Shown one piece after another: positions 1-64,000 of a stretch of 64,000 nucleotides of DNA (its first letter is position 1; each line of letters begins with the position of its first letter). The stretch lies in assembly GCA_030824515.1 (NCBI GenBank), contig JAVBXN010000021.1, positions 1 to 64,000 on the forward strand, read 5' to 3'. Position numbers and translations under genes: made by a program. Below the pieces are notes generated by a model. The model was not told the origin of the DNA. It did no database searches and was given only the letters and a program-made list of their open reading frames with translations. This DNA is from Pelobacter sp. GTDB lineage: Bacteria > Desulfobacterota > Desulfuromonadia > Geobacterales > Pseudopelobacteraceae.

Positions 1-338
1 TACTGGGGCCTCGGTTTTAATTATTGGCTGATCGGTTACAGCAGCCCTGTTTTGTACGTTCTGTACGAAGTCAACTTCTTGACCGGACGGAGTGTTGACT
101 GACGGCATTCTGCCTGGCTGTAGACCCGAGGCAGCCTGATTCTGTTCAGACAATTGTGTTAATAAAACTGCCGGTTGGTTCAACGGTTGCTCAGGTGCTG
201 CAATGTCGGAAAGGTACGTTACTTGAGCCCCGGTTCTGGTCACCGACCGGTCAACTTCGACAGCCTTGGCTAGAACGTTCTGTCCGCTGTCATCTTCATG
301 ACTGGGCGGAGTATTGACATGCGGAATCATGCTGGATT
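1..338 (-). repeat. Imperfect internal duplication inside the fliK-like gene
   Basis: Bases about 1-115 and about 220-338 align over most of their length. For example GGACGGAGTGTTGAC near 83 matches GGGCGGAGTATTGAC near 304. In protein both copies carry a VNTP motif followed by an acidic/QNV stretch. The period is about 220 bp. It looks like an old in-frame duplication in the disordered secreted part of the protein. Confidence 0.55.
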
Positions 339-741
339 GCGCATAAGCCGCCAAAACCATTTGCGCCTCAGCTGGATACATCTCCGGAGTGATGGGCAAG
401 GCATCGGAAGATCCATCTATCAGCGAATCCAATGCTGCCGCTTCAAGCATGACCATTTCGCCATTGGCTTGAGAAGCACCGCTAGTCCGGGCTGTTCCCG
501 ACTTCAGCGCAGCCACCGTTCCGGAAGTTTGCGAAGGCAACTCCGGTTCTTCCGACACAGCATAAACACCAGCATTGTCAACATTGGCAACCATCTTCGC
601 ATCTGCCTGCATGCGTATTTCACCAAGAAGATTGTCAAAATTTACGCCGGATTTATTCGGCGGCACTGCTGTTATCGTGTCAGGTGTAACTGGCTGGGCC
701 AAGCCCGACATCATACTCATAAACATCTGTCCTGCATTCAT
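1..741 (-). CDS. fliK: Probable flagellar hook-length control protein FliK, N-terminal part (truncated by window edge)
   Basis: The minus-strand frame is open from ATG at 741 to the window edge (247 codons, no stop). AGGAGG at 751-756 lies 9 nt before the ATG and fixes the start. The visible product is Ser/Gln/Pro/Thr-rich with no compact fold. This fits the secreted, disordered N-terminal half of FliK, which measures hook length and triggers the FlhB substrate switch; the conserved C-terminal domain would lie outside the window. It follows fliJ and a MotE-like gene by 68 bp on the same strand, the usual place for fliK in Geobacter-type operons. The name rests on context and composition, not on a diagnostic domain. 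Confidence 0.6.
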   Translation of the reverse strand, partial: MNAGQMFMSMMSGLAQPVTPDTITAVPPNKSGVNFDNLLGEIRMQADAKMVANVDNAGVYAVSEEPELPSQTSGTVAALKSGTARTSGASQANGEMVMLEAAALDSLIDGSSDALPITPEMYPAEAQMVLAAYAQSSMIPHVNTPPSHEDDSGQNVLAKAVEVDRSVTRTGAQVTYLSDIAAPEQPLNQPAVLLTQLSEQNQAASGLQPGRMPSVNTPSGQEVDFVQNVQNRAAVTDQPIIKTEAPV

Positions 742-809
742 TGTTTTTCACCTCCTTTCTGTCTGAATTTTTTATGGATTGGACAGTATACATGTCCATA
801 AAATCAAGG

Positions 810-1400
810 TTACTTCCCCTGCAGGTTTTCAGTTACCCACTTTACAACCCGCGGCTGGCTTATGAATGGGGCCAGCTTTGCAACAGTCTTTGTGTCAAGC
901 CGGCTCAGCAGGGTCATTGCCAGATCCTCTCGCAGCGTGTCTATCATCTTGCCGGCCTGTTCTCCACGCATGGTTTTGAACAGCTTGACCATTTTCTGAA
1001 TCTTTTCATCCTGCTTTTTCTTCTGTTGATCGGTCTGGACCTTGAGACTTTCATCAAGTCTTTTTTTATTATCTTCCAGCGCCTTTATCTGGGATTCCAG
1101 CTTTGCGCTCAGCTTTTTCAGTTCCAGCTCCTTGGCAGCCAGGGCAGCTTCCTTTTCGGCCAACTGCTGGCGGCGGGCATCCTGCAATGCCTTTTCCTCG
1201 CGTGCTGCGCGCGAAGCATTAACAGGTTGCTGGCTCGCGGACAAGGCGTCCTTGGCAGCATCCGAAGCGGTACTGCCAGGGGCTGCTCCCTGTCCGGCAG
1301 AACCTGCCGACACTTGCGGCAAATTAAGCAGAGTCAGACCACAACCCAGTGTACAGATCAAGGCAACGGATATTAATTTTACCTTATTCAAGATGATCAA
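810..1400 (-). CDS. MotE-like flagellar periplasmic chaperone
   Basis: 196 aa. An N-terminal hydrophobic segment (about residues 6-24, ending around VSAG) looks like a signal peptide or membrane anchor. An Ala/Glu/Lys-rich coiled coil follows (about 60-135), then a small helical C-terminal domain (about 136-196) of the MgtE-N/MotE type. MotE in epsilonproteobacteria stabilises the stator protein MotC; in Geobacter relatives a homologue sits next to fliJ. The start overlaps the fliJ stop by 4 bp (ATGA), so translation is probably coupled. The family call rests on architecture and context. Confidence 0.65.
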   Translation of the reverse strand: MIILNKVKLISVALICTLGCGLTLLNLPQVSAGSAGQGAAPGSTASDAAKDALSASQQPVNASRAAREEKALQDARRQQLAEKEAALAAKELELKKLSAKLESQIKALEDNKKRLDESLKVQTDQQKKKQDEKIQKMVKLFKTMRGEQAGKMIDTLREDLAMTLLSRLDTKTVAKLAPFISQPRVVKWVTENLQGK

Positions 1401-1831
1401 ACCTTTTTCTGAATTGATATTTCATCAAGAAAGTTGCGTTCCTTCTGCAGCATCTCCTGACGGAACTCATCGGACTTTTTCTGTTTAAGGGACTCAAGCA
1501 CCTTTTTGTCTTTGGTTGCTTCCAAAAGTTCCTCACGCCGTTCATTCATTTCACGATCAAGCTGTTCAACCCGTTCCTTCTGATTTTTGATCTCTTCCCG
1601 CTTGCGGGCAAAAAAGTCGGAATACATCCTCATATCATCGATACAGTCAAGATCCTGTTGACGGTTACAGAACTCCTGAGTCAGCTCGTTGACATGTTCT
1701 TCCTCGCGAAGCAGCTCATCGCTCGCTTTTTCAAGTCCTTGCTTGGCAGTCGCAAATTCCTGTTTGCAGAGTTTTTCCATTTCGCCGCGATAGGACAGCA
1801 CCTGTTCCAGCTTGAATGACTTGTCTGCCAT
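1397..1831 (-). CDS. fliJ: Flagellar export protein FliJ
   Basis: 144 aa and almost entirely a predicted antiparallel coiled coil rich in Glu, Lys, Arg and Gln, as expected for FliJ (usually 145-150 aa). FliJ is the central stalk of the FliH-FliI ATPase complex and helps couple ATP hydrolysis to the export gate in the cytoplasm. It lies 29 bp after fliI and overlaps the MotE-like gene by 4 bp. Sequence identity in this family is always low, so gene order carries much of the call. Confidence 0.85.
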   Translation of the reverse strand: MADKSFKLEQVLSYRGEMEKLCKQEFATAKQGLEKASDELLREEEHVNELTQEFCNRQQDLDCIDDMRMYSDFFARKREEIKNQKERVEQLDREMNERREELLEATKDKKVLESLKQKKSDEFRQEMLQKERNFLDEISIQKKV

Positions 1832-1860
1832 AATGGCTTACTCCCGAAGGCGAACCCCGG

Positions 1861-3180
1861 TCATGTTTCGAATATACCTTTAAGACCCTTGATGGCATCA
1901 TCCAGCATTACCGGGTCATGAATCGCCTGTTTAAGGTAGGACTGCATATCAGCATTATGTGACATAGCATAATCTATACCGGGGTTACTGCCGGCCTTGT
2001 AAGCGCCAATATTTATCAAATCTTCAGACTGACGGTAGGTTGCCAGAACTTCCTTGAATTTTGATGCCAGAGCCTGATGCTCGCGCGAAGTAACATCGGA
2101 CATGACCCTGCTGGTGCTGGCCATAACATCAATCGGCGGATAGATGGAGCGGGCGGCCAGATCGCGCGACAGCACAATGTGCCCATCCAGTATGCTTCGC
2201 ATGGCATCCGAAATCGGCTCATTGAAGTCATCGCCTTCCACCAGAACCGTGTAGAGCGCGGTAATGCTGCCTTCCGGAAAATTGCCGGTACGCTCCAGAA
2301 GTTTCGGCAAAGCGGCAAATACGGAAGGAGTATAACCCTTGGTGGTAGGCGGTTCGCCGATGGCGAGTCCGACTTCACGCATGGCCATTGCAAATCTGGT
2401 GGCCGAATCCATCATCAGCAAGACTTTTTTTCCCTGCTTTTGAAAATACTCGGCAATGGTCGTGGCAATATACGCTCCACGCATGCGCACCAGGGGAGGC
2501 TGATCCGAGGTAGCCACAACAACAACCGATTTATGGAGCCCCTGCTCCTGGAGATCCTTTTCAATGAACTCTCTCAGCTCGCGTCCACGCTCACCGATCA
2601 ATGCAATCACGTTCACGTCAGCTTCGGTGTAACGGGCGATCATTCCGAGCAACGTCGACTTTCCTACACCGGATCCGGCCATGATGCCGACCCGTTGCCC
2701 CTGGCCACAGGTTAGAAGTCCGTTGATACTCCTGATCCCCAGATCCAAAGGTTTCCTTATGGGAGGCCTGGTCATCGGATTGACCGGCAAGGCATAGATC
2801 GGATACTCCTCCTCTACCCTGATCGGTCCCTTGTCGTCAATCGGATTGCCCAAACCGTCAATTACGCGGCCCAGAAGTTGCGGACCGACACCAAGTGAGG
2901 CTTTGTCACGCCTGACGGAAATCAGGCTGTCAAGTCCCACTCCTCTCAACTCTCCAAGCGGCATCAAAAGCGTCTTGTTGTTGCGAAATCCGACCACCTC
3001 CGCCGGAATCGGGTCACCTTCCAACGGTTTTATTTCACAGATTGCACCAACCGAGGTGTCCGGGCAATAACCCTCTATAACCAGGCCCACAACTTGAGTT
3101 ACCTTGCCATGCAGTCGCACTGGCTTGGATGATGCGATCGAACCTCCGTACTTTTTCAAATTGATGCGAGCATTGGGCAT
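1861..3180 (-). CDS. fliI: Flagellum-specific ATPase FliI
   Basis: 439 aa, the family's normal length. Domains run: beta-barrel N-terminus (about 20-95), then the F1-beta-like ATPase core. Walker A GSGVGKST is at residues 169-176, and the Walker B region with MMDSATRFAMA is near 255-265. FliI hydrolyses ATP at the base of the flagellar type III export apparatus, partnered by FliH and FliJ encoded on either side. The gap to fliH is 18 bp. Confidence 0.97.
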   Translation of the reverse strand: MPNARINLKKYGGSIASSKPVRLHGKVTQVVGLVIEGYCPDTSVGAICEIKPLEGDPIPAEVVGFRNNKTLLMPLGELRGVGLDSLISVRRDKASLGVGPQLLGRVIDGLGNPIDDKGPIRVEEEYPIYALPVNPMTRPPIRKPLDLGIRSINGLLTCGQGQRVGIMAGSGVGKSTLLGMIARYTEADVNVIALIGERGRELREFIEKDLQEQGLHKSVVVVATSDQPPLVRMRGAYIATTIAEYFQKQGKKVLLMMDSATRFAMAMREVGLAIGEPPTTKGYTPSVFAALPKLLERTGNFPEGSITALYTVLVEGDDFNEPISDAMRSILDGHIVLSRDLAARSIYPPIDVMASTSRVMSDVTSREHQALASKFKEVLATYRQSEDLINIGAYKAGSNPGIDYAMSHNADMQSYLKQAIHDPVMLDDAIKGLKGIFET

Positions 3181-3198
3181 ATCGGGATTATCCCTGTG

Positions 3199-3972
3199 TC
3201 AGTCATTTTGATCCGGTGAAGCGGTCCGCTCATCAAGAAGATTGCGGTAGATGGCTTCCAGTTGGGCATTAAGCCCGGCATCGATCGTTCCCATAGCCGC
3301 ATCAATCTGGCAGAATCCGGATGCAACGGTGGAATCTGCCTTCAGTTGCAGCCGCTCACTGACAAGTTCTTTTTTGAGGCATTCTTCCCTGCCGGAATTC
3401 AACAAGGCATAGTCATCCGGATTTATTCGAACCGTCAACTCTTCACGAGCCGACAATCCGGCCAGCGCGTTTTTTACCACATCGGCCAATATGCAACGAT
3501 CCTGCGACACTTCGCGGATAATAACCTTGCGGGCCACCAGCATCACAAGATTGATCAGCTCATCCTCGGATTCGCGCAGCACTTTTTCTCTCATGTTATG
3601 GATCGTCTCGCTGGCCCCGCGCAAAGCACGGAAAACATTGACAAGCCCGCGTTCCGTCAGATTTTTGCCTTCCTGCAAGCCGGCGTTGAAAGAATCACTG
3701 ATCTTTTGTGCAAGTTCATCCTCGGTGATTTCAACCATCGGTGGTCCTGAATCTTCCGGCTCCTCCCGTAACGATTCATTCCGCTCCAGAAAACCTGCCC
3801 CCGCGAAAAGGTCCATCGGGACAAATCCGCCAGCCCCTGCCTCAAGCGACGCGGATACTGCAGCCGAGTTTATTGGTCTGAAACTGAAGTCCGAAATACC
3901 GGCGCCGTCATGCACCGCAGCTTTTATGACCCTAGACGAGGACATCTTCGCTTCCACGCCCGGCGAGCACAA
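3199..3972 (-). CDS. fliH: Flagellar assembly protein FliH
   Basis: Up to 257 aa. The C-terminal half (about 110-240) has the FliH/YscL pattern, with helices followed by a small alpha/beta domain; the N-terminal part is variable. FliH is the peripheral stalk and regulator of the FliI ATPase. The longest frame starts with TTG at 3972 behind a GAGGAAGG-like site; an ATG at 3945 (MSSSRV) is the alternative. Either start overlaps the 3' end of fliG, so the two genes are translationally coupled. Confidence 0.88.
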   Translation of the reverse strand: MCSPGVEAKMSSSRVIKAAVHDGAGISDFSFRPINSAAVSASLEAGAGGFVPMDLFAGAGFLERNESLREEPEDSGPPMVEITEDELAQKISDSFNAGLQEGKNLTERGLVNVFRALRGASETIHNMREKVLRESEDELINLVMLVARKVIIREVSQDRCILADVVKNALAGLSAREELTVRINPDDYALLNSGREECLKKELVSERLQLKADSTVASGFCQIDAAMGTIDAGLNAQLEAIYRNLLDERTASPDQND

Positions 3973-4924
3973 TTTTGCCTTCCTCTTCCATCTTTCTCAC
4001 AATTTTTATGATTTCACCCTGTGCCTTCTCAACATCGGACAGTCGCACCGGCCCCATAACCTCGAGGTCTTCCTTGATCATCTCGGCCGCTCGGCTGGAG
4101 ATATTCTTGAAGATCTTGTCCTTGACCTCGTCCGGAGAGGTCTTCATCGCCAGAGTCAGGGTATCGTTGGATACCTCGCGCATTACGGACTGGATGCTGC
4201 GATCATCCAACGCAAAAACATCCTCGAATGTGAAGAGGTGCTTGCGGATTATCTCCGACAAGGGCGGGCTCAATACATCCAGCTTGTCAAGGATCTGCTT
4301 CTCCTTGCTGCGGTCGAAATGGTTGAACATGTCCACGACCTTGTCGATACCACCGACCTTGTAGCGCTGAGTGCCCCCCATGGAATTTATCTCGCGCTTC
4401 AAAACCTCGTCGATATCCTTGAGAATCTCAGGTGATACCTGCTCGACATCCGCTATCCTCAGAACCACTTCGGCCTGAAGTTCCTGCGGCAACAGGCTGA
4501 TGATTTCGCTGGTCTGCTTTGATTTGAGTTTCGCCAGAATAACCGCAATGGTTTGCGGATGTTCCTGTGACAAAAAATTGGCGATAGTTTTGGAGTCCAT
4601 ATTGGCCAGGATATCAACTAGATCTCCGTAACTGGACGCCTGCAGTTCTTCCATCAGCATGTGTGCTTTTTCCGGCCCCAACGCCTTTTCCAGGATTTTC
4701 AGGACGAATTCGTCCCCTTGGGAAAATATTCCGGACTCGGGGTTAATGACCTCGGTAAAAGTGTTTACAACCTCCATGATTGTATTGCGCGAAACATGAC
4801 CCAACTGTCCCATGCTTTTACTGATCTTTTTAATTTCCGTGTCATCCAGATGCTCAAAGACCTTGGAGGTTACCTCATTGCCAAGGTAAAGCAAAAGTAT
4901 GGCAGCTTTTTCTGAACCGGTCAT
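3932..4924 (-). CDS. fliG: Flagellar motor switch protein FliG
   Basis: 330 aa, typical length. Three FliG domains are recognisable: N-terminal (1-100, FliF contact), middle with an EHPQT motif (about 110-190), and the C-terminal torque domain (about 195-325) with the conserved LSDVEKAQ stretch. FliG forms the rotor ring that contacts the MotA stator and sets rotation direction with FliM and FliN. The stop lies inside fliH; fliF ends 49 bp upstream. Confidence 0.97.
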   Translation of the reverse strand: MTGSEKAAILLLYLGNEVTSKVFEHLDDTEIKKISKSMGQLGHVSRNTIMEVVNTFTEVINPESGIFSQGDEFVLKILEKALGPEKAHMLMEELQASSYGDLVDILANMDSKTIANFLSQEHPQTIAVILAKLKSKQTSEIISLLPQELQAEVVLRIADVEQVSPEILKDIDEVLKREINSMGGTQRYKVGGIDKVVDMFNHFDRSKEKQILDKLDVLSPPLSEIIRKHLFTFEDVFALDDRSIQSVMREVSNDTLTLAMKTSPDEVKDKIFKNISSRAAEMIKEDLEVMGPVRLSDVEKAQGEIIKIVRKMEEEGKIVLAGRGSEDVLV

Positions 4925-4973
4925 AGTGCCCCTATGTGGAGTATATTAATAATGTAATTCCATGTAATTGAGC

Positions 4974-6554
4974 CTACTTGTCCTCACCAACCCAATTTTG
5001 CAGTATCTGGGCAACCTGGTATGGATCCTTTTTTGCCTGCTCTATCAGACTCTGCTGCTCTGCCATCTGAGTGGCAAGCTGCACACGTTCTGTAGTCGAG
5101 AGCTGTTCGCGCCCCTCGCCGAGAGGTTCAAAGCTTTCAAGTGAAGCCGGCCTTGATGTTTTAAGTGATGCCAGAAGCGGGCGGATCACAAACATTATCA
5201 ACGCCAGGAATCCGATACCGATCATCAGGTTTTTAGCCAGCGACATGAAAAATGGGTTTGTCCACCACTTGACGGTTTCGGTTGCACCGAACTCACCGGT
5301 ATCCTGAAAAGGAATGTTCTGCACGCTCAGCTGATCGCCTCGCTCGGGGTTGAAACCGACGGCGCTCTTTACAAGTGTTTCAATCTTTTGGAGTTCATCT
5401 GGAGAGCGCGGCGTATATTTTGCTTTGGCCGGCTGACCTTCCTTGGCGGCTGCAGGCGCTTCATATTTGCCGTCAACCAGCACCGCAACCGAGATTTTAC
5501 TCAAAGCTCCAATCGGTTCAATGATCTTTGCGGTTGACCGGCTGACTTCATAGTTGAGAGTTTCATCGTTTTTGGATCCGCCTCCGGACGCTCCCCCTCC
5601 GGCGGTAGCTGTGCGGCCGAGATTAGTCTGGACTCCAGGCACGCCACTGCTGGTCGTTGTGGATGCCCCTTTTTCTTCGGTGCGCTGCTCGCTGCGAACG
5701 GCAATACTCTCCGGGTCGAACTTCTCCTCAAGCCGTTCAACCTGTTTGAAATCGAAAGCGGCAGTAACCCGTGCCACGGACTTGCCACCACCGACAATCC
5801 GATCAAGCAGGGACTGAATCCGTTCCTCGACATTCTTTTCGTAATTTCGTTGAGTTTCCTGCATAGCCGATGTCATGCGACTGGTAGGATCGCTGCTGCC
5901 ACCCTTGCTGAGGATTTTCCCCCGGCTGTCAAGAACGGTGACATGCTCCGGGTCCATGCCTTCTATCGAAGATGCAACCAGATGAACCACACCCTGCACT
6001 TCGGTATCGCGCAATGCGCGATTCGACTTCATTTTAAGTACTATCGAGGCTGTGGCCGGCTTTTCATTGTCCTTGAAAAGTGATTTCTCCGGTATTACCA
6101 GATGCACCCTTGCCTGTTCAACACCGGTCAATTGGGCGATTGTCCTGGACAACTCCCCCTGCAGGGCACGCTGGTAATTCAGCTTTTGCACGAACTCGGT
6201 CATTCCGAAGTTTTTCCGGTCAAATATTTCAAAACCGACTCCGCCACCCTGGGGGAGACCTTCGGAAGCAAGGGTCAATCTCAGATCATAGACCTTGTCC
6301 GAAGGAACAAGTATTCCCTTGCCATCATCGGTAATCTGGTACGGAACCTTGCTATCCTTCATTTTTTTGACAATTTCCCCCGCATCTTCAGCGGTAAGAT
6401 TGGTGAAAAGCGGTCGGTAATCGGTACGGTTGGCTACGAATATCAGCACGGCAAACGCCACGGATGATAAAAAAGCCACCCCGATTATGAGCATCCTTTT
6501 CCCTGAGGAAAGTGCCATAAAAGGCTCTATAAGTCTTCGTAATCCTTCTGGCAT
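4974..6554 (-). CDS. fliF: Flagellar MS-ring protein FliF
   Basis: 526 aa. There is a transmembrane helix near residues 20-40 and another near 437-458. Between them lie the periplasmic ring-building domains, including a GLPQGGGVGFEIFD stretch, and a Gly/Ser-rich linker around 300-325. FliF forms the MS ring in the inner membrane, on which FliG and the export gate assemble. The short cytoplasmic C-tail is the FliG-binding segment. A 107-bp spacer separates it from fliE. Confidence 0.96.
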   Translation of the reverse strand: MPEGLRRLIEPFMALSSGKRMLIIGVAFLSSVAFAVLIFVANRTDYRPLFTNLTAEDAGEIVKKMKDSKVPYQITDDGKGILVPSDKVYDLRLTLASEGLPQGGGVGFEIFDRKNFGMTEFVQKLNYQRALQGELSRTIAQLTGVEQARVHLVIPEKSLFKDNEKPATASIVLKMKSNRALRDTEVQGVVHLVASSIEGMDPEHVTVLDSRGKILSKGGSSDPTSRMTSAMQETQRNYEKNVEERIQSLLDRIVGGGKSVARVTAAFDFKQVERLEEKFDPESIAVRSEQRTEEKGASTTTSSGVPGVQTNLGRTATAGGGASGGGSKNDETLNYEVSRSTAKIIEPIGALSKISVAVLVDGKYEAPAAAKEGQPAKAKYTPRSPDELQKIETLVKSAVGFNPERGDQLSVQNIPFQDTGEFGATETVKWWTNPFFMSLAKNLMIGIGFLALIMFVIRPLLASLKTSRPASLESFEPLGEGREQLSTTERVQLATQMAEQQSLIEQAKKDPYQVAQILQNWVGEDK

Positions 6555-6661
6555 CGGCGTAATGAACGTTCCTTTCAGAGTAATGGCATATCTACCGTGG
6601 AATCAACGCCGGGACGGCATCGGGCACATTTTCCAGGCTCCACGGATCGGAAATATTCACG

Positions 6662-6964
6662 TTATACCTGCATCCTCATCACTTCCTGATAGGCTTCAAG
6701 CGCCTTGTTACGGACTTGCGACATAAACTGGAACGAAATACTGGCCTTCTCGACGGCAATCATTACTTCGTGAAGATTCTTGTTTTCCCCACTTGCCAAC
6801 CCCTGTATCGATTTATCTGACTGTACCTGCATGTCATTTACTTTGGAGACGAGTTCGCTAAAAAACTTCCCGGCCCCATCGGCAGTTGAAGAAGAACTGA
6901 TCTTGCTCTGTTCGGGAAAGACCTTTGAAAGACCCATTCCACTTTCGATAGCATTTATTTCCAT
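6662..6964 (-). CDS. fliE: Flagellar hook-basal body protein FliE
   Basis: 100 aa, family-typical. The C-terminal half carries the FliE signature ([20 protein letters not shown]), which packs with rod proteins. FliE is the adaptor between the FliF MS ring and the rod and is itself exported. It sits between flgC and fliF in the standard order flgB-flgC-fliE-fliF-fliG. Confidence 0.95.
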
Positions 6965-7003
6965 TTGACGATCCTTTTTTGAAAAAATGTATTAGGGGGA
7001 AAA

Positions 7004-7441
7004 TTACCGGCCAATTTCCAGCGTTTTCATAGCCATGCTTTTTGCCGCCTGGACCGCGGTAACATTGGCCTCATAGGCACGGGTCGCACCGATCATATCG
7101 GCCATTTCCTCAACCACGTTCACGTTAGGCATGGCTACATACCCCTGGGGATCGGCATCAGGATGTCCGGGATCATATTGCATACGGGGCGGATTCTGGT
7201 CCTCAACTATCCGTGACACCTCCACCTGGCGAACCTGCTGAGCCGTAGCGCCGTCCAGTGCCCGGTTGAAACGGCTCTCCATCGGTGTGGCGGTGAATAC
7301 GGCATCCTTGCGCTTGTATGGACCGCCCTCTGCAGTTCTTGTTGCACTGGCATTAGCCAGATTGCTGGAGATCAGGTTCATGCGAGTCCGCTCAGCAGAG
7401 AGCGCGGATGAACTGACGTTTATTGAACTGAAAAAATCCAT
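7004..7441 (-). CDS. flgC: Flagellar proximal rod protein FlgC
   Basis: 145 aa. The N-terminal rod motif runs SSALSAERTRMNLISSN followed by LANA, and the C-terminus (about 105-145) is the helical half that pairs with it in the rod. FlgC is one of four proximal rod subunits spanning the periplasm. Its ATG abuts the flgB stop directly, with no spacer, implying coupled translation. Confidence 0.96.
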   Translation of the reverse strand: MDFFSSINVSSSALSAERTRMNLISSNLANASATRTAEGGPYKRKDAVFTATPMESRFNRALDGATAQQVRQVEVSRIVEDQNPPRMQYDPGHPDADPQGYVAMPNVNVVEEMADMIGATRAYEANVTAVQAAKSMAMKTLEIGR

Positions 7442-7870
7442 TTATTTCCCCTCCCTGATTGCAGTTCGCAATCCCTCGAACTTTTTGGTCAGCATCTGCA
7501 CCGAGGCATTGAACATGACCTGGTTTTCAGTCATCTTACCCATCTCGTTTTCAAGTTCCACGGCGTTGCCATCTTTCCCCGGAGTTTTGGCAGGAGTTTC
7601 AATAACCTTGCCTGAAACTGACTGCAGCCCGCCACCGGAACCACGTATGTTTATGTGGCGCGGGTTTGTGATCGCCGGTGTCGCACCTCTGCTGTTTCCA
7701 CTTTTGAGAGCGCCCTGAAGCTCTTCCTCGAACGCCAATGTTTTTGGTATGAAGTTGGGGGTTTCAGCATTGGCAATATTTGAGGCAACCAGGTTCTGGT
7801 TCTTCGCTCTCAGGTCAATACTTTTTCCAAGCAACTCAACTGTTGTGCTGAACAATCCATCCACTCGCAT
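7442..7870 (-). CDS. flgB: Flagellar proximal rod protein FlgB
   Basis: 142 aa. It carries the NLVASNIANAETPNFIPK rod signature near residues 25-42 and a C-terminal helix around 105-140. It is the first gene of the basal-body operon. AGGAGGT at about 7876-7882 sits 5-6 nt before the ATG, and a sigma-54-type promoter lies about 30 bp upstream. Confidence 0.96.
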   Translation of the reverse strand: MRVDGLFSTTVELLGKSIDLRAKNQNLVASNIANAETPNFIPKTLAFEEELQGALKSGNSRGATPAITNPRHINIRGSGGGLQSVSGKVIETPAKTPGKDGNAVELENEMGKMTENQVMFNASVQMLTKKFEGLRTAIREGK

Positions 7871-7898
7871 TGCGACCTCCTACGTGAACGCATTTGAT

Positions 7899-7914
7899 TG
7901 CAAAAAGCATGCCT
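7899..7914 (-). promoter_or_regulatory. Sigma-54 (RpoN) -24/-12 promoter of the flgB operon
   Basis: On the minus strand the sequence reads AGGCATGCTTTTTGCA: GG, ten bases, GC, with TTGCA at the -12 box. This is a close match to the sigma-54 consensus TGGCACG-N4-TTGCW. Predicted initiation is near 7888, giving a leader of about 18 nt that contains the flgB ribosome site. Sigma-54 control of class II flagellar genes is well known in Geobacter and other proteobacteria. The activator's upstream sites were not identified. Confidence 0.7.
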
Positions 7915-8054
7915 TCAAACACCAGCCGTTCCTGCTACTTCTACGAGCCATATCCAGACACTATCACGTTCGTTATGCCTCTTTGACGTAAATACCGGGC
8001 GAGAATTGCGTCATGTTTTTGACTAAGTCGGGTTTTTGACTGGAGACAGGAAGG

Positions 8055-10163
8055 CTATCGCACTGCGGATTTGGTATTAATGGTTGCAAGGGCCTGCCGG
8101 GCAAGCTTTTGCCAATCGGGATCCTTGCCGTTTTTATCCAGTTGCTCAAACATCACACGAGCACGAGAAATATTTCCGTCACGCAGGCTGATATCGCCGG
8201 TTTTGTAGACGAACTCTTCGCGGCGCCTGTTATCCGCCAGTTTCAGAGCAGCATCGAGTAGCCTCAATGCGCCTTTACGATCTCCAATATTTTCCCTGGC
8301 AGAGACCGCTACATAATAAGCCTCCGGCAACAATCGTGCGTCGCGGGCGGGAGCGGTCGCAAGATAAATATCCATTGCCCTGGACGCCATGGGATAAAGT
8401 TGCAAAGACCAGAGCGATCTGCCCAGACGGTAATAGCTTTCCGGTATCCGCGCTTTTTCACCCTTATTGAGTAGCCACAACAAGGTATCCTTTACCTGCT
8501 GGTGCTTATCCGCAGCAAAGTAGACCTCACCAAGACGCTCTGTCATCTCGCGCGAGCGCGGGTCAGCCGGAAACTTGCGCAAAAATGCTTTTATCGAACG
8601 TTCTGCCGTGACCATATCACCGATCAGCTCAGAGTTATCAACTATTTCAAGATATACATCAGGAGCAATGGGAGCAGCCCATTGCCGTTCTACCAGTGAA
8701 TCAAGCAGCTTGATCAGCTCGATGGGTCTTCCGGACTCGCTGTATGCAGCTGTTATTGACTTGAGAAATCCCGGTTGTCCGATGCAATCTGACAGGTAAT
8801 CGTGCTGCTCTTCAACAAAACGAACCAGTGAAGACGGATCCTTTCTCCAGGCCGTGTTTCGATAAACATCCGCAACCAGCACCTCCCTGATGGTTCTGAT
8901 AACAGCAACATAGACTCCACGCGGGAACTTCTTCTGGAACGACGTCACAAGCTGCAGTGCTTCACCGGCATCACCATGGATTGATTCCAGCAATACATGC
9001 TTGAACAATGATTCCTCGCGCATGTCCAAATCACCACTCTGACGGGAGGCATTCAAATAAGCGGCGCTTAACGGTCTGTAATTCCAGGGTGTCGCCTGCA
9101 GAAACTGAAGATCGGCACGGCGCATCAAAGCCATGCCGTTAGCCTTGTTGTCCTTGAAGTTTTCGGCAACATTCATATATATGGCCAAAGCTTCCATGTC
9201 ATGCCCCTGACGAGACAAAATGTCACCGAGTCGCACCAACAGGGCGGGAGCATATTTTTTGTCCGCCAATCGGCCTACAAGACTGGCCAACAAGAGCCTG
9301 GCCTGGGCCAGGTCGCCACTTCTGGCGATACTGTCTCCATAGTAAAACGTAACCCCCGGATTGAAGCCAAGGTATGCGGGCCATAATTTTTCCGCTTCAC
9401 GAAATGCACTCAGAGCCTGAGAATACTTCTGCAGCTTATACCAGGTTTCCGCCAGACGATACATGGCCAATGGACGAACCGGAATCTGACGAGACGCAAA
9501 CTGGGTAAAGATTTCCTCCGCCTCCGACAGTAGTCCGCGGTAGAGGGCAGCCTCCGCCGACATGAAAAGCTTCTGGTCATTTTCATCAAGAAAGTTTTTG
9601 AGAATCTGCCGGTCGGTTGGAGAAAAGGGGATTTCCGACTTGAGAGGTGGATCAAAGTCTCTCACCAGCTTCTCGACACCGCTCCAGATCTTCTCTCTTC
9701 CCTGAAAAGCAGGGCCGGAAATTTTCGTCTTGAATGGAGCTCCGACATCGAGAGTTATTGCACTGACATCCGGTCGAGACAGGTCACGGTATCCGGCCAA
9801 CGGAGCGACCTGGAATGTTATCAGGAGATTATCTCCACGCCTTAAAAAAGTAAGTCCACCGATATTCCGGTCGGAATAACGCCTGAATTTCTTGAATAGT
9901 GTGCCGCCGGCATCCTGAATAACGAGCCGCATGCGGCTACCGGGGATAGTCGCCAAATTATAGACCGGCGGTTCAGCCAACCTGACGATGATGCGGGTAT
10001 AATCTTTATGGGGACGGATATCAACCCGGTAGAGTCGATTGGAAATGGATGCCTGTGCTTCATTTGCGGGAAATACAAGCAGATACAGGATCGTGAGAAT
10101 TACTGAAAACAGCGACAGCAGAGATCGGAGAGACCCGGTATGTGAAATTAACGATGCTTTCAT
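8055..10163 (-). CDS. Exported AMIN-like/TPR-repeat protein
   Basis: 702 aa from ATG at 10163; a GTG at 10193 would add 10 residues. A signal peptide runs to about residue 38 (ANEAQA). An AMIN-like beta domain follows (about 40-145, with RIIVRLAEPPVYNL), then roughly ten TPR-type helical pairs from about 170 to the end, with repeated A...Y...G patterns. AMIN domains bind the cell wall or envelope assemblies, so a periplasmic scaffold role is likely. It lies between flagellar and chemotaxis genes on the same strand, suggesting a motility-linked envelope function. This is inference; no named homologue is claimed. Confidence 0.7.
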   Translation of the reverse strand: MKASLISHTGSLRSLLSLFSVILTILYLLVFPANEAQASISNRLYRVDIRPHKDYTRIIVRLAEPPVYNLATIPGSRMRLVIQDAGGTLFKKFRRYSDRNIGGLTFLRRGDNLLITFQVAPLAGYRDLSRPDVSAITLDVGAPFKTKISGPAFQGREKIWSGVEKLVRDFDPPLKSEIPFSPTDRQILKNFLDENDQKLFMSAEAALYRGLLSEAEEIFTQFASRQIPVRPLAMYRLAETWYKLQKYSQALSAFREAEKLWPAYLGFNPGVTFYYGDSIARSGDLAQARLLLASLVGRLADKKYAPALLVRLGDILSRQGHDMEALAIYMNVAENFKDNKANGMALMRRADLQFLQATPWNYRPLSAAYLNASRQSGDLDMREESLFKHVLLESIHGDAGEALQLVTSFQKKFPRGVYVAVIRTIREVLVADVYRNTAWRKDPSSLVRFVEEQHDYLSDCIGQPGFLKSITAAYSESGRPIELIKLLDSLVERQWAAPIAPDVYLEIVDNSELIGDMVTAERSIKAFLRKFPADPRSREMTERLGEVYFAADKHQQVKDTLLWLLNKGEKARIPESYYRLGRSLWSLQLYPMASRAMDIYLATAPARDARLLPEAYYVAVSARENIGDRKGALRLLDAALKLADNRRREEFVYKTGDISLRDGNISRARVMFEQLDKNGKDPDWQKLARQALATINTKSAVR

Positions 10164-10267
10164 CAGCCCGCCCAGACCCCGGTTTGACGGCACAGATACA
10201 TAAAAGGAATATAATTGGTAGAAAATCGCAAGGAATGATTTTTACTTATCAATTGAAGCATCTTCCG

Positions 10268-11365
10268 TCAGTTTGCAGGTAATTGACAGTAACGTCTTAT
10301 TTTGGCAATTACGTCGTCACCGCTGCAAGGCTTTATGATGATATCCCTGGCCCCGTATTTCAACGCTTTCAAGACTGCGGTACGGGTCCAGCATTCGGCG
10401 CTCATGATTATCGGGGGGGGGAAATCCTGGCATATGGCGTTGACTTTTATACACACGGCCAACTCGCGGTCATCGGCATCCCGTGAACCGATTATAACCA
10501 ATCGCACGTTACGACCGGCAAACATTTCCTTGATATCGGCGTTGAGGGTGCCTTCAACTATCTGGAACCTGGTAAACTCGACCAAGGCGGCAATCTGCTG
10601 CCTCTCTTCGGTGTTGTCCTCCAGAATAACTATGCTGTCTATGCCACCACCAACAGCTTCGCTCGACTGCGCTACGGCGCCCGACGCCTTTGACGCACCT
10701 GAATCGCCGCCAGCAGACTCAGCAACCTGACCTTCGGCATCGGCACCCTCAGCAAGCCCTGTATCGACTTCTGGCTCCGGTATTTCCTGGGGAGGATCGT
10801 AAATATTGCCCAATGCGACCGGAATCATTACATCCAGATGGTTCATTTCCTGCCCCGGTAGTTCCAGCTTGGAACGGAACATCAGATATTCACCATCCGG
10901 AAGCGGTTCTTCTTCGCTCAACTGATCAATTTCCGGAATATATTTTTTGGGGGATAACAGCTTGAGGCGAATCTTGTTTGGAAGAGAACCCTGGAAAACG
11001 GTGTTGAAGGCGCCGTTGATCATATTGGCAATTTCGGAGAAGGCATCGATATCATCATTTTCGATGATCGAGAGCCGTTTTTTCTCCTGGATGCGGGCAG
11101 GTGGTATGCCGAGCAGAATACTGCTCATGACTATGGCGTCACGCAGCGAGAATACAAGATAGAACTGACCGACATATGACTCGCTGGAATCTACACCCAG
11201 AACAAAACAGCCATCATCCAGGGTTCCGAAGTAGGAAGCCTTGCTGGTGGCAATAGAATCAGAAAGGGCGATCGAAAGCTCCTGGCCGAGAAGCATACCG
11301 CTTTCTTCTCCGGCCTGTTTCAGCGCAGTTTCCAGAATCCCGTATAGAGTTTTATAACCATCCAT
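10268..11365 (-). CDS. CheX-like protein fused to a degenerate response-regulator receiver
   Basis: 365 aa. Residues about 1-195 resemble the CheC/CheX fold, with the E-x-x-N motif EIAN at 111-114. An Ala/Glu-rich linker follows (about 196-243). Residues 244-362 are receiver-like: acidic ED at 249-250, Ser322 at the Thr position and Lys345 before Pro. The phosphoacceptor Asp is replaced by Gly293 in the strand RLVIIGS, so this receiver cannot be phosphorylated in the usual way. Its role may be phospho-independent binding or regulation of CheY~P. It lies 71 bp downstream of cheX. A run of nine C on the coding strand interrupts the receiver part. Confidence 0.65.
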   Translation of the reverse strand: MDGYKTLYGILETALKQAGEESGMLLGQELSIALSDSIATSKASYFGTLDDGCFVLGVDSSESYVGQFYLVFSLRDAIVMSSILLGIPPARIQEKKRLSIIENDDIDAFSEIANMINGAFNTVFQGSLPNKIRLKLLSPKKYIPEIDQLSEEEPLPDGEYLMFRSKLELPGQEMNHLDVMIPVALGNIYDPPQEIPEPEVDTGLAEGADAEGQVAESAGGDSGASKASGAVAQSSEAVGGGIDSIVILEDNTEERQQIAALVEFTRFQIVEGTLNADIKEMFAGRNVRLVIIGSRDADDRELAVCIKVNAICQDFPPPIIMSAECWTRTAVLKALKYGARDIIIKPCSGDDVIAKIRRYCQLPAN

Positions 11366-11436
11366 TCAATTCGTCTTCCGGTGCGGATTCAATATGGCGA
11401 GCGCTCGTCAGCAATGAACTCCAGCGGATGCTGGAA

Positions 11437-11943
11437 CTAATCTTCCTTTTTCAGAGTCAGCCCGACCAGCAGCTTGTGATCTTCAACGACGAATGGAATG
11501 ACGACACAATCACTGTCTGAAAGCGAGTTTACGGTGTAATCCTCTCCGGATATCACGGTCGGAATCGAAAGTTTGACGTCAAGCCCTCCTTTGGAAAGAA
11601 CCTGCTTAACACTGCCGCCCAGCATGTTTGCAATTTCTCCAATGGCATCGTTCAGATCTTCGTTGACTTCGTCACATTCGATGCCAAGCATGTTTGAAGT
11701 AATCTTCAGAGCAAGTTCAACCGGGCAATGGATCGAAATCACCCCCGAGTAGGTGCCGGCGAAGCCGACCATGCCGGTAATGCTGCATTTGAAACGGCTG
11801 ACCGGCTCCTTCATCGGGAATTCATCAACAACGTCCATCATAACCATGGTCGAAAACACATCCTGGGTAGCAGATATTACATAGCTGGCCAGTTGTTCTT
11901 CGGTTAACGAAGTTGATTCTGATATGTCCCAGCTCATGCTCAT
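11437..11943 (-). CDS. cheX: Chemotaxis phosphatase CheX
   Basis: 168 aa. Typical CheX features are visible: a GMVGFAGTYSG beta strand pair and the catalytic helix with Glu103 and Asn106 (EIANMLGG). CheX removes phosphate from CheY~P in the cytoplasm. Its ATG overlaps the stop of the upstream cheY by 4 bp, so phosphatase and substrate are probably made together. Confidence 0.85.
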   Translation of the reverse strand: MSMSWDISESTSLTEEQLASYVISATQDVFSTMVMMDVVDEFPMKEPVSRFKCSITGMVGFAGTYSGVISIHCPVELALKITSNMLGIECDEVNEDLNDAIGEIANMLGGSVKQVLSKGGLDVKLSIPTVISGEDYTVNSLSDSDCVVIPFVVEDHKLLVGLTLKKED

Positions 11944-12305
11944 ACCAATCCCCCCAGTTTTTCCTGAAGCTGATCAGGTGTAAACGGCTTTTTGATGCTG
12001 TCGCTGGCTCCGCTGGACATGGCCTCCTTGATAATCTCTTCACCACCTTCGGTGGTAATCATCACAATCGGCGTGGAGTTGCCGTTCCCGCGCACAGCCT
12101 TGACAAATTCAAGACCATCCATGTTGGGCATGTTTATGTCTGACAAAATCAGCTGGATTGACTTGCCGGAAGCGATTACTCCCAACCCCTCGATGCCGTC
12201 GGCTGCTTCATAAATCTCGTCAACCGGCAAACCAGCCTGACGCAGTGATCTGGAAATAATTTTGCGCATGGTGGATGAATCATCAACAATCAGAATGTTT
12301 GCCAT
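11940..12305 (-). CDS. CheY-type single-domain response regulator
   Basis: 121 aa, a bare receiver. All catalytic residues are present: Asp8 and Asp9, phosphoacceptor Asp56 in SDINMP, Thr84/Thr85 and Lys106 in KKPF. It likely binds the flagellar switch (FliM/FliN) when phosphorylated by a CheA encoded elsewhere. Coupling to cheX (4-bp overlap) supports a chemotaxis role. AGGAGG lies 8 nt upstream of the ATG. Confidence 0.9.
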   Translation of the reverse strand: MANILIVDDSSTMRKIISRSLRQAGLPVDEIYEAADGIEGLGVIASGKSIQLILSDINMPNMDGLEFVKAVRGNGNSTPIVMITTEGGEEIIKEAMSSGASDSIKKPFTPDQLQEKLGGLV

Positions 12306-12488
12306 ACAGTGTTCCTCCTGGGGTGGTTTGATTTTACGAACGGCTATGAATGTTCAGAGCATGTAAACGGCCATGAGAGCACAACGGGTAGATTATAAAC
12401 AAATTTTACGCCGGCGCAATCCCCGATTTACAGCTGTTGCCTAAATAAACGTATAAAAACCATAAAGGATTCGATTCGGAGCCGTTAA

Positions 12489-13898
12489 CTACACTCCGGC
12501 AATTGATATCGCGGCCCGCAAAAAGCGGCCAACCTGATCCGGAGTTGACGCCTCGCTGTACAGACGTAAAACCGGCTCAGTGCCGGACGGGCGGATCAGC
12601 AGCCAGTCGCCGTTATCAAAGATGAACTTGAATCCGTCACTGAAATTGGAGTCCGCAACACGGCGACCATCGATTTCCAACGGAGGTTGGGAACGCAGTT
12701 TTGTAATCAGCTGTTCCTTGGCGGCATTTTCGATACGACGGTCGATGCGACTATAATGAAAATGTCCGATTTCGTCCATTGTTTCATTAAGCAGCTGTTT
12801 CAGCCCCTTGCCGCTGACCGCCATCGCCTCCAGTAGCAGCAGGCCAAGCAGGATCCCGTCCCGCTCCGGTATGTGTCCCTTGACTCCCAGACCGCCGGAC
12901 TCCTCACCCCCCATCAGTATGTCCCGTTCCAGCATCAGTTCGCAGATATGTTTGAACCCGATTGGAGTTTCAAACAACTCCAGGCCGAACTTCCCGGCCA
13001 AAAGATCCACCATGCGGGTAGTGGAAACGGTTTTCACCACTGCTCCGGTCAGCTTCTTGTATTCGATCAGGTGCCTCAGAATGACGGTGAAGATACAATG
13101 GGATGAGAAGAAATCCCCGTTTTCGTCAACCGCCCCGATACGGTCGGCATCTCCATCCAGGGCCAGCCCCACCCGGTATTTACCGCTCTGGACTAATCCC
13201 GCCAGCTCCTGAAGATGCTGGGCAATCGGCTCGGGCGCCTGGCCGCCGAAGGCCGGATTTTCGGAACCGTGGATTTCAAAAACATCGGGCAGCAACTGCT
13301 GAATGAAGCCACTGCCAGCGCCATACATCGGATCCACCGCAACTGCTATTTTTGACTTTTTGATCAGATCCAGATCGACATAGCGGGCAATCTGATGGAA
13401 ATATCCTTCGCGTGGATCGAACAGTTCGATCTGTCCCTTGTCAACGGCCACATCATAAGAGACTGCAACAACCCTGCGTCCATTATCAATGTTGAATGCA
13501 ACGATTTCTTCTAGAATCCTGGTGGTAGAAGGGAGCGCGGAACCGCCAAAACCTTCTTTCACCTTGAATCCGTTATACTCCGGCGGATTGTGGCTGGCGG
13601 TGATCATGATGCCTGCTCCGGCTTTCGATTCCCAGACCGCCCAGGAAATGGCCGGCGTCGGGGCGTACTCTTCCGCCAGACGCACACGGATACCGTTGCC
13701 GGCGGCAATTTCGGCCACTCTGCGGGCAAAATCACGCGACATGAACCTGCGATCATAACCGATTACCAGACCCTTGCCACCCAGCCCTTCCCGGTTCAGA
13801 TAATCCATAGTGGCCTGTGCCACAATGGAAAGATTGTCAAAGGTGAAATCGCGGGCAATAACACCGCGCCAGCCGTCCGTACCAAACTTGATCTGCAT
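12489..13898 (-). CDS. Phosphoglucomutase/phosphomannomutase family protein
   Basis: 469 aa from ATG at 13898, chosen because GGGAGGG precedes it; an in-frame start at 13910 is less well placed. Four alpha-D-phosphohexomutase domains are present: active-site phosphoserine in TASHNPP (Ser102), metal loop DGDADR, sugar loop GEESGG and phosphate loop RPSGTEP. The enzyme interconverts hexose 1- and 6-phosphates. In this transcription unit, with glycogen phosphorylase 3 kb upstream, glucose 1-phosphate to glucose 6-phosphate is the likely reaction. Substrate preference cannot be read from sequence. Confidence 0.9.
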   Translation of the reverse strand: MQIKFGTDGWRGVIARDFTFDNLSIVAQATMDYLNREGLGGKGLVIGYDRRFMSRDFARRVAEIAAGNGIRVRLAEEYAPTPAISWAVWESKAGAGIMITASHNPPEYNGFKVKEGFGGSALPSTTRILEEIVAFNIDNGRRVVAVSYDVAVDKGQIELFDPREGYFHQIARYVDLDLIKKSKIAVAVDPMYGAGSGFIQQLLPDVFEIHGSENPAFGGQAPEPIAQHLQELAGLVQSGKYRVGLALDGDADRIGAVDENGDFFSSHCIFTVILRHLIEYKKLTGAVVKTVSTTRMVDLLAGKFGLELFETPIGFKHICELMLERDILMGGEESGGLGVKGHIPERDGILLGLLLLEAMAVSGKGLKQLLNETMDEIGHFHYSRIDRRIENAAKEQLITKLRSQPPLEIDGRRVADSNFSDGFKFIFDNGDWLLIRPSGTEPVLRLYSEASTPDQVGRFLRAAISIAGV

Positions 13899-13919
13899 TG
13901 TCCCTCCCATATTTATAAG

Positions 13920-14192
13920 TCAAATACCTTCATTTTCCATCGCATACAACCATACCAGAACTTCCGCAACCGCCCGGTACAACTCGGGAGGTATATACTG
14001 GTCGCAATCCACCTGCATCAGAAGCTTGACCAGTTCGGGCGACTCGTGAACATAAACTCCGGCCTCGCGGGCACAGGCAATGATCGCCTCTGCAACAACC
14101 CCCTTGCCGCTGGCAACGACTACCGGCGCGTAGTAGCCCTGCTTATAGGAAAGCGCCGCGGCCCGGCGCCCTTCATCATCACGTGACGACAT
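13920..14192 (-). CDS. FlhB C-terminal-domain-like protein (FlhX/YlqH type)
   Basis: 90 aa, matching only the cytoplasmic C-terminal part of FlhB: an AAALSY strand, APVVVASGKG, and the closing helix IPPELYRAVAEVLVWLY. There are no membrane helices, and the NPTH self-cleavage motif is replaced by DEGR, so the normal cleavage switch is absent. Such stand-alone FlhB tails occur paired with a FliK-like gene in many bacteria (ylqG-ylqH in Bacillus). The start lies inside the 3' end of the FliK-like gene (14-bp overlap), consistent with a working pair. Confidence 0.8.
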   Translation of the reverse strand: MSSRDDEGRRAAALSYKQGYYAPVVVASGKGVVAEAIIACAREAGVYVHESPELVKLLMQVDCDQYIPPELYRAVAEVLVWLYAMENEGI

Positions 14193-16404
14193 GGCGTATA
14201 TTCATGTCTGACGGAATCAGCCCGGAGGCCTCCAACTGCTCAGTCAGACGCACCCTGCCGGCATCCAGCAACGAGACTGCGCTGCTGTTCTCCGCTTGTA
14301 CATCCAGGCTGACACGGGTACCGTCAAGGACCAGCCGGACCGAGACCGGCCCCAGGCGCGGCAGGTTGATATCGACACTGGTTTCCCAGGTGCGCTCTCG
14401 TGCGCCGGTGCGGTTGCGATGCGCATCACGTTCGGCAACGCTCCACTCCAGTGGCTGACCGGGAAACAGGTCACCCCGGAATACATGCTGTCCGCTCTGC
14501 AATGTGGAAAGCTGTTCATTAACCGCCGGTAGCGCGCGCTGATCGGCAATTCCTTCGTGTGACATGCTGCTGCCGGCCTTCCTGAAGACAGCCTCCATTA
14601 CTTCAGCCGAACCGGTCTTAAGGCTGGCCCTGGCAAGAGCATCCGCGGAAACATCCAGAGATTGCTCACCAGCAAGCAACAGGCGTGGCGACAAACGCCC
14701 CTGCGGCTCTTTCAAAATGTCATCCAGCCGATACTCACCACCGAACCAGCGCGCCAGGTGGGATTCATAGAAGAGCCCGCTTTCGCGCAGTCCCTGCTGA
14801 AGCATTCTGCCGACCTGCGATGCGTCGGTCGGCGGAGATGAGAGCAGCGTCCGCAGCAAACCCATGGCAGCCTGCGGCGGTAGTTTTTGTGCAGTCTCGC
14901 CCAGAAAACCGCTCAACCAGCGGCCGGTCTCGCTGACACGCGCATCTCCCATTTTGCCGAAGCGGGTCATCAGGAAAGTGGCCTGGGGTTCTTCCGTGAT
15001 GAAAAACAGATTGATCACATCGCCACGCCGGATATTTTTCGGCATCGCAAACTCAAGGACCTGGCCGGCCACCTGCACCATAAACCGTCCACCACCCAGA
15101 GCCGCCAGCACCTCACCCTTCAGCTGCTGCCCGGGTGTTAATCCGGCAGGCATCGACTGTTGGCTGAGTGACTCCAGCAACGCCAATCGGTTGCCCTTGA
15201 TCACCGCCTGGAGCAATTTGGCCATATCGTCACTCAGGACAATTCCGTTGCCGGACGTGGGTGTTGCCTGCCCGGCCACCGCCATCGCCGCCGCCAGGGC
15301 TGATTGTTCGGCACTGGTCTGCGCCCGCATTACGGTCTGATAGGTAATGGCCTCGTCCATTATCGCGGTAAATGCCGGAGAGTCGGGAGGAAGGCTTTTC
15401 AACACGGTATTGAGTCGATCCAATACGTACATCTGTTGTTTGGAGACTCCTCCTTCGATGTGTTCCAGAACACTCAGCCAACGCCCGGCTTCGCTCAGGG
15501 AACCGGGCGAGCTATCGGGCTGGGCGCGGGAGAGGGCAAAAGTCGGCTTGGGCTGTGAAGAGATAAAGGTCAGTCGCAGCAGCTCGCCGACTACAACGGC
15601 CCGTGGCAGAACAAGCTCGATGGCAGTGCCGGCAACCTGCACAAAAGTCCGCCCCCCGGGCAGTGTGCCGACAACCACCGCGTTGACTTCTTCACCCGGC
15701 ATGAGCGGCAGAGGAGTCTGCAGCGGATTGGCCGCTTCGATCAGAACGAAGCGCGAATTATGGGCTATGCTCCTGAGTATCTGGGAAGCGTTGGCCTCAA
15801 AAGCCGCCAACCGGGCCTGATCCGGGGTCAGCTGGCGCGTACCCTGCTGCGCCGGCGCCTGCCTTTCTCCGGATTCCCGCATCGAATCGTCGGGGGTTCT
15901 GGGAGCGGCCTTGACGCCTTCCCGCAAGGAGCCATACGTCAGAGCCTCATCCAGCAGATTGGCCAGTACTCCGGCCTCGCCGGATGAACGCCGCAACATG
16001 TCCCCGATGTTCTGCAGTGATGATCGTAGTTTGGGATCAAGGATCTGTTCGCTAGAAATCAGCATGCTCAACAGGCGGGAGGCATCGGAGAGGCTAACTG
16101 GCGGAGAGACGCCTCCCTGACGGGCAATGGCAAAGGTCGAACGTGGGTCTTCGGAGACAAAAGTCATCTCCAGCGCTTGCCCCATACGGACCGCCATCGG
16201 CAAATCCAGATTGAAGCGTTCGTTGCCGACCCGCACCTGGGTACGGTTGTTCGGCAGCATCCCTATAACCTCGGCGGTCACCCGCTGACCTGGTGAAAGG
16301 GCAATCCTGCCCGTGCTCTCCTGGTCGGCGGTGACAAAGGAGACACTTGATGAACGGGAAAGCAGGTCGAAAACCTGCTGCTGAATATCGGCTGCTATGG
16401 CCAT
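14179..16404 (-). CDS. Second FliK-like protein with three internal repeats
   Basis: 741 aa, far longer than usual FliK. A unit of about 60 residues (L-x-PG-x-x-V ... LP-x-R-x-x-V-x-V ... TF-x-x-x-x-P-x-x-TF) occurs three times, near residues 36-95, 234-293 and 422-481. Each is followed by an S-x-x-x-x-R-W/L-L-S helix. The C-terminus (about 655-738) has the FliK hook-length domain pattern (LGPVSVRLVLDGTRVSLDVQ). It is coupled to the FlhB-tail gene and lies 44 bp after glgP. Likely a paralogous substrate-switch partner of unknown cargo; it is distinct from the fliK-like gene at 1-741. Confidence 0.72.
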   Translation of the reverse strand: MAIAADIQQQVFDLLSRSSSVSFVTADQESTGRIALSPGQRVTAEVIGMLPNNRTQVRVGNERFNLDLPMAVRMGQALEMTFVSEDPRSTFAIARQGGVSPPVSLSDASRLLSMLISSEQILDPKLRSSLQNIGDMLRRSSGEAGVLANLLDEALTYGSLREGVKAAPRTPDDSMRESGERQAPAQQGTRQLTPDQARLAAFEANASQILRSIAHNSRFVLIEAANPLQTPLPLMPGEEVNAVVVGTLPGGRTFVQVAGTAIELVLPRAVVVGELLRLTFISSQPKPTFALSRAQPDSSPGSLSEAGRWLSVLEHIEGGVSKQQMYVLDRLNTVLKSLPPDSPAFTAIMDEAITYQTVMRAQTSAEQSALAAAMAVAGQATPTSGNGIVLSDDMAKLLQAVIKGNRLALLESLSQQSMPAGLTPGQQLKGEVLAALGGGRFMVQVAGQVLEFAMPKNIRRGDVINLFFITEEPQATFLMTRFGKMGDARVSETGRWLSGFLGETAQKLPPQAAMGLLRTLLSSPPTDASQVGRMLQQGLRESGLFYESHLARWFGGEYRLDDILKEPQGRLSPRLLLAGEQSLDVSADALARASLKTGSAEVMEAVFRKAGSSMSHEGIADQRALPAVNEQLSTLQSGQHVFRGDLFPGQPLEWSVAERDAHRNRTGARERTWETSVDINLPRLGPVSVRLVLDGTRVSLDVQAENSSAVSLLDAGRVRLTEQLEASGLIPSDMNIRHVVT

Positions 16405-16448
16405 CTATACTCGCCAGTTGTTATTTAAAGTTGCGGCCGGCCGCTCCG

Positions 16449-19013
16449 TCAGCCCCATATCAGGTAGCCGGGCTCATACACGTTCCCAAGAATCCTGTGT
16501 TGCGGCATTATTCGCAGCATGAAGCCATGCCTGCCGCAGAACCGGCACTCCAGGGCTCCGCTGAACTCGTACAATCCGTTTCCCAGATCGAACATATTCC
16601 GGAGCGTAACGGTTTCGCCACCCTGAATGTTACCGGTGGAATCCAACACCCCAAAATACACTTCGATCGAGACCTCATCCACCGCCAGCTCTCCCAGCTC
16701 AACACGGGCAGTGACCGGAATCGTACTGCCAACAGCGACCGCATCGGCGGCCTCGGCCACGGCCTGTTCAATGCGAACCTGCGGCCAGAGTTTGAATAGA
16801 CGTTCCTTCCAGCGGGCAAGATCAAGAGCCAGCGACATATCATCATCCACAAGCCGCTTCCACTGGCCATAGGCGGGAATATAGGAATGGATCGCATACT
16901 CCTGTACCATCCGGTCGGTGGAAAACACCGGACAGAGACTCTGCATAGAGGCCTTCATCGTGGCAACCCACGAACGCGGAACGCCGTCACTGCCCTGATC
17001 ATAGAAGTGCGGCACGACCTCCTTCTCAAGCAGTTCGTAAAGCGCACGCCCCTCAACCTGGTTCTGATACTCGATGTCCTCGTAGACCTCTCCCTTGCCG
17101 ATGGCCCAGCCATTATTGCCGTGGTACCCCTCGCACCACCAGCCATCCAGGATGCTCATGTTGAGACCACCGTTGAACGCCACCTTCATTCCGCTGGTGC
17201 CACTGGCCTCCATCGGACGGAGCGGTGTATTAAGCCAGACATCGACCCCCTGTACCAGATGGCGAGCCACTTCCATGTCGTAATCCTCTATGAATACGAT
17301 CCGATGCCGGAAACGCTCCTGATGGGAAGCCTGAACAATCTGCCGGATCAATTCCTTCCCTTCCTGGTCTTGGGGGTGCGCCTTCCCGGCAAAGATGAAC
17401 TGAACCGGCATCTCCGGGTTATTGAGGATGCGAGCCAACCGGTCCAGGTCGCGGAGGAGCAGGGTTCCCCGTTTGTAGGTTGCGAAGCGGCGGGCGAATC
17501 CGATGGTGAGTACCTCCGGGTCCAACACCTCTTCCGCAGTCGAAATCTCCTTGGTTGTGGCGCCGACCTTGACCAGTTGTTCCTTGAGACGCCTGCGCGC
17601 AAAATCCACCAGTTTTTCCCGGCAGCTCTGCTGGGTTCTCCACAGTTCGGCATCGGGTATCTTCGAGATGCGGCGCCAGACGCTATGATCGGTCGGATCG
17701 TCCAGCCATCGGTTCCCCAGATAACGGATCAGAAGGCTGGCCATATGGTTGGACATCCAGGTGCGGGTATGCACGCCGTTTGTGATTGAAGTCAGCGGCA
17801 GCAGTTCCTCGGGGAGCTCTGGCCAGGCGTTCTTCCACATCTTGCGCGAAACCTCGCCATGCAGCTGACTGACGCCGTTGGTATGCCCGGCCAGTTTCAA
17901 CGCCAACACCGCCATGCAGAAACTCTCCTGCTGATTTTTCGGATTCTGGCGCCCCAGGCCGAGAAATTCGTCACGGCTCAGTCCCAGCGACTTGGAATAA
18001 CGCGCAAAGAACTTGTCCAGAAGCTCGGATGGAAAGTGATCGATACCGGCCTCAACCGGAGTATGGGTGGTGAATACATTTCCGGCGGTCACAATTTCAC
18101 GGGCTTCGTTAAACCTGATGCCGCGCTTATCCATCAACAGGCGGATGCGCTCCAGCGCCAGGAAGGCGGCATGCCCCTCATTCATGTGACATACGTTGGG
18201 AATGATACCGAGCGTTCTCAGGGCACGGATACCGCCGATCCCCAGCAGGATCTCCTGGATCATGCGCATTTCTTTGTCGCCGAAATAGAGCTGGGCCGTG
18301 ATCAGGCGATCTTCGGGGCTGTTCTCTTCCAGGTTGGTATCCAGCAGATAAAGCGGCACCCTTCCAACCTGGACCCTCCAGATATGTACCTTGAACTTGC
18401 GGAGGCCGAACTCCAGCTCAAATGAAAGCGGCTGGCCGTTTTCGTTGCGTTCCAGGATCAGCGGCAGGTTGTAGAAATCGTTCTCGGGGTAGAACTCCTG
18501 CTGCCACCCCTCGTTATTCAGATATTGGCGGAAATATCCCTGACGGTATAAAAGTCCGACCCCGACCAGCGGCAGGCCAAGATCCGAGGCCGATTTCAGG
18601 TGATCTCCGGCAAGTATGCCCAGACCGCCGGAATAGATCGGCAGCGACTCGTGCAGACCGAATTCCATTGAAAAATAAGCCACCTTCATATTTGAATTAC
18701 TGTTGGCATTCTTCTGGAACCAGGTCTTATCCTCCAGATATTCAGAGAGATTTTCATCTACCATCTTGAGGTGGGCCATGAAACCCTCATCGGATTTGAG
18801 CGCCTCCAGCGTGGTCTGCTGGAGAATGCCCAGCATCTCGACCGGGTTGTGGCGGGTTGACTGCCAAAGATCGGCATCCATGCGCCGGAACAGATTGATC
18901 GCATCCGGCTCCCAGCACCACCACAGGTTATAGGCAATGCGCTGCAGTGCAGCCAGTTCGTCTGTTAGTGAAGGAACCACGGTGAATTTATGCAGCATTT
19001 TTGTAAAATCCAT
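16449..19013 (-). CDS. glgP: Alpha-glucan (glycogen) phosphorylase, short DUF3417-containing type
   Basis: 854 aa, the length of the bacterial/archaeal short-type enzyme. An N-terminal DUF3417-like domain (about 10-115, with YNLWWCWEPDA) precedes the GT35 phosphorylase core. The pyridoxal-phosphate lysine lies in EASGTSGMKVAFNGG. It releases glucose 1-phosphate from glycogen or maltodextrin. It is the first gene of a minus-strand unit ending in a phosphohexomutase, so the two can feed stored glucan into glycolysis. Confidence 0.95.
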   Translation of the reverse strand: MDFTKMLHKFTVVPSLTDELAALQRIAYNLWWCWEPDAINLFRRMDADLWQSTRHNPVEMLGILQQTTLEALKSDEGFMAHLKMVDENLSEYLEDKTWFQKNANSNSNMKVAYFSMEFGLHESLPIYSGGLGILAGDHLKSASDLGLPLVGVGLLYRQGYFRQYLNNEGWQQEFYPENDFYNLPLILERNENGQPLSFELEFGLRKFKVHIWRVQVGRVPLYLLDTNLEENSPEDRLITAQLYFGDKEMRMIQEILLGIGGIRALRTLGIIPNVCHMNEGHAAFLALERIRLLMDKRGIRFNEAREIVTAGNVFTTHTPVEAGIDHFPSELLDKFFARYSKSLGLSRDEFLGLGRQNPKNQQESFCMAVLALKLAGHTNGVSQLHGEVSRKMWKNAWPELPEELLPLTSITNGVHTRTWMSNHMASLLIRYLGNRWLDDPTDHSVWRRISKIPDAELWRTQQSCREKLVDFARRRLKEQLVKVGATTKEISTAEEVLDPEVLTIGFARRFATYKRGTLLLRDLDRLARILNNPEMPVQFIFAGKAHPQDQEGKELIRQIVQASHQERFRHRIVFIEDYDMEVARHLVQGVDVWLNTPLRPMEASGTSGMKVAFNGGLNMSILDGWWCEGYHGNNGWAIGKGEVYEDIEYQNQVEGRALYELLEKEVVPHFYDQGSDGVPRSWVATMKASMQSLCPVFSTDRMVQEYAIHSYIPAYGQWKRLVDDDMSLALDLARWKERLFKLWPQVRIEQAVAEAADAVAVGSTIPVTARVELGELAVDEVSIEVYFGVLDSTGNIQGGETVTLRNMFDLGNGLYEFSGALECRFCGRHGFMLRIMPQHRILGNVYEPGYLIWG

Positions 19014-19148
19014 GTAGATGTCCTTTCCATGAGAGCCGAATAGTCACTTTTAACATATATGCCGATTTTTTAGCGAGAGTTTTGTGCCGCAGGAAGTAAT
19101 GGGAAGCCTGATGCGACGAGGGTGCAGCTGAAAATGAGGCTAAATCAC

Positions 19149-19178
19149 TTGACAAGTAAATATTAGCGGTGCTATCTG
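19149..19178 (+). promoter_or_regulatory. Candidate sigma-70 promoter of ndk
   Basis: A perfect -35 TTGACA at 19149-19154 is followed after 17-18 bp by a weaker -10 (CTATCT/TATCTG, 19172-19178). This is about 40 bp before the ndk start. The 19014-19148 stretch between divergent glgP and ndk holds no gene. Confidence 0.5.
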
Positions 19179-19216
19179 AAAAGTTCACTTTTTTAAACCA
19201 TATCGGAGGAAACACC

Positions 19217-19630
19217 ATGGAACGCACTTTCGCAATCATCAAGCCGGATGCAGTCGAGCGCAAGCTGGCCGGAAAAATTCTGGACAGAATCGAAGCCAAC
19301 GGCTTCAACATCGTCGGCATGAAGAAAATCAAGCTGAGCAAATGTCAGGCCGAGGGCTTTTACTATGTCCACAAGGAGCGCCCCTTCTTCAACGACCTGT
19401 GCGCCTTCATGTCCCGCAGCCCGGTGATCGTACTATGCCTGGAGAAGGAAAATGCCATCGCCGACTGGCGCACCCTGATGGGCGCAACCAATCCGGCCAA
19501 TGCCGAGCCGGGTACAATCCGCAAGGATTTCGCCGTCAACATCGAGGAGAATTCCTCACACGGCTCCGATGCACCTGAAACAGCCGCTTTCGAGATCCCT
19601 TACTTCTTCAGTGCGTTGGAACTGGTCTAA
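19217..19630 (+). CDS. ndk: Nucleoside diphosphate kinase
   Basis: 137 aa from ATG at 19217 behind GGAGGA at 19205-19210. The fold starts with [12 protein letters not shown]. The catalytic histidine is His115 in SSHGSDAPE. The enzyme moves the gamma phosphate between nucleoside tri- and diphosphates through a phosphohistidine. It stands alone between divergent glgP and the convergent tetrapyrrole operon, with its own promoter and terminator. Confidence 0.97.
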
Positions 19631-19653
19631 CGGTTCCAGACCCGCCGGACGAC

Positions 19654-19683
19654 AAAAGGCCCTGTCATGCAGGGCCTTTTTCA
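19654..19683 (+). terminator. Intrinsic terminator of ndk
   Basis: A 10-bp stem AAAGGCCCTG/CAGGGCCTTT with a short loop is followed by a run of T. It begins about 24 bp after the ndk stop and lies between convergent genes. Confidence 0.85.
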
Positions 19684-19708
19684 TTTATTGATTTGACATT
19701 CTTTCCGC

Positions 19709-21226
19709 TTAGCTGAAATGAGATTCCACGGCGGCCGTCAATGCATCCAGTGTATAGACGGACGGCTCTATATCCACCTTCAGACCAAGTTCACGGCAGC
19801 TCTTCGAGGTGATCGGGCCGATCGATGCGACCGTCACCCCCTTCAGCATATCCAGCAGCAGTTCCTCGCCCAGCATGGCCGCCAGATTCTGTACCGTGGA
19901 TGAAGAGGTAAAGGTGATACAGTCCACCGAGCGCTTCTCCAGTGCAAAAAGCGCTTCGGGAGGCAACCTTTCCGGCAGGATATTGCGGTAGGCCACCGGA
20001 CAGTCCACGTGGGCACCCATCCGTTTCAACTCGCAGGGGATAATTTCCCGGGCCTTGTCGGCTTTCGGGAAGAGGATTTTCGCCCCTTTCAGATCCAATC
20101 GCGAAAACTCGTTCACGATGCCTTCGGCCTTATAATCTGAGGGCACCAGATCCGGGCGTACTCCGGACACCCTGAAGGCGTCGGCCGTTTTCGGACCGAC
20201 CGCACAGACCTTGCAGCCGGACAGAGCCCTGCTATCCAGCCCCAGCGCCTCAAGGCGCTGGAAAAAGAAGCGTACCGCATTGCCGGATGTAAGGATCAGC
20301 CAGTCGTAGCCTGGCAACTCACGAATGGCAACATCCAGCAATTGCCAGCTTTCCGGTTCCACCAGCCGGATCGTGGGGCACTCCAGAACCGTTGCGCCAC
20401 GTGTTATAAGTTTCGCCGAGAACTCGCCGGCCTGCTCGGCAGCGCGGGTAACGATGATCTTTCTGCCGCAGAGCGGTCTACTGTCATACCAGCGCAGTTT
20501 CTCACGCAACGTTACAACCTCGCCGACGATGGTTATCGCGGGCGGTTTGAAGCCGGCTTCCTCGGCCCGGTCAGCAATGTCGGCGATCGTACCGGTCAGA
20601 ACCTGCTGGCAGACGGTGGTCGCCCAGCGCACCAGGGCCACCGGCGTGTCGGCCGGGCGGCCATGCTCGATCATGCGCTGCATGTTGCGCCTGAGCGTGG
20701 TGATCCCCATATAAAAGACAACTGTTCCGCCCCCCAGCGAGAGGCGGTCCCAGTCGATGGCCGACTCGTCCTTGTCCTTACCCTCCTGACCGGTCACAAA
20801 AGCCACCGACGCGGTGAAGTCACGGTGCGTGAGCGGAATGCCGGCGTAGGCAGCGGCGCCGATCGCGGCCGTGACCCCCGGCACCACTTCGAAAGGAATC
20901 CCGGCTGCGTTGAGCGCCTCGCACTCCTCCCCGCCACGCCCGAAGACGAAGGGATCGCCCCCTTTCAACCTCACTACCACCTTACCCTGCTGCGCCTTTT
21001 CAACCAGCAGCCGACTGATCTCCTCCTGGTCCTGATTGTGCCTTCCGCCGATCTTTCCGGCGTAGATGCGCTCGGCGCTTTCCGGGGCGTGATTCAGGAG
21101 CTGCTCGTTGGCCAGATAGTCATAAACGACCACATCGGCCCGCTTCAGGCACTCGACGCCGCGTAGTGTGATCAGGGTCGGATCGCCCGGGCCGGCGCCA
21201 ACTAGGTAAACAATGGCGTTACTCAC
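19709..21226 (-). CDS. cobA-hemD: Fused uroporphyrinogen-III C-methyltransferase / uroporphyrinogen-III synthase
   Basis: 505 aa from GTG at 21226, which overlaps the hemC stop and directly precedes [10 protein letters not shown]. Residues about 1-245 are the SAM-dependent methyltransferase (Cob[23 protein letters not shown]). Residues about 255-505 are HemD. HemD closes the tetrapyrrole ring to uroporphyrinogen III, and CobA diverts it to precorrin-2 for siroheme and cobalamin. An in-frame extension to 21400 lies inside hemC and is not credible. This fusion is common in Geobacter relatives and clostridia. Confidence 0.93.
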
Positions 21227-22157
21227 CGATCGACCTCTGATAAACCTCTTCCAGAATGGCCTTGCCACCATCGGCCAGCAGCTGGTCCGCCAGCCTGATT
21301 CCAAGCTGTTCACACTCGGCCACCGGGCCGGAAATTTCTCCGCGCACCGAACGGCTGCCGTCCACCGCGGCAATAAAGCCGACCAGACGCAACCGGCCAT
21401 CGCTGACTGTCCCGTGGGCAGCGATCGGCACCTGGCAGCCCCCTTCGCAGCGCTTCAGCAGGGCCCGTTCGGCCCGCACCGCATGGCTGGTATCGGCGTG
21501 ATTGAAAAAGTCGATCGTCGCGGTGATGACCGGGTCCGCCAGACGACACTCGATCCCCAGCGCGCCCTGTCCGATGGCCGGGATCGATAGTTCGGTGTCC
21601 AGATATTCGGCCACCTGTTCGGTAAAACCGAGACGCTTAAGTCCGGCTGCGGCCAGTATCACCGCATCCAGCTTGTCGTCGGTCAGCTTGCGGATACGGG
21701 TTTCGACGTTGCCGCGGATGATGCACATCTCCAGGTCGGGCCGCACCTTCAAAAGCTGGGCCTGGCGTCGCAGCGCGCTGGTGCCGATGCGGGCGCCCTG
21801 CGGCAGGTCGGCGAATTTGACATTGCGGGAAATCACCGCATCGCGCGGATCTTCACGCTCGGTAATGCAGTGCAACCCGAGCCCCTCCGGAAATTCGGTC
21901 GGCACATCTTTCATGCTGTGTACCGCAATATCTATCTCGCCTCGCAGCATGGCCTCCTCGATCTCCTTGACGAACAGCCCCTTGCCGCCCACCTGGGCCA
22001 GCGGCACATCCAGGATCTTGTCGCCGATGGTCTTGATCTTGGTCAGCGTGACCTCCATACCGGGGTATTTTTTTTCCAGTTCGGACTTGACCCAGTTGGC
22101 CTGCCAGAGCGCCAGCTGGCTGGCACGGGTTCCGATGCGTATCTGTTTGGGGGGCAT
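21219..22157 (-). CDS. hemC: Hydroxymethylbilane synthase (porphobilinogen deaminase)
   Basis: 312 aa. The N-terminus IRIGTRASQLALWQ and KGLFVKEIEEAML motifs are diagnostic, and the cofactor-binding cysteine lies in RCEGGCQVPIAAHG. It polymerises four porphobilinogen units in the cytoplasm to hydroxymethylbilane, the substrate of the HemD half encoded next. Its stop overlaps the start of cobA-hemD. Confidence 0.97.
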   Translation of the reverse strand: MPPKQIRIGTRASQLALWQANWVKSELEKKYPGMEVTLTKIKTIGDKILDVPLAQVGGKGLFVKEIEEAMLRGEIDIAVHSMKDVPTEFPEGLGLHCITEREDPRDAVISRNVKFADLPQGARIGTSALRRQAQLLKVRPDLEMCIIRGNVETRIRKLTDDKLDAVILAAAGLKRLGFTEQVAEYLDTELSIPAIGQGALGIECRLADPVITATIDFFNHADTSHAVRAERALLKRCEGGCQVPIAAHGTVSDGRLRLVGFIAAVDGSRSVRGEISGPVAECEQLGIRLADQLLADGGKAILEEVYQRSIGE

Positions 22158-22196
22158 AATCTTCTCCGTTTCTTTATTTGAATTCAGCTATCATTT

Positions 22197-22889
22197 TTAC
22201 ACAAACACCGGCAAACGTTCCGTCAGCCGAATCTCCTCCGGTGTCACCAAAGCCCGGTAGGCCAGCGCCTCTACTCCGTTCGCCAAAGCCATCCGCAGCA
22301 GGCGCCCGTACTCCGGATCGATGGCATCGGCCGGGGAGACCGAATTACCGTCGCCGCGCTGTACGGTGAAGAAAATCACGCCGCGATCACCTTCACTTAC
22401 CACCCGCATCAGTTCCTGCAGATGCTTCTGCCCGCGGGTCGTAACCGCGTCCGGGAACAGAGCCCGGCCATTCTCGACCAGAGTGACGTTTTTGACTTCC
22501 ACGAAACAACGGCCGGCCGCGCCTTCCAGCAGCAGGTCGATGCGGCTGTGTTCGCCGTACGGCACCTCCGGACGAAGAGTGGCATAACCCTGCAGCTCGG
22601 ACACGGTGCCGTCCTCGATTGCCTCCCGCACCAGCCGGTTGGGTAGCCCGGTGTTGATGCCGGCCCAAAAACCGTCCGCCTGCACCAGTTCCCAGCCCAG
22701 GGGATACTTCCGGTCCGGATTGGAGCTGCGCGAGAGAAACACCGGGCTGCCGGGCACCGCGCACCCTTTCATGCTGCCGGAATTGGGACAGTGCACGGTG
22801 ACGATACTTCCGTCCGCTAGCATCACGTCCGCCAGAAAACGCTTGTAACGCCTGATCAGGGTAGCGGGCAGCAGCGGTGGCAGACGCAC
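22197..22889 (-). CDS. sfsA: SfsA family protein
   Basis: 230 aa, full length for SfsA. The N-terminal OB-like part has VHCPNSGSMKG. The C-terminal nuclease-like fold has RIDLLLEG and CFVEVKNVTLVE, consistent with a PD-(D/E)XK-type core. E. coli SfsA was named for sugar fermentation stimulation; its molecular function is unresolved. It starts with GTG sharing one base with the hemA stop, so it is inserted in the tetrapyrrole operon without a clear link to that pathway. Confidence 0.93.
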   Translation of the reverse strand: MRLPPLLPATLIRRYKRFLADVMLADGSIVTVHCPNSGSMKGCAVPGSPVFLSRSSNPDRKYPLGWELVQADGFWAGINTGLPNRLVREAIEDGTVSELQGYATLRPEVPYGEHSRIDLLLEGAAGRCFVEVKNVTLVENGRALFPDAVTTRGQKHLQELMRVVSEGDRGVIFFTVQRGDGNSVSPADAIDPEYGRLLRMALANGVEALAYRALVTPEEIRLTERLPVFV

Positions 22890-24190
22890 TACTCTTCCAG
22901 CTCCAGTTCCCGGTCATCGTTCTGAAGCGACTCCAGCTCGAAAAGCTGCCTGAGCGCATCAACATACAGGTCAACCCGCCCTCCCTGCCCGGCTTTTTTC
23001 AACACGGCCGTGGGGGCGTGCAGCAGCTTGTTCATCATCGCCATGGTCAACGCTTCCAGCCTCTTTTCGGCATCGGGAGGCAGGTCCTTCCAGCCGGAGA
23101 CGGTCTTTTCCAGTTCACCCCTGCGAATTTCATCAAAACGGGTTCTGAGCGCAACAATGGTGGGAGTGACCTCCAGCGTCGAGAGCCATTTGTAAAACTG
23201 GCCGATCTCCTGGTTGATGATCTCTTCCGCCTTCTCCGCCTCCAGACTGCGCTGGGCCAGGTTGGCCTGCACGATCTCCTGCAGGTGATCCACCGTGAAC
23301 AGATAGGCGTTTTCCACATCGTCCACTTTGGGATCGATATCTCGCGGAACCGCAATGTCGATAAAAAACATCGGCTTGAACCTGCGGCGCCTGACGACCT
23401 CTTCCGCATCCTTCGGCCCGATGATGCAATGGGGAGCGCCGGTCGAGGAAAGCACTATATCGGCGCGATGCAAATGCGTAAACAGTTCCTCGAAACGCAC
23501 CGCCTCGCCGCCGAACTCTTCGGCCAGCTTCTCGGCCCGCTCAAAGGTACGGTTGGTGACCATCACCCCCCTTGCGCCGCTGTTGAGGAAGTGCTTGGCA
23601 GCCAGTTCACACATCTCGCCGGCGCCGATCAGCATCACGGTCTTGTCGGAAAGATCACCAAGTATCTTTTTGGCCAGTTCCACCGCGGCGAAGGCGACTG
23701 ACACCGCCGATGAGGCAATCTTGGTCTCGGTGCGCACACGTTTGGCAACCGAGAAGGCCTTGTGCAGGAAACGGTTCAATATGATGCCGGAGGACTTGTA
23801 TTCTGCGGCATATCCATAGGAGGTCTTGATCTGCCCCAGGATCTGCGGTTCGCCGACCACCATCGAATCCAGGCTGGAAGCGACCCGGAACACATGGCGA
23901 ATGGCGTTTTCGGAATGATGGGTGTAGAGATGCTGGTCGAGGGATTCGAGCGGAATACGGTGATAATCGGCCAGGAAGCGCTTGATACGGGCGGTTCCAC
24001 CGGCAATGTCACGGGTTGTGGCATAGATTTCAACCCGGTTGCAGGTTGATACGATCACCCCTTCAATTATCCCGTCCAAACCGACCAGTTCGGCCAGAGG
24101 TTTCTGCATCTGATTGGGCGAGAAGGCCACCTTTTCCCGTATTTCAACTGTGGCGGTCTTGTGTGATAGACCGACTACGATGATATTCAT
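22889..24190 (-). CDS. hemA: Glutamyl-tRNA reductase
   Basis: 433 aa. The catalytic cysteine is Cys50 in [10 protein letters not shown]. The NADPH domain has MLIGAGEM near the middle, and the C-terminal dimerisation helix region follows. It reduces Glu-tRNA(Glu) to glutamate 1-semialdehyde, the first committed step of C5-pathway tetrapyrrole synthesis. It lies 22 bp after the ccsA-type gene. Confidence 0.97.
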
Positions 24191-24212
24191 TCAGATTATA
24201 TCCTTGAAAGGG

Positions 24213-25028
24213 CTATTTGTAGGCATGCAGGCCTGGCAACCACAGGCTGACGCCAATAAAGGTGAAGAGCATCACCAGAAAACCGGCGATAGTCAGCAGC
24301 GAGGCGCGCTTGCCGCGCCAGCCGGTCGTAAGACGGCTGTGCAGCAGGGCGGCGAATATGAACCAGGTGATCAGCGACCAGGTTTCCTTGGGGTCCCAGC
24401 TCCAGTAGGTTCCCCAGGCTTTTTCGGCCCAGATGGCGCCTGTGATTATCGCAATCGTCAACAGTGGAAATCCTATTGTCAGGCAACGGTAGCTGATATC
24501 GTCCAGCGTGTTCAGCGACGGCAGTTTCTGAAACAGTGCCCCCAACCGCTTTTTCTTCAGGAAATGTTGCTGGATCAGGTAAATCACCGCGGCTCCGGAA
24601 GCGATTGTGAACATCGCGTAGCTGATAAAAGCCATGATGGTATGGATCCAGATCCAGTTGCTTTTCAGTGCCGGATTCAATTCGCGGATGGCGGAGGGAA
24701 AAACACTGGAAGAGATTACCATCAGCAGGGCAACCGGGATAATGAAGGCGCCGAGGATGGTCACCTTGTATTTGCGTTCGAACAGGATAAAGGAGCCCAC
24801 GATGGTAAGGGCAAAAAAGGAGAGCGACTCATGCAGGTTGGTGATCGGCAGATATCCCGAAGAGCTGAAACGATGGATCGTGGAAAGCATATGGGTCGCA
24901 AATCCTACCGTCACCAACCGGTTGGCCCACATTCCAACCTGTGAAGTCGTGCGCAGCAGGTACACCAGGTAGGCCGCCGTGGCACAGCCGTACAGTGCAA
25001 ACGTAAGGTAAAAAAATATTTGGATCAT
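24213..25028 (-). CDS. Cytochrome c assembly protein, CcsA/ResC-like (heme handling)
   Basis: 271 aa with about eight transmembrane helices. The tryptophan-rich heme-handling motif is present as WGTYWSWDPKETWSL, and conserved histidines flank it. The family moves or presents heme for cytochrome c maturation (system II) in the inner membrane; a ResB-type partner is not in the window. Its start overlaps the upstream siroheme gene by 4 bp and hemA follows, tying heme supply to cytochrome assembly. Geobacter relatives are rich in c-type cytochromes. Confidence 0.9.
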   Translation of the reverse strand: MIQIFFYLTFALYGCATAAYLVYLLRTTSQVGMWANRLVTVGFATHMLSTIHRFSSSGYLPITNLHESLSFFALTIVGSFILFERKYKVTILGAFIIPVALLMVISSSVFPSAIRELNPALKSNWIWIHTIMAFISYAMFTIASGAAVIYLIQQHFLKKKRLGALFQKLPSLNTLDDISYRCLTIGFPLLTIAIITGAIWAEKAWGTYWSWDPKETWSLITWFIFAALLHSRLTTGWRGKRASLLTIAGFLVMLFTFIGVSLWLPGLHAYK

Positions 25029-25618
25029 GCGGTATCCTTGCGCTCAGCAATCTCGGCGATCAGTCGCCCGGCAAGCGACCGTAAAACCTGTTTATTGTAT
25101 GTGCTGGCGCTCCCATCCGTCAACAGCTTTTCTCGTTCGGCAGCCAGCTGTTCAAGCACCACACCATACTCATCGCCGATAACACCGGCGATCATGTCCC
25201 GTATTTCAGTGGCCAGCGTCGGGCAGCGCCCTCCGGTCGAGACGGCTATTTCCAGGTTCCCGTGACGCAGCACCGCCGGAAAGGTGCAGTTTCCCGCCAG
25301 CGGGCTATCGGCCACCATGACAAGGATCCCGCGTTCCGAGGCATCAGCGGCAACCGCCCGGTTCACGGCGGCAGCATCGGTAGCGGCAACAGCCAGGAAA
25401 GCAGCATCGAGATCGGCAACGGCATAACAACCACGACGAACGGAGACAGCTCCCTGGGCAGCCAGATCCGCCAGCTCCAGGCATATTTCCGGAGCCACCA
25501 CCCGAAGCGAGGCGCCGGACGCCAGCAGGGCATGCACCTTGCGCAGCGCCACCTTTCCGCCTCCGACAACAAGTGCCGTTTTACCCTGCATGTCTATGTT
25601 TAATGGCAGTGTCGGCAT
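25025..25618 (-). CDS. Precorrin-2 dehydrogenase / sirohydrochlorin ferrochelatase (Met8/SirC-like)
   Basis: 197 aa, equivalent to the N-terminal half of CysG. The NAD-binding loop reads [11 protein letters not shown], and [12 protein letters not shown] matches the region after the Rossmann domain. It oxidises precorrin-2 to sirohydrochlorin and may chelate iron to give siroheme. The methyltransferase half of CysG is supplied by the cobA-hemD fusion at the end of the operon. It is the first gene of the unit. Confidence 0.9.
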
Positions 25619-25696
25619 TTCCAGTCCCCTTCGTTTTACACACCATACTCTCTTGTGGCCCCTTTTTCAACGCCGTGCCGTGCCCGGAGTTTGGAC

Positions 25697-25724
25697 TTGA
25701 TTTTTTCAGCTTCTGGTATATCAT
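25697..25724 (+). promoter_or_regulatory. Candidate promoter of the thioredoxin gene
   Basis: TTGATT (25697-25702), 16 bp, TATCAT (25719-25724), about 38 bp before the trx ATG. It lies in the divergent spacer with the tetrapyrrole operon. Moderate match only. Confidence 0.35.
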
Positions 25725-25762
25725 TCAAAAACAGATATAATTCCCAAAAGGAGATAAACAAG

Positions 25763-26092
25763 ATGGCTAGTGAAAAAGTAATGGCGTTTACCGACGCAAA
25801 TTTCGATCGTGAGGTACTCCAGTCCGACATACCGGTTCTGGTAGATTTCTGGGCAACCTGGTGTGCCCCCTGCAAGGCGATTGCACCACTGGTAGATGCA
25901 ATTGCTGACGAGTATGCCGGGAAAGTCAAGGTCGGCAAAGTCAATGTGGATGAAAACCAGGCCACTCCCAGCAAATATGGCGTACGCGGCATACCCACCA
26001 TTATTCTCTTCAAGGGTGGCGCACAGGTTGATCAGGTTGTCGGCGCGGTCCCCAAATCACAGATAGATGCCCTGATCGCCAAGGCACTCTAG
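25763..26092 (+). CDS. trxA: Thioredoxin
   Basis: 109 aa from ATG at 25763, preceded by AAGGAGA. The redox motif is WCAPC (Cys34, Cys37), with the cis-proline in GIPT. It is a cytoplasmic dithiol reductant. The upstream in-frame extension to 25655 lacks thioredoxin character. The stop is 5 bp before the start of an exported thioredoxin-like gene. Confidence 0.96.
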
Positions 26093-26097
26093 GGGCG

Positions 26098-26616
26098 ATG
26101 AACTTTACAAAACCTGTCATTCTTTTATTGCTGGCTTGCCTGGCGGCTGCATCGATGATCTTGCCACCCAAGCTTGAAGCAGCCCCCAGGCCGGGCCAGC
26201 CAGCTCCCAACTTCAAAGTGATCACCACCTCAGGTCAACCGGTATCTCTTGACAATTACCGCGGTCACGTTCTGGTTGTGGATTTTTTTGCGACCTGGTG
26301 CCAACCCTGCAGGCAATCGATACCGCACCTGATGGAGATGAATCGCAAATATGGCAAACAGGGACTTCAGGTCCTGGGATTGAGCGCAGACGAGGATGGT
26401 GAACGGGCCGTCAAGGCTTTTGCCAACGAGTACCACATCAACTACCCCCTGGCATTGGCCGGTGACGACGCTACCGTGGACTTCGGCGTACGTTCCGTTC
26501 CGGTGATGTTCGTGATAGACAAGAAAGGCGCCGTTGCCGAGGTCTATCGTGGTTTTTCGGATGAGATGGGGCGCAAGATGGAACAGCTGGTCAAACGCCT
26601 CTTGACTGAGAAATGA
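26098..26616 (+). CDS. TlpA/ResA-like exported thioredoxin-fold protein
   Basis: 172 aa. The N-terminal hydrophobic segment (about 5-24) is a signal peptide or anchor; LLAC at 11-14 is a weak lipobox. The redoxin domain has FFATWCQPCRQS (Cys68, Cys71). Such proteins reduce apocytochrome c heme-site cysteines or other periplasmic disulfides. Placement next to trxA and across from cytochrome c assembly genes fits that role, though direct evidence is lacking. Confidence 0.88.
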   Translation: MNFTKPVILLLLACLAAASMILPPKLEAAPRPGQPAPNFKVITTSGQPVSLDNYRGHVLVVDFFATWCQPCRQSIPHLMEMNRKYGKQGLQVLGLSADEDGERAVKAFANEYHINYPLALAGDDATVDFGVRSVPVMFVIDKKGAVAEVYRGFSDEMGRKMEQLVKRLLTEK

Positions 26617-26626
26617 TCAGCCGCCA

Positions 26627-27376
26627 TCAACGGCTGTCTTCAGGGTAGAAAACCTTCATCAGGCACAGACCACAGGCCGGCGCGGTGACGCCGGCTTTTT
26701 TCCGGTCACCTTCCAGCAGCAACCGCTCAACATACTCCTGCTTGAAACGCCCCCTGCCGACATCCACCAGCGTTCCTGACATTACCCTCACCATATACTT
26801 CAGAAAACCTTCTCCGACAACATCGATGGTAATAAACTTTCCGCTTTGATCGATTTTAATCGAGTCCATCCGGCGCGTCGTAGTCTTCGCCACACAGTTC
26901 GAAGCACGGAACGCGGCAAAATCGTGTGTGCCGACAAAATAGCGGGCAGCAGCCAGCATTGCCGGCAGGTCAAGAGTTTCCCTGACCTGCCAGCTGTACA
27001 ACCGATCCAACGGAGAACGTATGGTGGAATTGTATATCGTGTAGCGATAATGCTTGGCAAGCGCTGCGCTGATCGGCTTGAACCCATCCGGCGCCAGGCG
27101 GGCATCCTGAACGGCAATGTCATCGGGAAGATAACGATTGGTACCTTCGATAAAGGCCCGCAACGGCAGTTCCCTGGCGGTGTAAAAGGCGGCCGGCATG
27201 GCCCGGGCATGCACACCTGCATCGGTGCGACCCGAAGAGCAGAGTTGAACCCGCTCACCCAGCAGGTTTTCGAGAGCATCCTCCATGAGTTGCTGGATTG
27301 TCATGCCGTTCGGTTGCACCTGCCAGCCGGAATAGTTGGTGCCATCGTAGGCGATTGTCAGCAGGATGGTAGGCAC
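26627..27376 (-). CDS. truA: tRNA pseudouridine synthase A
   Basis: 249 aa, starting with GTG at 27376, two bases after the hslO stop. The catalytic aspartate lies in SSGRTDAGVHA. It makes pseudouridine at positions 38-40 of the tRNA anticodon arm. The C-terminal motif FLKYMVRVMSGTLVDVG is typical. Confidence 0.96.
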   Translation of the reverse strand: MPTILLTIAYDGTNYSGWQVQPNGMTIQQLMEDALENLLGERVQLCSSGRTDAGVHARAMPAAFYTARELPLRAFIEGTNRYLPDDIAVQDARLAPDGFKPISAALAKHYRYTIYNSTIRSPLDRLYSWQVRETLDLPAMLAAARYFVGTHDFAAFRASNCVAKTTTRRMDSIKIDQSGKFITIDVVGEGFLKYMVRVMSGTLVDVGRGRFKQEYVERLLLEGDRKKAGVTAPACGLCLMKVFYPEDSR

Positions 27377-27378
27377 GA

Positions 27379-28269
27379 TTATCTGACCGCTTTCTCTGCT
27401 ACGCGATTTATAAGCTGATCCAGGTTTTCCCTGTCAAAGCGATAAGTCTTGCGGCAGAACTCGCAGGTAACCACGGCCCCGTCATCGGTCGCCTGCATAT
27501 CGATCAACTCCTTCGCACCCATGGTAATCAAGGCCCGTTCGACCTTATCAAGTGAACATCCGCAACGAAAGAAAATATCGTGGGTTTCAAGAACGGTATA
27601 AGATATGTCGCCAAAGAGTTCCCGAATAACCCCCTCCGGACCGCCCTCGCTCAACATCAATGAAAGCGGTGGCGCCGATGCTATTCGCTCCATGATCTTT
27701 TCCAGCTCAGCCTGGTCGGCCTTCGGCAACGCCTGGACCAGAAAGCCGCCACAGACCGCAATATGGCCGTTCTCATCCAGTGCCGCCCCCAAGCCTACGG
27801 CGGAGGGAGTCTGCTCGGATTCGGTCAGATAGTACGCCAGGTCGTCACCGATCTCGCTGCTGACCAGTTGCACCAGCCCCTGATACGGTTGCCCGCCAAC
27901 CCCGATATCTTTCGATACGGTCAGGAATCCGGCCTTCCCGATCAATCCGGCCACATTCCACTTTCCGTTTAACGGTTCAACTTCAGCCGCCGGATTCCCG
28001 GCGCAGCCGCAGACCGCTCCCTCGCTGTCGGCTTCGATCAGCAGTTTGAGTAACGGACCGTTACCTTCAAACTTGAGAGCAATCCGCTGACCATTCTTCA
28101 GCAACGCCCCCAGCAGCGCCCCACCGGCAAGTCCGCGGCCCATTGCAATACTTGCCGTGGCAGAGGTCTCCTGGAGCAGACATATCTCACGCGCCAGAGT
28201 GCTGGTGTCACAGGCTAGAACCCGGATACCGCCCGACAGACATAATGCACGAACCATTTGATTTGACAT
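27379..28269 (-). CDS. hslO: Hsp33 redox-regulated chaperone
   Basis: 296 aa from ATG at 28269; a GTG at 28287 is an alternative. The N-terminal domain holds the AMGRGLAGGALLGALLK stretch. The C-terminal zinc switch has CGC and CEFC, the CxC...CxxC cluster that releases zinc and activates the holdase on oxidation. It is cytoplasmic. It shares a unit with truA downstream. Confidence 0.96.
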   Translation of the reverse strand: MSNQMVRALCLSGGIRVLACDTSTLAREICLLQETSATASIAMGRGLAGGALLGALLKNGQRIALKFEGNGPLLKLLIEADSEGAVCGCAGNPAAEVEPLNGKWNVAGLIGKAGFLTVSKDIGVGGQPYQGLVQLVSSEIGDDLAYYLTESEQTPSAVGLGAALDENGHIAVCGGFLVQALPKADQAELEKIMERIASAPPLSLMLSEGGPEGVIRELFGDISYTVLETHDIFFRCGCSLDKVERALITMGAKELIDMQATDDGAVVTCEFCRKTYRFDRENLDQLINRVAEKAVR

Positions 28270-28332
28270 TTTCCATTTCTCCCGCACAATTATTCAACGT
28301 TGACAGCTTGCATATATATACAATATCCGGCA

Positions 28333-28365
28333 CAAAAAAAAGCCGCATCTTTCGATGCGGCTTTT
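28333..28365 (-). terminator. Intrinsic terminator of the Ala/Lys-rich protein gene
   Basis: A 12-bp perfect stem (28338-28349 / 28354-28365, AAAAGCCGCATC) has a 4-nt loop and, on the minus strand, a run of eight T. It lies 23 bp after the stop at 28388 and before hslO. Confidence 0.85.
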
Positions 28366-28387
28366 CTGTACATATGCAAAAAGCGAA

Positions 28388-28627
28388 TTACTTTGCAGGA
28401 GCAGCAGCAGGAGCAGCTTCTTCTTTCTTCACTTCAGCTTTCTTGGCTTTTTTAGCTTTTTTAGCTTTTTTAGCAGGCTTTGCTTCCGGCTTTGCTTCAG
28501 CAGCAGGAGCAGCGGCAGCGGCAGGAGCAGCAGGAGCAGCAGCTTTCTCAGCAGGAGCAGCGAATGCAACAGCGGCGAAAGATACAGCTACGAGGGCGGC
28601 AACGATTGTGGACATAACTTTTTTCAT
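28388..28627 (-). CDS. Small exported Ala/Lys/Pro-rich low-complexity protein
   Basis: 79 aa from ATG at 28627 behind GGAGGTAGT. A clean signal peptide (about 1-23, AAVAFA) precedes a mature region made almost only of Ala, Pro, Lys and Glu, with AKKAKKAKKAKKA in the middle. At DNA level this is a tandem TTTTTTAGC repeat. The mature part is highly basic and probably disordered. Similar short proteins occur in Geobacter genomes; function is unknown. It has its own ribosome site and terminator, so it is probably monocistronic and well expressed. Confidence 0.75.
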   Translation of the reverse strand: MKKVMSTIVAALVAVSFAAVAFAAPAEKAAAPAAPAAAAAPAAEAKPEAKPAKKAKKAKKAKKAEVKKEEAAPAAAPAK

Positions 28628-29054
28628 TTGTACTACCTCCAAAGGGATATGTTTGATCATGTCTTGTGCAGGCAGTGTGCCAACCCAGCCAGACACCGTA
28701 ACGCCCTGCAATCATTTGTTTCATGCAAACCGGTTTATGGGACAATGCTTCACATCACACCTCATTCACAACATCCAATACCCCAAATGAGGTAACAGCC
28801 GTTCAATCAGCCCTGAATTCACCGTTTGGAGTGACTGTCGGTTTATCAATCAAGCAGCAACCTCTGCTGGCAAACATGGAATTCCGGATTCAGCTGATTA
28901 TTAAAGTTATATTCGACTTGACTGAACAGAGATGAAAACGATATGAACATGGAATTATTATATCCGTAACAATATCGGATATGAAGGGGCGGTACGGCAA
29001 CTGAACATCGGAACAGAAAATGGGTATGGCCCCCATGGTACAGAGGAGTTATCA
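28628..29054. other. 427-bp intergenic region between divergent genes
   Basis: No credible gene. It holds the leader of the Ala/Lys-rich gene on the left and the candidate promoter of the efflux operon on the right (28918-28947). Nothing else is recognised. Confidence 0.6.
28918..28947 (+). promoter_or_regulatory. Candidate promoter of the RND efflux operon
   Basis: TTGACT at 28918-28923, 18 bp, TATGAA at 28942-28947. It lies about 105 bp before the start of the adaptor gene. Confidence 0.4.
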
Positions 29055-30200
29055 ATGAACAAAGCCGCTGTTTTAATTACCATAGTCTTTTTTGCCTCAA
29101 CCATCAGTGCCTGTGGCAAGACCGAAACAGGCAAGGAGCAGCTGTCCAAACCTCCGGTCGCAGTTGAAAGTTCCTCTGCAAAACCGGCAGAAATGGTCGA
29201 ATACATTGAAGTAACCGGAAACCTGGAGCCCAAGTTCTCGGTGGATGTAAAAACTCAGATACCCGGTCTTGTCAAACAGGTCTTTGTCAATGAGTGGGTG
29301 CGTGTAAAGAAAGGGCAGCCGCTGGCCATGATCGATGTATCTGAAACAGAGGCGCAGGTCAAACGCGGCGAAGCCGGCATCGCGGCGGCCAGGGCCGGCC
29401 TGGCCCAAGCCCGGGTAGCAGCCAACCGTGCCGAGCGCGAGTTTGCCCGACTGGTCAAACTGAAAGAGTCCGGCCTGGCAACGCAACAGGCCCTGGATGA
29501 TGCCAGCACCGAAAAGGAAGCCGCACAGTCAAAAATCGACTCCGCCAGAGCCCAGATCCGCGTGGCCGAAGAAGAGACACGCCAGGCTATCGCACGGCGG
29601 GCCAAGGGATCGGTCACGGCTCCAATTGACGGGGTAGTCGCGCTGCGGAACGTCAACGTGGGCGATCTGGCCAGTGATGCGGCCGCGGGCAAGCCGATTT
29701 TCAGAATTGTCGACAACCGGATACTCAATCTGACCGTCAGCGTATCTTCCACTGATTCCGGCCGCGTCAAGGTGGGGCAACCGCTCGAGTTCACAGTTGA
29801 TTCGCAGCCAGGAGTCAGCTTCACCGGCAAGATCATGTTCATAAACCCGGAGCTTTCAGCAGCGGACCGGTCACTGAAGGTGATCGCGGAGGTGCGCAAT
29901 GTCCCCGAAACCCTGAAGGGAGGACTGTTCGCCAAGGGGCGGATTATCACCGGCAGACGTGCCGACGTGCTGCAGGTGCCACGCAGCGCCGTTGCCGCGC
30001 TGGACCTGTCCGCCGGAAAAGGGGTGATGTATGTGGTTGAAAACGGGACCGCGCGAAAACGCGAGATAGCGGTCGGTGTAACAAACGGTGATTTGATTGA
30101 AGTCAAGTCCGGCATCAAATCCGGCGAACGGTACGTGACCCGTGGCGGCTTCAACCTTAAAGACGGCGACAGCGTGACCGCCAACGGAAAAACGAAATAG
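29055..30200 (+). CDS. RND efflux periplasmic adaptor lipoprotein (HlyD/AcrA family)
   Basis: 381 aa. The lipobox ISAC gives Cys20 as the lipidated residue. A lipoyl/barrel-sandwich half, an alpha-hairpin (about 110-180, rich in Ala/Arg/Glu), the second lipoyl half (VTAPIDGVVALRNV), then beta-barrel and membrane-proximal domains follow. It bridges the inner-membrane RND pump and the TolC-like channel encoded downstream at 31357 and 36205. Start behind GAGGAG. Confidence 0.92.
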   Translation: MNKAAVLITIVFFASTISACGKTETGKEQLSKPPVAVESSSAKPAEMVEYIEVTGNLEPKFSVDVKTQIPGLVKQVFVNEWVRVKKGQPLAMIDVSETEAQVKRGEAGIAAARAGLAQARVAANRAEREFARLVKLKESGLATQQALDDASTEKEAAQSKIDSARAQIRVAEEETRQAIARRAKGSVTAPIDGVVALRNVNVGDLASDAAAGKPIFRIVDNRILNLTVSVSSTDSGRVKVGQPLEFTVDSQPGVSFTGKIMFINPELSAADRSLKVIAEVRNVPETLKGGLFAKGRIITGRRADVLQVPRSAVAALDLSAGKGVMYVVENGTARKREIAVGVTNGDLIEVKSGIKSGERYVTRGGFNLKDGDSVTANGKTK

Positions 30201-30236
30201 TTCCCATCAGGAAACGAATTGCGGGAGGTAATGCCA

Positions 30237-30329
30237 ATGACCATCGTTTTCGTGTACAACGCCGACCAGCTGAATGCCTGCCGCGATGTCGCCGATCTCA
30301 AGCAGCTGATTAGGGAGAGACTGGCATGA
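30237..30329 (+). pseudogene. 30-residue ORF, probable internally deleted remnant
   Basis: ATG at 30237 behind GGGAGG encodes a 30-residue peptide beginning MTIVFVYNAD and ending in LKQLIRERLA; its TGA overlaps the ATG of tag. From memory, MxIVFVYNAD is the start of a conserved uncharacterised bacterial family of about 150 aa. The remaining residues look like a C-terminal tail of such a protein, suggesting a large in-frame deletion. It could also be a genuine small protein or a leader coupling translation into tag. Confidence 0.4.
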
Positions 30330-30898
30330 CCCGCTGCGGATGGTGCGGCAGCGACCCGCTGTATGTCGCTTACCACGATCTTGAGTGGGGCACACCGCTG
30401 CACGACGATCGGCGGCTGTTCGAGTTCCTGATCCTGGAGGGCGCCCAGGCCGGTCTCTCCTGGATAACCATTCTCAAGAGGCGCGAAGGCTACCGGCGCG
30501 CCTTTGAACAGTTCGATCCGGCTGTTGTGGCCGGTTTTGACGAGCTGAAACAGGCCGGGCTGCTCAACGACAGCGGCATCATCCGCAACCGCCTGAAAAT
30601 CGCCTCGGCAGTCAGCAATGCCCGCGCCTTTCTGGATGTACAGAACGAGTTCGGCAGCTTCGACAGTTACCTGTGGCGGTTCGTAGACGGCAGCCCGATT
30701 CAGAACACCTGGAAAACGCACAACGACATCCCGGCCGGCACCCCGTTGTCGGATGCACTCAGCAAGGACCTGAAGCGTCGCGGATTCCGCTTCGTCGGTT
30801 CAACCATCTGCTACGCCCTGATGCAGGCGGTAGGCATGGTAAACGACCACACCGTAGATTGTTTCCGCTGGAAAGAACTGGGAGGGACCGATGAGTAA
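30326..30898 (+). CDS. tag: DNA-3-methyladenine glycosylase I
   Basis: 190 aa. The N-terminus RCGWCGSDPLYVAYHDLEWG is diagnostic, and zinc ligands include the early Cys and His and a C-terminal His-x3-Cys (NDHTVDC). It removes 3-methyladenine from DNA to start base excision repair. It is coupled by ATGA to the short ORF upstream and overlaps the next gene by 8 bp. Its presence inside an efflux operon is unusual. Confidence 0.96.
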   Translation: MTRCGWCGSDPLYVAYHDLEWGTPLHDDRRLFEFLILEGAQAGLSWITILKRREGYRRAFEQFDPAVVAGFDELKQAGLLNDSGIIRNRLKIASAVSNARAFLDVQNEFGSFDSYLWRFVDGSPIQNTWKTHNDIPAGTPLSDALSKDLKRRGFRFVGSTICYALMQAVGMVNDHTVDCFRWKELGGTDE

Positions 30899-31328
30899 TC
30901 TTACGATGCTGCTGCTGATGGTTTGCGGCGGCATGGCGATAGCGCTACAGCCTTCGATCAACGCGCGCCTGGCACAGAAGACCGGCGCCTTTGAAAGTTC
31001 CATGATTTCGTTCGCCGTCGGCACGCTGGCATTGCTGATCGTTACGATGATAGCCGGAAAAGGCAGCCTGCGCGGCATCGCCGGCGCCTCCTGGTGGGAG
31101 CTGACCGGAGGCTTTCTGGGCGCGTTCTTTGTCACACTGACGATCATATCGGTCCCACGCATCGGCACCACCGCCGTGATGGCGATGGTTATCACAGGCC
31201 AGCTGATCACCGGGGCAGCACTGGACCACTTCGGCGCGTTCGGCCTGCGCCAGGCCCCCTTCTCTCCACTTCGGGCGCTCGGCATCCTGCTGCTGGCCTC
31301 CGGCGCCTGGCTGATCATAAAACGCTAG
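30891..31328 (+). CDS. YdcZ-type DMT family membrane protein
   Basis: 145 aa with four to five transmembrane helices. The start (VCGGMAIALQPSINARLAQ) and GGFLGAFFVTLTIISVPRIG match the short DMT/DUF606 (YdcZ) family. These half-size transporters usually pair as dimers; substrates are unknown. It overlaps tag by 8 bp and ends 28 bp before the RND permease. Confidence 0.88.
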   Translation: MSNLTMLLLMVCGGMAIALQPSINARLAQKTGAFESSMISFAVGTLALLIVTMIAGKGSLRGIAGASWWELTGGFLGAFFVTLTIISVPRIGTTAVMAMVITGQLITGAALDHFGAFGLRQAPFSPLRALGILLLASGAWLIIKR

Positions 31329-31356
31329 CAGTAAGCCACAAGGAACCTGAAACGAC

Positions 31357-34300
31357 ATGATCCTTTCCAATACTTCCATCAAGCGCCCGATCTTCGCCAC
31401 GGTAATGATGCTGGCGCTGGTTACGCTGGGGCTGTTCTCCTACAAACGCCTCTCGGTCGAGATGTTTCCCAACGTTGAATTTCCGCTGATCTCAATCGTA
31501 ACAACTTTTTCCGGCGCCTCGCCCGAGACCGTGGAGCGCGAGGTATCCAAGCGCATCGAGGAATCGGTCAACCAGATCGCCGGGGTCAAACATGTCTTCT
31601 CCACCTCCCGCGAGGGGGTTTCCACGGTCATGGTCCAGTTCCAGCTGGAACAGCGGGTCAACGACTGCGCCCAGGAGGTGCGCGCCAAGATCAGCTCGAT
31701 CAGGGGCAACCTGCCGGAGGGGATCGATGAGCCGATCATCCAGAAGCTGGACTTCAACGCCGCACCGGTGGCGGCCCTGGCGGTACAGTCCGACACCCTC
31801 TCCCCCCGTGACCTGACGATCCTGGTGGACAAGAAAATCAAGAAACGCTTCGAAAGCGTGGCCGGGGTCGGCAAGGTGGACATGGTCGGCGGCCGCAAGC
31901 GTGAGATCAGCGTAGAGCTGGACCCGGTGCGCCTGGACAGCCTGGGACTGGGGGTCAACGAGGTCGTGGCCGGTATCAGGTCTGAGAATACCAACACCCC
32001 GCTGGGACGCCTGACCAAGGGGACTTCCGAGTATCCGATGCGGATCGACGGCAAGCCGGACCGCGCCGAAGGCTACCGCGACATGGCCATCGCCAGGCGG
32101 GGCGACCGGGCGATACCGCTGGGAGAGGTGGCCACAGTTTCCGACAGCACCGAGGAAAAACGCAAGTTGGCCCTGGTCAACGGCCAGCCGGCCATCGGCC
32201 TGGATATATACAAGCAATCCGGCGGCAACGAGGTCGAGCTGGTTGACAACGTCAAAAAAACCATGCTCAAGGTGCAGAAGGAACTGCCGCCGGGCGTGAC
32301 CCTGACCATGGTGCGCGACGGCACGATCATGACCCGCGACTCGCTGACCGATGTCAAGGACACGCTGATCATCGGCGGCATCCTGACCGTGCTGATCGTG
32401 TTCTGTTTCATCAATTCCTGGCGCTCCACTGTAATCACCGGAGTGACGCTGCCGATCTCGGTCATCTCGGCCTACATCATCATGTACGCGCTGGGCATGA
32501 CCCTGAACGTGATGACGCTGATGGCGCTCTCGCTGGCGATCGGCATGCTGATCGACGACGCGATTGTCGTGCGCGAGAACATCGTGCGCCACCTGGAAAT
32601 GGGCAAGGACCATATGGAGGCCGCGCGCTTCGGCACCTCCGAAATCGGCCTGGCGGTTTTCGCCACCTCCATGTCGATCATCGCCGTTTTCATCCCGGTG
32701 GCCTTCATGAAGGGCATCGTCGGGCGCTTCTTCTACCAGTTCGGCATCAGCGTGGCCTTTGCCGTGCTGGTCTCGCTATTCGTCTCCTTCACGCTCGATC
32801 CGATGCTCTCCTCGCGCTGGCACGATCCGTCGATCCATCTTAAGGGGCAACGCAAGGGGATCGCCAGGCTGCTGGAGCGCTTCAACCAATGGTTCGACCT
32901 TACCGCCGACAAGTACCGCTTTGCCATCAGCTGGGCCCTGGACCACCGCAAATCGGTGATGGCCCTGGCACTGGCATCCTTTGTGGCTGGCCTGGTGCTC
33001 TTCAGCACCCTGGAATCCTCCTTCATGGCGCTCTACGACAAGGGCGAGTTCCAGGTCTCCTTCAAGACCGCCCCGGACGCCAGCATGGCCGAAACCGAGA
33101 ACAGGCTCAACGCAATCCTGGCGGTCTTGAAAGACATCCCGGAGATTGACCATACCTACGCCACGATCGGCGCCGGAGACAACGGCACCGTGCGGGACGG
33201 GCTGCTTTACCTGAAGCTCAGGGAGCGTAACGAACGCAAGCGCAATCAGTTTGAGCTGCAGAGGGTCGTGCGTGAGAGATTCCGCAGCATTGCCGGCATA
33301 ACCTTCTCGATCGAGGAGGTCGGCCAGATCGGCGGGGCACAGAAACCGCTCAATGTCAACCTGAAGGGCGATGACCTCAACACGCTGAAAATATTGGGGC
33401 AGAAGTTGAAGGAAGAGTTGTACAAGACGCCCGGGATCGTCGATCTGGCGGTGACGCTGGAGCATGACATTCCCGAATACCGGCTGCGGGTGGACCGGGA
33501 GAAGGCGCTCTCGGCCGGCGTGACCACCAACGACATAGTCGGTTCGCTGGGGCGTCTGGTGGGGGGCGAGGCGATCAGCACCTACGAGGATGAGGACGGC
33601 GATGCCGTGGATGTCCGCGTGCGCCTGCCGGAAAGGATACGTCAGAATCCGGCGCAGGTGGCCGACCTGAAGATCTCGGTCGCGGACGACAGCGGCGGTG
33701 TCAAGCTGGTGCCGCTGGCCAGTCTGGTCAGCACGGTGGTGGCCGCCAGCCCGACCGAGATCAACCGCCGCGACCTGGCCCGCCAGATCACGGTATCGGC
33801 CAACCTGGACGACCTGCCGATCGGCACCGCCGTCAAGCATGTCGAGGCCGCTGCCAAAAAGATCAACATGCCGCCCGGCTACTCGATCGACCTGTCCGGC
33901 GAAGCGGAGGACATGGCCGAGTCTTTCGGCTACATGGGCGAATCACTGCTGCTGGCGGTGGTGTTCGTGTTCCTGATCCTGGCGGCCCAGTTCGAATCGT
34001 TCTTCGAGCCTTTCGCGATCATGCTTTCGCTGCCGCTCTCGATCGTCGGCATGGCCGGCATGCTCAAACTGACCGGCGACACGGTCAACATCATGTCGCT
34101 GATCGGCCTGATCATGCTGATGGGGCTGGTAACCAAGAACGCGATCCTGCTGGTCGATTACGCCAAGGTACTGCAGCGCAGGGATGGCAAGCCGCGCCGC
34201 GAGGCGGTGATCGAGGCCGGCCGCACCCGCTTGAGGCCGATCATCATGACAACACTGGCGATGATCTTCGGCATGCTGCCGCTCTTCCTGGCCATCGGCG

Positions 34301-34455
34301 CCGGCGCAGAGATGCGCGCCCCCATGGCCCGGGCGGTGGTGGGAGGACTGCTGACCTCGACCCTGCTGACCCTGCTGGTGGTGCCGGTCATGTACACATT
34401 GATGGACGATCTGGGGAACTGGCTGAAGCGGAAATGGAAAGGCAAGCATGCCTGA
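31357..34455 (+). CDS. RND efflux inner-membrane permease (HAE1/AcrB family)
   Basis: 1032 aa, normal size. Twelve transmembrane helices and two large periplasmic loops are present; TM1 follows SNTSIKRPIFATVM. The proton-relay aspartates are in the TM4 motif LAIGMLIDDAIVV. The C-terminal TM10-11 region has LMGLVTKNAILLVDYAK. It is a proton-driven exporter working with the adaptor at 29055 and the channel at 36205; substrates cannot be inferred. It overlaps the pabB gene by 8 bp. Confidence 0.96.
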   Translation: MILSNTSIKRPIFATVMMLALVTLGLFSYKRLSVEMFPNVEFPLISIVTTFSGASPETVEREVSKRIEESVNQIAGVKHVFSTSREGVSTVMVQFQLEQRVNDCAQEVRAKISSIRGNLPEGIDEPIIQKLDFNAAPVAALAVQSDTLSPRDLTILVDKKIKKRFESVAGVGKVDMVGGRKREISVELDPVRLDSLGLGVNEVVAGIRSENTNTPLGRLTKGTSEYPMRIDGKPDRAEGYRDMAIARRGDRAIPLGEVATVSDSTEEKRKLALVNGQPAIGLDIYKQSGGNEVELVDNVKKTMLKVQKELPPGVTLTMVRDGTIMTRDSLTDVKDTLIIGGILTVLIVFCFINSWRSTVITGVTLPISVISAYIIMYALGMTLNVMTLMALSLAIGMLIDDAIVVRENIVRHLEMGKDHMEAARFGTSEIGLAVFATSMSIIAVFIPVAFMKGIVGRFFYQFGISVAFAVLVSLFVSFTLDPMLSSRWHDPSIHLKGQRKGIARLLERFNQWFDLTADKYRFAISWALDHRKSVMALALASFVAGLVLFSTLESSFMALYDKGEFQVSFKTAPDASMAETENRLNAILAVLKDIPEIDHTYATIGAGDNGTVRDGLLYLKLRERNERKRNQFELQRVVRERFRSIAGITFSIEEVGQIGGAQKPLNVNLKGDDLNTLKILGQKLKEELYKTPGIVDLAVTLEHDIPEYRLRVDREKALSAGVTTNDIVGSLGRLVGGEAISTYEDEDGDAVDVRVRLPERIRQNPAQVADLKISVADDSGGVKLVPLASLVSTVVAASPTEINRRDLARQITVSANLDDLPIGTAVKHVEAAAKKINMPPGYSIDLSGEAEDMAESFGYMGESLLLAVVFVFLILAAQFESFFEPFAIMLSLPLSIVGMAGMLKLTGDTVNIMSLIGLIMLMGLVTKNAILLVDYAKVLQRRDGKPRREAVIEAGRTRLRPIIMTTLAMIFGMLPLFLAIGAGAEMRAPMARAVVGGLLTSTLLTLLVVPVMYTLMDDLGNWLKRKWKGKHA

Positions 34456-36208
34456 TACTCCCCTGGTACTGCTGGATTCCTTCGGCGGCCACGGATTCGG
34501 CTCGTCCTGGCGCTTCAGCGGCTTTGCCGGAACCGTCGAGGCAAGTACCCCGGACCGGGTCGCCGAGGCGATGGACGCACTGCAGGCGGCCACGGACGCC
34601 GGCATGTATGCGGCAGGTTTCATCTGTTACGAAGCTGCCGCGGCGCTCAACCCGGATCTCCCCTCCAGGCCGCCCATGGAGGGGTTGCCGCTGCTCTGGT
34701 TCGCCCTGTTCCGCGAAAGGCGCTCCGTACCCTCCGGCGACGGACTGCCGCGGGCGGACACTTCCGAAACAGAGCTGCGGCAGGCGCCGGAGGCGGAGCG
34801 CTACGCCGCCGATATCGAGCGGATCCGTGACTACATCGCCGCCGGCGACTGCTATCAGGTCAATCACACCTTCCAGTTGCAGGGAGATTTCAGCGGCGAC
34901 CCGCTGGCGCTGTACGCCCGCATCGGACGCGGGCAGCGGGCGCCGTTCTGCGCATACATCGACAGCGGACGTTTCACGGTCGTCTCGGCCTCGCCGGAGC
35001 TGTTTTTCTCCCTCAAGGATGGAATTATCACGACCCGCCCGATGAAAGGGACCGCCCCACGCGGCAGAACAGCGGCCGAGGATCGCGAGGCGGTCCGGCG
35101 GTTGCGGGAAAATCCCAAGGAACGGGCCGAAAACCTGATGATCGTCGATCTGCTGCGCAACGACCTGGGTATCGTGGCCGAGACCGGCTCGGTCGCGGTG
35201 AAGTCGCTTTTCGATGTCGAGACCTATCCCAGCCTGCACCAGATGACCTCCACGGTCTCTGCCCGGCTCGGACAGGGGACCGGGTTATCCGACCTCCTGC
35301 GGGCCCTGTTCCCCTGCGGCTCAATCACCGGCGCGCCCAAACGCCGCAGCATGGAGATCATTGCCGGCCTGGAAGGGGCGCCGCGCGGAGTCTACTGCGG
35401 CGCGATCGGCAGCATTGCGCCGGGGGGCGAAGCGCTCTTCTCGGTCGCGATCCGGACCCTTTTGCTGGACCGTCACAGCCGACGGCTGTCGCTGGGAGTG
35501 GGGAGCGGTATCACCTGGGATTCGCAGCCCCGGCACGAATTGGCCGAATGTCTCAACAAGGGCGCCTTCGTCAACGCCAAAGACCAGGATTTCCAGCTGA
35601 TCGAGTCGCTGCGCTGCCAGGACGGTACCTGTACGCTTCTTGAGCGTCATCTGGCGCGCCTGAAAGCATCGGCGGAATATTTCGGGTTTGTTTTCGATCC
35701 GGAGAAGGCGCGCCGGTTGCTACAACATGCCGGCGAAACGTCGGGACTCCGCAAACTCCGGCTGCTGCTGGCGGCGGATGGCACGCTGCGGATTTCATCC
35801 GAAGCGCTGCCAGAGGACGCATCTCTGTTGCGTCTGGCCATCAGCCCGCTGACGGTCGATTCACAAGACCCGTTCCGCTATCACAAGACCACCCGCCGCG
35901 AGCTGCTGGATGATGCCCGCGCGGCCCGCGCCGATTGCGACGAAGTGCTGTTTCTCAATGAACGCGGCGAAGTGACCGAGGGGAGTTACCATACGCTGGT
36001 GATAAAGCAGGACGGCCGCTGGCTGACCCCGCCGCTCAACAGCGGGCTGCTGCCGGGAGTGTTGCGGGAAGAGCTGCTGGAATGCGGAGAGATTACGGAG
36101 AAGGTGCTGTATCCCGAAGATCTGCAACGGGCCGAAGAGCTATGGCTGATCAACTCGGTGCGCGGCCGCCGCCGGGCCGTGCTTGTACAAGGAGAACCCT
36201 TAAAATGA
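34448..36208 (+). CDS. pabBC: Fused aminodeoxychorismate synthase component I / aminodeoxychorismate lyase
   Basis: 586 aa. Residues about 1-375 are the chorismate-binding PabB enzyme (RPMKGTAPRGRT, CGSITGAPKRRSMEII, GVYCGAIG). Residues about 385-586 are a class IV aminotransferase/PabC domain, with the PLP lysine likely in YHKTTR and EVTEGSYHTL. Together they turn chorismate and ammonia (from a PabA elsewhere) into p-aminobenzoate for folate. The gene is wedged between the RND permease (8-bp overlap) and the TolC gene (ATGA overlap). Confidence 0.92.
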   Translation: MPDTPLVLLDSFGGHGFGSSWRFSGFAGTVEASTPDRVAEAMDALQAATDAGMYAAGFICYEAAAALNPDLPSRPPMEGLPLLWFALFRERRSVPSGDGLPRADTSETELRQAPEAERYAADIERIRDYIAAGDCYQVNHTFQLQGDFSGDPLALYARIGRGQRAPFCAYIDSGRFTVVSASPELFFSLKDGIITTRPMKGTAPRGRTAAEDREAVRRLRENPKERAENLMIVDLLRNDLGIVAETGSVAVKSLFDVETYPSLHQMTSTVSARLGQGTGLSDLLRALFPCGSITGAPKRRSMEIIAGLEGAPRGVYCGAIGSIAPGGEALFSVAIRTLLLDRHSRRLSLGVGSGITWDSQPRHELAECLNKGAFVNAKDQDFQLIESLRCQDGTCTLLERHLARLKASAEYFGFVFDPEKARRLLQHAGETSGLRKLRLLLAADGTLRISSEALPEDASLLRLAISPLTVDSQDPFRYHKTTRRELLDDARAARADCDEVLFLNERGEVTEGSYHTLVIKQDGRWLTPPLNSGLLPGVLREELLECGEITEKVLYPEDLQRAEELWLINSVRGRRRAVLVQGEPLK

Positions 36209-37512
36209 GATTGTTGATTGTGATTGCCGTTCTCGGGTTGACGCTGCTGCCCCCTTGCCGGAGCGAGGCGCGCACGCTGACCCTGGAGCAGGCCCTGTCG
36301 CTGGCGATGGAGAAAAACCGTGATATCGAGAAGGCCCGTGAATACGCCAAGTACGTCCAGGGCAAATACGTGGAGGAGCGCTCGGCGGCGCTACCGCAAA
36401 TATCCCTGAACGGTTCGGCCGGGATTTCCCAGGATCAAAGCCAGCAAGCGCTGATGGGCATCGCCCCGCGCCAGTACAACGGCCTGATCGATCTGACTCT
36501 TTCCCAGCCGCTCTACACCTGGGGCAAGATCAACGCCGCGATCAGGGCTGCCGAGTACGGCCTTAAAACCGCCGACCAGCAGCTGCGGCTGTATCGCCAG
36601 GCCGCCTATCGGGACGTTTCGGCCGGCTATTACGACATCCTGCTGGCGCGCGAACTGCACGCCCTGGCTTTGGAAAATCAATCCCAGAAAGTCCGCCATC
36701 TGGACGAAGCCAGGCGCAAATACGCGGCCGGTGTGGCCACCGACTATGACGTGCTGGCGGCCGAAGTCGCGACGGAGAACGCCCGCCCCGAAGTCATCCG
36801 CAGCGAGAACGCCGTCCGCATCGCGCGCGAACGGCTGCGTTTCCTGTTAGCGCTGGGACCGGAAGAGGTGGATGTGGCCGGTTCCCTGGAGATGCCATCG
36901 GCTGATCGACCGGCGCCCGAAACCTACGAGCAGGCCCTGCTCTCCGCCGGCAGTCAGCGTCCGGAGCTGTCGGACCTGAGACTGCGAATCGGTGTCTATG
37001 AAGAACTGGTAACCATCGCCAACGCCGAGAACAAACCACGACTGGACCTGAAGGGGGGTGGCGGCTGGCACTGGACCAGCCTGGATGAACCGGGTTCGAA
37101 ACGGGTTGCCGACGGCCCCGCCTGGAGCGTGGGGGTCTATTTGACCTTCCCCTTCTTTGACGGCTTCAGGAGCAGCGGAAAAGTTACCCAGGCCAGGAGC
37201 GATCTGCGCACCAGGCAGATCGAAGAAACCAAACTGCTGGATTCGATCGCACTGGAAGTGCGCGAGGCCGCTTACGCACTGCGTGAGTCCGCCGAAATCT
37301 ACGAAGCGGTCTCCGGAACGGTCCGGCAGGCGGAACGGCTTGTGCAGATGGCGGAAAAAGGGTATGAGTATGGTGTCAAGATCCGGCTGGAGGTTGAGGA
37401 TGCCCAGTTGAACCTGCTCCAGGCCAGGAGCAATCTGGCCCGGGCGCAGCGCGACTACCGCGTGGCGCGGGTCAACTACGAATGGGCATCGGGAGTGGCG
37501 GGCGAGCAGTGA
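36205..37512 (+). CDS. TolC-family outer-membrane efflux channel
   Basis: 435 aa from ATG at 36205 (behind AAGGAGAA; overlaps the pabBC stop). A signal peptide spans about residues 1-22. Two OEP repeats follow, starting LTLEQALSLAMEKNRDI and about 200 residues later. Forms the outer-membrane exit duct for the adaptor/permease pair in the same operon. A longer in-frame reading back to 36082 lies inside pabBC and is rejected. Confidence 0.93.
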   Translation: MRLLIVIAVLGLTLLPPCRSEARTLTLEQALSLAMEKNRDIEKAREYAKYVQGKYVEERSAALPQISLNGSAGISQDQSQQALMGIAPRQYNGLIDLTLSQPLYTWGKINAAIRAAEYGLKTADQQLRLYRQAAYRDVSAGYYDILLARELHALALENQSQKVRHLDEARRKYAAGVATDYDVLAAEVATENARPEVIRSENAVRIARERLRFLLALGPEEVDVAGSLEMPSADRPAPETYEQALLSAGSQRPELSDLRLRIGVYEELVTIANAENKPRLDLKGGGGWHWTSLDEPGSKRVADGPAWSVGVYLTFPFFDGFRSSGKVTQARSDLRTRQIEETKLLDSIALEVREAAYALRESAEIYEAVSGTVRQAERLVQMAEKGYEYGVKIRLEVEDAQLNLLQARSNLARAQRDYRVARVNYEWASGVAGEQ

Positions 37513-37555
37513 ATCAAAGCACCTTCCCGTTCAGCGGGGTCAGGAAAGAAAAAAT

Positions 37556-38335
37556 ATGATTGCAACACCGCTGGAATTCATCGGCAACAGGTTAATATAC
37601 GGTCTGCGGATCATCGGCGAAGTGCTGACGCTGCTGTGGCGCACAATCGTCTCCTTTCGCGAGATCCCCCGCAACCTGCCGGCGATCTTTACCCAGGCCG
37701 CGATTATCGGCTATGAAACGGTGCCGGTGGCCTCGGTGATGGCCTTCTTCGTCGGCATGGTGCTGGCGCTGCAGACCGGCATTGAACTGGCCAAATACGG
37801 CACGCAGGATATCATCGGCAGTGTCGTCGGTTTTTCGATGGTGCGGGAGCTGGGACCGGTGATGACCAGCTTCCTGGTGGCCGGACGCGCCGGCAGCGCC
37901 ATGGCGGCCGAAATCGGCGTGATGAAGGTGTACGAGGAGATCGACGCGCTCAAGACCCTGGACATCGATCCGGTGCGCTACCTGGCCATGCCGCGCCTGA
38001 TCGCCGGACTGATCTGCGTCCCGATCCTGACGGTTTACGCCGACTGTGTCGGCATCGCCGGCGGCGCCATCATCAGCCACCTGCACCCGCGCCTGTTCAT
38101 ATCCTACGGCACCTACGTCGATTCGCTGCGTATTGCGCTCAAGCCGGCCGAGATCGTGATCGGCCTGACCAAGTCCTTCGTCTTCGGCGGCATAATCTCG
38201 CTGATCTCCTGCTACGTCGGCTTCAACACCTCCGGCGGAGCAAGGGGCATCGGCATCTCCACCACCCGCTCGGTGGTGCTGTCATTCATGCTGATCCTGA
38301 TCGCCGATTATTTTCTGACCAGATTACTGATGTGA
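37556..38335 (+). CDS. mlaE: MlaE/YrbE-type ABC transporter permease
   Basis: 259 aa with about five transmembrane helices. The family motif region reads FFVGMVLALQTG, then GRAGSAMAAEIGVMKVYEEIDALKTL, which contains the EIGxMKVxEEIDAL signature. The permease works with an MlaF ATPase and an MlaD MCE protein in lipid transport between membranes. Neither follows here: the next genes are a toxin-antitoxin pair on the opposite strand. The gene is therefore orphaned, probably at an island boundary. Confidence 0.93.
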   Translation: MIATPLEFIGNRLIYGLRIIGEVLTLLWRTIVSFREIPRNLPAIFTQAAIIGYETVPVASVMAFFVGMVLALQTGIELAKYGTQDIIGSVVGFSMVRELGPVMTSFLVAGRAGSAMAAEIGVMKVYEEIDALKTLDIDPVRYLAMPRLIAGLICVPILTVYADCVGIAGGAIISHLHPRLFISYGTYVDSLRIALKPAEIVIGLTKSFVFGGIISLISCYVGFNTSGGARGIGISTTRSVVLSFMLILIADYFLTRLLM

Positions 38336-38385
38336 CAAACATGCCGGCAACGACTTGAGAGGCAACCGTTTTCAGAATACAATTC

Positions 38386-38748
38386 TTATTTCGTCATAGA
38401 TGGCACAGTGCCATACGTAGCTTCTATCGGCTCCTTAACCACCCATAATGCCGGATTCTGGTCTGAAAATCCTGCTTCCCTGCAGTGCTTGACGGCGATA
38501 ATGAAAAGAGTATCGCCCTGGATGCGATAACGGATCACATATCCCGAAGCGCCAAAAGGGACAAAAATATCGTGGTAATCCGGCAGCTCTTCCACCGGCT
38601 TTCCCATACAGGGATTTGATGCGACCGGCGCAACGGCATTTCTGATAAGCCGGACTGCCCGTTGTGCCGCTTCGATATTATGCGGCTGGATAAAATCCTT
38701 CAGGCGCTGAAGGTCAAGGATCGCGGATTCAAGCCACTCTATCCGCAT
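38386..38748 (-). CDS. ParE/RelE-superfamily toxin
   Basis: 120 aa. The first 95 residues fit the RelE/ParE fold: an N-terminal WLESAILDLQRLKDFI helix, GKPVEELPDYHDIFVPFG, and YVIRYRIQGDTLFIIAVKHCRE. A C-terminal tail of about 25 residues is longer than usual. Toxins of this family cleave ribosome-bound mRNA or poison gyrase. It overlaps the upstream antitoxin gene by 10 bp, the normal arrangement. Confidence 0.85.
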   Translation of the reverse strand: MRIEWLESAILDLQRLKDFIQPHNIEAAQRAVRLIRNAVAPVASNPCMGKPVEELPDYHDIFVPFGASGYVIRYRIQGDTLFIIAVKHCREAGFSDQNPALWVVKEPIEATYGTVPSMTK

Positions 38749-39023
38749 TTTGGAGCCTCAAGCTCGTTTTCGGTACCCCATGATTCGAGCCACTGCATGA
38801 CGGCATCATGCGGAACCGATTTGCCGGTATGGCAGTAATCTTCCCATCGTGCCACCGACTCCTGTTTAAACTGTTCCGCAGCCTCTTCCCGATCCAGATA
38901 CTGGGTAATTGCCTCTTTAGCAAGCCAATGAGCTGAACGTTTTTTTGCCGCACCCAGTTGCTGCAGGCGATCCCTGTCTTGCTGAGGCAGCTTGATTGCC
39001 ATGGGTTTTACCTGCGTCTGCAT
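38739..39023 (-). CDS. Ribbon-helix-helix antitoxin
   Basis: 94 aa. Residues about 8-48 match an RHH DNA-binding domain (MAIKLPQQDRDRLQQL ... SAHWLAKEAITQYLDR). The C-terminal half is the likely toxin-binding tail. RHH antitoxins repress their own promoter. It precedes and overlaps the ParE-like toxin gene. Confidence 0.85.
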   Translation of the reverse strand: MQTQVKPMAIKLPQQDRDRLQQLGAAKKRSAHWLAKEAITQYLDREEAAEQFKQESVARWEDYCHTGKSVPHDAVMQWLESWGTENELEAPKCG

Positions 39024-39243
39024 AGATCACCTCCAGGTAGTGCTTGGTATTCAAGAGTATTACTTTGCCGGCTCATTATGTCAAGGGACGAATGGATAAT
39101 CAAATGATGCAATTTTTGAAATAATATTAACAGCATCAGATTCCGTCGCTTTCATGCGGGGTGGACAGAGGATGACCACTTTCCACGGGATGAGGCGGAC
39201 TGTGAAAAAATGAGGTTGTTTAAGACGTTTTGGGGGAGTCAGC

Positions 39244-39303
39244 GGGTCATGTTTGACATTTAAACATTCGGCTCTTGCAATCTTCAAATGTCAAACATGA
39301 CCC
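39244..39303. repeat. Perfect 18-bp inverted repeat (long hairpin)
   Basis: Arms GGGTCATGTTTGACATTT (39244-39261) and its exact complement (39286-39303) are separated by 24 nt. Two direct CTGTAGGTTCCC units follow at 39303-39327. The right arm contains the end of the truncated lipoprotein ORF. No T-tract follows, so it is more likely a mobile REP-like palindrome than a terminator. The surrounding 39024-39283 stretch has no credible gene. Confidence 0.8.
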
Positions 39304-39490
39304 TGTAGGTTCCCCTGTAGGTTCCCCCCCTCATCAGCTTTTTCAGAAATTCGGGGCGTTCAACTTTTGGCTGGCCGTACATTGGAATGTTGTCAATTCT
39401 CGTCCCATGGTTTGTTGCACAACCACTCGATAGCAACATCAAACTTATCAGACACCCCGCCAAGTAATTTATCCACTTATTCATTCTCAT
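39284..39490 (-). pseudogene. Truncated lipoprotein gene (N-terminal fragment)
   Basis: 68 codons. A lipoprotein signal with lipobox LSSGC is followed by NIPMYGQPKVERPEFLKK, which I recognise as the start of a larger family of exported TPR-type lipoproteins. After KKL the frame runs into the CTGTAGGTTCCC repeats and ends inside the palindrome arm, so the rest of the gene is lost. Starts at 39490 or 39484. The group II intron 3' end lies about 20 bp upstream of the start. Confidence 0.55.
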
Positions 39491-39510
39491 CTCCGTGCTT
39501 TGCTACCGGG

Positions 39511-39700
39511 TAGGTCAGGGGCCTCTCGACCCCTTTCCCCCCTCAGAACCGTACGTGACAGTTTCCCGTCATACGGCTCAAGCACTCCAAAGTCATCTCC
39601 CTCTCGGGATACCCGCCCGCTGCTTTCACAACGGACTTTACGATACCGGCCAGCAGTCTTCACCCATAGGCGGAGGGCGCACCAGCATGTCTTTCGACTG
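39511..39700 (-). mobile_element. Group II intron remnant (3' part with domains V and VI)
   Basis: On the minus strand a 34-nt domain V hairpin lies at 39579-39546. It starts GAGCCGTATGAC, has a GAAA tetraloop, closes with GTACGGTTC, and keeps the catalytic AGC triad. A domain VI-like GGGGTC-gaga-GGCCCC hairpin and a CTACCC 3' end follow. About 120 nt of domain IV-like sequence lies upstream. No reverse-transcriptase ORF or 5' domains are present: upstream sequence switches abruptly to the transposase-associated repeats at about 39700. Confidence 0.75.
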
Positions 39701-39820
39701 TGTGTTCTGGGGACACCTTTGTGTTCTGGGGACACCTCTTTGTGTTCTGGGGACACCTTACTTAATTCAGTTTTCCCTTTTGTTCTGGGGACACCTTACT
39801 TAATTCAGTTTTCCCTTTGG
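39701..39820 (+). repeat. Left array of the transposase-flanking repeat (four copies, two full)
   Basis: The core TGTTCTGGGGACACCT occurs at about 39703, 39723, 39743 and 39781. The last two copies continue into TACTTAATTCAGTTTTCCC. The RAYT stop codon at 39800 lies in the last copy. Confidence 0.85.
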
Positions 39821-40459
39821 CCCTGGTTTTTCAGGTTTTAAGGTACGATTTAGGTCTGCCTCCAAACTTTCAACAAACTCTTCAGACCCAAGCGGTCTTC
39901 CACTACGCTCATGCTTCCTAATATCGTTCAGCAGTTCTTCATTTGCCCCGGCAAGAAATGTTTTCCAGTCGCCCACCATCTCAAGAAGCGGCGACACCTT
40001 GACAAGCCCATCATCCTTTCCCGCCAAATGTGCCTGTGCACTGCTCCATGGCCATTCAGCTACATCTGTTGCAAGATTGGCCCGCACTGGATTCATCTCA
40101 ACATAAAGAGCAGCGGCGAGAAGATAATTCTCATCCATAGGGAACGAAGCAAATCGCCCTTGCCAGAGATGCCCTCTCCAATTCTCGCGGAAGTTGATCA
40201 TACGGCTGTAGCGCCTGTGAGCTTCACCGATTCCCCGGCGCAAACCATCCTCGGATTCCGGCACAGCTATTAGGTGGACATGGTTCGGCATAAGGCAGTA
40301 AGCCCAAATTTCCACGCTGCACTTCTGGCACCATTCGGACATCAAGGCAATGTAAGCCTGATAGTCTTCATCCTTAAAGAAAGTCGGCAACCTTCTATTG
40401 CCCCGTTGCGTAACATGGTGGGGAATACCGGCAGCTATAACACGTGCGATTCGAGCCAT
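39800..40459 (-). CDS. REP-associated tyrosine transposase (RAYT, IS200-like Y1)
   Basis: 219 aa. Starts MARIARVIAAGIPHHVTQRG. The HUH metal motif is His60-Val-His62 in MPNHVHL; the catalytic tyrosine is Tyr119 in ALYVEMNPVRANL. RAYTs are single-domain relatives of IS200/IS605 TnpA that cut single-stranded REP sequences. Here arrays of one repeat flank the gene in inverted orientation. It appears intact; the last codons overlap the left repeat array. Confidence 0.92.
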   Translation of the reverse strand: MARIARVIAAGIPHHVTQRGNRRLPTFFKDEDYQAYIALMSEWCQKCSVEIWAYCLMPNHVHLIAVPESEDGLRRGIGEAHRRYSRMINFRENWRGHLWQGRFASFPMDENYLLAAALYVEMNPVRANLATDVAEWPWSSAQAHLAGKDDGLVKVSPLLEMVGDWKTFLAGANEELLNDIRKHERSGRPLGSEEFVESLEADLNRTLKPEKPGPKGKLN

Positions 40460-40492
40460 GCGAGAAAATTAACGCTTTCTACTTCAGGAGCC

Positions 40493-40566
40493 AATGTGAA
40501 TTAAGTAAGGTGTCCCCAGAATTCCCGGCAATGTGAATTAAGTAAGGTGTCCCCAGAATTCCCGGC
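40493..40566 (-). repeat. Right array of the transposase-flanking repeat (two 37-bp tandem copies)
   Basis: AATGTGAATTAAGTAAGG followed by TGTCCCCAGAATTCCCGGC occurs twice, back to back (about 40493-40529 and 40530-40566). It is the inverse orientation of the left array (AGGTGTCCCCAGA versus TCTGGGGACACCT). Confidence 0.88.
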
Positions 40567-40722
40567 AAAGATAGGCAAAAAGGGTCGTAATGACGAATTT
40601 TGTAATGATAAGCATAAACACTCCGCTTTTCTCCGGCTGTCCGTGCTAAAGCTGATGTCAGCGGCGTCTTTGGTTCCGCAACTTCCAGCCGGTTCCTCTC
40701 TTGGTTCTGCCGCTTTTCCAAA

Positions 40723-40917
40723 CTACTCCACCAGTTTACTTTCTCCGGCGAAATGCTTGCGACACGGGGTGTTTCCTGGCTTTGTGGGTTTTGATAGATT
40801 TTTCAACTCTTCCTTGCCGCTCCACCAGTTTACTTCTCCGGTGACAAACGCGGAGCCAGCAAGTTCCTCTTCATTTACGCCGTCAGTGCCGTCACACTCC
40901 TCGGTTTGCTTTTTCAT
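40723..40917 (-). CDS. Possible fifth integron cassette ORF, hypothetical
   Basis: 64 aa, hydrophilic, with no recognised domain. The ATG at 40917 lies only 7 nt after the R' box of attC A, the spacing seen in cassettes. No clear ribosome site and no closing attC are visible; instead the transposase repeats begin at 40566. Two imperfect CCACCAGTTTACTT repeats (about 40729 and 40820) lie inside. May be a truncated cassette or non-coding. Confidence 0.3.
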   Translation of the reverse strand: MKKQTEECDGTDGVNEEELAGSAFVTGEVNWWSGKEELKNLSKPTKPGNTPCRKHFAGESKLVE

Positions 40918-40923
40918 TTAGTC

Positions 40924-40994
40924 GGCCAACGTGATAAGGCACACCGGCTCGGCGGGGGCTTTTCCCCGCTGACCGGTGCTGCCGTTTGTTGAAT
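40924..40994 (-). other. attC site A
   Basis: 71 bp bounded by GGCCAAC and GTTGAAT; on the minus strand R'' is ATTCAAC (perfect RYYYAAC) and R' is GTTGGCC (one mismatch to GTTRRRY). The interior folds as an imperfect hairpin: GGCACACCGG...CGGGG with CCCCG...CCGGTGCTGCC. Confidence 0.72.
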
Positions 40995-41098
40995 ATTCGG
41001 TGTTCTCGTCGTTGGTTTATCTTGTCTTGTCAAATGCGTCTGACCTTGAAGGCTCTACTCCGACCTGGTTGGAAAGTGTTCTAATTTACAGTTTTCGT

Positions 41099-41671
41099 TC
41101 ATTTTTCGACATAAACCCAATTTCCTTCTACACGCCCTTCATAGTTATGTTCCCAAGCTTTAGGGTTTATACTTAGTGTCGATTTTTTCGTATACTTTCC
41201 GTCCTTCATTCCTCCAGAACTACATTGAATAATTTGTTTAAATTCAAGTGATATTTCTACTTCAATCGGTTTACTCCATTTGTTATTCATGGAATTCATA
41301 TTAATTCCGCAAACTATTTCGTCTACCGCTTTGATATGACGTGAAAATGAATAGGACACGACATTATTTTGAGTTTTAATCAAAGCGCCCCCGGTATCTG
41401 TACGATCAATTCCGCTCCAGATATAACCATAAACTTTCCCAATATTTACTTCTTTTGGAAATGTGGCAGTAATAAATATATTGGACAACTCGGCGCCAGA
41501 TGTAGCGTCTACGTGAATTGATACCCCGTATATTTTGGATTTATCCGAATTATCAAATTTAAAGTATGTCTTGCTGCCAAACATCGGCATTCTGCAAGTG
41601 TCATCATCATAGGGAATGCAGGATACTAGAGAAAATATTGAAACAAGAATGAGAACTCTAAGCAATGCCAT
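41099..41671 (-). CDS. Cassette 4: lipoprotein of unknown function
   Basis: 190 aa. The lipobox LVSC places the lipid on Cys18. The mature part is beta-rich and polar with several cysteines (CRMPMFG, IVCGINM, IIQCSSGG). No family recognised. GGAG lies 7 nt before the ATG. AT-rich compared with the chromosome, ends about 105 bp before attC A, and fits the common pattern of exported proteins carried in cassettes. Confidence 0.65.
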   Translation of the reverse strand: MALLRVLILVSIFSLVSCIPYDDDTCRMPMFGSKTYFKFDNSDKSKIYGVSIHVDATSGAELSNIFITATFPKEVNIGKVYGYIWSGIDRTDTGGALIKTQNNVVSYSFSRHIKAVDEIVCGINMNSMNNKWSKPIEVEISLEFKQIIQCSSGGMKDGKYTKKSTLSINPKAWEHNYEGRVEGNWVYVEK

Positions 41672-41720
41672 GAAGCACTCCAGTAGAATGTGAGAAATTT
41701 GTTTGTATTTTTTTATTCGT

Positions 41721-41777
41721 GTTCAACGGGGTGAGCCTTCACCTGCCGGGTTTTAGGGCAGGTGCAAGGCGTTGGTT
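41721..41777 (-). other. attC site B
   Basis: 57 bp from GTTCAAC to GTTGGTT; minus-strand R' GTTGAAC is perfect and R'' AACCAAC has one mismatch. The stem GCCTTCACCTGCC / GGGCAGGTGCAAGGC is nearly perfect around a short loop. The 41778-41880 stretch beside it is the untranslated tail of cassette 3. Confidence 0.75.
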
Positions 41778-41880
41778 GTACGCTGTCTGTTCATTTTCAC
41801 CAGAACCAGAAAAGAATGAGTCCTGCCGCTTGTGGGAATTGTCATCTGGTCATTCTTTACGAAGTTTTTCTTGTTGGGGC

Positions 41881-42801
41881 TTACTTGGACAGTGTCTTTT
41901 TAGCATGGTCGATAAATGTTACGGGGCTCGTTTCAACAAGGCGTCTCAAATCGCACCTTCGCTGATGAACCTGCATCGCGAGACCGGCGACCTCGATGGT
42001 GGTGCCTACCAAAGCGCTAATTGCTGCTGTCAATGGCTGCCCAGCTATGGCTGAGATGAAAGACCCTCCAAGGGCGGTAGGCATGACCTTTGAGTTGAGG
42101 AGTGTAGTCAGGAGTCCATGAGTCGTTTTGAAACCCCATTCCTTAACAGCCTGGCGATACTCGCTCAGTCGAACGTGGATGTCGTCCTCGATAAATGTGC
42201 GTGACTTGCCCGAGTAGTTTTGAAATGCAAACATCCGAAATCGGCGTAGGCGTTCTCGTGCCTCGTCGCATTTTCGGAATTCCAATATGTGCTCCCAACT
42301 CACTCCATTTGTGTCGATTAGTTCCAGTTGTTTGATTGTGACCATGGCATCCCCGCTTGAAGATTCATCCGAGATCGCAAAACTCGCCATGTCACAAGGC
42401 ACTGAGCCGAGACCAAAGTCAGAGATCAGAGACCCTAGTCCATGCTCCATTTCCTTCTCAAGGCCTGTATAGCGTTCATCTGTCACTCCTGCAATTCCTG
42501 ACTCTAATTCGTAGTGGCGCTGCATCAATTTGACCGTCCAGTAGAGCGACACCTCGTTTACGTCGGCCAATCTTCGCTTGAACTGCGCGTTGTCTTTCAG
42601 TCGAGGAGGCAGAAGCTGCTCTCTCAAATCAAGTGGCCACAAATTCTGAATATTGCGGAAGGGGTCGTCACAGAAGAGACGCTCTGGCCCTATGGTCAGA
42701 ATCAGTTCAAATCCGAGGTTTGCAGGGATGACCGTATCAAAGTATATGGCCGACTCCTTGAGCCCCACGAGTGAGATGGCCGATGTCGAGTAATTTGTCA
42801 T
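41881..42801 (-). CDS. Cassette 3: hypothetical protein
   Basis: 306 aa from ATG at 42801, preceded by GGAGAG and lying 11 nt after the R' box of attC C. An upstream in-frame start at 42888 lies inside attC C and is rejected. The protein is mostly hydrophilic and helical, with a hydrophobic stretch around 245-275 (ISAIAGQPLTAAISALVG). No family recognised. It is large for a cassette gene. Confidence 0.65.
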   Translation of the reverse strand: MTNYSTSAISLVGLKESAIYFDTVIPANLGFELILTIGPERLFCDDPFRNIQNLWPLDLREQLLPPRLKDNAQFKRRLADVNEVSLYWTVKLMQRHYELESGIAGVTDERYTGLEKEMEHGLGSLISDFGLGSVPCDMASFAISDESSSGDAMVTIKQLELIDTNGVSWEHILEFRKCDEARERLRRFRMFAFQNYSGKSRTFIEDDIHVRLSEYRQAVKEWGFKTTHGLLTTLLNSKVMPTALGGSFISAIAGQPLTAAISALVGTTIEVAGLAMQVHQRRCDLRRLVETSPVTFIDHAKKTLSK

Positions 42802-42811
42802 ACGCTCTCCA

Positions 42812-42886
42812 GTACAACAGGGTGCCCGGTTCACCCGCTTCGCCCGGTTTTTCAGGGCGGGGCGGCGTGCAACCGGCTGGTTGAGC
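42812..42886 (-). other. attC site C
   Basis: 75 bp from GTACAAC to GTTGAGC; minus-strand R'' GCTCAAC is perfect and R' GTTGTAC has one mismatch. Interior arms GCCCGGTT...CGCCC and GGGCG...CAACCGGC form an imperfect hairpin. Confidence 0.72.
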
Positions 42887-42928
42887 ATTCTTACTCACAG
42901 TTGTTGGAGCTTGGACATTTCTTTCGGG

Positions 42929-43219
42929 TCAATTTGATTGCAAAATACTTCTGGTTTGAAAGCAGTCGAAACAGACGAAAACGTAGATCATGCCACAGTC
43001 AGCGAGAATGACTCGGTCTCCAATCGAATCCAGCTGGCCATAAAATGTCATCTCTTTTCCGCATGAGCACTTCGGTGTATCCGGCTCTTGTATCCAGTCT
43101 GGTTTTCCTCCGATTTTGTTTCTATTTCCGATTTCTTCACCGGCCCACTCAAAACCAATAACCTTTTCTGCTTCCTCAGTTCGTGGACTTAGATTTAACT
43201 GAATCTCTGGGATTATCAT
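42929..43219 (-). CDS. Cassette 2: small zinc-ribbon-like protein, DUF1963/YwqG-like tail
   Basis: 96 aa. The pattern GGKPDWIQEP, CSCGKEMTFYGQLDSIGD, then DCGMIYVFVCFDC resembles the C-terminal part of DUF1963 (YwqG-like) proteins. The two Cys pairs could bind zinc. GAGG precedes the ATG, which lies 28 nt after the R' box of attC D. The family link is from pattern memory, not a search. Confidence 0.6.
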   Translation of the reverse strand: MIIPEIQLNLSPRTEEAEKVIGFEWAGEEIGNRNKIGGKPDWIQEPDTPKCSCGKEMTFYGQLDSIGDRVILADCGMIYVFVCFDCFQTRSILQSN

Positions 43220-43246
43220 TCATTGCCTCTATTCGTTTCTTTCATT

Positions 43247-43309
43247 GCTCAACGGGGTGCGCCCTTGACCGGCGGCGTCAGCCGTCCGCGTCCGAGGGCC
43301 TGGTTGAAT
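43247..43309 (-). other. attC site D
   Basis: 63 bp from GCTCAAC to GTTGAAT; both boxes match RYYYAAC/GTTRRRY perfectly on either strand. The interior GCGCCCTTGACCGGCGG pairs imperfectly with CCGTCCGCG...GAGGGC. Confidence 0.78.
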
Positions 43310-43333
43310 CTCGCCATCAGCTGTCCTGAAGCT

Positions 43334-43744
43334 TCAGATATACTGGCTCCACAGAAACTTGCCTCTTGTTTTGCCAAACCCAAAGCAGTTTATTATGGCG
43401 AACGACCCTGTCAGATTTAAAATTTCAACTGCAACAAATGTTTCAACAACGTACATTCGATAAAGTATTAGCCCAACAACTGAAGCTGCGGCAAACGAAT
43501 ATGTTGTGAATCTTCTTGCCTTTAAATATCTATTGGGTCCGCTATAGACCCCGCATATATTGGCAATTCCTCTAAAACTTGAAAGCACGAAAATATTGAA
43601 TGTCATGAAAAACAACGACAGCGCAGAAATTGCGGATATTGAGTAGCCTAATAACGCAGCTACTCCATTTATTGAATGAATGAAAAACCCTATGATTGCT
43701 AGGATGGTAATAACAATACATACCTCAACGCTTTTTATATTCAC
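43334..43744 (-). CDS. Cassette 1: small membrane protein
   Basis: 136 aa, GTG start at 43744 behind AAAGGAAGAG and 17 nt after the lone core GTTGAAT. Four hydrophobic segments (about 5-25, 28-55, 78-97, 103-120) suggest a polytopic inner-membrane protein. No family recognised. Ends 24 bp before attC D. Confidence 0.6.
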   Translation of the reverse strand: MNIKSVEVCIVITILAIIGFFIHSINGVAALLGYSISAISALSLFFMTFNIFVLSSFRGIANICGVYSGPNRYLKARRFTTYSFAAASVVGLILYRMYVVETFVAVEILNLTGSFAIINCFGFGKTRGKFLWSQYI

Positions 43745-43760
43745 GTCTCTTCCTTTAATG

Positions 43761-43845
43761 ATTCAACTCGTTTTTAGTAGGTTTCCCTATAAAAGTCATT
43801 TATTACCTATATAATAAATTTATGCCTAATATAGGTCGTTTGCTT
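43761..43845 (-). other. Lone cassette core site and AT-rich flank (attI-like position)
   Basis: GTTGAAT (43767-43761 on the minus strand) marks the start of cassette 1. Beyond it there is no attC hairpin but an AT-rich stretch with an 8-bp inverted repeat ACCTATAT/ATATAGGT (about 43814-43845). This is where attI and the cassette promoter would sit in an integron. No integrase gene follows, so an eroded attI or a chance match are both possible. Confidence 0.35.
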
Positions 43846-43866
43846 AATTACTTATACAAGTCATAT

Positions 43867-44220
43867 TTATTCTTTCACAACTCTCTCCATCAACTCCTTG
43901 TCACCACGAATCAACCCCCATCTAACCCGCCAAAGCTTTAGCGCCGGGTCCCACTTTGCACCTACTCCTTTCAACCGATCGCGGAGCACCTTCATGGTGA
44001 ATGGGACCTGTACCAGAACCGTATCAGTCTCTCGGATTCGCGGCACGCCTTTCCCTGGTTTTTCATCTACGATAATCTCAACGGTCTTGATGCGCATATC
44101 CCTAATGGAATCGTACCGGTAGCGAACGCAGAGCAGTGAATCGCCGAACCTCTCGACCAGCCGCAGCGTTCCATTTTCACCGGGTTTCAGGTGCTTGTGG
44201 GCCTTTATATGTTTCAGCAT
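43867..44220 (-). CDS. Conserved hypothetical protein
   Basis: 117 aa from ATG at 44220, chosen because AGGAAGGG lies just upstream (44226-44233); an in-frame start at 44277 is possible. It starts MLKHIKAHKHLKPGENGT and has the basic pattern LLCVRYRYD ... KTVEIIVDE ... GAKWDPALKLWRV. I recall similar short proteins scattered in many environmental bacteria, without known function. It is not an integrase. Confidence 0.6.
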   Translation of the reverse strand: MLKHIKAHKHLKPGENGTLRLVERFGDSLLCVRYRYDSIRDMRIKTVEIIVDEKPGKGVPRIRETDTVLVQVPFTMKVLRDRLKGVGAKWDPALKLWRVRWGLIRGDKELMERVVKE

Positions 44221-44233
44221 GTATACCCTTCCT

Positions 44234-44592
44234 GAAGACGGGCCTGGAATTTCATGAAATTCATATATCACGCGCACCTGAATGAGAAAAGGATAATTCG
44301 GGGGCGGATTACAGTTCGGTATTTGACTCGAGCTTCCAGGTTGCTTGTTGCCTGTTTAACCCGGACGGCCGAAGATCAACTGCTCCATACTGCACAGTCA
44401 GGGCCAAAACCGGCTTCCGGGTCACCGCATCATTCAAATGAAAAAACTGGCAAACATTACAGTATCTTGGCGAGATGGAATCCATGGACGGCGCACAATT
44501 CCGAACCGGCAGGACCTTTCCCAAAAGTGTAAAGGTTCTTTCCACACCCGGAGCAGATCAACGCAACCACTCGATTTCCATTCGTTTTTCAA
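44234..44592. other. Intergenic region without a recognised gene
   Basis: About 360 bp with only short, overlapping frames on both strands. A GTGTAAAGG...CTTTCCACAC imperfect inverted repeat near 44526-44547 resembles the stronger repeat at 44593-44635. No cobalamin riboswitch consensus was found upstream of cobM. Confidence 0.5.
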
Positions 44593-44640
44593 AATGTGTA
44601 AAAAAACCTGCAGTTGCAAAGTTTCTTTACACATTATAAT
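44593..44640 (+). promoter_or_regulatory. Promoter with overlapping inverted repeat (possible operator)
   Basis: A perfect -10 TATAAT at 44635-44640 is preceded by TTGCAA at 44614-44619 (15-bp spacer, short). A perfect 10-bp inverted repeat AATGTGTAAA (44593-44602) / TTTACACATT (44626-44635) straddles the -35 region and touches the -10, a good place for a repressor. Confidence 0.5.
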
Positions 44641-44646
44641 TCCGGT

Positions 44647-44768
44647 GGGGCTTGCCTGTCCGGTAAGAGAGTGGAGCACCCCATAGGTGTCGCATCTCCA
44701 TTTTCAAAAAAACAAACCGGAACAAAACGCCGCAAAGCCCGATATTACAAGGCTTCACGGCGTTTTTT
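44647..44768 (+). ncRNA. Candidate small RNA of about 120 nt
   Basis: The segment starts just after a TATAAT box and ends at an intrinsic terminator. Internal pairing is visible (GGGGC...GCACCCC; CCGGT at 44660 with ACCGG at 44716). No start codon with a ribosome site and no conserved frame are visible. It does not match SRP RNA, 6S RNA, tmRNA or a riboswitch class that I can recall. It could instead be the leader of cobM if readthrough occurs. Confidence 0.4.
44727..44768 (+). terminator. Intrinsic terminator of the candidate small RNA
   Basis: Stem ACGCCGCAAAGCC (44727-44739) with GGCTTCACGGCGT (44751-44763), then six T. There is one internal mismatch bulge. Confidence 0.8.
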
Positions 44769-44989
44769 GTCATTTCATCTATCATGGCAGCTTCAACAAT
44801 CGTTCGCTGCGCCATATCGGCACGATTCACACCAGATTGCCGTCATGACGATACACAATCCTGAACTGGCCGGGCGGGAAAAGTCCGGGCAAGTGTTGCC
44901 GCAGTAGCGCGCCGGCTTGACATCCAACCGGTTACGGACTAAAAGAACAGTCGAACCTGCTGATTTTACGAACATGATGGAGAGCCTAA

Positions 44990-45769
44990 ATGACCGCCAG
45001 TGTATCTTTTGTCGGAGCCGGCCCGGGCGCCGCCGACCTCATAACCGTTCGCGGCGCTCGTCTCCTGCGGCACGCCGATGTGGTGATCTTTGCCGGCAGC
45101 CTGGTAGATCTCAAGCTGGTCCAGCGCTACGCCACCAGGGCCGACGTCTACGATTCGGCCGGCATGACGCTGGGTGAGGTGATCACGGTCATGATGGACG
45201 CCATCGCCGCCGGACGGAGCGTGGTCCGGCTGCACACCGGCGACCCCTCGATCTACGGTGCCATCCAGGAACAGATGGAGGCGCTTGACCGGATCGGCGT
45301 CACCTATCAGGTCGTGCCGGGCGTTACCAGCGCCTTTGCCGCCGCAGCGGCCCTCAAACAGGAGCTGACCCTGCCGGAACTTTCCCAGACCGTGATCTTC
45401 ACCCGCGTCGAGGGGCGCACTCCGGTGCCGGAGCGGGAACGGTTGACCGAGATCGCCCGCATCGGGGCCACGCTGGTGATCTACCTCTCGGTCGGCATGA
45501 TCGAGAAAGTTGTCGAACAGCTGCTGCAGGGCGCATATACCGGCGACACCGCTGCCGCGATCGTCTGCCGCGCCTCCTGGGAGGACGAGCAGATCATCCT
45601 GGGCTCGCTGGCAGATATCGCCGCAAAGGTGCGCGAGGCCGGCATCGACCGCCAGGCGCTGATCATCGTCGGGGATGTGCTGGCGGCGCGGCGCGAAGGG
45701 CTGAAAGCCAGGTCGCTGCTGTATGACGACGGTTTTTCCCACGGCTACCGGGAAAGCGTAGTGGTCTGA
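44990..45769 (+). CDS. cobM: Precorrin-4 / cobalt-precorrin-4 C11-methyltransferase
   Basis: 259 aa. The SAM-methyltransferase start VSFVGAGPGAADLITVRG and the VVRLHTGDPSIYGAIQEQ motif identify CobM/CbiF. It methylates C11 of precorrin-4 in corrin ring synthesis. GGAGAG precedes the ATG. The next gene, cbiG, begins one base after its stop. CbiG is typical of the anaerobic route, so the substrate is probably the cobalt form. Confidence 0.95.
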   Translation: MTASVSFVGAGPGAADLITVRGARLLRHADVVIFAGSLVDLKLVQRYATRADVYDSAGMTLGEVITVMMDAIAAGRSVVRLHTGDPSIYGAIQEQMEALDRIGVTYQVVPGVTSAFAAAAALKQELTLPELSQTVIFTRVEGRTPVPERERLTEIARIGATLVIYLSVGMIEKVVEQLLQGAYTGDTAAAIVCRASWEDEQIILGSLADIAAKVREAGIDRQALIIVGDVLAARREGLKARSLLYDDGFSHGYRESVVV

Positions 45770-45770
45770 G

Positions 45771-46835
45771 ATGCGCGTCGCGGTCTTTGCCATAACCCGC
45801 AACGGCGCCCGCCTGGGGCAGAAGCTGCGGGAAAGCATGACCGGCACGGAGCTGTATGTCTCCCGGCGCTACGCCGGGCAGGCCGGCAATGAGAAGGTCT
45901 GCTTCGAACCCGCCGATCTGAAAAGCGTGATTGCCGAAAACTGGAAGGCTTATGACGGCCTGGTGCTGATCATGGCGGCCGGCATCGTGGTGCGCCTGAT
46001 CGCGCCGCTGCTGGAATCCAAGGAAAGCGACCCGGCCGTGGTCGTGATCGACGATTGCGGCACCTTCGCGATCTCGCTGCTCTCCGGCCACCTGGGGGGA
46101 GCCAACCAGCTGGCCGAACGCTGCGCCTTCGTCTGCGGCGCCCGTCCGGTGATCACCACCGCCACCGACGTCAATGAGCTGCCCTCCTTCGACATGCTGG
46201 CCAAGGAGCAGGGCTGGCTGATCGACGACATCTCCCGAGTCAAGCACCTGAACACGCTGCTGCTGGACGAGCAGGAAATCGCGGTGGTGGATCCCAGCGG
46301 CGTCACCCGCAACTGGCTGCATGGCCGTTGCAAGGTGACTTTTTATGACACCTTTGCCGAAGCCGTTCGCAGCCAGGCGCGCGGCTTCCTGTTTGTTACC
46401 AACCGCCATCTTCCTCCGCAAACCCTGCCGAAAAACCTGCTGATCCTGCGCCCCCGCAACCTGGTGCTGGGAATCGGCTGCAATCGCGGCACCCCCATGG
46501 CCGAGATCGAGGAATTCGTCACCACGCAGCTGAAGCGCATCTTCCTCTCGACCAAAAGCGTCTGCTGCATCGCCTCGGCCGACGCCAAAAACGACGAACC
46601 GGGACTGCTGGAATACGCCGCGCGTCTGGAAGTTCCGCTGCGCTGCTACAGCAGCGATGAGCTGAACCGGGTCCCCTTCCCCTCGCCGCCGTCGCCGCAC
46701 GTGCTGGCCGCGGTCGGCAGCGGCGGAGTGGCCGAACCGGCCGCGATCCTGGCCTCGGGCGGCAACCGCCTGCTTCTGAAAAAAGTCAAATCGGAGAACG
46801 TCACCCTGGCGGTGGCGGAACTCAAGGAAAGCTGA
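45771..46835 (+). CDS. cbiG: Cobalt-precorrin-5A hydrolase CbiG
   Basis: 354 aa. An N-terminal region (about 1-115, with LVLIMAAGIVVRLIAPLL), a middle domain with DDCGTFAISLLSGHLGGAN, and a C-terminal domain with LVLGIGCNRGTPMAEIEEF are all typical. It opens the lactone of cobalt-precorrin-5A with loss of acetaldehyde in the oxygen-independent pathway. Tight spacing to cobM and pdxA implies one transcript. Confidence 0.95.
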   Translation: MRVAVFAITRNGARLGQKLRESMTGTELYVSRRYAGQAGNEKVCFEPADLKSVIAENWKAYDGLVLIMAAGIVVRLIAPLLESKESDPAVVVIDDCGTFAISLLSGHLGGANQLAERCAFVCGARPVITTATDVNELPSFDMLAKEQGWLIDDISRVKHLNTLLLDEQEIAVVDPSGVTRNWLHGRCKVTFYDTFAEAVRSQARGFLFVTNRHLPPQTLPKNLLILRPRNLVLGIGCNRGTPMAEIEEFVTTQLKRIFLSTKSVCCIASADAKNDEPGLLEYAARLEVPLRCYSSDELNRVPFPSPPSPHVLAAVGSGGVAEPAAILASGGNRLLLKKVKSENVTLAVAELKES

Positions 46836-46840
46836 CAGAG

Positions 46841-47836
46841 ATGCAAAACCTGCCCCTGATTGCCATCACGATGGGCGACCCCTGCGGAGTCGGCCCCGAA
46901 ATCATAGTCAAGTCGCTGCAGTCGCCGCAGGTTGCCGCCGGTTGCCGGACGTTCGTGATCGGCGACCGGCCGGCGCTGGAACGGGCACTGTCCGTCTGTC
47001 AATCGGACCTGCGGATCCACGAGATCTACGCACCGGAGGATGCGGCGGCAACTCCGGAAGGTTGTGTCGCGCTGCTGGCACTGTCGCGGCTGTCCGCCGA
47101 CGACCTGCAGTACGGCCGGCCGGGCGCCGCGGCCGGCGACGCGGTCTTCCGCTACATCTGCCAGGCGGCCCGTTTCTGCCTGGAGGGACGCGTGGCGGCC
47201 ATGGCCACCGCACCGATCAGCAAGGAAGCCATGCACCGGGCCGGCCACGACTATCCCGGCCATACCGAGCTGTTGGCCGAACTGTGCGGAACCGATGACT
47301 TCGTGATGATGCTGGCGGGAGACGTGCTGCGGGTCAGCCTGGTGACGATCCATGAGGCGCTGGCCGACGTTCCCCGACTGGTGACATTCGAGCAGGTGCT
47401 GAAAACGATCCGCATCACCGCCGAAGGGGTCAGACGCCTGACCGGCATAACCGCCCCCAGGCTGGCGGTGCTGGCGCTCAACCCCCATTGCGGCGAAGGT
47501 GGCAAATTCGGTAATCAGGAACGCGACGTCATCGCACCGGCCATCGCAAGAGCCCGTGCCGACGGAATCGACGCCCAGGGTCCGCTCTCGGCCGACACCC
47601 TGTTCCACTTCGCCCAGCAGGGCGCCTACGACGGGGTGGTGGCCATGTACCACGACCAGGGGCTGATACCTCTCAAGATGCTGCACTTCGATGACGGCGT
47701 CAACATCACCCTGGGGTTGCCGATCATCCGCACCTCGGTCGATCACGGCACCGCCTACAACCTGGCCGGCACCGGCCAAGCCTCGGAGAAGAGCCTGCTG
47801 GCGGCGATCAGGATGGCGGTAAGGATGGCAGGATAG
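46841..47836 (+). CDS. pdxA: 4-hydroxythreonine-4-phosphate dehydrogenase
   Basis: 331 aa. ITMGDPCGVGPEIIVK near the N-terminus, TAPISKEAMHRAGHDYPGHT, and YHDQGLIPLK hold the metal-binding and substrate residues. It oxidises 4-phosphohydroxythreonine in pyridoxal phosphate synthesis. It starts 5 bp after cbiG. Why B6 and B12 genes share an operon here is not evident. Confidence 0.96.
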   Translation: MQNLPLIAITMGDPCGVGPEIIVKSLQSPQVAAGCRTFVIGDRPALERALSVCQSDLRIHEIYAPEDAAATPEGCVALLALSRLSADDLQYGRPGAAAGDAVFRYICQAARFCLEGRVAAMATAPISKEAMHRAGHDYPGHTELLAELCGTDDFVMMLAGDVLRVSLVTIHEALADVPRLVTFEQVLKTIRITAEGVRRLTGITAPRLAVLALNPHCGEGGKFGNQERDVIAPAIARARADGIDAQGPLSADTLFHFAQQGAYDGVVAMYHDQGLIPLKMLHFDDGVNITLGLPIIRTSVDHGTAYNLAGTGQASEKSLLAAIRMAVRMAG

Positions 47837-47910
47837 TTTGACAGCGGAAACATAGCTGGCCGAACTGAGTTCTGTTTTCGTGAAATGGATTGCTTTAAGG
47901 AGAAAGTTGC

Positions 47911-48765
47911 ATGAGCAACATAAAACTGTTTGAGTCAAAGCAGGTTCGCACGGAATGGAACCCAAAAACGCAAAAATGGTACTTTGCTATTGTTGATGTT
48001 ATAGCGGTTCTTACTGAAAGTGCAGATCCGGGCGCCTATTGGCGGAAGCTGAAAGAGCGTCTGAAAAAAGAAGGCAATGAAACCGTGACAAATTGTCACG
48101 GTTTGAAAATGACCGCAGCAGACGGTAAACAACGGCTCACTGACGTTGCCGACACGGAACAACTCCTGCGCCTGATCCAGTCCATCCCCTCGCCCAAAGC
48201 CGAGCCGTTCAAGCTCTGGCTGGCGCAGGTTGGTTATGAGCGGCTGGAGGAGATCGAAAACCCCGAGCTGGCGGCGAAACGGATGCGGGAGCTGTACAAG
48301 GCCAAGGGTTACAGCGACGAATGGATTGAAAAGCGAGTGCGTGGCATTGCCATTCGTGATGAGTTAACCAACGAATGGAAGAAGCGCGGCGTGAAGGAGC
48401 AGCTTGAATATGCGATCCTCACCGCCGAGATCAGCCGGGCGACCTTCGGCATGACACCATCGGAATACCGGGACTTCAAGGCGCTGGACAAGAAAAACGA
48501 CAACCTGCGGGACCATATGACCGACCTGGAATTGATCTTCACCATGCTGGGTGAGGCATCTACTACCGAGATTGCCCGCAACAAGGATGCCCTGGGGTAC
48601 GATGAGAACCTGGACTCAGCCGTGGAGGGGGGAACAGTTGCCGGTAATGCCAGGCGCGATTTGGAAAAGAAATCAGGTCGGCGAGTCTCCACGAAGGAGA
48701 ACTTCAAGGAGATCCCGGAAGCGGAGAAACGCAAGCAGCTCAAGACGGCTACCAGTCCGGAATAG
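47911..48765 (+). CDS. BRO-N domain / DinD-like protein
   Basis: 284 aa. Residues about 1-110 fit the BRO-N (phage antirepressor-like) domain: VRTEWNPKTQKWYFAIVDVIAVLT and QRLTDVADTEQLLRLIQSIPSPKAEPFK. The remainder, with MRELYKAKGYSDEWIEKR and DELTNEWKKRGV, matches DinD, the DNA-damage-inducible protein D of E. coli, an inhibitor of RecA filaments. Only LexA control would confirm an SOS link, and no LexA box was identified upstream. AAGGAG precedes the ATG. Confidence 0.82.
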   Translation: MSNIKLFESKQVRTEWNPKTQKWYFAIVDVIAVLTESADPGAYWRKLKERLKKEGNETVTNCHGLKMTAADGKQRLTDVADTEQLLRLIQSIPSPKAEPFKLWLAQVGYERLEEIENPELAAKRMRELYKAKGYSDEWIEKRVRGIAIRDELTNEWKKRGVKEQLEYAILTAEISRATFGMTPSEYRDFKALDKKNDNLRDHMTDLELIFTMLGEASTTEIARNKDALGYDENLDSAVEGGTVAGNARRDLEKKSGRRVSTKENFKEIPEAEKRKQLKTATSPE

Positions 48766-49065
48766 TAACGGTAAAGTGTACAGGGCTAATGTGACAATTG
48801 AGGATGAGGATGATTTGGTGGTGAGGGAGAGGTTGAACGTTATGGGGCTGGTGAAAAATAGTTGACTCGGAATAATGTATGGATGTCCCCGGATCGACCC
48901 AATAGCCCTCTTCTTCCCTCGGAGAATATCACCCCTTTGTCGAAAAAGTTGCCGACAATCTCGCTGCTAAACACGTCACATATTTTCGGTGCAATTCAGG
49001 TATCTTAAGAAATGATACCGACTTAGCCTTGCGAACTTTATAATCCAAAACAGGAGGTACGAAAA
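48766..49065. other. 300-bp gap with a coding-like remnant
   Basis: About 32 codons at 48768-48864, in a frame shifted from the preceding gene, read like the C-terminus of a protein (KVYRANVTIEDEDD ... MGLVKNS) but have no start of their own. This could be a frame-shifted or recombined tail. The remainder holds nothing recognised apart from the AGGAGG of the next gene. Confidence 0.35.
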
Positions 49066-49266
49066 ATGACAGACGACATGTCAGGATTCTATAGAGATGA
49101 CGGTAGCAGGATTGATCCGAAACAAGTCCCGAAACCGGACTTGTGCGAAACGTGCAGAAGAGACGGCCTCAATAAAGAAGAAGAAATCCTCTGCATCCTG
49201 ACTCGAGGTGATCAAGAAGGCGAAAAGAACTTTAAATGTGCCGCATATGAATCAAAATCTGCCTGA
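49066..49266 (+). CDS. Small hypothetical protein
   Basis: 66 aa behind a strong AGGAGG. A CETC pair, one CIL and one KCAAY cysteine could form a small metal site (four cysteines in total). Hydrophilic, cytoplasmic; no family recognised. Confidence 0.55.
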   Translation: MTDDMSGFYRDDGSRIDPKQVPKPDLCETCRRDGLNKEEEILCILTRGDQEGEKNFKCAAYESKSA

Positions 49267-49376
49267 CTTCACCGATTTTCTTTTGCATTCCCAGAAAAAT
49301 GGATAAAAACTGAGACAGGAGCATACATGAAATGTTTTGAAAATATGCTATCACCTAATCTTTTGAACTCCTGCTC

Positions 49377-49443
49377 TTGACTGACGATACCACTATTGAT
49401 ACCATAAAGCCATGTCGACACTGCCCGATATTATAGTATCAAT
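49377..49443 (+). promoter_or_regulatory. hicAB promoter with repeat operators
   Basis: TTGACT (49377-49382), 17 bp, TACCAT (49400-49405). GATACC is directly repeated at about 49386 and 49398. ATTGATAC (49395-49402) is mirrored by GTATCAAT (49436-49443). Such repeats fit autoregulation by HicB. The promoter lies so close to the ATG at 49412 that the message could be almost leaderless, or the true hicA start could be the ATG at 49442. Confidence 0.45.
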
Positions 49444-49672
49444 GCGCAATAACCCTGCCGGGGTTCGTTTTGCCGAACTGTGCAAAGTCTGCGACCACTA
49501 TTTCGGACCGGCCCGGCAGACCAGCGGCAGTCATCGGGTGTACAAAACTCCGTGGATAGGCGACCCCCGGGTAAACATCCAAAACGACAAGGGCAGAGCA
49601 AAGGCATATCAGATCAAACAGGTACTTAAGGCAATCGAACGGATGGAGAACGAACATGGCACAGAAAAATGA
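49412..49672 (+). CDS. hicA: HicA-type mRNA interferase toxin
   Basis: 86 aa. Residues SGSHRVYKTP contain the catalytic histidine of HicA, and the fold end GRAKAYQIKQVLKAIE fits the dsRNA-binding-like family. HicA cleaves mRNA when free of HicB. Overlaps hicB by 17 bp. An internal ATG at 49442 gives a more usual length (76 aa). Confidence 0.85.
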   Translation: MSTLPDIIVSMRNNPAGVRFAELCKVCDHYFGPARQTSGSHRVYKTPWIGDPRVNIQNDKGRAKAYQIKQVLKAIERMENEHGTEK

Positions 49673-49994
49673 TACACGTGACAAATACACCTACCGTGTG
49701 ACCTGGTCGGAAGAGGACACCGAATATGTGGGACTTTGTGCGGAGTTCCCCAGCCTGAGCTGGTTGGCTCAAACACCGGAAGCAGCCCTCAAAGGGGTGG
49801 GCAAGCTGGTGAAAGAGGTTGTCGCGGACATGCATGACAACGGTGAAACAGTGCCAGAGCCAATCGCGACAAAGCATTTCAGCGGAAAATTCATGATTCG
49901 TGTTCCACCTGAAGTCCACCGCCAGCTGACGATCCAGGCCGCCGAAGCCGGAGTGAGCCTAAACCGGCTGGCAAGCGCGAAGTTGAGCCGCTAA
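49656..49994 (+). CDS. hicB: HicB-type antitoxin
   Basis: 112 aa. The N-terminal partly degraded RNase H-like domain (YTYRVTWSEEDTEYVGLCAEFP ... LSWLAQTPEAAL) and a C-terminal RHH/HTH segment (RVPPEVHRQLTIQAAEAGVSL) are present. Binds HicA and represses the operon. The Ser/Thr-rich face usual at the end is replaced by LNRLASAKL, as in other HicB-RHH proteins. Confidence 0.88.
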   Translation: MAQKNDTRDKYTYRVTWSEEDTEYVGLCAEFPSLSWLAQTPEAALKGVGKLVKEVVADMHDNGETVPEPIATKHFSGKFMIRVPPEVHRQLTIQAAEAGVSLNRLASAKLSR

Positions 49995-50019
49995 GAACCA
50001 AATCAGAAGAGGAAAACCC

Positions 50020-50358
50020 ATGAAAAATAAACCATCGCAAATTGCCGTGATGAACCTTGAGGAAGGCGAAGATATCTTCGCTGGACGGGTCACTCCGCAC
50101 ATCCCACAGGTTGGCATATACAAGCTTTTAGCGAAGAAAAAAGTGGACGGCACGATTGAGTGGGCGCACTTCGTCCAGCGTGATAATGGATTGAAGGAAA
50201 AAGTGATGCGCGGCACGGTGAACACGCTTGAAGAATTTGATATCGTGACTGATGCCGTTAACAGCAATTTGCAGAAGATCTTTGGTGTTATCATGCAGCC
50301 TGCCGAGTACGAGGTCCGCACATTGGACGGGAAAAAAGTCTCTGACACAATACACTAA
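50020..50358 (+). CDS. Hypothetical protein downstream of hicAB
   Basis: 112 aa, soluble, mixed alpha/beta with charged ends. No family recognised. It lies 25 bp after hicB on the same strand and has AGAAGAGGA before the ATG, so it may be cotranscribed. No signal peptide. Confidence 0.55.
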   Translation: MKNKPSQIAVMNLEEGEDIFAGRVTPHIPQVGIYKLLAKKKVDGTIEWAHFVQRDNGLKEKVMRGTVNTLEEFDIVTDAVNSNLQKIFGVIMQPAEYEVRTLDGKKVSDTIH

Positions 50359-50444
50359 ATCCGAAAGAGGCGGTCAGGAGAAAAGATATGGGATAAAAAG
50401 CTTTCCGCTTGCACTCACCGCCCGTTTTTCGTAGACTCCACCCC

Positions 50445-51523
<1,079 letters not shown>

Positions 51524-51524
<1 letters not shown>

Positions 51525-52567
51525 TGTATTCGCTGTCGCCATCCCTGGAGCGCGGGGATGCCTCCGCGAACCTGGACCACCTTCTTTCTTCTGAAATCCA
51601 TTCGGACCGCTTCCGGGGTGAGTTCCAACGCCTGCAGAAGCTTTTTGAGATTTATGTCGCCACCTGCCCGGCGCCTCTGATTGCGCCGGGGGTGATCGTC
51701 ACCCCGGAACTCCGCCTGCAGAGCGAGTCATATCTGCCGCTGACCGAAATCGCCGCCGCCTTCAACCGCCTCTACCGTTCAGCTCTGCGCTATCCTCCGG
51801 TCCTCTCCAGTACCCCTTTTTACAATGCACTCAGCTGGGCCGACGTTTTTGTCGGACTGCCGCCCCGCTTTCAGTTCGGTGTAAATCCGGCGCGTTTGCT
51901 GGAGAACCTGCTGGGCGACCGGAATCTACGGACGGAATTCCTGTTCGCCTCGTTCCTGCCGCGCCGCTTCTACGGCGGTTTCGATCGTTATCCGCAACAG
52001 TCGGCGTTTGTCCGGCAATGGCTGGGACAGCGACGGAGAAAACCGCTGCGCTGCCTGGACGCGGCCTGCGGCACCGGCGAGGAGAGCTATGCCGTGGCCG
52101 GAGTGTTGCTTGAACTGGGATATGCCGCGGAGGAGATACGGGTCGATGGATGGACGCTTGAGCCGCTGGAAGTCTGGGCCGCCGCCCATTGCAGTTTTCC
52201 CCATGACCGTCAGCGCGAAAAACTGTTCCGGCAGGAAACCGGCCGGCTCTTCGAGTCCGGATACGCAACGCATATTCTCTTCAGCTGTGCCGACCTTGCC
52301 GTTCCACCAGCGGCGGAACCGTTTGACCTGATACTGTGCAATGGTCTTTTGGGTGGCCCGATACTCAACCGGTCCCCGGAATTGGAGCGGGTGATGGCCA
52401 ATCTGGCCGGTCTGCTGGCTACGGAGGGAATTCTACTTGTCGCGGACAGTTTTCATCAGGGCTGGAAACAGAAATGCCCGCAGCATCAGTTGCGGGCATT
52501 TCTGGAAATGAATGGCCTGAACACTCTTCAGGTCGGTGAAGGCATTGGTGGCCTAAAACCTGATTAA
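51524..52567 (+). CDS. CheR-like SAM-dependent methyltransferase
   Basis: 347 aa. The SAM-binding motif I is CLDAACGTGEESYAVA (near 180-195), and FDLILCNGLLGG matches the CheR-type motif IV position. The N-terminal 150 residues are unusual. Stop-start coupling with mqnE (TGATG) suggests a shared role, maybe a methyl transfer in quinone metabolism, but CheR-type protein methylation is as likely. The last 15 bp overlap fabH tail-to-tail, and its coding sequence includes a long inverted repeat. Confidence 0.65.
52469..52504 (-). terminator. Terminator-like hairpin inside the methyltransferase gene (serves fabH)
   Basis: A 14-bp perfect stem CAGAAATGCCCGCA (52469-52482 / 52491-52504) with an 8-nt loop. 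Read on the minus strand it follows the fabH stop by 48 bp and is followed by TTTCC. It is also part of the methyltransferase frame. Confidence 0.55.
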
Positions 52568-53536
52568 GAGTCCGCCCCAGGTCAAACCGCCCCCAAAGCC
52601 CATGGTCAGCACCAGGTGGCCCGGCTTGATCGTGCCGTTGCGCAGGTTTTCGTCCAGCACCAGCGCCACCGAAGCGGCCGAGGTGTTACCGCAACGGTCC
52701 AGGTTGAGCAGAAAACGTTCCTTGGGGAAACCGCTCTTTTTGGAGATGAAATCGATCATGCGGATGTTGGCCTGGTGCGGGATGATGTAATCCAGGTCGG
52801 CCGGAGTGATGCCGGCTTTCGCGCAGAGCTTGTTGATGATGTCGGGAATGACTTCCGTGGCAAAGACGTAGACCTGCTTACCGGCCATTTGGAAATAGAC
52901 ATCGCGGGCTTCGATGGTTTCGGGAGTGACCGGATTGCGCGAACCGGAGGAAGGCACCTGGATCAGTTGCCAGCCCTTGCCGTCGCTGCGCATGTAGGTA
53001 TGCTGAATCCCGGTTTTTTCGTCTCCGCCGCTGCTCAGAATGGCCGCGCCGGCGCCGTCGCCGAAGAGCGGGCAGCTGTTCTTGTCGTTGAAATCGAGGA
53101 TTTTGGAGTAGGTGTCGGCGCCGATCGCCATTACTGTCTTGTACTTGCCGCATTTAATGAAGTTGTCGGCAACTTCCAGAGCATAGACAAAGCTGGAACA
53201 GACCGCGTTGATATCAAAGGCAAAGGCATTCTTGGCGGCAATGTTTTCCTGTACGATGCAGGCGGTGGATGGCAGGCTCATGTCCGGCGTGGATGTGCCC
53301 ACCACGATGCAGTCGATCTCTTCCGCCGAAATTCCGGCTGCTTCCAGCGCGTTTTTTGCAGCGATAGTGGCCAGGTCGGAAGTGGCCTGATCCGCGTGGG
53401 CGAAACGGCGCTCGCGGATACCGGTGCGTGAGAAAATCCACTCATCGGCGTTTTCCACCAGATAATCGAAATGGCTGTTGGGTATGACCCGGTCCGGCAT
53501 GCAGGAACCGCTGCCGATGATTTTTGAAACGATCAT
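52553..53536 (-). CDS. fabH: 3-oxoacyl-ACP synthase III (KAS III)
   Basis: 327 aa from ATG at 53536 behind GGGGAGAAA; a longer in-frame start at 53602 is rejected. Catalytic triad: Cys113 in NAVCSSF, His in IIPHQANIRM, Asn in CGNTSAASV. It condenses acetyl-CoA (or another acyl-CoA) with malonyl-ACP to start fatty acid synthesis. It stands alone here rather than in a fab cluster. Confidence 0.95.
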   Translation of the reverse strand: MIVSKIIGSGSCMPDRVIPNSHFDYLVENADEWIFSRTGIRERRFAHADQATSDLATIAAKNALEAAGISAEEIDCIVVGTSTPDMSLPSTACIVQENIAAKNAFAFDINAVCSSFVYALEVADNFIKCGKYKTVMAIGADTYSKILDFNDKNSCPLFGDGAGAAILSSGGDEKTGIQHTYMRSDGKGWQLIQVPSSGSRNPVTPETIEARDVYFQMAGKQVYVFATEVIPDIINKLCAKAGITPADLDYIIPHQANIRMIDFISKKSGFPKERFLLNLDRCGNTSAASVALVLDENLRNGTIKPGHLVLTMGFGGGLTWGGLLIRF

Positions 53537-53672
53537 TTTCTCCCCGATTCCGTCCGCCAGGGACGAACGAATTTTATTCTGAATAAACGTAACTGTTATC
53601 ACACAGGAAAACGTTGTTTGTCAAATTGAATACACAAGTGACGTAGCATTTTTGACACAACAAAACTGTTGT

Positions 53673-53996
53673 TCAATTCTCCCCGCGAAAGCGGAGAATG
53701 TCCACCAGCGAAAAAGCCCAGACCAGAAAAAATGCGGCCAGCACCCCTTTTCCGAAGCCGCTGGCACCGTCCAGCGCCTTGATCACTTCGGACGGCGAGA
53801 TGCTGATCGCGCCGCCGGCGATCTGCGAGGCTATCACCGGCGAGAGGCCCCTCAACAACACGAACAGCGCCAGCAGCAGGATCAGGTTTACGATTACGAG
53901 GATGATGCCGCCGACGGCCTTGCGGCCGAGATAGAGCTGGCCCAGGCCGGGCAGCACCAGCGCCGAAAGCAGCAGTGCAGTCATTTTTCTGTTCAT
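53673..53996 (-). CDS. Small membrane protein, TM2/DUF5683-like
   Basis: 107 aa with three hydrophobic segments (about 5-22, 27-48, 85-102). PGLGQLYLGRKAVGGII matches the hairpin motif of TM2-type proteins. Function unknown. Its start overlaps the stop of the phosphatase gene by 4 bp. The 53537-53672 spacer before fabH holds no gene. Confidence 0.7.
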   Translation of the reverse strand: MNRKMTALLLSALVLPGLGQLYLGRKAVGGIILVIVNLILLLALFVLLRGLSPVIASQIAGGAISISPSEVIKALDGASGFGKGVLAAFFLVWAFSLVDILRFRGEN

Positions 53997-54793
53997 ACGG
54001 CGCCTCCATTGGCCGCGCCGGAAAGCGTGGCGATCATCTCGTCATGGATCAGGCCGTTGCTGGCCACGATCCGGTTGTTGAACACGTCATAGGCGGAACC
54101 GTCAAAGGTTGTCACGGTCCCACCCGCTTCGCGCACCAGCAGCACTCCCGCGGCCACGTCCCACGCCTTCAGCTTCAGTTCCCAGAAACCATCCAGCCGT
54201 CCTGCCGCCACATAGGCCAGGTCCAGCGCCGCGGCGCCCGCCCGGCGGATGCCGCGGGCGGCTTTCTGGAAAGTGATGAAATTGTCGAAATTGTTGGCCG
54301 GGTCACTGGCGCAGTCGTACGGGAAACCGGTCCCCAGCAGAGAGCTTTTCAGGGGCGCGCGGCCGGAAACGGATATCCGGCGGCCATTCAGAAAAGCGCC
54401 GCCCCCCCTGGTTGCGGTGAACAGTTCATCCTGGACCGGATTGTAAATAACGCCCGCCAGCAGTTCTTGATCGCACATAAGACCGATTGAGGAACAGAAC
54501 CAGGGGAAACCGTGGGCATAGTTGGTGGTGCCGTCAACCGGATCGATGATCCAGCGGCAGGGTGAGCCACCCTGCGGATACTGTCCTTCTTCGGCCACGA
54601 TATCGTGGTCCGGAAATTTCGACCGCAGATGCTCAACAATCAGGCGCTCCGATTCCCGGTCAACCTCGGTCACCAGGTCCTTGTCACCTTTCAGGTCGAT
54701 ATCCAGAACCGATGTGAAGCGATAGCGCTGAAAGGCTCCGGCTATGCGGGCGGCCTCGACCGCCGCATCAAGATACTGTTGTAAATCCGGCAT
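53993..54793 (-). CDS. suhB: Inositol monophosphatase family protein
   Basis: 266 aa from ATG at 54793 behind GGAGAT. Metal ligands are visible in VAEEG, WIIDPVDGTTNYAHG and the C-terminal KAWDVAAG. It dephosphorylates inositol 1-phosphate or related sugar phosphates (in some species also fructose 1,6-bisphosphate). E. coli SuhB additionally helps rRNA antitermination; that role cannot be read here. Confidence 0.92.
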   Translation of the reverse strand: MPDLQQYLDAAVEAARIAGAFQRYRFTSVLDIDLKGDKDLVTEVDRESERLIVEHLRSKFPDHDIVAEEGQYPQGGSPCRWIIDPVDGTTNYAHGFPWFCSSIGLMCDQELLAGVIYNPVQDELFTATRGGGAFLNGRRISVSGRAPLKSSLLGTGFPYDCASDPANNFDNFITFQKAARGIRRAGAAALDLAYVAAGRLDGFWELKLKAWDVAAGVLLVREAGGTVTTFDGSAYDVFNNRIVASNGLIHDEMIATLSGAANGGAV

Positions 54794-54812
54794 ATTGATC
54801 TCCAATAAAAAT

Positions 54813-54834
54813 AAGGCGGCTTTCAAGCCGCCTT
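54813..54834 (-). promoter_or_regulatory. Hairpin in the suhB leader
   Basis: AAGGCGGCTT-tc-AAGCCGCCTT is a 10-bp perfect stem followed on the minus strand by ATTTTTATT. It lies 20 bp upstream of the suhB start. It looks like an intrinsic terminator or attenuator, but no upstream minus-strand gene was found. Confidence 0.55.
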
Positions 54835-54890
54835 GGCACGGCAGTGTAGCAGACAGCGGCAGGCAAGGCAAGACCGCCCGTCATTCTGTT

Positions 54891-54919
54891 TTGACTTTGT
54901 ACCGTGATTAATGCATAGT
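54891..54919 (+). promoter_or_regulatory. Candidate promoter of the yggT-divIVA unit
   Basis: TTGACT (54891-54896), 17 bp, CATAGT (54914-54919). It lies 36 bp before the yggT start. Confidence 0.45.
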
Positions 54920-54954
54920 GAATGCTATTTTAACCATGGTGACGGGGTAATCTG

Positions 54955-55281
54955 ATGGTGCTCTTCGGAAACATACTGCTGGCGCTGGCCAAAATCGTAG
55001 AACTGGCCAGCGGTCTTCTGACGATCTACAAATACATACTCCTGGCCAGCGTGATCGTCTCGTGGGTCAACGCCGACCCCTACAATCCGATCGTCAATTT
55101 CATCTATCGCGTCACCGATCCGCTGCTGCGACGAATCCGCCGGCACATGCCCGATACCGGCATGCTTGACCTGTCGCCGCTGGTCGCCTTTGCCGCGATT
55201 TATGTGATCCAGATCATCTTTTTCGACACCGCCTACCACTATCTGGTGGGCAGCGGCATGTCACTCAAACTGCGAGGTTAA
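54955..55281 (+). CDS. yggT: YggT family membrane protein
   Basis: 108 aa with two YggT-type hydrophobic segments (about 5-38 and 75-97) and the motif SWVNADPYNPIVNFIYRVTDPLLRRIRR. In many bacteria YggT is encoded near division or osmotic-stress genes; its exact role is unclear. It is followed by a DivIVA-domain gene after 5 bp and then yggU, a known arrangement. Confidence 0.92.
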   Translation: MVLFGNILLALAKIVELASGLLTIYKYILLASVIVSWVNADPYNPIVNFIYRVTDPLLRRIRRHMPDTGMLDLSPLVAFAAIYVIQIIFFDTAYHYLVGSGMSLKLRG

Positions 55282-55286
55282 CAGCA

Positions 55287-55739
55287 ATGAAGATTTCTCC
55301 GCTCGATATCCAGCAGCAGCAGTTCAAGGTCAAGACATTCAGAGGGCTTGATCCGGAAGATGTGGATGTCTTCCTGCAATCGGTGGCCGGAGAGATGGAA
55401 GGGCTGATCCGCGAGAATAACGAACTGAAGGAACAACTGTCCCGTCACACCCGTGATGCACTGGATATGGCCGAACGGGAGCGGGAACTCCGTCAAACCC
55501 TGCTTTCCGCACAGCGTGTGATCGAAGAGATGAAAGCCAATGCCCATAAGGAAGCCGAACTGATCGTCTCCGAGGCCGAGTTGAAAGGGGAGCGGATAGT
55601 GGCCGACGCCGAACGCCAGCTTGGCGATTTGAAGAGTCGCATCGAAGAGGTCCGCCGCCAGAAGATTCAGTTTGAGATGAGCTTCAAAGGCCTGCTGGAC
55701 AGTTTTTCTCGTCAACTTTCCGGTGATGAACCAAGCTGA
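55287..55739 (+). CDS. DivIVA domain-containing protein
   Basis: 150 aa. The N-terminal motif KISPLDIQQQQFKVKTFRG is the DivIVA membrane-binding start, followed by a long coiled coil (about 35-140). DivIVA proteins sense negative membrane curvature and organise division or growth proteins; in Desulfuromonadales the role is not established. It overlaps yggU by 17 bp. Confidence 0.88.
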   Translation: MKISPLDIQQQQFKVKTFRGLDPEDVDVFLQSVAGEMEGLIRENNELKEQLSRHTRDALDMAERERELRQTLLSAQRVIEEMKANAHKEAELIVSEAELKGERIVADAERQLGDLKSRIEEVRRQKIQFEMSFKGLLDSFSRQLSGDEPS

Positions 55740-56040
55740 TCATCCATTTTTCACCATCGTCGAAGACGGCGTTATCCTGAACATTCATGTCCAGCCCCGG
55801 GCCTCGAAGAATCAGGTTTGTGGCCTGCAGGGTGAAGCGCTCAAGATCAGGCTCACCTCGCCGCCGGTTGAGGGTGCGGCCAACAAGCTTTGCCGCGAAT
55901 ACCTGGCCGATCTTTTCGGAGTAGCCAAATCATACGTGGAGATCATCTCCGGAGAAACCTCCCGCCACAAAAGAGTCAGAATTTCCGGTGATCCCGCACA
56001 ATTCAAGAAAATTATCGACACCATTATTATCTCCCGCTGA
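55723..56040 (+). CDS. yggU: DUF167 family protein YggU
   Basis: 105 aa. HVQPRASKNQVCGLQGEALK and SPPVEGAANKLCREYLA identify DUF167. Small cytoplasmic protein of unknown function, encoded after yggT and divIVA. The start lies within the end of the divIVA frame. Confidence 0.93.
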   Translation: MMNQADHPFFTIVEDGVILNIHVQPRASKNQVCGLQGEALKIRLTSPPVEGAANKLCREYLADLFGVAKSYVEIISGETSRHKRVRISGDPAQFKKIIDTIIISR

Positions 56041-56071
56041 TAACGGGAATACACCCAGAAAGGATTTTTAC

Positions 56072-56557
56072 ATGGCACAGGCAAAAACAGGCGACAAGGT
56101 CAAGGTCCACTACACCGGCACGCTGGAAGACGGAAGCATATTTGATACATCGGAAGGTTCTGCGGAACGTTGCGATGACGACGGCGGCGAAGGTTGTGGC
56201 TGCGGCGGCCAGGCAACCTGCCCGATGGAATTTGTTATCGGGCAGGGCAACCTGATTCCCATGTTCGAGGAAGCCGTGATCGGCCTTGAAGTGGGACAGA
56301 GCGTCAAGGTGTCGATTCCTGCCGACGACGCCTATGGCCAACGGGCGGAAGAGATGGTGGCGGTATTGGATCGCAGCGAGATTCCGGCAGACATCAATCC
56401 GGAGCCGGGCCAGCAGATGGAAGTGATCCTGCAGGACGGCAGCCCGATGCCGGTACTGGTCACCGAAGTCACCGACAAGACCATCACACTGGACGCCAAC
56501 CATCCGCTGGCCGGCTGCGACCTTAATTTCGAAATCAGGCTGATAGAAATCCTCTAG
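56072..56557 (+). CDS. SlyD-type FKBP peptidyl-prolyl isomerase with Cys-rich insert
   Basis: 161 aa from ATG at 56072 behind AAAGGAT. The FKBP core (VKVHYTGTLEDGSIFDTS; GQGNLIPMFEEAVIGLEVG) is split by an insert-in-flap chaperone domain at about 85-140, as in SlyD. An additional acidic loop has cysteines 34, 42, 44 and 50 (CDDDGGEGCGCGG), which could bind metal. It isomerises prolyl bonds and holds unfolded clients in the cytoplasm. Confidence 0.92.
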   Translation: MAQAKTGDKVKVHYTGTLEDGSIFDTSEGSAERCDDDGGEGCGCGGQATCPMEFVIGQGNLIPMFEEAVIGLEVGQSVKVSIPADDAYGQRAEEMVAVLDRSEIPADINPEPGQQMEVILQDGSPMPVLVTEVTDKTITLDANHPLAGCDLNFEIRLIEIL

Positions 56558-56969
56558 CAGACTTATTCCCGCGATCAGCGTCGTAAATGGCCAGGATCCC
56601 GTCCCCCCTTCTCCCGCTAGAGGGGGGACGGAATTCAGGCGCCTGCTTATCGACAACACCCCGCCTCTTGATACGCAACACATCATTTTATTTCACCCCA
56701 CAGCACTAATTCCCGCACACACCAGCGCCCTTTCCAGCCAATCAAGCTCAACAAATGTACATAAAATACCGTTATATATTTTACAAACCACCAAGAGACT
56801 AGATTGGCGACGACATTTTCCAAAATTAAATAAACATTCAATTACAGCAAGTTATCGCGCATCAGACATCCGTATACATTTTTTTGTTATTAAACGATGT
56901 TTGTATTGATATTTTATTATTATTTATAGATAATAACAAAATCTTGATCGCAAACGAAGGGAGACGGTT
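56558..56969. other. 412-bp intergenic region
   Basis: A hairpin CCGTCCCCCCT (56599-56609) / AGGGGGGACGG (56621-56631) lies 42 bp after the isomerase stop; it lacks a T-tract, so it may stabilise RNA rather than terminate. From about 56700 the DNA becomes very AT-rich up to the start of the next gene, typical of a promoter region, but no clear -35/-10 pair was chosen. Confidence 0.55.
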
Positions 56970-59195
56970 ATGAGAAAATCCGGTCAGGCAACGCTCTTGG
57001 GACTGTCCGCAGTGCTGATACTTATCACCGCTGCATTTGCCGCTGTACCACAGACCATCAACTACCAGGGCTATCTGAAGGGGAGCAGCGGAGCTCCGGT
57101 CAACAGCGCAACCAACATGGTTTTCTCGCTCTACAGCACAACCAGCGGCGTCAGACCGGTGTGGGGCAGCGGCACCGTGAGCATAACACCGGCCAACGGC
57201 ATTTACAGCGTTGAGCTGGGCAAGAGCCCGCAACCGGCACTCGGCATTGCCTTCAACCGGCCGTACTGGCTGGGAATAACCGCGGGGACCGATCCTGAGA
57301 TGCGGCCGCTTCAGCCGCTGACCAGTGTGCCGTACGCATTGCATGCGGTGGAATCGGAAATAGTGCCGGACGGCAGCATAACCGCGGCCAAGCTTGCCGA
57401 CAGCTCCGTATCCGCCGTCAAACTGGCTGACGGCAGCATAACGGCAGCCAAGCTTGACACAGCCTATGTGAAAAAGGCCGGCGACACCATGACCGGAGTG
57501 CTGGCCCTGCCTGTCAATGGTCTCGCAGTAGGCACGAACCAACTCGTGGTGAACAACGGTAATGTCGGCATCGGCACAACAACGACACCCGCCAGACTCT
57601 CGCTGGCCGCCACGTCCGGTTTCATGGCGGATTATGGCAGCAGCTCAACCTGGGGAGTCCTCCGCTTCCTGGAAGGTCCTACTGTCCGGAGCTATCTCGG
57701 ATACGGCGATACAGGTGGTTTTATGGTGAATTCGCTGGCCGATTCCTCCGGGTTCTATGCAGTCACCGGCGGTCTGCACCTGACCGCCAACGTTGATGCC
57801 ACCAAGGGGATCACCGTCACTCCGACCGGCAACATCGGTGTCGGCACTACGGCTCCGGCAGCAAGAATGCATCTGAAGGGTAACAGCTATCCCGACTCTT
57901 TCATGTTCCTCGACACCACGGCTGCAGCCCAGGATTCGGGTTTGCGCTTCCTCGAAAACGGAGTAACCAAGTCCCACCTCTACTGGTCAACAGCAACCCA
58001 GACGCTCAAATTACAGGGAAGCGGGGCTTCGGGCCTGGACATAACCACAACCGGCAATATCGGAATCGGCACTGCAACGCCATCAGCCAAGTTCTCGGTT
58101 TCCGGCACCGGCGGATTCATAAGCGACTTCGCCAGCACCAGCACCTGGGGGATCCTGCGTTTTCTTGAAGGCGCGACCACGCGCACTTATCTTGGGTACG
58201 GAGATACGGGAGGATTTTTAACAAATTCAACGGCTGACTCTTCAGGTCTCCGTGCCGTGACCGGCTCCCTGCACCTGACGGCAAATACTGATGCCACAAG
58301 GGGCATCACCATTACGTCCGCCGGTAACGCCGGCATGGGAACAACGACTCCAGCCGCACGGTTTCACCTGAAAGGCAACAGCTATCCTGATTCGTTCATT
58401 TTCCTGGACACAACGGCAGCAGCCCAGGACTCCGGTCTCCGCTTTCTTGAAAATGGCGTGACAAAGTCACACCTGTTCTGGCTGTCTTCGGCACAAACCC
58501 TGGCATTACGGGGAAGCGGTTATCTGGGGCTGGACATAGCTGCTAATGGCAATGTAGGTGTCGGCACCACGGCTCCCGCTGAAAAGATGCATGTCTGGGG
58601 AGATTTCCTCAGGGTGGAAGGCGGTGGCAGCGAACGGGCCTACATTGGTGGTGACGGCGCCGGAGGCGATGTACAGATCGGAAGCATGAATGCCGCTATT
58701 ACAAACGTCGCCATGTACAACACGGCTACCAACACCTACATGTCAGTTTACCTGAAGAATGTTCATGTCATGGGCGGCGCTGACCTGGCGGAACCGTTTA
58801 ACACTGTGGACGCCAACAAGCCGGAACCTGGCATGGTGATGGCAATCGACAGCAATAACCCGGGCCAGTTGCTCCTGGCGGAAACAGCCTATGACACGAA
58901 AGTGGCCGGTATTGTCAGCGGAGCCAACGGTATCAGCGCGGGTATGACCATGTCCCAGGAAGGAACCCTGGCAAGCGGATCGGTTCCGGTGGCACTCTCG
59001 GGGCGTGTCTATGCCTGGGCTGACGCATCTTATGGAGCGATCACCCCGGGTGACCTGCTCACCACTTCGGATACGCCCGGTCACGCGATGAAGGTCGCGG
59101 ACCATGGCAGGGCACAGGGTGCTATCATCGGCAAAGCCATGTCAAAACTGTCCGAAGGCAAAGGTCTGGTGCTTGTGCTGGTTACCCTTCAGTAG
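56970..59195 (+). CDS. Large exported tail-fibre-like repeat protein
   Basis: 741 aa with a signal peptide (about 1-25). The N-terminal domain (about 26-130; TINYQGYLKG ... VPYALHA) is common in exported proteins of Geobacter and related bacteria. Two repeats of about 164 residues follow (207-370 and 371-534), each with GTTTPAAR, STWGxLRFLEG, SYLGYGDTGGF and LHLKGNSYPDSF-type segments. The end (about 590-741; ADLAEPF, MVMAIDS, SGRVYAWADA) resembles the C-terminal domain of phage tail or adhesin-like proteins. Likely a surface fibre. Confidence 0.72.
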   Translation: MRKSGQATLLGLSAVLILITAAFAAVPQTINYQGYLKGSSGAPVNSATNMVFSLYSTTSGVRPVWGSGTVSITPANGIYSVELGKSPQPALGIAFNRPYWLGITAGTDPEMRPLQPLTSVPYALHAVESEIVPDGSITAAKLADSSVSAVKLADGSITAAKLDTAYVKKAGDTMTGVLALPVNGLAVGTNQLVVNNGNVGIGTTTTPARLSLAATSGFMADYGSSSTWGVLRFLEGPTVRSYLGYGDTGGFMVNSLADSSGFYAVTGGLHLTANVDATKGITVTPTGNIGVGTTAPAARMHLKGNSYPDSFMFLDTTAAAQDSGLRFLENGVTKSHLYWSTATQTLKLQGSGASGLDITTTGNIGIGTATPSAKFSVSGTGGFISDFASTSTWGILRFLEGATTRTYLGYGDTGGFLTNSTADSSGLRAVTGSLHLTANTDATRGITITSAGNAGMGTTTPAARFHLKGNSYPDSFIFLDTTAAAQDSGLRFLENGVTKSHLFWLSSAQTLALRGSGYLGLDIAANGNVGVGTTAPAEKMHVWGDFLRVEGGGSERAYIGGDGAGGDVQIGSMNAAITNVAMYNTATNTYMSVYLKNVHVMGGADLAEPFNTVDANKPEPGMVMAIDSNNPGQLLLAETAYDTKVAGIVSGANGISAGMTMSQEGTLASGSVPVALSGRVYAWADASYGAITPGDLLTTSDTPGHAMKVADHGRAQGAIIGKAMSKLSEGKGLVLVLVTLQ

Positions 59196-59258
59196 AACAT
59201 GTATCAATTCTGGTTTTTTATGTTACGTCTACTACCGGGCAAGGGAGGACAAGCAACC

Positions 59259-60668
59259 ATGAATCCTTTACGCAAATATTACCTGCCACTTTTGCTATTC
59301 ATAATAACGCTGAGCCTCACCTGTTCAGCTTTTGCCCAGGTACCGCTCCGCATTTCAATCAAATTCATCCTGGATGCATCCGGCAACCGGCCGGCAACAG
59401 GAAACCTGAACACCGACGCCGAGATAAATACCGAATTTACCTCCGCCATCAATATCCTGGCCAGGGCCTATACCGAATTTTCTGTCGACCGAATCGAGTT
59501 TGTAGACCTTTCCGGCTTGAGCCAGTGGTATTCCACTTCCGCGGCTACCACCACCGGGCGTGACCAGTTGCGCACCGCCGCCATTGCCGCACCGGCCACC
59601 TATCACTGGCGAACGGACGCCATCAACATATACATAAATGGCGGTACGAGTTCGGCCATTAGCGATTTCCCTCCGAACAACAACATTATTCTGATGAACC
59701 AGTGGTGCGGCAACACCCCTTCATGCATTCTTCATGAGATGGGACACAGCCTCAATCTCATGCATACGCATGAGCCCTGCTGCACCAACCAGGATGCCTG
59801 CGCTGACACCATCACAGACAATTCAAGCTGGACCAAGGATCAGCTAGCCCAGAACAATTACGGTTGCCTCTACGCCAGCTGTACAGCCAGCCAGAAAAAC
59901 GCGGTAGACCTGGTCTACAACAATGTCATGTCGTATCACACCGATGAACCGCAACTCAGGCTCTCCCCCTGCCAGATGGACAGAGTCAGCAGTCAGGCAT
60001 ATGGCGACAGGAACTGGATAGCTTCCAAGATACCGGTATATGTCAATAAATATGTGGCTGGCACTTCCGGCACGTTTGCCTCACCCTATATGACACTGCA
60101 GGGCGCTCTCAACGCAGGAGGGTTGGACAACAGGGTGTTGGTTCTTCAACAGGGCACCTATACCACGTCACAGGAATTGATCAATTTCAACCTGCTCGAT
60201 ATCGTCACCCGCTCCGGTCCTTCCAGTTTTTCGCTTCCAGGCGTCCAGAAATATATACTGCCGGTGGAGTTGGAAAACTCGAAAAATCCGGGCGTGAGCA
60301 ATGCGATCAAATCGGTGCAAAACGAGGACCGGTCGGCAAGAAACGTTGAAAAAACCTCGGCAATAGCGGAAACAAATGCCGTGAGACCGGAAGAGAAGGC
60401 CGCCATCAGGGCTGATGCCAATGCCAGGGCAAAATTTCACAACGACAATGCAATCAAGGGACTTCTGGATGCCGAACAGTTCGCGGAGAGCAATGAAAAA
60501 CTGGCCATACAGCTGGAGCTGGCTCAACGGTACCGTGATGCGGGTGATTGCGGTAACGCGATACGGTTTTTCAGAAAGGTGGCTGAAACCACCGATCAAC
60601 CGGGCCTGAAAGAGGAAGCTCTTTCACAGATAGGGCGGTGCGACAAGAAAAGCAATATCGGGAAATAA
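59259..60668 (+). CDS. Exported metzincin-type zinc metalloprotease
   Basis: 469 aa from ATG at 59259 behind GGGAGG. Signal peptide to about residue 26. The zinc motif is His159-Glu160-MG-His163-SLNLM-His169, with a Met-turn in NVMSYH near 224; cysteines near 150-190 may form disulfides. This fits M43/pappalysin-like proteases; the usual Gly in the motif is Asn. The C-terminal 120 residues are charged and helical, TPR-like (QRYRDAGDCGNAIRFFRKV). It lies between two other secreted-protein genes. Confidence 0.7.
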   Translation: MNPLRKYYLPLLLFIITLSLTCSAFAQVPLRISIKFILDASGNRPATGNLNTDAEINTEFTSAINILARAYTEFSVDRIEFVDLSGLSQWYSTSAATTTGRDQLRTAAIAAPATYHWRTDAINIYINGGTSSAISDFPPNNNIILMNQWCGNTPSCILHEMGHSLNLMHTHEPCCTNQDACADTITDNSSWTKDQLAQNNYGCLYASCTASQKNAVDLVYNNVMSYHTDEPQLRLSPCQMDRVSSQAYGDRNWIASKIPVYVNKYVAGTSGTFASPYMTLQGALNAGGLDNRVLVLQQGTYTTSQELINFNLLDIVTRSGPSSFSLPGVQKYILPVELENSKNPGVSNAIKSVQNEDRSARNVEKTSAIAETNAVRPEEKAAIRADANARAKFHNDNAIKGLLDAEQFAESNEKLAIQLELAQRYRDAGDCGNAIRFFRKVAETTDQPGLKEEALSQIGRCDKKSNIGK

Positions 60669-60706
60669 TACCGGTTCCAGATCAAGGTTGATCTCAAGGG
60701 GGCGAT

Positions 60707-61831
60707 ATGAAAACATCAATTCTGGTCAAGGCGCCGATATTTCTTGCGGTGCTGACTTTGTCCGCATCTGCTTTTGCGGCATACACCCAGCCGACTTCCA
60801 CCTTCGGGAGTGCCGGGGGCAGTTCCGTCTCCGGAAATTATTCAAATATCGGCACACTGGGGCAGCCAGGGATCGTCGGCAACTCCGCCAGCAATTCCTA
60901 CAGCGCAGAACACGGTTTTTATCCGCTGCTGGGTGGGCTGAAGCTTCTCTATCCCATCATTTCTGCCACACCCGGCATATTGACATTTTCCTTGATACCG
61001 GGTACCAGCTACGATCTTCCGCTGTCAATCAGCAATGCCGGCGGCAGTACCCTTAACTGGGCTATTTCCAAAAACGTTGCTGACAGCATATTCACCTTTA
61101 CTCCAGCCAGTGGAACCGGGAACAGCAGCGTAACGGTAAGTGCCAATGCGACCGGACTGGCTCCAAGCTCAATCCCCTATAGCAACACCCTTATGGTAAG
61201 CGGCGAAGGTATTTCCGAAACGGTATTGATTCAACTGGATCTGACCGTAAGTCCGGCACCGGTAATGTACACGCTGGCGGTGACCCTTAAGCTGGCTACC
61301 ACCGACAAGGGCGGTGGCACCGTTACCAGCACCTCAGTCAGCCCTCAACCGGTTTTTAATATCCCCAACCTCTCCTGTCAGCGAACCGGAGGCTTGTCTG
61401 ACATTACCTGCAGCCAGGATTTCCCGGCCGGCAGCACCGTGACTCTATCGCAAACACCCGACAGCAACAGCCAATGGGCCACTTGGGGCGCGCCCGGCTG
61501 CGGCAGCAATCCGAATTGCCAGATCGCGCTGAACACACCGCAGGGAACCGATGCTACCTTCCCGTATGCATCAATGGCCAGGATAAACCTCGGCACCGGC
61601 TATGAGTCGCTGGTGGCGGCCTATGCCGGGGCAGCTGTCTCCGACACGATCCTGGCTCGGGCAGTTACGTTTCCGCTGGAAGATCTGGTATTGAATTCCG
61701 GAAAAGAGATAACACTGATGGGAGGACTGGATGCCTATTACGCCGCCCAGAGCGGGCAGTATTCGACTCTCAGTGGCAACCTGACGGTCGCAACCGGTTC
61801 GCTGGTCGTGGACAAACTGATTATCAAGTAG
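60707..61831 (+). CDS. Exported protein with BACON-like domain
   Basis: 374 aa with a signal peptide (about 1-24) behind AAGGGGGCGAT. Residues about 25-70 match a GSSVSGNYSNIGTLGQP motif seen in exported proteins. A BACON-like Ig domain follows (about 90-180; ISNAGGSTLNWAIS, FTPASGTGNSSVTVSANATGL). A cysteine-containing region (225-285) and a C-terminal tail (290-374) end the protein. BACON domains bind carbohydrates or mucins in some bacteria; the ligand here is unknown. Confidence 0.65.
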   Translation: MKTSILVKAPIFLAVLTLSASAFAAYTQPTSTFGSAGGSSVSGNYSNIGTLGQPGIVGNSASNSYSAEHGFYPLLGGLKLLYPIISATPGILTFSLIPGTSYDLPLSISNAGGSTLNWAISKNVADSIFTFTPASGTGNSSVTVSANATGLAPSSIPYSNTLMVSGEGISETVLIQLDLTVSPAPVMYTLAVTLKLATTDKGGGTVTSTSVSPQPVFNIPNLSCQRTGGLSDITCSQDFPAGSTVTLSQTPDSNSQWATWGAPGCGSNPNCQIALNTPQGTDATFPYASMARINLGTGYESLVAAYAGAAVSDTILARAVTFPLEDLVLNSGKEITLMGGLDAYYAAQSGQYSTLSGNLTVATGSLVVDKLIIK

Positions 61832-61854
61832 GGTTTCAACAGGATTAATACGCA

Positions 61855-61882
61855 AAGAGGCCGGCATAATCGCCGACCTCTT
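61855..61882. terminator. Hairpin between convergent genes
   Basis: AAGAGGCCGGC (61855-61865) pairs with GCCGACCTCTT (61872-61882) with one mismatch. It lies between the stops of the BACON-like gene and the flavodiiron gene and could serve both strands; the T-tracts are weak. Confidence 0.6.
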
Positions 61883-61910
61883 CGTTATGATTCGAAGACC
61901 TGAAGCGAAT

Positions 61911-63101
61911 CTATCTCGCCGCAACCGCCTCGGCCACGGCCCTGCCCAGCGCCTCGCACTGTTCCAGCACTTCCGGTTTGGGGGTGAAGGTCGTACGAAC
62001 CGAGTCGGACACCAGCTTGAATCCAAGCCCCTTCAAACGCTCCTCGGCCATCTTGCAGGCTTCGCCGCTCCAGCCATAGCTGCCGAATACTCCAGCCAGG
62101 TTGGTCTTGAGCTTGACCGTGCTGAGATAGGCCAGCACATCCCACATCGGCTTGGGGATATCGCGATTGATGGTCGGGATACCGAAGATCAGCGCATCCG
62201 CCTCCTCCATCATGTTGCGCAACTCACCGGAGCTCAGGTGATTGATGTGATAGCTGATAACTTCCAGACCGTCACGGGTGGCGCCGCTGGCGACGGCCTG
62301 GGCCATCTTTTCGGTGCTGCCGTGCGGCGATATGTACAGGATAAATATCTTCTTGGTCTGGGATGTAGGCTTGCTCCAGTTTTCGAACTGCTGGATAACC
62401 CTCCATGGATCCTTTCTTATAATCGGTCCGTGGCTGGGGCAGATCATGTCGATCACGTCATGGCGAATTTTCTCGACGGCCGACAAGACCTTGTCCTTGA
62501 AGGGCCTGAAGATGCAGTCGAAGTAGAAATGGCGCGCCGAGGTGAAGTCTTCGCTCTCATCGTTGAAGATTTTTCCGGGGTTACAGTAGTGGGCTGCGAA
62601 GGCGTCGCAGGAGAAAAGAATGTTTTCTTCCTCCAACCGGGTGAACATCGTGTCCGGCCAGTGCAAAAAAGGGGCGATTATAAAACGCAGCGTACGGCCG
62701 CCAAGATCGATCGTATCGCCATCCTTGACTGTCTGGCAGGTGAACGGCTTGTGCATCAGGTTTCCGAGAAAGTTTTTGGCCGCCACAGTGCAGACCACCG
62801 TGGCCTGGGGAGCCTGCTCCAACAGATAGGCCAACGAACCGGAGTGGTCGTGCTCGGTGTGGTTGACGATGATATAGTCGATGTCTTTCGGATCGACCAG
62901 TGAGCGGACCTTGTCCATGTATTCGTCAACCCGCTTCTCGTCAACGGTGTCGATCAGCACGGTTTTTTCTGTGCCTTTCAACAGATAGGCATTGTAGGTG
63001 GTGCCATGTTCGGTTGGGAAAAGATCGTCAAAGGTTCGCAGGTCCGGATCTTCCGATCCGATCCAATGCAACCCCGGCTTAATTTCTACTGGTCCCGGCA
63101 T
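61911..63101 (-). CDS. A-type flavodiiron protein (FprA/ROO)
   Basis: 396 aa. The beta-lactamase-like diiron domain (1-245) has ligands His81, Glu83, Asp85, His86 (HTEHDHSG), His147, Asp166 and His224. The flavodoxin domain (about 250-396) starts KKIFILYISPHGSTEKMA. It reduces O2 to water or NO to N2O in the cytoplasm, using a separate rubredoxin or F420-like donor. It protects anaerobes from oxygen and nitrosative stress. There is no rubredoxin gene beside it. Confidence 0.95.
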   Translation of the reverse strand: MPGPVEIKPGLHWIGSEDPDLRTFDDLFPTEHGTTYNAYLLKGTEKTVLIDTVDEKRVDEYMDKVRSLVDPKDIDYIIVNHTEHDHSGSLAYLLEQAPQATVVCTVAAKNFLGNLMHKPFTCQTVKDGDTIDLGGRTLRFIIAPFLHWPDTMFTRLEEENILFSCDAFAAHYCNPGKIFNDESEDFTSARHFYFDCIFRPFKDKVLSAVEKIRHDVIDMICPSHGPIIRKDPWRVIQQFENWSKPTSQTKKIFILYISPHGSTEKMAQAVASGATRDGLEVISYHINHLSSGELRNMMEEADALIFGIPTINRDIPKPMWDVLAYLSTVKLKTNLAGVFGSYGWSGEACKMAEERLKGLGFKLVSDSVRTTFTPKPEVLEQCEALGRAVAEAVAAR

Positions 63102-63276
63102 ATTTCTGTCTCCTTTTATTATGTGTGGCCTGACACGGCAACCAGGACGACGGCATTGTCAGTCCGGCACGCCAACAAATCGGGGTGGTAATATATCAGA
63201 ATCGCCTCATCGCAACAAGTTGCAAATATTCAATTAGCTGTTGTCTGATCGAGTCATTTCTGCTACATATTTCAAC

Positions 63277-63858
63277 ATGAAAGAAAAAATCCGCACACGC
63301 ATAGACGCTCTACGTCCCCTGCTTAAGGATGCTGCTCCGGCCGTCAGGAGCGCGACCGCCCAGGCCATTGAGAAGCTTGAGGGGGTCAGCAGTCTGGAGG
63401 AGATTCTCCATGCGCTCAAGACCGGCGATACCGGCACAAGGATCGGCGCCATCTATGCCTTGGGTGAAATCGGCGGTGAAAAGGTGCTCCCACCGATTCT
63501 GTACTGCGCGGGGCGACCGGAGGCTGATATTCGCTCAGCTGCCGTAGAGGCGCTGGGACGCCTTCGCATTCCGTCCGCTATTCCGATGCTGGTCGAACGG
63601 CTGGAGGATCAACACGAGGCTGTGCAGGCCAGGGCAATATCAGCTTTACGAAATTACCAGGCTTCGCCCGAAATATTACAGAAACTTCGTACATTTCTTG
63701 AGGCAAGCGATGGCTCGCTGGAAGCGGAAGCAGCCATCACCCTGGCCTGCTTGAACGACCTGCTCTCATTGGACAGCATCTTCGCCCTGCTTTCATCACA
63801 TCACGCATCAACCCGCCAGGCCGCCGCCACGGCACTCAGCCTGATGCCGCTTCAGTAA
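63277..63858 (+). CDS. HEAT-repeat protein
   Basis: 193 aa from ATG at 63277; a TTG at 63241 would add 12 residues. Four to five HEAT-type helical pairs with the pattern P-x-x-R-x-x-A-x-x-A-L-x-x-L (for example DIRSAAVEALGRLRIP). Probably a scaffold for protein contacts; no partner is evident. No strong ribosome site precedes the ATG. The end overlaps a minus-strand gene tail by 7 bp. Confidence 0.7.
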   Translation: MKEKIRTRIDALRPLLKDAAPAVRSATAQAIEKLEGVSSLEEILHALKTGDTGTRIGAIYALGEIGGEKVLPPILYCAGRPEADIRSAAVEALGRLRIPSAIPMLVERLEDQHEAVQARAISALRNYQASPEILQKLRTFLEASDGSLEAEAAITLACLNDLLSLDSIFALLSSHHASTRQAAATALSLMPLQ

Positions 63859-64000
63859 TATCCGTCAGCGATCAAACGCCCGACATCGATATTTTTCAAC
63901 AACGGGTCCACCACGGCGACAATATTGGCGTAGCGTGAACCGTCGCGTTCCACCAGCGACTGCTCCCGGGGCATCTTGAGCCTCGATCCGTCACCATCTA
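63852..64000 (-). CDS. C-terminal end of a protein (start beyond the window)
   Basis: An open minus-strand frame from the window edge to a stop at 63852 encodes about 48 residues ending VGRLIADGYY. Family not recognised. It is convergent with, and overlaps, the HEAT-repeat gene. Confidence 0.45.
   Translation of the reverse strand, partial: DGDGSRLKMPREQSLVERDGSRYANIVAVVDPLLKNIDVGRLIADGYY

Follow-up and report, generated by a model that had tools for sequence, protein, structure and literature searches.

A cassette array without an integrase gene in a Pelobacter genome, with the leader gene, palindromic repeats and attI core of Geobacterales-type integrons

Overview of the locus

The window analysed here, a 64,000-nt stretch of one contig from the draft genome of Pelobacter sp. 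(4.65 Mb, 62 contigs), contains an array of four gene cassettes that is probably a Geobacterales-type sedentary chromosomal integron platform that lost intI in place, and whose leader gene product, ORF136, would bind a set of tandem palindromes, hereafter iterons. On the minus strand, the locus consists of ORF136, the iterons, an attI core and four cassettes, each ending in an attC site. At the level of sequence, homology of ORF136, the iterons and attI ties this locus both to integrons that have intI and to other platforms that lack it. A CALIN by itself is ordinary; the finding is the gene-palindrome-attI module, which appears to be undescribed: our search of the open-access literature recovered no paper that recognisably describes such a gene or such iterons at attI in this bacterial group. 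To our knowledge, no described integron has its attI preceded by a conserved gene and iterons. The features are as follows, all on the minus strand.

43867-44277 (-): ORF136, leader gene, 136 aa; homologues divergent to intI in relatives; no family above cut-off
43768-43866 (-): iterons, degenerate tandem TATA-centred palindromes, AT-rich, between the ORF136 stop and the attI core
43760-43781 (-): attI core and first junction, GTT at 43765-43767; AACGAGTT followed by GAATC
43253-43766 (-): cassette 1; membrane-protein-like ORF of 136 aa, 43334-43744, GTG start; junctions are the attI core and its attC
43247-43309 (-): attC of cassette 1, 63 nt; R2 50.6 bits, R1 16.9 bits, arms -23.2 kcal/mol
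42818-43252 (-): cassette 2; ORF of 96 aa, 42929-43219, with CxC and CxxC pairs
42812-42886 (-): attC of cassette 2, 75 nt; R2 47.3 bits, R1 19.7 bits, arms -33.6 kcal/mol
41727-42817 (-): cassette 3; ORF of 306 aa, 41881-42801
41721-41781 (-): attC of cassette 3, 61 nt; R1 45.4 bits, R2 31.1 bits, arms -25.2 kcal/mol
40930-41726 (-): cassette 4; lipoprotein-like ORF of 190 aa, 41099-41671
40924-40994 (-): attC of cassette 4, 71 nt; R1 45.0 bits, arms -35.3 kcal/mol
40723-40917 (-): ORF of 64 aa directly past the last attC, listed by position only

attC sites and cassettes

The original prediction, made from the sequence letters, claimed four attC sites and proposed a covariance-model search and single-strand folding as checks; all four sites were recovered when two covariance models and an independent scanner were applied. 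The models, R1 and R2, are our own and were trained on arm-truncated alignments of attC sites from relatives, with the four sites of the window left out. R1 yields precisely four matches in the window, which are these four sites, and R2 detects three of them (50.6, 47.3 and 31.1 bits). Genome-wide, across the 4.65 Mb draft, the four are the top scorers under the covariance models, and other attC sites are scattered elsewhere. In each of the four, RYYYAAC-type and GTTRRRY-type boxes are combined with an asymmetric spacer (2-3 nt and 6 nt) and with stable arms, whose duplex energies are -23 to -35 kcal/mol. The purpose-built scanner, run at a threshold of -22 kcal/mol, found 4 sites in the window compared with 9 in 40 Markov-simulated 64-kb windows; this null and the covariance model rule out chance hairpins as the source of the sites. 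Also rejected is a dispersed element unrelated to GTTRRRY cores, which the prediction had named as a possible refutation, because the attC stems vary in sequence while boxes and spacing are constant. Near-copies of the cassette 4 attC (up to 94-97%) occur in many congeneric genomes.

All four units have the organization of integron cassettes, with one co-oriented ORF between attC cores and the attC at the end. The ORFs start 11-50 nt past the cores, as predicted (43219, 42801 and 41671). No cassette protein has a match above the curated cut-offs of Pfam, NCBIfam, PHROGs or PADLOC, so the earlier impression that they could not be assigned holds; lack of an assignable family is normal for integron cassettes. 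The 306-aa protein has no relative among 140 other genomes of the order, and the cassette proteins of the window are absent from the other loci compared. No promoter-like site above chance, as a candidate Pc promoter for the first cassettes, was found in 40400-45000. The 64-aa ORF past the last attC is possibly a fifth, damaged cassette, on weak grounds; neither the scanner nor R1 finds an attC after it.

Further attC matches lie near the starts (first 800 bases) of contigs C37, C39, C40 and C51, with E above 0.3 for the match on C39 and one of the two on C51; given this position, some of the repeats at which the assembly breaks may be cassette arrays.

The attI end and the missing integrase

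The motif ACGAGTT lies directly upstream of the first cassette junction on the minus strand. A matrix for the attI core, built from 18 intI-bearing loci, scores 13.7 bits in the window compared with at most 10.3 across 82 background scans; 25 of 41 intI-less loci also score above this background maximum. Similarity between the window and several relatives, a comparison likewise proposed with the prediction, ends at 43762-43765, that is, at the first junction. Of the components of a complete integron, attI is thus represented by both its score and the breakpoints at its core.

As to intI, the window encodes none, and TIGR02249 detects no integron integrase above the cut-off anywhere in the genome, which is a draft, so that intI could lie in a gap. 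The top TIGR02249 matches fall within genes resembling xerC and xerD, and in fragments, and were rejected as IntI. The only trace is a 73-residue stretch on contig C55 that is 70% identical to IntI residues 286-358 and adjoins an attC-like site and two cassette-like ORFs. Within this region of C55 (L017, 2429-4360), the attC-like site is accompanied by a HEAT-repeat cassette and an SH3-domain cassette. Because only an intI fragment remains in the genome, the array is probably frozen for recombination.

With four attC sites in close order and no integrase nearby, the locus is a CALIN by operational definition, and the predicted array without integrase is borne out. The label CALIN-like fits to this extent; it does not fit in the sense of a randomly dropped cluster, since attI and the leader gene are kept. 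The search for IntI and more attC sites that had been suggested for the rest of the genome returned the C55 fragment and the further attC sites, and the earlier reading, correct on four attC sites and no integrase, had overlooked the fragment, the attI core, ORF136 and a second platform. The latter, on contig C11 of the same genome, is also an orphan: its ORF136 is intact, its iterons are clean, and it further comprises attI, a 268-aa cassette and an attC. We regard the locus in the window as an integron platform minus intI because attI and the gene that is found between intI and attI in relatives remain.

Conservation of ORF136

Homologues of ORF136 are found beside intI in Geobacterales and Nitrospirota. 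In relatives, the homologue (35-83% identity) is flanked by a divergent intI on one side and by a co-oriented attC array on the other. Scanning of genome contigs identified 265 ORF136 relatives, the best 80 of which were examined as loci. In 32 of these 80, intI is immediately upstream and divergent, a share that may be inflated because the best 80 of 265 are those nearest to an intI-adjacent query. In the intI-adjacent loci, palindromes, attI and cassettes come after ORF136, and many loci without intI still keep the gene, the palindromes and attI. Across the same best 80 of 265, co-oriented attC sites number 46 in 361 kb downstream of ORF136 compared with 18 in 666 kb upstream, where both strands were counted.

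ORF136 is present in 42 of 58 genomes (the genome of the window included), 13 of the 42 being without an IntI match at 1e-30. The named relatives belong to Geobacter, Geomonas, Geotalea and Trichlorobacter, together with similar MAGs; plasmid and phage records yielded no ORF136. Isolates with platforms lacking an adjacent intI and with no integron integrase over the cut-off include Geomonas oryzae, G. azotofigens, G. edaphica, Geobacter sp. OR-1 and Geomonas sp. Red32.

The family has no Pfam or NCBIfam name, and nothing matches above cut-off. DUF5710 (PF18974) is weakly similar to the C-terminal half of ORF136, at 16.7 bits compared with the Pfam cut-off of 26.5, and is below cut-off in every member tested, relatives included; the conserved N-terminal half is not covered. 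The predicted fold (pLDDT 89, pTM 0.49) consists of small alpha/beta elements, and a PDB fold search gave nothing significant, the best match being NrdR (E 0.26). The DNA binding proposed for ORF136 accordingly derives from its covariation with the iterons and not from its fold.

Iterons between ORF136 and attI

The iteron stretch of the window aligns at 73-86% with the same stretch of three relatives (L072, L073 and L074). When palindromes are counted with at least 7 of 8 half-arm positions matching, their density per 230 nt is 1.15 after ORF136, compared with 0.11 upstream of the gene, 0.12 farther downstream and 0.13 in simulated sequence, and self-similarity peaks at a lag of 20 bp. The iterons fall into classes, including GTTACCTATATAGGTAAC, GCATCCTATATAGGATGC, GCATCTAATATTAGATGC and GCATCTACATGTAGATGC. 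On the ORF136 tree, iteron class, defined after inspection of the sequences, changes 9 times compared with a mean of 31 (minimum 24) after shuffling; intI presence changes 17 times among 70 loci. For the 23 loci whose IntI could be used, the partial correlation of iteron distance with ORF136 distance, controlling for IntI, is 0.50 (p 0.0005), whereas that with IntI distance, controlling for ORF136, is 0.12 (p 0.15). The comparison thus supports palindrome type following the sequence of ORF136, not that of IntI, with part of the covariation explicable by linkage because the iterons adjoin ORF136. The amino acid at position 10 of the 117-aa form of ORF136 differs with iteron class (His, Asn, Lys, or Ile/Thr), and this position is a predicted determinant of specificity.

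These observations suggest that ORF136, probably in dimeric form, binds the iterons and that, once bound, it would regulate attI or transcription from the leader into the first cassettes; control of attI use or cassette expression is the probable role that we infer. Alternatively, the iterons could be bound by IntI itself, through an extra N-terminal domain, or by a host protein, with ORF136 serving an unrelated role. IntI proteins of relatives do have an N-terminal extension of about 150 residues, with a second, weak SAM-like match, and the extra repeats of attI1 have been described as supplementary integrase sites (PMC8946536). However, the iterons persist in intI-less loci and genomes, and iteron type does not track IntI when ORF136 is controlled for, so that IntI as the sole binder is disfavoured and we consider the alternative as a whole doubtful. 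The long IntI proteins were seen at L061 (14135-15544), L060, L062, L064 and L068; they comprise 455-478 aa, ~150 residues more at the N terminus than the family model, with the weak second SAM-like core-binding match.

Selection on ORF136

For those orphan ORF136 pairs whose dS could be computed, dN/dS lies at about 0.04-0.3, an estimate that cannot date individual intI losses. The values are 0.048 (at dS 1.2) for the window and G041, a second intI-less genome, 0.043 for L101 and L109, and 0.12 for L136 and L142. From these sequence comparisons, copies of ORF136 without intI are under purifying selection. Several clades of ORF136 consist of orphans only (the window with L126; L136, L142, L154 and L157; L139, L141, L143 and L150), so selection probably continued after intI loss.

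The window's iterons are the most degenerate of the set, suggesting that this copy of the platform may be partly decayed, and clean palindromes are somewhat fewer in intI-less than in intI-bearing loci (0.90 vs 1.48, p 0.05). Together with the intI fragment on C55 and, at the array's far end, a transposase, an intron remnant and repeats, this degeneracy would fit a dead relic, in which leader, iterons and attI are decaying and ORF136 survives merely through recent loss of intI. We think this unlikely, given that whole ORF136 clades are orphan with dN/dS still near 0.1 and that ORF136 is intact in both platforms of the genome. An ordinary CALIN, formed by off-target insertions or as rearrangement debris, without attI or any role other than that of its cassette genes, would account for the absence of intI from the window and of an intact copy from the genome, where scattered attC sites show that such debris exists, but is quite improbable and largely refuted by the attI match, the first junction being an attI core preceded by the gene and repeats of intI-bearing integrons.

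Under the preferred reading, an ancestral platform would have lost intI in place, while the leader gene, iterons, attI and cassettes stayed. Where relatives keep an intI at another site, it could supply such platforms with cassettes in trans; Geotalea sp. SG265 is an example of a genome that has one intI and several ORF136 platforms. We offer more tentatively the extended possibility that ORF136 is an accessory protein that controls cassettes at the attI iterons, and that intI-less platforms are selected units loaded in trans.

Comparison with known integrons

CALINs are likewise attC-bounded cassette arrays with no integrase beside them, but the locus in the window keeps a recognisable attI, a leader gene and repeats. 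Off-target insertion, loss of intI and rearrangement have been given as CALIN origins (PMC8618304), and Geobacter intI genes were noted in 2008 (PMC2426708). With sedentary chromosomal integrons of the Vibrio, Xanthomonas and Geobacter types, the locus shares attI, co-oriented unassigned cassettes and group-specific attC sites; it differs from them in the lack of intI and in the placement of attI downstream of a conserved gene and iteron array. The attI1 site of class 1 integrons has two direct repeats (PMC8946536), DR1 and DR2, which, like the iterons, adjoin the attI core. Here, in contrast, there are typically several palindromes of ~18 bp, spaced at ~20 bp, of several classes and behind a dedicated gene.

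At the attI of Vibrio cholerae, at least one as yet unidentified host factor is required for cassettes to insert. Differing accessory proteins have been put forward, and accessory factors for attI x attC recombination in chromosomal integrons are an open question (PMC8946536). An integron family with a dedicated gene and its own repeat array at attI would make the host-factor question testable with a single small protein and a single DNA fragment. Arrays classed as CALINs include integron platforms without intI, and the attI end of such platforms can remain under selection after intI loss.

Surroundings of the array

A gene for a Y1 transposase (IS200-like, REP-type), accompanied by GTGTCCCCAGAA repeats, lies at the far end of the array (39800-40459, minus strand). 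It is followed by a group II intron 3' end (39505-39581, minus strand; Rfam RF00029, 70.4 bits), a remnant with no reverse transcriptase ORF beside it, and by a pair resembling a ParE-type toxin and a ribbon-helix-helix antitoxin (38386-39023, minus strand). Contigs C55 and C11 both end in one shared transposase-like sequence just past cassette-like genes (L017, 4690-4784; L188, 9700-9807).
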